IMG/VR virus record: IMGVR_UViG_3300032308_000078
Location: 1 to 23,524 of that record
Source: a virus
Length of the DNA: 23,524 nucleotides
Reading direction: 5' to 3' (one strand)
This document shows, piece by piece, positions 1-23,524 of the stretch. Within the stretch, counting starts at the first letter, position 1. Every line of letters begins with the position of its first letter. Made by a program: the position numbers and the translations under genes. The notes beneath the pieces are model-generated. The model was not told where the DNA came from and made no database searches. It saw only the letters and a list, made by a program, of their open reading frames with translations.

Positions 1-132
1 AATACCATCTACACCTGTAACAGCTTGCTCTACTAGGTTTAAGTTATTGTTGGTAGTTGATCCCCAGGTACCAGCCTGCTCACCATCTCCAATGAGGGTA
101 AGTTTTAACGAACTTGAATAGGTTGATGCCAT
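1..132 (-). CDS. N-terminal fragment of a tail-fibre-type protein (continues past the left edge)
   Basis: The first 44 codons are visible, from ATG at 132-130 and open to base 1, so the C-terminus is outside the window. An AAGGA ribosome site lies 7 bases upstream of the ATG. The protein begins MASTYSSSLKLTLIGDGEQ and continues with AGTWGSTTNNNL. This opening (LTLIG.GEQ.GTWG..TN.NL) is, from memory, a common N-terminus of phage tail-fibre or tail-associated proteins in uncultured aquatic phages. It probably serves as the virion-anchoring end. It follows the 20-residue-repeat gene by 9 bases and extends the adhesion module to the left. The function of the missing part cannot be stated. Confidence 0.75.
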   Translation of the reverse strand, partial: MASTYSSSLKLTLIGDGEQAGTWGSTTNNNLNLVEQAVTGVDGI

Positions 133-141
133 AATATGTCC

Positions 142-1041
142 TTATTGATTATTGTCTATCACAACCCATGAGTTAGGTTGAGTATTATTTATTTCAGTCC
201 AAGATACTGAATTATCATTGTTTATTGCTGCCCAAGTAACAGATTGGTCATCGTTTATTTTAAACCATCCACGAGGGAATTGGGAATCTAATAGTGCAAA
301 TGTTTCAATAATAGAAGCTTGGAACTGAGCTACTACGCTAGGAGCATCAGCTAAGTTAGAGTTCTCTGTTAAAGATACATTAAAGTTGGTAATAGCTGTA
401 TTTGCATCAGCAGCGTCAAGATTCTCTGTAATTGTAAAGAAGAACCCTTGGACAATGGTTACAATATCTGCCATTGTAATGTCTTCATTTCTTGAAACTA
501 AAAAGTTAGTTATAGCTACATAAGCATCTGCCATCGTCATGTCTTCTACAACGCTCTGTGCAAACTGAGCTGTGATACTTGTTGTATCAGCAAGGTCTAC
601 ATTTTCTGTTTGTGACGCTATAAACTGAGCTGCTATAGATCTTATATCATCCATCGTAAACGGCTCAACACGCTCTTGTAACGCTGCAAAATAAACATCT
701 CTTACATCGTCCATAACAACATCTTCTGTTTTGCTTACAGAAAACTGAGCTTCTATAGCTGGTGTATCGTTTAAAACTGAATCTTCTGTAATACTTGATA
801 AGAAATCAGCTGTAATAGTATTAACATCATTCATTGCTACAAATTCATTAATAAGCCCAAAGAAATCACCTGTTGTAGCATCAATATCATTTATGACAAC
901 ATTTTCTGTAACTAGCAGGTCAAACGCAGATATCTGGCTACTTGCATCAGCCATAATAATATCTTCAGTTAAAGATAGTACGAACGAATTACCGCCTAGT
1001 CCAGCAAATGTAGGTTGAGCAAAGGCAGCGTATCCAAACAT
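142..1041 (-). CDS. Tandem-repeat structural protein (twelve 20-residue repeats plus 11-residue Trp repeats)
   Basis: A 299-residue acidic protein of unknown function. Residues 1-21 are Gly/Ala/Phe-rich. Residues 22-261 form twelve consecutive 20-residue units without gaps, of the pattern x-S-x-T-E-D/N-x-x-M/L-A/N/D-D-x(7)-F-x; the last unit is degenerate. Residues 262-299 form three and a half 11-residue units with a Trp at position 9 and an I-N/D-N start. Periodic units with fixed acidic and hydrophobic positions suggest an elongated beta-rich or fibrous shaft ending in a Trp-rich tip. It lies at the end of the tail-fibre cluster, and its ATG at 1041 overlaps the stop of the upstream glycine-rich gene by one base (TAATG). 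A tail appendage or virion-associated role is inferred from context and repeat architecture. No enzymatic motif or signal peptide is visible. Confidence 0.8.
   Translation of the reverse strand: MFGYAAFAQPTFAGLGGNSFVLSLTEDIIMADASSQISAFDLLVTENVVINDIDATTGDFFGLINEFVAMNDVNTITADFLSSITEDSVLNDTPAIEAQFSVSKTEDVVMDDVRDVYFAALQERVEPFTMDDIRSIAAQFIASQTENVDLADTTSITAQFAQSVVEDMTMADAYVAITNFLVSRNEDITMADIVTIVQGFFFTITENLDAADANTAITNFNVSLTENSNLADAPSVVAQFQASIIETFALLDSQFPRGWFKINDDQSVTWAAINNDNSVSWTEINNTQPNSWVVIDNNQ
259..978 (-). repeat. Tandem 60-base coding repeats (twelve 20-residue units)
   Basis: Twelve in-register 60-base units encode residues 22-261 of the repeat protein at 142-1041. Conservation is at protein level (T-E-D..M-A-D..F). 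At DNA level the units share only short words such as the complement of TCTTCTGT and AACTGAGC, so this is an old, diverged repeat and not a recent expansion. Confidence 0.85.
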
Positions 1042-1120
1042 TATGCTGTATATGTTCCTGAAGCTGTGAATTGCATAATTGTATTAGCGCCTGATGTTGT
1101 AATTGTAGGGCTTCCTGTAG
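1041..1120 (-). repeat. 3' copy of duplicated C-terminal coding segment (pairs with 2025-2104)
   Basis: The last 80 bases of this gene align without gaps to 2025-2104 at an offset of 984 bases. By hand count there are about 14 mismatches, roughly 80% identity, and the identical run at 1104-1122 is 19 bases. The similarity encodes the shared tail ending TASGTYTA. It marks the two glycine-rich genes as paralogues and gives a possible site for homologous exchange. Confidence 0.75.
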
Positions 1121-2015
1121 TTGTACCTGAATAGTTAGCAGTTGGTACAGATATAATTACCACACCTGATCCACCATTTTTACCCGCCTGAGAACCAGAG
1201 TTTGGGCCTTGAGAACCACCACCGCCACCACCTCTGTTTGCTGTTCCAGCTGTTGAATTAGCAAATAAGCCACCATTTCCGCCACCGCCATTTCCGCCAG
1301 TTACAGTTGAGCCTGTAGTACCTGAACCACCGCCAGCATAAAATACCGCTGACCCTGTAATAGAGTTAGATAATCCTACACCACCTTGTGTTCCTGAACC
1401 TGCTGCACCTGCTCCACCACCACCCGCAGATGTACCTTGTCCACCTGAGTTGTTACCCCCAGCATTACCTTGACCTGCTGTTCCAGATCCGCCTGTAGCA
1501 TCACCAGCACCAACTGGATCTCCACCACCACCACCAGAACCACCATTTTTTGAAGCTGAACCATTTGGAATTCCGCATCCACCACCAATAGCTGTAAGCC
1601 CTAATCCTGTTGAGTTAGTCCCAGCAGACGGTGTTGTACCTCCCGCACCGACAACAAATGAATATGTAGTTCCAACAGTTAAAGTTGCTGATCCTGTTAA
1701 TAGTCCACCTGCACCTCCACCTGATGAAGCATAAGTTGCTGAACCTAATAGATTACCACCTGATCCTCCACCAGCAACAATTAAATAAGAAGCTGTATAA
1801 GTAGCACCTGAAGTACCTGCATTTGCCCAACCACCTGAAGTATTGTAAATCTCTAGTTGTCCAGTCGTTGTGTTATAACCTTGAGTACCCATTACTGGAC
1901 TTGCTGGGCGTGTAGCAGTTGTCCATGTAGGATTATTTAATTGGCCTGAAATAGTAGGCGAAGCAATCGTTTGCCCTGAAGCTATTAATCCACCTGTAAC
2001 CTGTGTTAATGCCAT
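1041..2015 (-). CDS. Glycine-rich tail-fibre/adhesin-like protein (copy 2)
   Basis: 324 residues. Residues 1-75 form an anchor-like region containing TRPASPVMGTQGYNTTTGQL, a small module I recognise from phage fibre proteins (R-P-x-S-P-x-x-G-x-x-x-Y-N). From about residue 78 the sequence starts YLIVAGGGSGG and becomes very rich in Gly, Ser, Ala and Thr, with GGGGG blocks separated by short spacers. It ends in a threonine-rich tail (TTGSPTITTSG, TASGTYTA). Such glycine-rich bodies resemble receptor-binding tips such as T-even gp38-type adhesins, where polyglycine strands form the binding head. That comparison is by composition only. The body and C-terminus are clearly related to the gene just upstream (2025-2885), while the N-terminus is different. 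Confidence 0.75.
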   Translation of the reverse strand: MALTQVTGGLIASGQTIASPTISGQLNNPTWTTATRPASPVMGTQGYNTTTGQLEIYNTSGGWANAGTSGATYTASYLIVAGGGSGGNLLGSATYASSGGGAGGLLTGSATLTVGTTYSFVVGAGGTTPSAGTNSTGLGLTAIGGGCGIPNGSASKNGGSGGGGGDPVGAGDATGGSGTAGQGNAGGNNSGGQGTSAGGGGAGAAGSGTQGGVGLSNSITGSAVFYAGGGSGTTGSTVTGGNGGGGNGGLFANSTAGTANRGGGGGGSQGPNSGSQAGKNGGSGVVIISVPTANYSGTTTGSPTITTSGANTIMQFTASGTYTA

Positions 2016-2024
2016 GATTTATCC

Positions 2025-2104
2025 TTATGCTGTGTATGTGCCTGAAGCTGTATATGTTAAAATTGTATTAGATCCGCTTGTTGTAACTGTAGGGCTTCCT
2101 GTAG
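2025..2104 (-). repeat. 5' copy of duplicated C-terminal coding segment (pairs with 1041-1120)
   Basis: Partner of the repeat at 1041-1120. The identical 19-base run lies at 2088-2106. Similarity fades upstream into the glycine-rich bodies, which remain alike mainly at protein level. Confidence 0.75.
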
Positions 2105-2885
2105 TTATTCCTGTATATTTTGATGTTAGGATACTTAAAATAACTACGCCTGAACCACCAGCACCTCCGCCTCCGCCTCCGCCCATAACACCACCGCCAC
2201 CAGTATTTGGACTTCCACCGCCACCAGCACCATTATTTCCGAATGTATAAGGGGGAGAACCTAGTCTACCTCGTCCTCCACCTGCATAATATGTAGCTGT
2301 TCCTGTGATTGAAGATTGTAGTCCATCTCCGCCATTAAGGTTTCCGCCAGCTACGCCAGCACCGCCACCGCCACCGCCACCGTTTGAAGTTCCAACGCCA
2401 CCATTATTACCTTGCCCTGCAGTGCCTGAGCCAGCAGTGTTACCATTAGCTGATGCTCCACCTGAACCGCCACTTATACCAGTATTATTATTTAATGAAC
2501 CGCCTCCGCCACCGCCTATAGATGTTACAGTAGTTAAACCTGTTCCACTTAATACTGAATTGGTGCCTGATCCTCCACGACCACTTCCAGTACCGCCACT
2601 GCCTCCAGCACCCACTGTAATAGTATAAACTGTACTACTAGTCAATGTTACAGATGCAGTAAGATATCCACCAGCACCACCGCCACCGCCAGCAGTTCCG
2701 TTACTTCCATCCATACCACCACCACCACCGCCCGCAACTACTAAATAGTCAGCAGTAATAATTTGTAACGGCCAAGTGCCATTTAAAAGAGCTTCTTGTA
2801 TTTCAGGTAAAGAAAATCTACCTTTTGCACTAGAGGTTGAAGTGGCATTAAATTTACCCACTATTCCGCCATTATGACGTTTCAT
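2025..2885 (-). CDS. Glycine-rich tail-fibre/adhesin-like protein (copy 1)
   Basis: 286 residues. The N-terminal 45 residues carry the pattern SSAKGRFSLPEIQEALLNGTW, close to a G-x-W/F-S-L-x-E...G-T-W-P module often seen ahead of glycine-rich phage proteins. From residue 47 (YLVVAGGGGGG) the body consists of polyglycine blocks with Ser/Thr/Asn spacers. It ends in TTGSPTVTTSG and TASGTYTA, matching the next gene. The ATG at 2885 overlaps the previous stop in a TAATG, implying coupled translation. A receptor-binding or fibre-tip role is inferred from composition and position. No chaperone-like gene lies directly beside the pair. Confidence 0.75.
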   Translation of the reverse strand: MKRHNGGIVGKFNATSTSSAKGRFSLPEIQEALLNGTWPLQIITADYLVVAGGGGGGMDGSNGTAGGGGGAGGYLTASVTLTSSTVYTITVGAGGSGGTGSGRGGSGTNSVLSGTGLTTVTSIGGGGGGSLNNNTGISGGSGGASANGNTAGSGTAGQGNNGGVGTSNGGGGGGGAGVAGGNLNGGDGLQSSITGTATYYAGGGRGRLGSPPYTFGNNGAGGGGSPNTGGGGVMGGGGGGGAGGSGVVILSILTSKYTGITTGSPTVTTSGSNTILTYTASGTYTA

Positions 2886-3244
2886 TAATTTATTTCCTCA
2901 TATGAAACAACAATTTCTAAGTCTCCGTTAGCAGAAGCTAAAGCTGTAATTTTGTCACCTTCTTCAAGATAAATATGTTTGCTTATTAAATCTAATGTTG
3001 CATCAGCAGGGACTGTAATTGTATGAGCTAATTTATATGATGTTGTATTATCTGCGTTATAAAACGCTACTGTAGCATCAGCATTAGCAGCGCCATCTAC
3101 GTTTGCTACATAAATAGCATTTATTTTAAATACTTTACCACTTGCTGCTGTATTAGTCACAATATCTGCACTAGACGTAGTAAGGGCTGCTCCTGTGGTT
3201 TTTCCTGTAATTGTTGTTACATTGACTATATTGGGTGCTGCCAT
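2885..3244 (-). CDS. Small virion-associated protein of the MAAPNIVN type, function unknown
   Basis: 119 residues when started at the ATG 3244-3242. An ATG seven codons upstream (3265) is also in frame, but the internal start has an ideal GGAGG seven bases before it and follows the upstream stop by one base, so it is preferred. The protein begins MAAPNIVNVTTITGKT, passes through a segment with SGKVFKINAIYVANVDG, and ends in IYLEEGDKITAL...VVSYEEI. The alternating hydrophobic pattern predicts a compact beta-sandwich. From memory, this family recurs beside the tail-fibre genes of marine and freshwater phages and has no assigned role. It could be a fibre accessory, decoration or collar protein. 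Confidence 0.75.
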   Translation of the reverse strand: MAAPNIVNVTTITGKTTGAALTTSSADIVTNTAASGKVFKINAIYVANVDGAANADATVAFYNADNTTSYKLAHTITVPADATLDLISKHIYLEEGDKITALASANGDLEIVVSYEEIN

Positions 3245-3245
3245 A

Positions 3246-3419
3246 TTATCCTCCGCCAAATACAATTGTCATAGCAATTGCTTTTCCTGTTGTTGTGCCA
3301 CCTAAATTAGATAGCGCTGTTGAAGCTGTTGTAGCCCCAGTACCACCACCTGCTACTTGAAGTACGCCAGATGAGTTTACGTTAGAACCTAGTGTAGCTA
3401 AATTATCTGCTTGTGACAT
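3246..3419 (-). CDS. 57-residue mini tail-fibre protein with one GGTG collar-type repeat
   Basis: A small gene read from ATG at 3419-3417 to TAA at 3248-3246. It begins MSQADNLATLGSNVN and contains LQVAGGGTGATTASTALSNL at residues 20-39. This matches the short G-G-T-G-A-T-T-A repeat of phage long tail fibres, in which G-G-T-G is followed by A-x-x-x-L-x-N-L-G. It ends in a hydrophobic, glycine-rich tail (IAMTIVFGGG). An AAGGAT ribosome site lies upstream, and the next gene starts two bases after its stop. It may be a small fibre subunit or a linker. The reading frame, start signal and motif are seen; the role is inferred. Confidence 0.7.
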   Translation of the reverse strand: MSQADNLATLGSNVNSSGVLQVAGGGTGATTASTALSNLGGTTTGKAIAMTIVFGGG

Positions 3420-3422
3420 ATT

Positions 3423-3773
3423 TTATCCTTGTGTTACTTCTTTCCAAGAAGTTGATGTTTCATCCCACTCATATACTTTACCGTCATCTGGCATAGGTGT
3501 TGGAGCGTCCCATGTCCATGTTTCTTCATTAAGAACCCAAGAATTAAAAGGTTTAGGGGCTATGAATACATCGTTTTGTGCATCGTATGTGTAACCAATT
3601 CCAGCGTAGTTACCTCTTAAAGGTCTGCCTTCTGGGTGTTGATTACCATGGGTATTATAACTTGTTTGTAGCCAAGTACCTGGACTTGAATCTACGAATG
3701 TTTCAAAAAATTCTGGTTCAGCCACGATGACCTGTGTAACTTTACCGTCTACTACTTTTGCAAAATGACTCAT
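3423..3773 (-). CDS. Phage protein of the cyanophage-like MSHFAK/NYAGIGYTYD family, function unknown
   Basis: 116 residues. It begins MSHFAKVVDGKVTQVIVAE, has W-L-Q-T-S-Y-N-T-H-G-N near residues 34-44, then RGNYAGIGYTYDAQNDVF and APKPFNSWVLNEETWTWDAP. The C-terminal half is rich in Trp and Tyr. I recognise this pattern from many marine myo- and podoviruses, especially T4-like cyanophages, where the gene sits near tail-fibre or structural genes with no assigned function. An AAGGAG site lies eight bases before the ATG, within the 11 bases that separate it from the 54-residue gene upstream. A fibre-associated or virion role is inferred from context only. Confidence 0.75.
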   Translation of the reverse strand: MSHFAKVVDGKVTQVIVAEPEFFETFVDSSPGTWLQTSYNTHGNQHPEGRPLRGNYAGIGYTYDAQNDVFIAPKPFNSWVLNEETWTWDAPTPMPDDGKVYEWDETSTSWKEVTQG

Positions 3774-3784
3774 TGTTTTTCTCC

Positions 3785-3949
3785 TTATTCGTCCGCTGGT
3801 TCTGGTGTATTGCCTTCTTCAAGCCATTTAAGGTAGGCTTCTGCTGTAATTAAACAACTTTCTTGAGTGCCATCTTCCCATTCACGCCATACAACCTTTT
3901 CTTCTCCAGTTTCTGGGTTTTTAATTAATTTCCATTTTGGTTCTATCAT
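3785..3949 (-). CDS. 54-residue fibre-associated protein with a WLEEGNTPEPADE tail
   Basis: A small gene read from ATG at 3949-3947 to TAA at 3787-3785. Its ATG overlaps the TGA of the fibre gene upstream in an ATGA, the signature of coupled translation. The protein starts MIEPKWKLIKNPETGEEKVV and ends AYLKWLEEGNTPEPADE. The ending W-L-x-x-G-N-T-P-x-P-A-D occurs in many phage fibre-assembly or tail-accessory proteins (known from memory). The short acidic tail and the location directly after a fibre suggest a small assembly factor or cap for that fibre. It is certain as a reading frame with coupling and moderately certain as to role. Confidence 0.75.
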   Translation of the reverse strand: MIEPKWKLIKNPETGEEKVVWREWEDGTQESCLITAEAYLKWLEEGNTPEPADE

Positions 3950-5184
3950 AGTTCACATCCTGTAAATTCAATTTTGCATCCACCTGAAGAGCCTATTCTT
4001 AGTGTTGTAGGTTGATTTGCAGTAAGGCCTGTAACAGTCACATCTACTGAAGCATACTGTGTATTTGATTCACTAAATGCCACAGCAGAAGCTGCTCTTG
4101 CAAATGGTGGAGCTAAAGCAAATCCTGTTGGGTTTGTAACAGTAATACCTGTAGGAGCAGTTCTAGCCGTAACTGGAAATTGAAACACCACTCTACCTTG
4201 TGTAGTGCTTATTGTATATCCAACAGCAGAAAAAGAGTCAGCAACTACAGGACCAACCATAGGACAGTATCTTTGACACAACTGTAGTTCTGTTGTGTAC
4301 ATTCTGCGTTCAAATGGTGTTGCTGATGTGCCTACTTCTAGTTGGACACCTGTGATGTAGAATGTAGCTCCGTTAGTGCCTACGACTGATGTAGCACCTG
4401 TTGCTGAAAGAAAGTTAGAACCAGACCAAGACCCAGCAGTTCCACTAAATGTTGAACCAGTACCAAGACTAAATAATAAATACATTCCAATACCGTTAGT
4501 TGTTAGCCAAGTTCCTGATGTATCACCAGCAATTGTTATTGTTTCTTTTTCCCAAGTATTTGCTGCAGTAATTGTATAGCTAAAAGGATAACTTCTATTA
4601 CCAGCACTATTCTGAATAACACCCCCAAAAGTTCCAGTTAATGAGCTTCTTACCCAAAATGATAATGTTACTGTTACTGCACTTGCAGTTCCCCAAGCTA
4701 AATCTGATATATTCAAACCTTCAATTTTTTGTTGAACTACATAATAATCACTAGCCCCTAAAGATGTTGCAGCTAATGAAGTGCATCCCAAATAATTTGT
4801 AAATCCTGCTGGAGGTGTTACACTACCTGCATTTTGTTGCACAGAAAATTTGGAACTTACAGTTGATCCTCCTTGCCATCTATCAAGCGTATATTGATTA
4901 GAGGTAGTAATAGTAACACTAGCACCAGCATTTCTCTGATCTATCCTCATATCACCATTTATAATACGATTACGTAAGAATGATGAGGACATAGCTAAAG
5001 TGCCTACAACTGTAGCATTCTGTGATGTATCTATAGTAAGAGCAGCTGATCCGTTTGTGGATAGTCCTAATGTGTTTGTGCCGAAATACAAACCTGTATC
5101 TGTATCTGAACCTGTAATGGCTGGAACCGCAGCTGTGCCGTTTACATTAGTAATACCATTAGTGCCGTCTAAAATAATAGCCAT
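3946..5184 (-). CDS. Tail-fibre protein with NRIINGDMRIDQRN carbohydrate-binding-like domain
   Basis: 412 residues. Residues 1-65 (MAIILDGTNGITNVNG, then TDTGLYFGTNTLGLSTNG) form a fibre-type N-terminal segment often seen in aquatic phages. From about residue 70 the motif FLRNRIINGDMRIDQRNAGA introduces a domain of about 220 residues with YTLDRW and alternating beta patterns, ending GVQLEVGTSATPFERR. This arrangement is recognised in many phage and prophage fibre proteins and looks like a jelly-roll carbohydrate-binding domain. The last 110 residues are beta-rich with a GRVVFQFPV strand and end in Cys-containing IEFTGCEL. It is likely a receptor-binding fibre. Upstream lies a fibre-chaperone-like gene (three bases away); downstream is the coupled 54-residue gene. 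Confidence 0.75.
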   Translation of the reverse strand: MAIILDGTNGITNVNGTAAVPAITGSDTDTGLYFGTNTLGLSTNGSAALTIDTSQNATVVGTLAMSSSFLRNRIINGDMRIDQRNAGASVTITTSNQYTLDRWQGGSTVSSKFSVQQNAGSVTPPAGFTNYLGCTSLAATSLGASDYYVVQQKIEGLNISDLAWGTASAVTVTLSFWVRSSLTGTFGGVIQNSAGNRSYPFSYTITAANTWEKETITIAGDTSGTWLTTNGIGMYLLFSLGTGSTFSGTAGSWSGSNFLSATGATSVVGTNGATFYITGVQLEVGTSATPFERRMYTTELQLCQRYCPMVGPVVADSFSAVGYTISTTQGRVVFQFPVTARTAPTGITVTNPTGFALAPPFARAASAVAFSESNTQYASVDVTVTGLTANQPTTLRIGSSGGCKIEFTGCEL

Positions 5185-5187
5185 GTT

Positions 5188-5679
5188 TTACTCTTGTATA
5201 GGTTGGTTAGGGTCTGGTGACCAAGTAATGTTGCCCATAATTGTTTGTACTTCGTCTACGTCTGTAGCTTCAACTACCGCTAATCTTGATGTGTCTGCTG
5301 TAGTACGTATTGACTGGCGCCAAGTATTCCATTCCGTTGACATCGGAGTATTTGTTTCCACAGATTTTACCACCATCCAGTCACTTGGTAAAAGGATAGA
5401 ATATGCAGTTTGGTTAATTTGTGTGACTGAGCTTGACTTGACAGTATCTAAATCTTTAGGTGTATTTACGTAAGTTAAAGTCGCTTCGTTTAACTCGGTT
5501 GAGACCCAGTAGTACTGATCATTTGCTGGGCTATTCGTAGCGATCACTTCTTCTAACCCGATTGCTTCTTTTTGTTCAGGTGTGGATAAGTTTAACCAGT
5601 TAGATGGGTATTCTACGCCATCTATAGTAAACTGCGTTCCTTCCTGTATATATTGTCCGTCTGTTGTTGAGTACCACAT
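5188..5679 (-). CDS. Probable tail-fibre assembly chaperone-like protein
   Basis: 163 residues. The N-terminal half (MWYSTTDGQYIQEGTQFTID) carries a P-x-N-W-L motif and a Y-Y-W-V strand. The C-terminal half contains LPSDWMVVKSVETNTP followed by STEWNTWRQSIRTTA. The D-W-x-V-V-K...E-W...W-R-x-x-I/L-R pattern is typical of C-terminal regions of phage tail-fibre assembly chaperones. Such proteins bind a fibre's C-terminal region during trimer folding. The gene lies three bases upstream of a fibre gene in the same operon, fitting that role. An AAGGA site precedes the ATG. An alternative is a minor tail component with a chaperone-like tail. Confidence 0.6.
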   Translation of the reverse strand: MWYSTTDGQYIQEGTQFTIDGVEYPSNWLNLSTPEQKEAIGLEEVIATNSPANDQYYWVSTELNEATLTYVNTPKDLDTVKSSSVTQINQTAYSILLPSDWMVVKSVETNTPMSTEWNTWRQSIRTTADTSRLAVVEATDVDEVQTIMGNITWSPDPNQPIQE

Positions 5680-5682
5680 AAT

Positions 5683-6195
5683 TTAGTCCTTATTTAAATA
5701 TTCTATTGCTTTGGTTAATATATTAACATCATCTTTTAGTAAACCTATAGAACGATTACATTTATCACATAATAATCCTCTTACTTTACCTGTTTTATGA
5801 CAATGGTCAATAGCAAGTCTAGTTTTCCTATTGTTAGGAGGAGGAGAGCTGCATATTGCACATACCCCATTTTGCGCTTCTAACATTTTTTCATAGTCTT
5901 TAAAGTCTAAACCATAAGCTCTTTTCATGTGAAGCTCAAGGTCATATTCTTTTGTTTGGCTTCTGCCATGTTTATAATTAGGTGATAATTTACCTTTAGG
6001 GTATTGTTGGCATCCACATGACTTTGCCCTGCCTGAGGTCATTAAACTATAACCAATTACTTTTTCAGTTCCACACTCACATTTAGTTAAATACTTAAAA
6101 CTACTATTACCAGTTCTTTCATCTAACATTTTTAACAATGTTAGTTTATTTATTTTTCTGCCTGACTGGTCTGTATGAAATTTTCCTCTAGGCAT
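5683..6195 (-). CDS. HNH / recombination endonuclease VII family, probable free-standing homing endonuclease
   Basis: 170 residues in two parts. Residues 11-63 hold CECG (C39, C41) and SCGC (C60, C62) in the context ECGTEKVIGYSLMTSGRAKS, like the Cys-rich N-terminal domain of AP2/HNH homing endonucleases. Residues 98-160 match endonuclease VII: C112-x2-C115 and C143-x2-C146 form the zinc site, and D130-H131-x-H133 with N147 give the beta-beta-alpha-metal active site. All key residues seen in the family are present, so it is probably active in cutting double-stranded or branched DNA. It interrupts the fibre cluster between the LamG-like protein and the fibre chaperone. No good ribosome-binding site is visible (only GATAAG), unlike most neighbours, which agrees with insertion as a mobile gene. 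Confidence 0.85.
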   Translation of the reverse strand: MPRGKFHTDQSGRKINKLTLLKMLDERTGNSSFKYLTKCECGTEKVIGYSLMTSGRAKSCGCQQYPKGKLSPNYKHGRSQTKEYDLELHMKRAYGLDFKDYEKMLEAQNGVCAICSSPPPNNRKTRLAIDHCHKTGKVRGLLCDKCNRSIGLLKDDVNILTKAIEYLNKD

Positions 6196-6198
6196 AAC

Positions 6199-8634
6199 TT
6201 ATCGGGCGAGAGAATTTTTCAGCGGATTCTCTGCAAAAGCCATTACTATGTGAGTATTTCCATTGTTGTTTGCACCAAAAGCTGATGTTCTAATTTTAAA
6301 GCCATTAGCAGTAAAGTCCATCACAGGATTTACACCATTATCGTCAGCATTAGATTGATTAGGAAATAATCTTGTGAATTCAGGATTGGTTGTGTTTCTT
6401 GCAGAGTCTACAACTTCCCAATTAGTGCTTCCATTTGCAGTATCTTTATACATAACATATTTAGGTCTAAAGCCACAATATACGAATGGTCCATCAGCAC
6501 TTCCATTACCAACATAACTTGTAAACTTACTAAACCCTGCTATTTCTGCCCAGCAATATCCAACATAAGTTCCGCCTGAAGCATTTACACCGCTTGTAGT
6601 TTTTACACTAAATACAGTTGATGTAGGTGCAGTATCATTCCATAAGTCAGAAGTTCCAGCAGCGTCAGTTGTATTTAAATATATTCCTTTAGTTGCACCA
6701 ATAGATGCATGATAACAAACCCAATAGTCCCCAGAAGCATTTCTACGTTTAACAATAATAAATTTAGGTGCAACACCTAAACCATGTCCAATCGTAGCAG
6801 CAACGCCTGTTCCCGTATAAGTCACCACACTAAACCCAGCAGTTGCATTTACAGATACAGTAGATGTAATAGTGCCTGAAGTGTTAGATGATGTTGAGCC
6901 TTGTCCAGCTTGCCATTGCCATGCTACATAGTTTTGACCACTAACATTTCGTGCCATGCTTCCAGTAGCACCAAGAGTAAACCCATTACTATTAAAGCTA
7001 GTTAATTCTGAATTTGTTCCTTCTGCCGCTGTAGTATTAGAAGCCAAGAAAGCAGAAACACCTCTTACAGAGTCAGCTAAAGTATGGTCATAAGTATTAG
7101 TACGAACTTTAATCCATAAAAAATCTGGTCTAAATGCACCTGCATTAGTAATCGTTTGACCTGTGTTGTTACCTGCATATAGCGTTGCATCCATCACAGT
7201 ATTACCTTTTACAACAGTGCTATTAGGTAGGTTAAATGTGTTTAGTCTTACAAAGCCTGTAGGAGGTGTGTATGAGAATGGGCGTTGTCCGAAGTTAAAT
7301 GTTGCACCTTCTTGGTAAGCAAAGAACCAAGGCAATAAATCACCTGTGGTTAAAGTAGCAGTTTCATTTGTTCCACTTGATGGATTACCTGTTGCCGCAC
7401 CTGCTGAATTATAAAATGTATTATTTCTGCCAAAATATACTTTACCAGTTGAACCATCATAACAAATTTGAAACACATCAGAAGTTGTTGAACCGCCAGA
7501 TACAGCAGTTACAGTTCCTGTTACTGGAAGTTGTATTAGTGTGTTATTTCCAATATACCATTGTACTGAATTTGCAAAGTTAGCTTGATTTCCATTTAAA
7601 GGAACGTTAGAGGGTGCAATACCAAAAGTAGAAAGATTACTGGGTCCTGAATTTTGAGTAAGTTGAATTTCCCAATAAAATTTACCTGATGTTGGTAGTC
7701 CTATTGTTCCTAAAGCACCTAAAAATGATGTTGCTGAATTTGTTGCCCTTAAATTACCTTCAGTCAATGTAGCTGGTGCATTGCCTACGGCATTACCTAA
7801 TGGGTTCATTACAGCATAATTAGCTACAGTCGCACTTGTTAGCGTAGGACTGTCTATCATAGCATCATAGGTGCTCCCTGCGGTCACGGATATGTTATTA
7901 GTATTCCAAAAGTTTCCGTTACCTGAGAAGTCTTTACCTAGTCCTGCATTAGAGCCGCTTGTTAAAGCTATATCAGTAAAGTTTAAGTAAAATCCGTTAG
8001 TGCCATAAGTTCCTGCATAACGAGCTGGCTGCCATACACCTGTGGTTGAATTTGTAGAACCAAATGATGATGGTGTTAGGGCTTGTCCGTCAATGAAGTT
8101 AATTTCATCCATGTAGCCGTCAAAGAAAGCACTTGAGCTTGTATTTGCGTATTGAGCTGCAATATTATGAACTAAAGTATTATTAATAGATGCTTCTGCA
8201 TTTTGAGCAGGATAATTAGCAGTTCCAAAAGCAGTTATTTGATTACCATTTACATATATTTTTACTCTATTAGATGATGTAGCTTGAGTTGTATCCACAG
8301 CTAAAACAAAATGATACCAAGCTGAAGGGTCACGAAATACTTGAGTTGATTCAATATTTACTGATACTGCTCCACCTTGAAAGAATGAAATAGTATCGCT
8401 TTTAATTCTAAAGCCATCATAAGTAGGTGAAGTTGTGCCTGCATTAAAAAGACACATATCTGTGCCTCCACCATTTAATGCACCTCGTTTAACCCATGCA
8501 GACCATGTATATGTCCTTCTATTGCCAGCACTTGCTGGAGTTCTTGATAGATAAGCAGACGCACTACTTCTAAATCTCAAAGAGTTAGTTAAGTTATATC
8601 CACTAGGGCCTGCTGTTTTTGATGCACTAAACAT
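6199..8634 (-). CDS. Large tail-fibre/receptor-binding protein: LamG-like, SPRY-like and three C-terminal repeats
   Basis: 811 residues. Residues 13-200 read as a LamG-like jelly roll (concanavalin A type): LRFRSSASAYLSRTPAS, YTWSAWVKRG, WYHFVLAVD, VKIYVNGNQI and FFDGYMDEINFIDGQAL. Residues 316-470 look SPRY-like: SGKFYWEIQL, FGIA, KVYFGRNNTFYN and FNFGQRPFSYTPPTGF. The C-terminal 310 residues contain three units beginning FRPDFLWIKV (501), VAPKFIIVKR (621) and FRPKYVMYKD (722), each closing with an aromatic-rich strand near 569, 690 and 795. LamG and SPRY folds bind sugars or proteins, so this is a strong receptor-binding candidate. The start at 8634 overlaps the upstream stop by one base (TAATG). 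The fold names are pattern-based. Confidence 0.8.
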   Translation of the reverse strand: MFSASKTAGPSGYNLTNSLRFRSSASAYLSRTPASAGNRRTYTWSAWVKRGALNGGGTDMCLFNAGTTSPTYDGFRIKSDTISFFQGGAVSVNIESTQVFRDPSAWYHFVLAVDTTQATSSNRVKIYVNGNQITAFGTANYPAQNAEASINNTLVHNIAAQYANTSSSAFFDGYMDEINFIDGQALTPSSFGSTNSTTGVWQPARYAGTYGTNGFYLNFTDIALTSGSNAGLGKDFSGNGNFWNTNNISVTAGSTYDAMIDSPTLTSATVANYAVMNPLGNAVGNAPATLTEGNLRATNSATSFLGALGTIGLPTSGKFYWEIQLTQNSGPSNLSTFGIAPSNVPLNGNQANFANSVQWYIGNNTLIQLPVTGTVTAVSGGSTTSDVFQICYDGSTGKVYFGRNNTFYNSAGAATGNPSSGTNETATLTTGDLLPWFFAYQEGATFNFGQRPFSYTPPTGFVRLNTFNLPNSTVVKGNTVMDATLYAGNNTGQTITNAGAFRPDFLWIKVRTNTYDHTLADSVRGVSAFLASNTTAAEGTNSELTSFNSNGFTLGATGSMARNVSGQNYVAWQWQAGQGSTSSNTSGTITSTVSVNATAGFSVVTYTGTGVAATIGHGLGVAPKFIIVKRRNASGDYWVCYHASIGATKGIYLNTTDAAGTSDLWNDTAPTSTVFSVKTTSGVNASGGTYVGYCWAEIAGFSKFTSYVGNGSADGPFVYCGFRPKYVMYKDTANGSTNWEVVDSARNTTNPEFTRLFPNQSNADDNGVNPVMDFTANGFKIRTSAFGANNNGNTHIVMAFAENPLKNSLAR

Positions 8635-9122
8635 TAGAAGTTTTGTCCGAATACAGAACCATATGTATTAGTTCCGTCCTGATAGAAGTTAAATATATCA
8701 ATCTTACCTGTAGCTGATGTAGGTGTCGGTGTTGTGCTACTAGCCCATTTTAATGTTGTACCGCCTGCCCATGTTAATGTATCTGCAGCAGCGTAAACTA
8801 CAATCACAGTAAATGATTTACCTGATGTGCTTGCTGGTAATGTAATGGTTGTAGAACCAGAAGTTGTAATTCTTTGAATTGTACCGTTAGCTAAACTAAC
8901 TGATGTACTACCCGTTGCGCTAAAGATTGTTTCTGTGTAATTTGTGATTGTAGGATTAGATAATGTTGTAGATGCTATAGGGTTTGCAAATGTCACAACT
9001 TGTGAGGCACTAATAGAGATTGCCGTGACTCCACCTGTTTGAATATTTAATACCCCCGAGGCATCTGCTGTGGTAACTACTCCTGCAAATCCTGTGGTTT
9101 GTGCGTTTATGGTTGATGGCAT
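8634..9122 (-). CDS. Tail-fibre accessory/tip protein, beta-rich
   Basis: 162 residues. It begins MPSTINAQTTGFAGVVTTAD with a repeated beta pattern (ISISASQVVTF, TLSNPTITNYTE). The C-terminal 80 residues carry a recognisable module: ITLPASTSGKSFTVIVVYAA, LTWAGGTTLKW, KIDIFNFYQDGTNTYGSVF and final GQNF. From memory this module often ends phage tail fibres and appendage proteins of aquatic phages. It follows the 651-residue fibre gene by 11 bases, with an AAAGGAG site before the ATG. It is probably a second subunit or tip of the same fibre. No catalytic residues are evident. Confidence 0.65.
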   Translation of the reverse strand: MPSTINAQTTGFAGVVTTADASGVLNIQTGGVTAISISASQVVTFANPIASTTLSNPTITNYTETIFSATGSTSVSLANGTIQRITTSGSTTITLPASTSGKSFTVIVVYAAADTLTWAGGTTLKWASSTTPTPTSATGKIDIFNFYQDGTNTYGSVFGQNF

Positions 9123-9133
9123 TTGTTTCTCCT

Positions 9134-11089
9134 TTAAAGTACTAGATAACGACTGCCTGATGGCACCGTTACTGTTGCTCCACTACCTACCGTTACAGGA
9201 CCTACGCTCAATGCATTTGAACCTGACGGAATCGTATATGAAGCTGCGATTTGTGAATTATTGACAATTATACCATTAGTTGCATTAACTACTGCGGCTG
9301 TTCCTGTTGTTGCTGTCGGAAGACCTAAATAACGGCATGATATATTGTCAGTACCTGCTGGAGGTGCTGTTGAGAATGTTAAAGTAGTTCCTGATACTGT
9401 GTATGTAGTAGGGTCCTGAACTACACCTGATATAGCTATAATCACCGATGCTGAATTAGCTGGTGTTACAGACATTGTAAATACTGTTTGAGATCCTGTA
9501 CCGTTAAAGTCTTCTGATGTAATTACTGCTGCAGTATTGACTGCGCCATAAGCTATAACTTCAATCACATCACCTACGTTAGCGCCTGTGGCTAAAACAA
9601 TTGTAGTTCCATTAGATGCTGTATAGTCTGCAATAGCTAATTTAACACCGTTTCTATAAACTTCTACTAAGCCTACAGTATAGGTCACTGTAAATGTTGT
9701 CTGACTTGCTGTCGCTGTAAAATCTGTTTTCGTATATGAAACACCAGAAGCTGTATTAGCTACCCATGATGGAATGCCTGACGCTACACTTAATACATAA
9801 CCATTAGTACCTATAGGTAATTTAGCTAATGTATTTGTAGCTGATGAATAAATAATATCACCAGTCGTGTAAGAAGTTAGTCCTGTACCACCTGATGTAG
9901 CACCTAATGTACCTGCTAAAGTTACAGCACCTGATGTAGCTGTACTTGGTGTGAGTCCACTTAAAGATGTTTGGAATGTAGTAACTGCTGAGCCTGATAA
10001 AGAACCCCATGTTGGAGCTGATCCTGTATTACCTATTAAAACTTCTCCTGTAGCTCCTGCCGCTGTCACACCTAATGCAGATGTACCGTTACCATATACA
10101 ATACCGTTTGCTGTAAATGAAGTAACATTTGTACCACCCGCTGCTACGGGTAATGTACCAGCAACTAAAGCTGAGCTTGATGTTGAATATAAAGCATAGT
10201 TAGCAGAACCAAAAGTAGTTAGTCCAGTACCGCCATAAGCAGTACCTATTGTGCCACCGTTCCATGTACCACCTGTAATGACAGAAGTGCCAAGGTTAAA
10301 AGCGTTCGTACCAAACGTAACGCCTTCTGGAAGATAAGCATGTAAATCCCATGTGCCACCAACAGTAGCATTAACAGTTAAAAATACTGCCCCAGCTCCA
10401 CCAGAAGGGATTGTTCCAATAGCCCCAGTAGCATAATCTTGAAGCGTTAGGGTTCCAGTCGCCATGTTATTAAACAGAAATGCTACCCCAGTAGACAGGG
10501 TGGTAGCATCAGGCATTGTGTATGTTTGATTACCAGTACCAGAAAGCGTGTGAATATAACTTGATGCTGTAGTTAATGCAGTAACACCGCCAGCGGCTGA
10601 TGTATTTGTATTAGATTGATTAAGCCTGTTTACAGCTACGTTTTGATTAGCATCTCTTAACATTACAGAGTTAGCGCCAGATGATGTAGTGACACCTGTT
10701 CCGCCATAAGCTACACCTATAGTAGAACCATTCCATGTACCAGAACTAATAGTGCCTAATGCACTGACATTACTTGAACTATCTAGGTTAACTGATTTAC
10801 TTGAGGGGTATGTAACAAATACATTGACTACACCAGAGAATGTAACCGCAGTATTAGAATTGCTTGAGGATAGAATTGTGTTACGAGTTAATGTAGGCCC
10901 CGTAGTAGAGTAAGTACCAATACCTACTTCCCAGTTACCTGCCGCATCTGTCGCAGAATAATAGGTTGTGTTTCCGTTACCAATAACGGCAAAGGATTGG
11001 AACCCTGCAACTGACGCTGTTAGGGTAAAGCTGACTGTGGTGTTAGCCGTACCCTGTTGCTGGACACGATCATTTAACGCAAGAGCCAT
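9134..11089 (-). CDS. Tail-fibre protein with GGTG repeats and tandem beta domains
   Basis: 651 residues. Residues 1-100 (MALALNDRVQQQGTANTTVS ... WEVGIGTYSTTGPTLTRNTI ... VFVTYPSSK) form an N-terminal domain I recognise from fibres of uncultured aquatic phages. GGTG-type repeats occur at about 127, 284, 316 and 398 (AYGGTGVTT, AYGGTGLTT, AAGGTNVTS, SGGTGLTS); two follow a G-T-W-N-G-x-T-I-G unit. These are typical of long-fibre shafts. Residues 451-515 and 525-588 are two similar small domains (DFTATASQTTFTV...VYRNGV / DFNGTGSQTVFTM...ISGVV). The C-terminus (YTIPSGSNALSVGPVTVGSG, TVPSGSRYLVL) is a common fibre ending. It is the first large fibre gene of the adhesion module in transcription order and so may be the one that connects to the tail. 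Confidence 0.8.
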   Translation of the reverse strand: MALALNDRVQQQGTANTTVSFTLTASVAGFQSFAVIGNGNTTYYSATDAAGNWEVGIGTYSTTGPTLTRNTILSSSNSNTAVTFSGVVNVFVTYPSSKSVNLDSSSNVSALGTISSGTWNGSTIGVAYGGTGVTTSSGANSVMLRDANQNVAVNRLNQSNTNTSAAGGVTALTTASSYIHTLSGTGNQTYTMPDATTLSTGVAFLFNNMATGTLTLQDYATGAIGTIPSGGAGAVFLTVNATVGGTWDLHAYLPEGVTFGTNAFNLGTSVITGGTWNGGTIGTAYGGTGLTTFGSANYALYSTSSSALVAGTLPVAAGGTNVTSFTANGIVYGNGTSALGVTAAGATGEVLIGNTGSAPTWGSLSGSAVTTFQTSLSGLTPSTATSGAVTLAGTLGATSGGTGLTSYTTGDIIYSSATNTLAKLPIGTNGYVLSVASGIPSWVANTASGVSYTKTDFTATASQTTFTVTYTVGLVEVYRNGVKLAIADYTASNGTTIVLATGANVGDVIEVIAYGAVNTAAVITSEDFNGTGSQTVFTMSVTPANSASVIIAISGVVQDPTTYTVSGTTLTFSTAPPAGTDNISCRYLGLPTATTGTAAVVNATNGIIVNNSQIAASYTIPSGSNALSVGPVTVGSGATVTVPSGSRYLVL

Positions 11090-11098
11090 TTAAGCTCC

Positions 11099-11710
11099 TT
11101 AGCTAGTAGCTGTTGTAGAGTATGTAACGCTTACTGTATCGCCAGCTGTTGTAACTTTAGCTGTTGTAAATGCACCTGCTGAGTACAACACACCGCCAGT
11201 ATTAGATTGAGCCGATGTAGCACCAGTACCTGTTACCAAGAAACATCCGCCTACTGTACCGCCAGCACCTGTAATTGTATAAACAATTGCTGTTGCTGCA
11301 GATGTAGTTACGTTTGATGGTGTTGAACCTGCTGATGTTGCTGATGCAAACACTGCTGTGCCACGAACTGCCGAACCACCTACTGTGTAGTTAGTAAATT
11401 CTGTCCAGCCAGCATGTGAGGTTTGTGTGTCAGAACCTGTACCAAACGTTGGTGATGCGCCTGAAATAAGACCTAAAAATGGACCTGTTACAGAATATGA
11501 AGAACCTTTTAATAAGGTATCTAACATGAGTTGCTTACCTACAGCGTTTACTAGATTAGGAAATGAATCTTCCCATTTTAAATTACCATCTTTGTCATGA
11601 CATTTTACTTCATAAAAACCTTCAATACCTACAGTTTCATTAGCAGCAGCACCAGCATTTAGCGTGATGGTAGCATTATCCCCAAATCCACCTTTTTCGT
11701 TTTGATTCAT
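11099..11710 (-). CDS. Virion structural protein, probably tail or fibre-anchor
   Basis: 203 residues. Residues 28-65 hold a charged, well-conserved-looking part (GIEGFYEVKCHDKDGNLKWE, NLVNAVGKQLMLDTLL). The rest is low-charge Ser/Thr/Gly/Ala-rich beta sequence (FLGLISGASPTFG ... AIVYTITGAGGTVGGCFLVT). The Y-x-V-x-C-x-D-x-D-G-x-L-K-W motif is one I recall from structural proteins of marine phages. It lies between a small tail protein and the GGTG fibre, with a TAAGGAG site ahead of the ATG. Candidate roles are a tail tip or fibre-attachment protein; the exact role is unknown. Confidence 0.6.
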   Translation of the reverse strand: MNQNEKGGFGDNATITLNAGAAANETVGIEGFYEVKCHDKDGNLKWEDSFPNLVNAVGKQLMLDTLLKGSSYSVTGPFLGLISGASPTFGTGSDTQTSHAGWTEFTNYTVGGSAVRGTAVFASATSAGSTPSNVTTSAATAIVYTITGAGGTVGGCFLVTGTGATSAQSNTGGVLYSAGAFTTAKVTTAGDTVSVTYSTTATS

Positions 11711-11719
11711 AATTACTCC

Positions 11720-12145
11720 TTAACTTATTCTTAAAATGGCACTTGTTGAATTTGCCGTTGGAAATTGCACTGTGAAACTAGTTGTTGCTGTTTTATCAGA
11801 GCCAAAATTTAATACAAAAACTGCCGCATTTGTAGTGCTATTATAAACTAAAGCACCCCTACAAGTAAAATTTGCTGGGGTCCATGTGACGTTAGCAAAT
11901 GATAAGTAAGCTGTATTATCTTCTGTATCTGAAAGTATTGTCGTAGGGGTTAAAACTACCCCTCCAGCCGCATATCCTGTGCCTGTAACCTCATTAGTTG
12001 TGGTGTAGGCGGTAGTAGCATCACCTAGATCTGCTAATGCGTTATAAAGGGCTATTTTGTATGTATATGGTGTACCTGTATTAAAGTTCTCAAGACCTTT
12101 AAGCATGTTAGATTTAAATACTGTACAAGCGGTTTGGGTTATCAT
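11720..12145 (-). CDS. Small tail/virion protein, function unknown
   Basis: 141 residues. It starts MITQTACTVFKSNMLKGLEN and contains TYKIALYNALADLGDATTAY followed by NEVTGTGYAAGGVVLTP. The F-K-x-x-x-L-x-G...K-I-A-L-Y...T-A-Y...E-V-x-G-T-G-Y-x-x-G-G pattern recurs in phage structural cassettes, usually beside adaptor and fibre genes, without an assigned function. The C-terminal half is beta-rich (YLSFANVTWTPANFT, FTVQFPT). Its ATG overlaps the stop of the adaptor gene upstream (ATGA), implying coupled synthesis. It may be a tail-hub or fibre-anchor protein. Confidence 0.6.
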   Translation of the reverse strand: MITQTACTVFKSNMLKGLENFNTGTPYTYKIALYNALADLGDATTAYTTTNEVTGTGYAAGGVVLTPTTILSDTEDNTAYLSFANVTWTPANFTCRGALVYNSTTNAAVFVLNFGSDKTATTSFTVQFPTANSTSAILRIS

Positions 12146-13062
12146 GTATTAACTCTAAGTTTAGTCTGGCCATCACGGTATGCATCACCTCTTTCAAGGC
12201 CGTCACCAAGACGTTTAAGTTGTTGCACAGCTTCTTGATACTTATCTTCGTAATTCTTAATAACATCTGGCTCTTGCTTTTGGAAGATCATAGCTTCACG
12301 CATAGAACCATAAAATAGTACTGGATCATAATTATCACCCAGCCATGAAGTTCCAGTTGAATTAGATACACCAGTTACAGTTGCAGTAAATCCAGAACCA
12401 GCGCCACCTAAGTTTGCTGTAGCGGCACTTAATATATTGCCTACTACATAGAACTGACCACCTTCATTTAAAGTGATTGAGCTCACTGCACCAGATGAAT
12501 TAATGACAATAGTAGCTGTAGCACCAGATCCAGAACCACCAGTTAACGATACGTTTTCGTATACGCCAGGAACATATAATGATCCTACTGTGGTTACGGC
12601 TATTAATGTAATTTGACCTTGCACAATGGTAGGGGGGTAATAGTAATAATGTAATTCAGCATTATAACTTGCATCAGGCGTTGGCCCTAAAATAAGAGAT
12701 AGCTCATTAATAGCACTATATTGAGACCCAAATAAAGCATAATGAGTTGGCGTTCCTGTATCAGTAGGGCTAGGAAAAGCTTGTCTAATATAGTTTACAT
12801 CTTTGTTTAAAAGATATTCATACGTTCCATCTGGATTAATAACAGCAAAAGAATATGTAGATAACCAATCGTTTGGAAGTGATAAGTATTTATTGCCAGA
12901 TGTCAAAGTACCTGTAACGTTTTTACGTAACGAAGGTAATTGAACTGAATTATAAATACGCTCTTCAGCTTCTTGAACAAAAACAGGTATATTAGCTACA
13001 AAAAGTTGTTCTGTAGTTTCCGCATAATCTTGTATTGCCTGATACAGTTGAACGTAGTTCAT
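12142..13062 (-). CDS. Probable head-tail adaptor/tail-completion protein with an inserted beta module
   Basis: 306 residues. The core is split into residues 1-148 (MNYVQLYQAIQDYAETTEQL, VQEAEERIYNSVQLPSLRK, Y-L-S-L-P-N-D-W, LNKDVNYIRQAFPSP, LILGPTPDASYNAELHYYYY) and 236-306 (NYDPVLFYGSMREAMIF, EDKYQEAVQQLKRLGDGLER). The N- and C-terminal helices with a central beta region resemble connector proteins that dock under the portal, such as P22 gp4 or T7 gp11; this is a pattern-level guess. Residues 149-235 are a Gly/Thr/Val-rich insert (SLTGGSGSGATATIVI, LNEGGQFYVVGNILSA) unlike the core. The gene is followed by an ATGA-coupled tail gene. Confidence 0.6.
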   Translation of the reverse strand: MNYVQLYQAIQDYAETTEQLFVANIPVFVQEAEERIYNSVQLPSLRKNVTGTLTSGNKYLSLPNDWLSTYSFAVINPDGTYEYLLNKDVNYIRQAFPSPTDTGTPTHYALFGSQYSAINELSLILGPTPDASYNAELHYYYYPPTIVQGQITLIAVTTVGSLYVPGVYENVSLTGGSGSGATATIVINSSGAVSSITLNEGGQFYVVGNILSAATANLGGAGSGFTATVTGVSNSTGTSWLGDNYDPVLFYGSMREAMIFQKQEPDVIKNYEDKYQEAVQQLKRLGDGLERGDAYRDGQTKLRVNT

Positions 13063-13064
13063 TA

Positions 13065-13397
13065 CTAGCCTTGTTTACCGCTAATCTTACGACCTTTAGT
13101 AGCTGCACCATATCCACGCATTTCTTTAACACCGTATGGATTTACTTCGCCATAATTACCTTTGCTAACACCACCAACAGACATATTCATTTTGCTTATT
13201 CCGTTACCAGGCATAGCTACCGCTTCTTGTTCTGTGCCATTTGGATTAGTCATAGGTTGTTTATAAACACCAATATCATTACCACCGCCAGAAGGATATT
13301 TAAATCCAGTATAGGCACTAGCATCTTTATTCTCTTTAGCGTGACCTAAAGGATAAGCTTCTGCTGGTGTCACTGGAACTTTGCGTTCTTTAGTCAT
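13065..13397 (-). CDS. Small basic glycine-rich protein, function unknown
   Basis: 110 residues, net basic, with many Gly, Lys, Asn and Met. It begins MTKERKVPVTPAEAYPLGHA. The C-terminal part reads VNPYGVKEMRGYGAATKGRK, a M-R-G-x-G-A-A-x-K-G-x-K ending like that of small proteins in other aquatic phages. No domain, membrane segment or catalytic motif is visible, and low complexity suggests disorder. It sits two bases from the adaptor gene and two from the 64-residue basic protein, inside the head-completion cluster. An internal virion or assembly role is possible, but nothing shows it directly. Confidence 0.65.
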   Translation of the reverse strand: MTKERKVPVTPAEAYPLGHAKENKDASAYTGFKYPSGGGNDIGVYKQPMTNPNGTEQEAVAMPGNGISKMNMSVGGVSKGNYGEVNPYGVKEMRGYGAATKGRKISGKQG

Positions 13398-13399
13398 AA

Positions 13400-13594
13400 T
13401 TATTTACCTTTTTTTTGATTCATTGCTCTTGCTAAATTGCGTCCAAGTTTCTTCATAGCTAATGAAGTTACTGAAGATGCGCCCTTAGAACCTTTACCAG
13501 ATTGAATTGCAACAGTAGGTCCTGAATCACCTAGATTTTTGCCTTTAGTTTTACCTTGTTTGGTAATACCATCAGCTCCTGATTTAAATGCCAT
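13400..13594 (-). CDS. Small lysine/glycine-rich basic protein, function unknown
   Basis: 64 residues and strongly basic. It begins MAFKSGADGITKQGKTKGKN and ends with a predicted helix containing LAMKKLGRNLARAMNQKKGK. The G-K-T-K-G-K-N and K-K-L-G-R-N-x-A-R-A-x-N-Q segments are recognisable from the equivalent position in related aquatic phage genomes. An AGGAG site lies upstream. The charge and likely disorder suit nucleic-acid or capsid-interior binding. No function has been assigned as far as I know. Confidence 0.7.
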   Translation of the reverse strand: MAFKSGADGITKQGKTKGKNLGDSGPTVAIQSGKGSKGASSVTSLAMKKLGRNLARAMNQKKGK

Positions 13595-13608
13595 TTTGTT
13601 TCTCCTAA

Positions 13609-14037
13609 TTAAGTTGTGACAATTGTTACATCGCCTATTATAACATTACTTATAAGGTGGTTAGGCGTTAATAAAGTATCAAATGAACTTGCTCCACCAA
13701 CTGGATTCCAACCCCACTCAATCTGACGGCTACCATCTTGAGGATAACCATTATCTTGAATGTTGAAAGAATTGTTTTGCCCAGTTTGTAAACCAGTATT
13801 ACCAGACACTTGATAAGATACATCTGGTCTTGGTTCACGTACTGCTTGTGGATCATTTACAGGATACATGCCAAGCAATAACTGTGGCTGATCTGGTTCC
13901 CAGCATTCTGGGCATACCTTAACGCTAATTTGCTTTGTTTTAAGTATAAGCTTTCTTAATTCTTTAAGCTTATAACGCTGACCACATCGGTCACATTCGG
14001 CAATTGAGTGTTTCCCACTGGAATACTTGGTAGCCAT
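13609..14037 (-). CDS. Zinc-ribbon-containing structural protein
   Basis: 142 residues. Residues 15-45 contain C15-x2-C18 and C42-x2-C45 within ECDRCGQRYKLKELRKL and KVCPECWEPDQPQL, a classic four-Cys zinc-ribbon arrangement. It is followed by LLGMYPVNDPQAVREPRPD, another strongly patterned block. The remainder is Asn/Gln/Gly-rich, and the C-terminus has a beta segment (LISNVIIGDVTIVTT). The protein is in the operon directly after the first adaptor gene and two bases from it. I recall this family from uncultured aquatic phages, between portal-adaptor genes. A neck or head-completion role is inferred. A regulatory DNA-binding role is possible but less likely given the location. Confidence 0.7.
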   Translation of the reverse strand: MATKYSSGKHSIAECDRCGQRYKLKELRKLILKTKQISVKVCPECWEPDQPQLLLGMYPVNDPQAVREPRPDVSYQVSGNTGLQTGQNNSFNIQDNGYPQDGSRQIEWGWNPVGGASSFDTLLTPNHLISNVIIGDVTIVTT

Positions 14038-14039
14038 GA

Positions 14040-14987
14040 TTACCTTATATAAGACATATTTCTAGGCACAAATCTAATCGGTGCCTTTTCTCTGTCCTCT
14101 TGAGATGCTAGATCCCATTGTTTTTCATAATCTGATTGTAAGAATGCTACTCTATTTGGATCTACTGCAGGTGATTTAACAGATAAATAATAAGCTAATC
14201 CAGCTACCATACATGGTAAGAATCTAAATGGAATATCATTCACTGATACGCCAGTACCAGCATCTTGCACTCTACGCATTCTCCAGTAAACAAATACATA
14301 TTGATTGCCAGGAGAATTAGGAGTTGGCCATACATTAACGCTTGGCAAGTTTTGTATTGTAATATAGTTAAATGGACTTGCTGTAGCTACATGAACTGCT
14401 GCAGTTGTATTGTTTTGGCCACGAGCACAATTTAATAATTGATTAGTAGCGTTATCTACATTTGGATAATAGATAGTTTCGTTATCAATTTTAATAAATC
14501 CAGCTGATGCAATGTTAGATACATCGCTTAATGTAATTGTGGTATCTGTAGCACTAATAGAAGCAGATAAATATACAGTGCTTTCATTAGACATACCAGA
14601 CTGTCTATTGATCCATACTTGGATAGGACGACCTGTAGCTAACTTATTAGGAATTGTAGAATAAGTATCTTCTGATATACGATTAATATTAATATCTTGT
14701 TGATTAGGTCCACCGTTGCCAGTACGAGTAATCATACTTAGTAAGTCAATAGTATCCACTGGAAGAGCGTAAGTAGGTTGCCCTGTAGCCATAGTGATTT
14801 GACCTTCTTCAATAGTCCAAAGGTTAATACCACGATTAGCCCATTCAATCGTTAATAGATTAAGGCTTCTTCTAGCGGTTCTAAAGTCATATCCAGTTCT
14901 CAATTCTAATCCACAACGTTCAAATGCCTCTTCTATGAGGTCATTCATGTTTAGATTAAATAAGCTGGTTCCTGTAGTTTCAGCCAT
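14040..14987 (-). CDS. Probable head-tail adaptor protein with an inserted beta module
   Basis: 315 residues. Helical N-terminus MNDLIEEAFERCGLELRTGY, then FRTARRSLNLLTIEWANRGI and NLWTIEEGQITMATGQPTY. The C-terminal part has VWPTPNSPGNQYVFVYWRMR, FRFLPCMVAGLAYYLSVKSP and a helix with YEKQWDLASQEDREKAP. Helix, beta, helix architecture and the position between head and fibre genes suit a portal-binding adaptor or tail-nozzle part, like P22 gp4 or T7 gp11 in role. Residues 137-206 (SASISATDTTITLSDVSNIA, FIKIDNETIYY, LLNCARGQNNTTAAVHVATA) form a separate module of a kind often inserted in phage structural proteins. It starts after the 21-codon reading frame, with TAGGT before its ATG. Confidence 0.65.
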   Translation of the reverse strand: MAETTGTSLFNLNMNDLIEEAFERCGLELRTGYDFRTARRSLNLLTIEWANRGINLWTIEEGQITMATGQPTYALPVDTIDLLSMITRTGNGGPNQQDININRISEDTYSTIPNKLATGRPIQVWINRQSGMSNESTVYLSASISATDTTITLSDVSNIASAGFIKIDNETIYYPNVDNATNQLLNCARGQNNTTAAVHVATASPFNYITIQNLPSVNVWPTPNSPGNQYVFVYWRMRRVQDAGTGVSVNDIPFRFLPCMVAGLAYYLSVKSPAVDPNRVAFLQSDYEKQWDLASQEDREKAPIRFVPRNMSYIR

Positions 14988-14994
14988 TGTTTAC

Positions 14995-15060
14995 CTATTT
15001 TTGCAAAATACGCAAATTTTTAAGTTTCTTGATGATTTTTTGCACAAATTTCTTGATCAT
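14995..15060 (-). CDS. Possible 21-residue cationic amphipathic peptide gene
   Basis: A 21-codon frame from ATG at 15060-15058 to TAG at 14997-14995, filling the only gap between the basic protein at 15069 and the adaptor at 14987. AAAGG lies five bases before the ATG. The peptide starts MIKKFVQKIIKKLKN and goes on LRILQK: seven Lys, one Arg and no acidic residues. Hydrophobic residues at 2, 5, 6, 9, 10, 13, 16 and 19 fall on one helix face, with the charges on the other. This resembles membrane-active or nucleic-acid-binding peptides. It could also be a leader whose translation is coupled to the adaptor, since its stop is seven bases before the next ATG. Chance cannot be excluded at this length. 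Confidence 0.45.
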   Translation of the reverse strand: MIKKFVQKIIKKLKNLRILQK

Positions 15061-15068
15061 ATATGCCT

Positions 15069-15317
15069 TTATTTTTTAGCTGTTTTAGCAGCTTGTTTAA
15101 ATTGTTTTGCTGTAGGTGCACCTTTAGTGCCAGGCTTACGCATCTTCTCACCAGAACCTTGAGCTATACGTGCCTTCTTAGCGTGAATATTGGCATAGAG
15201 GCCGACCTTGCCACCTTTAGCATATTGGGTAAAGTCCGTATCATCTCTACGAGCTTTCTTTTTACCCTTAGGCATTTTAGATGGAGCAATATCACCCATA
15301 CCACGAGAGGCTCTCAT
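15069..15317 (-). CDS. Small basic protein with K-G-G motif (82 residues)
   Basis: 82 residues from ATG 15317-15315. An upstream in-frame ATG (15347) lies inside the previous gene. The preferred start overlaps that gene's stop in a TAATG and removes the odd leader MCYSWKDKSI. The protein begins MRASRGMGDIAPSKMPKGKK, then YAKGGKVGLYANIHAKKARI and GEKMRKPGTKGAPT, and ends in a Lys/Ala helix. The K-G-G-K-V...Y-A-N-I-H-A-K-K block is one I recall from many aquatic phages. Very basic and probably partly disordered. A packaged, DNA-binding or capsid-interior protein is a reasonable guess; no function is established. Confidence 0.75.
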   Translation of the reverse strand: MRASRGMGDIAPSKMPKGKKKARRDDTDFTQYAKGGKVGLYANIHAKKARIAQGSGEKMRKPGTKGAPTAKQFKQAAKTAKK

Positions 15318-15574
15318 TATGCTCTTGTCTTTCCACGAATAGCACAACCATCAGCACGTTTAGAAGCTGAAGATACTTTGCCACCTTTTTTATAATTCTC
15401 ATCAAACTTTTTAACTTCTGTACTTGTATCATACATAGCTTTATTTTTACGATAAGCATTAGGGTCTTTCATTTCTTCAACCTTCATTTGCTTCTCTTCA
15501 ATCTTAGCTTTTTGTTCACCAGAAGGAGGAGTAATATCCTTAACAAACTTCTTAATTTTTTCCATGATAGCCAT
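15317..15574 (-). CDS. Small basic protein with K-G-G motif and SASKRADGCA tail
   Basis: 85 residues. The N-terminal half is a charged helix (MEKIKKFVKDITPPSGEQKA, IEEKQMKVEEMKDP). The C-terminal half carries YKKGGKVSSASKRADGCAIR and ends GKTRA. The last 25 residues are a recurring tail in aquatic phages, as far as I recall, and resemble the tail of the gene just upstream (15577-15945). One Cys is present. Starts could be 15574 or the ATG three codons later. The first is chosen because AGGATC of the preceding coding end sits about ten bases away. Its stop is coupled to the next gene (TAATG). Function unknown. Confidence 0.75.
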   Translation of the reverse strand: MAIMEKIKKFVKDITPPSGEQKAKIEEKQMKVEEMKDPNAYRKNKAMYDTSTEVKKFDENYKKGGKVSSASKRADGCAIRGKTRA

Positions 15575-15576
15575 GA

Positions 15577-15945
15577 TTAAATGATCCTGCCTTTAGATTT
15601 ACCTTTAACAGCAATACCATTAGCTTTTGCTAATTGAGATGCTTTTCCACCAGAAGCGTAACATTTGCCACCTGATTTAAGTGATAACTTAGTACCTTTA
15701 CCACCTTTGTGTTCTTGCATGTCATGTTGTTTCATAGCTTTTTTGATCATTGCTTTATCTTGCGCTTTATCTGATTTCATAGTTTCTCCACCTTTTTTCA
15801 TTGTTGGCATTGCTGGTGCAGCAGCCATAGCAGCCATTGGATTAACAGCTGGTCTAGCTACTGCTGGGTTTACAGCTAGTGCTGGGCGCTTCATTGCACG
15901 TCCCATCATCATAGCCATTCTTGGGTTAGTTGATCTTTTTTTCAT
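15577..15945 (-). CDS. Met/Ala/Lys-rich basic protein with K-G-G motifs
   Basis: 122 residues. Residues 1-48 are rich in Met, Ala, Pro and Arg (RMAMMMGRAMKRPALAVNPA, NPMAAMAAAPAMP). Residues 49-122 are Lys/Gly-rich with MKKGGETMKSDKAQDKAMIK, KQHDMQEHKGGKGTKLSLKS and a tail SGGKASQLAKANGIAVKGKS. A TAAGGAT site precedes the ATG. The tail resembles that of the next gene (G-G-K-x-S...A-x-G-x-A-x-x-G-K), suggesting a shared short functional motif. The protein has no membrane segment and likely little fixed structure. Possible roles are genome condensation, scaffold interaction or an ejected internal protein; these are guesses. Confidence 0.7.
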   Translation of the reverse strand: MKKRSTNPRMAMMMGRAMKRPALAVNPAVARPAVNPMAAMAAAPAMPTMKKGGETMKSDKAQDKAMIKKAMKQHDMQEHKGGKGTKLSLKSGGKCYASGGKASQLAKANGIAVKGKSKGRII

Positions 15946-15954
15946 AATTTATCC

Positions 15955-16341
15955 TTAGTTACATTTCCAACGTTTTAAAGAAGCTGCTTTACGAGTAGGT
16001 CTGCCTTTTTCATCTTTCATGGGTCCAGGCATTCCAGACATTCTTGCACAGAAAGATCTTTTACGAGCACCACCTTGTGGTTGTGGAGCTTTTAAATTAG
16101 ATCCTGTAGCAGCGTTATATTTAGCACGGCCTTTAGCAGTTAATCCAGCACCTTTAGACACTGGTAACTTCTCACCACGTCCTACAGCTAAAGATACACC
16201 ACCTTTTTTAAACTTCTTACCTTTGTCAGCTTCTGCAAAGTCTTTACCTACCGATTGAGGTATACCAACTTTTTTAGCAAACTTAGGATTATGAGCAACT
16301 GCTGTCATAAGTTTATGTTGAGCTTTAGATTTACTTGGCAT
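15955..16341 (-). CDS. Basic protein with K-K-G-G and conserved CARMSGMPGPM block
   Basis: 128 residues, highly basic. It begins MPSKSKAQHKLMTAVAHNPK, followed by KFKKGGVSLAVGRGEKLPVS, KGAGLTAKGRAKYNAATGSN, then KRSFCARMSGMPGPMKDEKG and a tail RPTRKAASLKRWKCN. The two blocks G-L-T-A-K-G-R-A-K-Y-N and F-C-A-R-M-S-G-M are strongly patterned and recur in cyanophages and other aquatic phages (known from memory), with no proven function. Two Cys residues lie in the C-terminal half. The ATG overlaps the stop of the membrane-protein gene (TAATG). A structural or DNA-associated role is likely from charge and context. Confidence 0.75.
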   Translation of the reverse strand: MPSKSKAQHKLMTAVAHNPKFAKKVGIPQSVGKDFAEADKGKKFKKGGVSLAVGRGEKLPVSKGAGLTAKGRAKYNAATGSNLKAPQPQGGARKRSFCARMSGMPGPMKDEKGRPTRKAASLKRWKCN

Positions 16342-16562
16342 TACTTACCTAACCAGTGAGTTACCATCCAGCTTATAACGCCTGAAAGAACAGTAGCAAT
16401 AGCGATAAATACTTTCCAACCGCCTTTAATTTCTTCTAAAGTCTTTTCAATACTATCAAGACGTTTTTTTAACTGATTCATATCTTCCATAATAGTATCT
16501 ACATCAGATTGAATATGTTTAATTTCTACACCGTGTTCCGCTAATTCACGTTCGTTGCTCAT
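16341..16562 (-). CDS. Coiled-coil plus single membrane segment protein, XhlA-like (holin candidate)
   Basis: 73 residues. Residues 1-46 are a charged heptad-like helix (HIQSDVDTIMEDMNQLKKRL, then IEKTLEEIKGG). Residues 49-69 are a single hydrophobic segment (WKVFIAIATVLSGVISWMVT) ending in H-W-L-G-K. Helix followed by one C-terminal membrane segment and a short basic end is the layout of XhlA/haemolysin-type proteins that work with holins in lysis. Length (70-90) also fits. No endolysin is present nearby, so a lysis role is not proven. An alternative is a membrane-bound assembly or ejection factor. The start at 16562 follows the preceding stop by three bases. Confidence 0.65.
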   Translation of the reverse strand: MSNERELAEHGVEIKHIQSDVDTIMEDMNQLKKRLDSIEKTLEEIKGGWKVFIAIATVLSGVISWMVTHWLGK

Positions 16563-16565
16563 ATA

Positions 16566-17078
16566 TTATCCGTAATATATTTGAATAGCTTCTACGTTTG
16601 ACATATAAGCATAAACGCCATTAAGTACACGGACGCCTTCTCCTGGAATAATAGGAGCATTGTTATATGTGTCGCCTGCAGAAACATTATAAGTTAATAA
16701 CCATTTTGTAGAATACACTGCTGCTGGAGTAGCTGTAATTGTTCCAGTATTGATATCAGTTAAAGTAAAAGTATCAGCGCCTGTTCTGGTAATTGTGTAA
16801 TTACCATCTGTAGCTGCACCGCCTGTACCTGATTCAAAATGAATACCAATAACATCTCCTGTGTTCAATCCATGAGCTACTTTAGTTACAGTTACAGTTG
16901 TACCTGAACGACCATAAGTAACACTAGATGAAACTGGCGTTGTTAGTGTATCAAATAAAACTACATATCCCGCAGTAGCTGTACCTACATATGACACACC
17001 TTTAACACGAGACGGGAATTTTATTAGGAATCCACTTTGATCTATGTGACCTTGTTTTACATCATATTGCATTGCCAT
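16566..17078 (-). CDS. Virion structural protein with FCCH-like module
   Basis: 170 residues. It begins MAMQYDVKQGHIDQSGFLIK, then SRVKGVSYVGTATAGYVVLF. Residues about 58-112 contain VTKVAHGLNTGDVIGIHFES and DGNYTITRTGADTFTLTDIN, a compact beta module common in phage proteins (A-H-G-L-x-x-G-D-x-V...G-x-Y-x-I/V...T-F-T-L), comparable to the FCCH-type domain. The C-terminus has YMSNVEAIQIYYG. TAAGGAG lies ahead of the ATG. It follows a GC-rich hairpin and leads the head-completion gene run. It may be a decoration or neck protein. Confidence 0.65.
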   Translation of the reverse strand: MAMQYDVKQGHIDQSGFLIKFPSRVKGVSYVGTATAGYVVLFDTLTTPVSSSVTYGRSGTTVTVTKVAHGLNTGDVIGIHFESGTGGAATDGNYTITRTGADTFTLTDINTGTITATPAAVYSTKWLLTYNVSAGDTYNNAPIIPGEGVRVLNGVYAYMSNVEAIQIYYG

Positions 17079-17102
17079 AATTAATCTCCTTAAATTATAA
17101 AC

Positions 17103-17122
17103 AAGGGGGAGTTAACCCCCTT
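17103..17122 (-). terminator. GC-rich hairpin between decoration protein and next gene
   Basis: On the minus strand AAGGGGG pairs perfectly with CCCCCTT around a six-base loop, beginning eight bases after the stop at 17130. It is followed by GTTTATAATTT, a weak U-tract. It may be a partial terminator, attenuator or mRNA-stabilising hairpin. It also lies 24 bases before the next start. Confidence 0.55.
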
Positions 17123-17129
17123 AGATTAA

Positions 17130-17612
17130 TTATTGTGTGTTGTATGTTGCACGGTCATCAGATTGAGCGTATTCAATTGTAACAAAACCTGTACCAGCTG
17201 TAGGTTGACCTACTGATGTTATTGTAGCAATAATAGCTGAAGAAGCTTGTTGGCCATTAGATGCTGCAACATCAATTGGAGTTGATTGCATATTGGTTAA
17301 TTGTGCTGTTGTAAATGTAGGAGTTGTACGACCTGTTGTTTTAGCATTAACACCAGAAGCATACTCAGTACCAGCTGCAGTTTTACCAACAGTTAAAGTA
17401 GCTGATGTAGCTGAGTCATACGCTGTAATAACATCAACAACAATATTAGTAATTTTAGATCCTGCTGGAACATATAATGTTACGCTTTGAACTAATGTTG
17501 CATCAAAAGTAAATGCTGTTTGTTGTGTTAATACTGTTGTACCAACGTTCTTGTATGGAGTGTATCTATTTGTGCCTGATTTGACTGGGCCTGAGAATGT
17601 AGTTCTTGACAT
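17130..17612 (-). CDS. Probable head decoration/virion protein of the MSRTTFSGPVKS type
   Basis: 160 residues from ATG at 17612-17610, chosen because AAGGA lies six bases upstream. An ATG ten codons further up (17642) lacks a convincing site. The protein begins MSRTTFSGPVKSGTNRYTPY, contains LYVPAGSKITNIVVDVITAY and TPIDVAASNGQQASSAII, and ends in VTIEYAQSDDR. The beta-rich, small, uncharged composition and position next to the capsid gene suit an outer-capsid decoration protein. I recall similar proteins downstream of capsid genes in marine phages. It is bounded by a terminator upstream and a GC-rich hairpin downstream, so its expression may be controlled separately. Confidence 0.7.
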   Translation of the reverse strand: MSRTTFSGPVKSGTNRYTPYKNVGTTVLTQQTAFTFDATLVQSVTLYVPAGSKITNIVVDVITAYDSATSATLTVGKTAAGTEYASGVNAKTTGRTTPTFTTAQLTNMQSTPIDVAASNGQQASSAIIATITSVGQPTAGTGFVTIEYAQSDDRATYNTQ

Positions 17613-17801
17613 GATTTTTCCTTCATAAAAAGTTAGGTTCATTAGTCTTTTATGCGTCTGCCAGGACAGTCTAATAAACCAGGATGTGCCTGGATATGGT
17701 TATTTTACAATACTTTTGCCTGTAAACGCTAGTGTTTTTATATACGCAGGCAAATAAAAAAGGCCCTAAGAATAGAGCCTTTTCTACCATCAAATGCTTA
17801 A
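17613..17801 (-). promoter_or_regulatory. Structured spacer after the capsid gene, with inverted repeats
   Basis: A 189-base non-coding spacer, the longest in the window. Besides the terminator, it has TTTGCCTG (17715-17722) inverted against CAGGCAAA (17747-17754) and a hairpin CCAGG-ATGTG-CCTGG (17679-17693). A third CCAGG lies at 17661-17665. A 14-base perfect palindrome TGCTTAATTAAGCA (17795-17808) covers the capsid stop. A fresh promoter for the next gene would be expected after a terminator. I see AT-rich words (TATATAAAA, TAAAAT) but no pair of -35/-10 boxes with good spacing. Confidence 0.4.
17758..17783 (-). terminator. Rho-independent terminator of the head operon
   Basis: On the minus strand AAAAGGCTCT (17783-17774) pairs with AGGGCCTTTT (17767-17758) around a six-base loop, with one G-U pair. 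It runs into TTTTTTATTT. It begins 19 bases after the capsid stop, so it most likely ends transcription from the head genes. Read on the plus strand the T-run is poorer. Confidence 0.85.
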
Positions 17802-18710
17802 TTAAGCACCTGGTGAACCGAACATACCTAACGGATCTGACCAACCGAATGAATAACGTTCACGTGATTTATAACGTACGTTACCTGTATCGAAGTCACC
17901 GTCCATTGAATTGCTTAATGGAGTACGAACAAAGTGTTTCATACCATTAGGAACGTCAGTTGTTAAATACCAACCGTTAGCGTCTGTCAAGAAGTGGTTA
18001 ATTGTATAACCTTCTGGGATAGAGCCATTGTTCTTAATAGCATTGATATCATTGTCAGCTGTACCAACACGTAACTCAGTTTCTAACAAGCGAGTTGCAA
18101 CGAATTGCAATGCTGGTGGAACGATAAGTTTTTTAGGTTTAGCTGCAATTAATAGACCACGCTCATCAGTCCAAGCTGCGATTTGAATAACTGCATTTTC
18201 CAATGAAGTTTCGTTCAAGTCAGCTGCTGTTGATGGAGTGTTACTATTTGTACCGCCTGAAACAAGTGGATGGTCAGTAGCAAATAAAGCCTTGCCGTCA
18301 CCACCAGCGTATGAAGAACTGAAGCCGTTATTAATAACTGCAGCAGCCTTAACTTGTTTTGTGTAAGCCATAGCTCTCGCTAAGGCCTTTGTGTAACGAG
18401 CTGATAAAGAATCATATAAGTTATCTTCAATAGCTTCTTCAGTTAAGCTGAAGCCAAGAGCGATAGTTTCATGATTGTATCGAGCTGTCCAAGCTTCTTG
18501 AGCATTGTCATAAGCGATAGAAGTACCTTCGTTTTTGACTGGTGCTGCTGAGAAGCCTGAAAGTTTTGTTTCTTCTTCGAATGAACGCTCAGAAGTCTCT
18601 GTTTCGTAGATTTCTTTATGTTCTTCGCCATATCTTGCGTACTCTAAACCGAATAGCGCATTAAGACCTGGTAATAGCTCTTTAAGGAGCTGTGCACGTG
18701 AAATAGCCAT
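17802..18710 (-). CDS. Major capsid protein, Mu gpT-like (HK97 fold)
   Basis: 302 residues. It begins MAISRAQLLKELLPGLNALF, then Y-A-R-Y-G-E-E-H-x-E-I-Y, a charged segment SERSFEEETKLSGFSAAPVK and HETIALGFSLTEEAIEDNLY. Further motifs are RYTKALARAMAYTKQVKAAA, GKALFATDHPLVSGGT, IAAWTDERGLLIAAKPKKLI and the ending RYSFGWSDPLGMFGSPGA. This chain of motifs and the length match Mu-like prophage major head subunits (gpT family) with the HK97 fold. Its place after the scaffold and head genes, and the strong terminator directly behind it, fit a capsid gene. AAGGAG precedes the ATG. There is no evident N-terminal cleavage domain, so a separate scaffold is needed and is supplied by 19816-20778. Confidence 0.9.
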   Translation of the reverse strand: MAISRAQLLKELLPGLNALFGLEYARYGEEHKEIYETETSERSFEEETKLSGFSAAPVKNEGTSIAYDNAQEAWTARYNHETIALGFSLTEEAIEDNLYDSLSARYTKALARAMAYTKQVKAAAVINNGFSSSYAGGDGKALFATDHPLVSGGTNSNTPSTAADLNETSLENAVIQIAAWTDERGLLIAAKPKKLIVPPALQFVATRLLETELRVGTADNDINAIKNNGSIPEGYTINHFLTDANGWYLTTDVPNGMKHFVRTPLSNSMDGDFDTGNVRYKSRERYSFGWSDPLGMFGSPGA

Positions 18711-18727
18711 GTTCTAATCTCCTTTTA

Positions 18728-19351
18728 TTAAGCTGTGTAATTGGTGCCTGTTAGGGCAGTCAATTGTGGGTTGTTAACTTTTACAATTACTTCTGGATAA
18801 AGTGTTGTACCGCTTGATACATAAGCTGTATCTGGAACAAGCGCAACTACTCTCCATGGTAATGTAGTAGCAGAACCTGTACCAGTTCCAGGAATTACAC
18901 ATGAAGACTGTGCATTACCTGTTGTAGTAGATCCTGTACCGTTTTGGATTTCTGCTAAGTTTGCACCAAGGATAGTTGCATTAGCACCAACTACTACTGT
19001 AGGAGTGCCTGATGCTGTTAGTGAAACTTTGTAAGAAGCTGAAGCATCAACCACTACATAAGCAATAGCATTAGTAACGCTAGTACCTGGATAGTATTGA
19101 GCTTGAACTGTCTGACCTGATGAATTGGTGTATTGAAAACCTGTTGCAACACCGACAATAGTGCCAGTAGTTGTTGCGCCTGATAATTCAATAGTACCGC
19201 CCGCTACGAGTTTAACTGAAGAACCGTTGTAGATAGGTGTGTTGTAAGAACCACTAATCTTATACTGTAATGTTGCACCAGCATAAGGCATACCATCATA
19301 ACGATTAATCGCTTCAAAACCGTAGGGAGAATTAATGGTTGGATAAGCCAT
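18728..19351 (-). CDS. Head-associated structural protein (capsid decoration candidate)
   Basis: 207 residues. It begins MAYPTINSPYGFEAINRYDG, followed by MPYAGATLQYKISGSYNTPI and a G-S-S-V-K-L-V segment. The remainder alternates hydrophobic and Thr/Gly/Ser residues (YVVVDASASYKVSLTASG, LPWRVVALVPD, YPEVIVKVNNPQ), predicting a beta-sandwich. The P-Y-G-F...P-Y-A-G-A opening is one I recall from proteins next to capsid genes in aquatic phages. It is 17 bases upstream of the capsid gene and has a TAAGGAG site. A capsid-stabilising or minor capsid role is inferred; the gene order would also allow an assembly cofactor. Confidence 0.65.
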   Translation of the reverse strand: MAYPTINSPYGFEAINRYDGMPYAGATLQYKISGSYNTPIYNGSSVKLVAGGTIELSGATTTGTIVGVATGFQYTNSSGQTVQAQYYPGTSVTNAIAYVVVDASASYKVSLTASGTPTVVVGANATILGANLAEIQNGTGSTTTGNAQSSCVIPGTGTGSATTLPWRVVALVPDTAYVSSGTTLYPEVIVKVNNPQLTALTGTNYTA

Positions 19352-19376
19352 GTTTAAAACTCCTTAAATTAATAAA

Positions 19377-19823
19377 TTAACCTTTGCCAAAACTAGTGCT
19401 AGATTTTCTCTCATTAAATAGAGGCATTCTAGGGTCATTTTGACGCATAAGATTATTGTCTACAGCGTCTGTTTGAGATTGCGTTTGCTTCTCATAGTAC
19501 TCTGTTCTTTGCTCGACTAATTCAATAGGTGTCTTGCAAAGTAATAATCCGCCAATCTCGATGTTGTCTTTATAACGACTATCGGGATCAACTAACAGTT
19601 GAAATTTAGGTTGCTCTTCTGCTCTTACAGGTTCCCAGCCTTCTCTAAGTTTAGAACTGAGATTGCGTGGGTCTGCTGAGTTCAGCATTGAAACTCTAAT
19701 CCATCTGTACGCAAAGCCAGCTTGTTTATCTGGTTCTGGTAACAATTCAGGAGCTTGCCACTGTTTAGGGCGCTCATCCTGTTGACGGGTATCTACTTCA
19801 CGGGGAATTCTATTTTCAGCCAT
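19377..19823 (-). CDS. Head-module protein of unknown function, RWIRVS family
   Basis: 148 residues, charged and Gln/Arg/Glu-rich. The central part YRWIRVSMLNSADPRNLSSK followed by L-R-E-G-W-E-P-V and later IEIGGLLLCKTPIELVEQR is strongly patterned. The C-terminus carries a helical R-T-E-Y-Y-E-K-Q segment and a disordered Met/Asn/Pro tail. Its ATG overlaps the scaffold gene by 8 bases, so the two are probably made in proportion. I recall similar proteins between scaffold and capsid genes of uncultured aquatic phages. It may be a scaffold cofactor or minor head protein; no catalytic residues are visible. Confidence 0.65.
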   Translation of the reverse strand: MAENRIPREVDTRQQDERPKQWQAPELLPEPDKQAGFAYRWIRVSMLNSADPRNLSSKLREGWEPVRAEEQPKFQLLVDPDSRYKDNIEIGGLLLCKTPIELVEQRTEYYEKQTQSQTDAVDNNLMRQNDPRMPLFNERKSSTSFGKG

Positions 19824-20778
19824 TTTGGGACTCCAATTTAGTTAATTCCAGCGCATATTGCTCTGGAGAAAGTTTGAACTTTTTAGCCAAAGCTAATTGT
19901 GTCTGCGTCAGTCTAATCTTTTTTGGGGATGTAGAACGTGTAGCAGGCGCTACTACCGTTGATGGTTTTTTAACAGAGTCTTTGGTCTCTGAGTTATTAT
20001 CGCCAGCAAACTTCTCTGGGAATCTTTTACGCATTTCGGTATCTATAGCGTTCCAGTATTGATCAGAGCCAGTTGTGACTCCATCACGTTCTAGTCGTCT
20101 ATGAATACCCATTGCGAGGAAACTCATATCGTCATCAACACCATACCAGCTGTTTTTGTCCAACCAGGATTGGGTTTTTGAATCCAATCGTTGCGGTTGT
20201 TGTGACTGTTCTGGTATTTTTACCTCATTTTCAGCTGTTTGTAAAGCACTTTCATCATATTGAGGTCTATAAGACTCAACTTCATGAACTTTAAACTTAG
20301 CTTCTGTGAGTTTTTCTTGTGCATCTACAACTTTATCAGAATCACCAGAATCATATGCTTCTTTATAAGCGATTCTAGCAAGCTCTAATTGTCGTTCTGC
20401 ACCTTCTTTAGCGTTAGAAACATATACTTTTTCACCTTCTGTTAGACGGCCTCTAAGTTTTTTAGTTTCTTCTACTAATGATTGTGCTACACGAATTGCT
20501 TCTTGTTGCTCACGTAATGCTTGTTCTTTTTCTCTACGCTCATCATTAATGAGTTTTTTCATTTGAAGTAAACGTTGTTTAGCTTCTTTTGAATACTGTT
20601 CAAGATCATCATTTTCAATGTCTTTTACAATTGCTTCTGGTAGTGGTTGAGCGTTCTTTTGATCTTCTTCAGGACGATCATCCACTATTTCAATTTCAAT
20701 CTTTTCTTCTGCAGATGCTTCTACTTCTGGTGTTTCATTTTCCATTTCATCTGGAAATTTAAAATCATCATCAGCCAT
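19816..20778 (-). CDS. Scaffolding protein (acidic, coiled-coil)
   Basis: 320 residues. The N-terminus is strongly acidic (MADDDFKFPDEMENETPEVE, then an E/D-rich stretch to residue 60). Residues 60-170 form a long charged helix or coiled coil (EAKQRLLQMKKLINDERREK, REQQEAIRVAQSLVEETKKL). Residues about 200-245 hold SWLDKNSWYGVDDDMSFLA and helical segments. The C-terminus is basic and helical (KKIRLTQTQLALAKKFKLSP). This acidic, helical architecture and location ahead of the capsid gene are those of a scaffold: it drives procapsid assembly and leaves before or during packaging. The C-terminal basic helix is a likely capsid-binding site, as in P22. A strong AAGGAG is present. Confidence 0.8.
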   Translation of the reverse strand: MADDDFKFPDEMENETPEVEASAEEKIEIEIVDDRPEEDQKNAQPLPEAIVKDIENDDLEQYSKEAKQRLLQMKKLINDERREKEQALREQQEAIRVAQSLVEETKKLRGRLTEGEKVYVSNAKEGAERQLELARIAYKEAYDSGDSDKVVDAQEKLTEAKFKVHEVESYRPQYDESALQTAENEVKIPEQSQQPQRLDSKTQSWLDKNSWYGVDDDMSFLAMGIHRRLERDGVTTGSDQYWNAIDTEMRKRFPEKFAGDNNSETKDSVKKPSTVVAPATRSTSPKKIRLTQTQLALAKKFKLSPEQYALELTKLESQNG

Positions 20779-20789
20779 GTTAATTCTCC

Positions 20790-21200
20790 TTAAATACGAC
20801 TAATGCCACGAGGATCTTCTACGATACCTTCGACACTATCATCATTAATTATTCGGAATTCCCTGTTATGAATCTTCAAGCGTGTGCCTGAATTAGGGCG
20901 GGCTAATATGAAGTCACCAACTTTACACCAAGGACCTGTAGGAAATCTTTTTTCATCCTTGTAGCAATCTGGACCCATTTTAACTACAAAGAATACTGTA
21001 GATAAAACTTCTTCATTTCTCATAGTTTCAGAGGATTTAATTAATCCACTGTCAAACTTGTCATCTGCTTCTGGAATCGCACATAAGATACGATATCCTG
21101 ATACTTCTGGTAACTGCTTTGCTTTTTCCTCATCCGTTTGGGGAAGAGTTGTTGCTTGGTTTACATCATCGGGATTTGAGCCGATTAGTATTTCACTCAT
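20790..21200 (-). CDS. GroES/Cpn10-like co-chaperonin
   Basis: 136 residues. After a 30-residue polar leader, residues 34-130 follow the GroES pattern: VSGYRILCAIPEADDKFDSG with the mobile-loop-like segment DSGLIKSSETMRNEEVL, then VFFVVKMGPDCYKDEKRF, the WCKVGDFILARPNSG turn, and LKIHNREFRIINDDSVEGIV. GroES proteins cap GroEL chambers. A phage version (like T4 gp31) can modify the host chaperonin for capsid folding. The gene lies between portal and scaffold, exactly where a capsid-folding helper would be useful. No GroEL is seen. The mobile loop here reads SGLIKSS in place of the usual G-G-I-V-L, so binding to GroEL is plausible but unproven. Confidence 0.75.
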   Translation of the reverse strand: MSEILIGSNPDDVNQATTLPQTDEEKAKQLPEVSGYRILCAIPEADDKFDSGLIKSSETMRNEEVLSTVFFVVKMGPDCYKDEKRFPTGPWCKVGDFILARPNSGTRLKIHNREFRIINDDSVEGIVEDPRGISRI

Positions 21201-21381
21201 CTGAGTTCTCCATTTGTTTATTTAGGTCTTGAATGTATCTTCGTGTAGAAAGTAGACCTGATATCTTTCCGCATATATTTTGGTATTCAGAGTAGTCTTT
21301 GGCTACACCAGTACCTAAATGTTCTTCTAAATTTCTTACTTGTATATCTATTTCTCTTAATATTACTTCGTACTCATTCAT
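21193..21381 (-). CDS. 62-residue helical protein between portal and co-chaperonin
   Basis: 62 residues, acidic and probably all helical. It starts MNEYEVILREIDIQVRNLEE and ends with GKISGLLSTRRYIQDLNKQM and E-N-S-D-E. The ATG overlaps the portal stop (ATGA) and its own stop overlaps the next gene by 8 bases, so it is embedded in a coupled run. Similar small proteins with an I-x-G-L...R...I/V-x-D-L end are found behind portal genes in other aquatic phages, as I recall. No function is known. It could be an assembly factor for the portal ring. Confidence 0.7.
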   Translation of the reverse strand: MNEYEVILREIDIQVRNLEEHLGTGVAKDYSEYQNICGKISGLLSTRRYIQDLNKQMENSDE

Positions 21382-23524
21382 TTATTTTCCTTGTTTGAAG
21401 GTTGTTGGTTTTGTTTTCTTTGTTGATTCTCTTGCATAGCCATTTGAGCTTTTGATCTTCCAATATCTGAACCTAATCTAAAGCCTTCCATTTTTTCTTT
21501 TGAAGCAATGTTAGCTTTTTCTGCTTGAGCTTTAGCTGTTACTTGCATGCCAGCAATTTCTTTCTGTGCTGATATACGAGCTTTCTCTAATTCAAGTTGA
21601 TCAGCTTTTGCTGCCGCATCAATTTGCATTTTCTTCATCTTAATATCTACTTCTTGTGCTTTTAATTGAAGTTCTTTCAACTGCATTTGAACCACAGGGT
21701 CTTGCGCTGCTTGTTGTGCATTTTTAGCTGCAATTTCTGTTTGATTTTGATTGAGAAGTTGTTGTGCTGCTGGAACTGCCATACGAGCAATTTGAAGTTC
21801 TTGCTCAGGCGTTATTCTAGTATCTTCATCATCGCTATCAAGGTCGTTATATGGGATATTAATGCCCATAGTAAGCTCCATTTGACGTTTGTACTCCATA
21901 CCTACGTGCTCTGTAATATGAGCTTGTAGTGCTTGAGCAATCATAGGTGCTTGTGGGTTCTGACCAATCGTTTCTCTGATTTTTGGGTCGTTTAACATAG
22001 CCATATGTATTTGAATATGGGCTTGATGGTCCTGATACATGAAAGCTTTCATAGGTTTGCTCTTTAAAGCATTCATATTTTCAGTAATTGGATCTAATGG
22101 CTTCTCATCTTCAGGTAAAGGTACCAATTTTTCAGCATTTTTGATGCCTAATACTGACAACATCTGACGATGTAGGTATGGTAGGTTGTAAAGTTGAGGT
22201 GCTGTTTGTGATAATTGTAAAACTGCTTGGTATTGCACCACTTTTTGACTCATTGTGGCCGCATTTGGGTCAGAAACAGGGATAATATTGATCATCTCAT
22301 AGTCTTTTCTACGAGCTTTTCTGTTACCTGTCGCTGGTTCGTATGAATAATCAGCTGGAGCGTAGCTTGCAATGATCTTCTTGAGTAATTTAAACTCATT
22401 TTTCATCGAAAAGTGCATACGAGCTTGAATAGCTGACATCACTTTGAGCGTTCTCTCTAAGATTGCAAGCGTTGTGCCTACAGGAGAGTTAGCACTCATG
22501 TCTGAAACCTTTAAATCACCTGCAGCTGCAAATCTTCTACCCTCTTCAATGATCTGATTAAGTAGTTGAATGAGTGTTTGTGATGGTTCTTTGTAAGGTA
22601 ATGGCATGATATTGTCTTTCATCGTGCCAGAAGGTACATCTACATCTCTAAATTCGCCTGGAGCAATTGGTGTATCATCACCTTTAACTCTAAGGCCACG
22701 AGTTTTAAATCCACCTGGAAGGTTAGCTAGTGATCCAGCGTCTACTAACTGACGTAATATGGATGTACCAGATTTAGCGAAACCTCCGATCAAGTGAATC
22801 AAACCAAAAGCATAGAATCCAAAACCTGGAATGTATGCATAATGAACAAAGTGCTGACGTTTTTGGAAAGTCTCATCATCAGGTTCCCAGTTACGTCTTA
22901 CTGCTAATACTGTCATACTTCCGTATTCAATCGTTACGATATATGGAAGTTTTAAACCTGTCTTATTACCTTTTTCATCTTCATGTTCAAAGCCAGGAAG
23001 ATCTAAGTCAACTTGCATTTCAATTAGTTTATATCTTGAATCAGTTGTTGCACGGAAGCCTAGCTTCTCTGCAATCTTCTTCTCAACTTCATCTAATGTA
23101 TTTTGTGGTGCACCTAATTCAACATCACGATAGAAGCCATCAAGTTGAAGTCTTAGTAATTCATTTTCTGTTTTACGCATGACGTGAGATACACGCTCTG
23201 CAGTTTCAAGATTAGAAGCGCCATAAGGAACAACTAAATCTTCTGAAGGAACGTAGATAGATACTTGACGATCAAGACCTGGATCTACATAAACCTTTTT
23301 AAATCCGTTACCAGAAAGTGCGGTACCCCATAACATACGTTCATGTTCTGAGCGATACTCGGTCATCTTTTCTGTAAGCTCATAGTTCATGTCATCAACA
23401 ACACGTTCCATCGCTTCTTTTTTCTCTTGTGTTTCTTTTCCAATAATCTCGCCCTTAACAGGACCAGCTGCTGGGAAAGTATCCATGATTGTTTCTGATT
23501 GGAATTTAGTAACAGCTTCAGCTA
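21378..23524 (-). CDS. Portal protein, P22-like (5' end outside the window)
   Basis: At least 714 codons are visible. The frame stays open from 23522 to the first in-window ATG at 23486, and that upstream stretch reads AEAVTKFQSETI in continuity with the family pattern, so the true start lies beyond the right edge. Key segments are MDTFPAAGPVKGEIIGKE, DDMNYELTEKMTEYRSEHER, MLWGTALSGNGFKKVYVDPG, VSIYVPSEDLVVPYGASNLE and SHVMRKTENELLRLQLDGFY. The last 150 residues are a Gln/Lys/Ala-rich coiled coil, as in the C-terminal barrel of long portals. Portals form the dodecameric DNA channel at one capsid vertex and bind terminase and adaptors. The length fits P22 (about 725) better than siphovirus portals. 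Confidence 0.9.
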   Translation of the reverse strand, partial: AEAVTKFQSETIMDTFPAAGPVKGEIIGKETQEKKEAMERVVDDMNYELTEKMTEYRSEHERMLWGTALSGNGFKKVYVDPGLDRQVSIYVPSEDLVVPYGASNLETAERVSHVMRKTENELLRLQLDGFYRDVELGAPQNTLDEVEKKIAEKLGFRATTDSRYKLIEMQVDLDLPGFEHEDEKGNKTGLKLPYIVTIEYGSMTVLAVRRNWEPDDETFQKRQHFVHYAYIPGFGFYAFGLIHLIGGFAKSGTSILRQLVDAGSLANLPGGFKTRGLRVKGDDTPIAPGEFRDVDVPSGTMKDNIMPLPYKEPSQTLIQLLNQIIEEGRRFAAAGDLKVSDMSANSPVGTTLAILERTLKVMSAIQARMHFSMKNEFKLLKKIIASYAPADYSYEPATGNRKARRKDYEMINIIPVSDPNAATMSQKVVQYQAVLQLSQTAPQLYNLPYLHRQMLSVLGIKNAEKLVPLPEDEKPLDPITENMNALKSKPMKAFMYQDHQAHIQIHMAMLNDPKIRETIGQNPQAPMIAQALQAHITEHVGMEYKRQMELTMGINIPYNDLDSDDEDTRITPEQELQIARMAVPAAQQLLNQNQTEIAAKNAQQAAQDPVVQMQLKELQLKAQEVDIKMKKMQIDAAAKADQLELEKARISAQKEIAGMQVTAKAQAEKANIASKEKMEGFRLGSDIGRSKAQMAMQENQQRKQNQQPSNKENK

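Follow-up and report, generated by a model that had tools for sequence, protein, structure and literature searches.

What does a virus build from a protein whose core is one short unit repeated twelve times without a gap, and what sets the length of that core? The question is raised by a gene at one end of a 23.5 kb viral record (the whole stretch of 23,524 nucleotides is referred to here as the window). The genes of the structural module in the window all lie on the minus strand, running from the portal protein and the major capsid protein (MCP) down to the fibre-type genes (Table 1). The ATG of the repeat-rod gene shares 1 nt with the stop codon of the Gly-rich gene before it, and two consecutive Gly_rich_2 genes (together 1041-2885) directly precede it.

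Table 1. Coordinates of the repeat-rod protein, its parts, and its neighbours in the window
Feature	Position	Strand	Description	Basis
Following gene, start	1..132	-	MASTYSSSLKLTLIGDGEQAGTWG...; conserved fibre-type partner; runs off window; 9 nt downstream	
Repeat-rod protein gene	142..1041	-	299 aa; final complete gene of window	ORF call
Trp tail	145..267	-	residues 259-299; W259/W270/W281/W292; period 11, WxxI[ND][ND]xQ	
Rod	259..978	-	residues 22-261; twelve gapless 20-residue units	period analysis, unit profile
N-cap	979..1041	-	residues 1-21; also in HTVC023P gp68, Venkman gp51, ctXG6705	family alignment
Preceding gene	1041..2015	-	Gly_rich_2 protein, 324 aa	ORF + Pfam scan
Second Gly_rich_2 gene	2025..2885	-	Gly_rich_2 protein, 286 aa	ORF + Pfam scan
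MCP	17802..18710	-		
Portal protein	21378..23486	-		

The twelve gapless 20-residue units described in the first-pass annotation of this DNA were confirmed, with residue and nucleotide boundaries corresponding exactly. At a period of 20, column identity scores 395, as compared with a mean of 101 in 20,000 shuffles (sd 9.3, max 158; z ~31), and no other period below 40 approaches it. E5 and D11 are present in all twelve units and F19 in eleven (unit 5 has A), while M/L9 (10/12), D/N6 (9/12), and T4 (7/12) are looser positions whose constancy had been overstated. The end of unit 12 falls inside the GWFK motif that opens the C-terminal Trp array, so this unit is a transitional copy. Identity between units is 15-55% (mean 30%) in the protein and 45% in the DNA, and because of these low values Tandem Repeats Finder is blind to the array, detecting no repeat in its DNA.

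Relatives of the protein occur at at least 128 IMG/VR loci (41 loci were found first, and the GWFKI[ND]D pattern then brought the relatives to 128), with more when divergent members are included. In 95 unique proteins, the step between units is 20 residues in 985 of 1014 cases, 21 in 21, 19 in seven, and 22 in one, the odd steps being undercounted because the walk used a profile with a penalty favouring 20 and stopped early in some divergent arrays. Arrays of 8, 9, 11, 12, 13, 16, and 20 units were found, 12 being by far the commonest in what is a biased census, the loci having been ordered by how closely they resemble queries of 12 and 13 units. An apparent avoidance of 10, 11, 14, and 15 units was dropped, as L114 has 11. 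The distances from the N-cap to GW, which are independent of the step walk, are 177, 197-199, 257-260, 277-279, 338-341, and 417 residues; the array length changes by whole units, with leftovers of 1-4 residues.

Over the array, omega is mostly ~0.2-0.4, indicative of purifying selection, and comparison with seven relatives gives 0N/18S changes at E5, 1N/12S at D11, 5N/21S at F19, and 60N/27S at position 20. The proposal that the exact period is kept by selection thus stands, carried by the homologues (their step, omega, and the constancy of E5) and not by DNA divergence alone; irregular spacing among homologues had been named as evidence to the contrary, and the spacing is regular. Across twenty 12-unit relatives without gaps, a unit on average resembles its same-position counterpart more than it does the other units (0.56 vs. 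0.30 in L058, for example), so the twelve were inherited as a set, without recent re-amplification. The idea that copy number tunes length is therefore acceptable over long evolution (8-20 units); as a fast switch it is contradicted by the dominance of 12 and by the position-wise orthology of the units. The array ORF is broken in two contigs (L089 2414-3309 and L092 1812-2659; frameshift, decay, or assembly error). No relative was found in GTDB 220 genome contigs, so no prophage host emerges from them.

The array should be considered together with two parts that had been overlooked, an N-cap before it and a Trp-repeat array after it. The window N-cap is MFGYAAFAQPTFAGLGG, and the family alignment gives the consensus MFGxxAFAQxPFAxLGG. 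Among the unique relatives, the W-W spacing in the tail is exactly 11 in 303 of 315 cases, and complete tails hold 2, 3, 4, or 6 Trp. The next gene starts with a sequence of the MASTYSxSLKxELIGxGxQxGxWG type in 89 of the 91 relatives with enough downstream sequence, usually after a gap of 9 nt (the partner in the window begins at 132), and one member of this partner gene carries PF07484 (Phage Tail Collar) along with many PHROG tail-fibre matches. The upstream neighbour differs among relatives, and gene scans and synteny place the array gene in the tail/fibre module.

In at least six relatives (L100, L103, L104, L105, L113, and L039, the ORFs of L103 and L039 being cut at the contig end), the array and the Trp tail stand at the C terminus of much longer ORFs (843-1771 aa), and the N-cap is missing. 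Several of these giant ORFs carry a Gly-rich stretch before the array, and such a stretch shares one chain with the array in the relatives L031 and L104. When scanned, the giant ORFs of L104, L105, and L113 hit neither a PHROG fibre family nor, above cut-off, a Pfam model; by size, composition, and place, the giant ORFs look like fibre proteins. The fibre-cluster placement made in the first-pass annotation is thus supported by the next gene, by the Gly_rich_2 gene before the array, and by the fused forms. Where the N-cap lies, how well it is conserved, and the fact that the fused forms lack it suggest that it may be an attachment domain.

The reading that we favour, with slightly better than even confidence, is a virion fibre with a docking N-cap, a unit-stepped rod, and a Trp-repeat distal end. 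In such a fibre, the N-cap would be the docking part, binding either the tail or an adjacent component of the fibre, and the 20-residue array would form a thin acidic rod of several chains (three by analogy) wound side by side, each unit providing one turn or strand set, with the E5/D11 pair recurring along the rod. The Trp-repeat tail would be the distal end and act as an assembly clamp or contact tip; whole units would set the rod length, and another repeat type could replace the rod with the ends unchanged. The rod is probably multi-chain, and its length and type are probably exchangeable. Virion presence, the oligomer, polarity, rod shape, and the receptor or clamp role of the tail are what we infer.

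In adenovirus-type triple beta-spiral shafts, short repeats of constant length build a thin shaft whose length is set by copy number. The window array is similar in its short constant-length repeats, but its unit profile lacks a conserved Gly/Pro turn per repeat, and there is no sequence or fold match to such shafts. The net charge, -38 for the whole protein and -33 over the 240 residues of the array, would be unusual in a tight rod unless compensated by cations or neighbouring chains, which suggests that cations or inter-chain contacts may matter.

Two AF2 predictions bear on how the array folds. With a gappy full-length alignment of 30 rows the result was uninformative (pLDDT 33), whereas a second alignment of 98 in-register stretches, each six units long and with the tail included in about two thirds of the rows, gave a single-chain pLDDT of 58.6 (best units 73-77) with a pTM of 0.15. 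The in-register model is an extended chain with no strands, in which unit positions 9-11 form a helical turn three residues long in all but one of the six units; the hydrophobic moments of the unit favour neither helix nor strand. A disordered prediction, taken beforehand as evidence against an ordered repeat, was thus obtained by halves, from the naive alignment but not for the best units of the in-register one.

The first-pass annotation had offered a solenoid as one of its two readings. A single-chain beta-solenoid with one coil per 20-residue unit, as in pentapeptide-repeat or RTX-type proteins, would agree with the exact period and the conserved positions, and one relative has a weak match to Pentapeptide_4 (E 0.005, below the curated cut-off). 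However, AF2 usually detects solenoids, and neither monomer prediction contained a solenoid or intrachain strands. The unit also lacks the five-residue A(D/N)Lxx pattern, its hydrophobic positions 3, 7, 9, 15, and 19 are not spaced by five, and the pentapeptide models PF00805/PF13599 gave no match above cut-off. A solenoid is therefore unlikely. The AF2 result speaks against a single-chain solenoid and is compatible with a chain removed from a multi-chain fibre, which can look like this; the other proposed reading, the fibrous shaft, would be the best one.

Low AF2 confidence and the charge of the array would also suit a flexible acidic tether, i.e., a mostly disordered linker joining the N-cap to the Trp tail. 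This appears quite unlikely in view of a spacing that hardly varies over 1,000 unit steps, the orthology of the units, and the strong constraint on E5/D11/F19; moreover, the composition falls on the folded side of the charge-hydropathy line, and pLDDT rises to 77 with the better alignment. The location of the gene between fibre genes, near the conserved fibre-type gene, might point instead to an assembly factor or chaperone of the neighbouring fibre that stays outside the virion, but the fused forms place the array within the fibre-like chain itself, and length changes by whole repeats are unexpected for a chaperone, which makes such a role very improbable. An amyloid of the kind that phages carry as curli, either secreted or at the surface, is scarcely credible: HTVC023P-type pelagiphages, a related phage group, do encode curli (PMC9599517), and the periods are similar (about 22 residues in curli), but the curli motif SxxxxxQxGxxNxAxxxQ, including its SxxxxxQxGxxNxA part, is absent from the unit profile, the context is a tail cluster, and no curli gene is found among the scanned window genes.

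The favoured virion fibre gains from a comparison of the rods found between similar ends. The window protein has an N-cap, an array, a Trp tail, and a downstream fibre-type gene, and we propose a cap-rod-Trp-tail grouping on this basis. Phages with an MCP 63-71% identical to that of the window include HTVC023P (63.5%), DSL-LC04, and Pag-Yong1. In HTVC023P, gp68 (QGZ17697.1, hypothetical protein) shares the N-cap (LLGITAISQSPIASLGG) and the period-11 Trp tail and lies directly upstream of a MAST.. tail gene equivalent to the fibre-type gene of the window, but its central array is of a VTGxQ type with period 22, without the E5/D11/F19 unit. Venkman gp51 (QLF88126.1; Methylophilales phage) and a ctXG6705 protein share the N-cap (MYGLSAFSQSPYSALG / MFGICSFSQAPFSSLAG) and a Trp tail, whereas their array is of a SITxTATVT type with period 20, and their Trp period is 10; gp51 adjoins a tail collar gene, just as the window array gene lies beside the fibre-type gene. 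In DSL-LC04, WJZ48131.1 shares the Trp tail and is directly upstream of a MASTYS-type gene, but has a 22-residue VTGVQ array, akin to that of HTVC023P gp68, and no matching N-cap. In place of the cap, its N-terminal part has WG-rich stretches in which W recurs at intervals of 5 residues (L123 1150-1650).

For the HTVC023P, Venkman, and ctXG6705 proteins, 20,000 shuffles of the respective N-terminus never equalled the real N-cap score. By hhalign, whose E-values here are single-pair ones, the N-cap alone matches the window family in Venkman gp51 (E 3e-5) and HTVC023P gp68 (E 8e-4), and the Trp tail alone in DSL-LC04 (E 4e-6) and HTVC023P (E 2e-4). Between array types, hhalign gave no array match, and the tests for remote homology were negative. 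In IMG/VR, the VTGxQ type comprises at least 40 unique proteins, with a best array period of 22 in 36 of 40 and a Trp spacing of 11, and the SITxTATVT type at least 70, with a period of 20 (or its multiple 40) in all 70 and a Trp spacing of 10. The next gene is MASTYS-like in 37/40 of the former and MAKTKxSE-like in 55/70 of the latter. Lengths are unit-stepped in these types as well (198, 218, 238, 258, and 318 in one; 226 and 292 in the other). Distinct array types occur between the same ends, and one rod type may have replaced another within a given lineage. The array and Trp-tail periods stand at 2:1 in two types (22/11 and 20/10) and at 20/11 in that of the window (HTVC023P gp68 is L191 4302-4982).

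The family, though large, has no entry in Pfam, PHROGs, or NCBIfam, where scans gave only sub-threshold chance matches, and because of this its genes carry labels such as 'hypothetical', 'serine-rich adhesin' (the ctXG6705 protein), and 'HERC6'. The last refers to Venkman gp51 (L196 4001-4717), a cap-rod-Trp-tail protein publicly annotated as 'putative E3 ubiquitin-protein ligase HERC6'. A sequence search of the PDB with the single protein gave no match, and a profile match to heme oxygenase (E 0.38) was dismissed as chance. Foldseek found nothing in the PDB and one match in BFVD (E 0.86), so that PDB sequence and profile searches and Foldseek yielded no relative of solved or confidently predicted fold. 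In named phages, five array queries run with tblastn retrieved only the DSL-LC04 Trp tail (E 0.2) and nothing related to the array; tape-measure matches to the Trp tail (E 0.05 to 0.4) apparently reflect a chance similarity of spaced Trp. The literature search returned no description of phage repeats of this kind or architecture, and a search for proteomic evidence of the protein in virions likewise found none.

A broader reading, which we put forward tentatively as a possibility, is that of a widespread unnamed fibre superfamily combining a cap, a swappable rod, and a Trp-repeat clamp. It would hold at least three rod types at the same locus and between the same ends (20-residue TEN/LAD/F, 22-residue VTGxQ, and 20-residue SITxTATVT), with lengths in whole units only, and the multi-chain fold of its acidic-ladder rod would be without solved precedent. 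If fibre-like proteins do keep their ends while swapping a rod of fixed step, they would offer a clear example from nature of a virion component whose length and type are exchanged as modules. The phages concerned have relatives that infect Pelagibacter and OM43 methylotrophs, bacteria abundant in aquatic habitats, and HTVC023P and Venkman, as two cultured representatives, make the family testable. Within the fibre cluster of the window, an HNH-type gene (170 aa, assigned by sequence; 5683-6195) follows a DUF7483/SPRY protein, and the gene order of ctXG6705 (lectin, 'hnhc') matches this placement.
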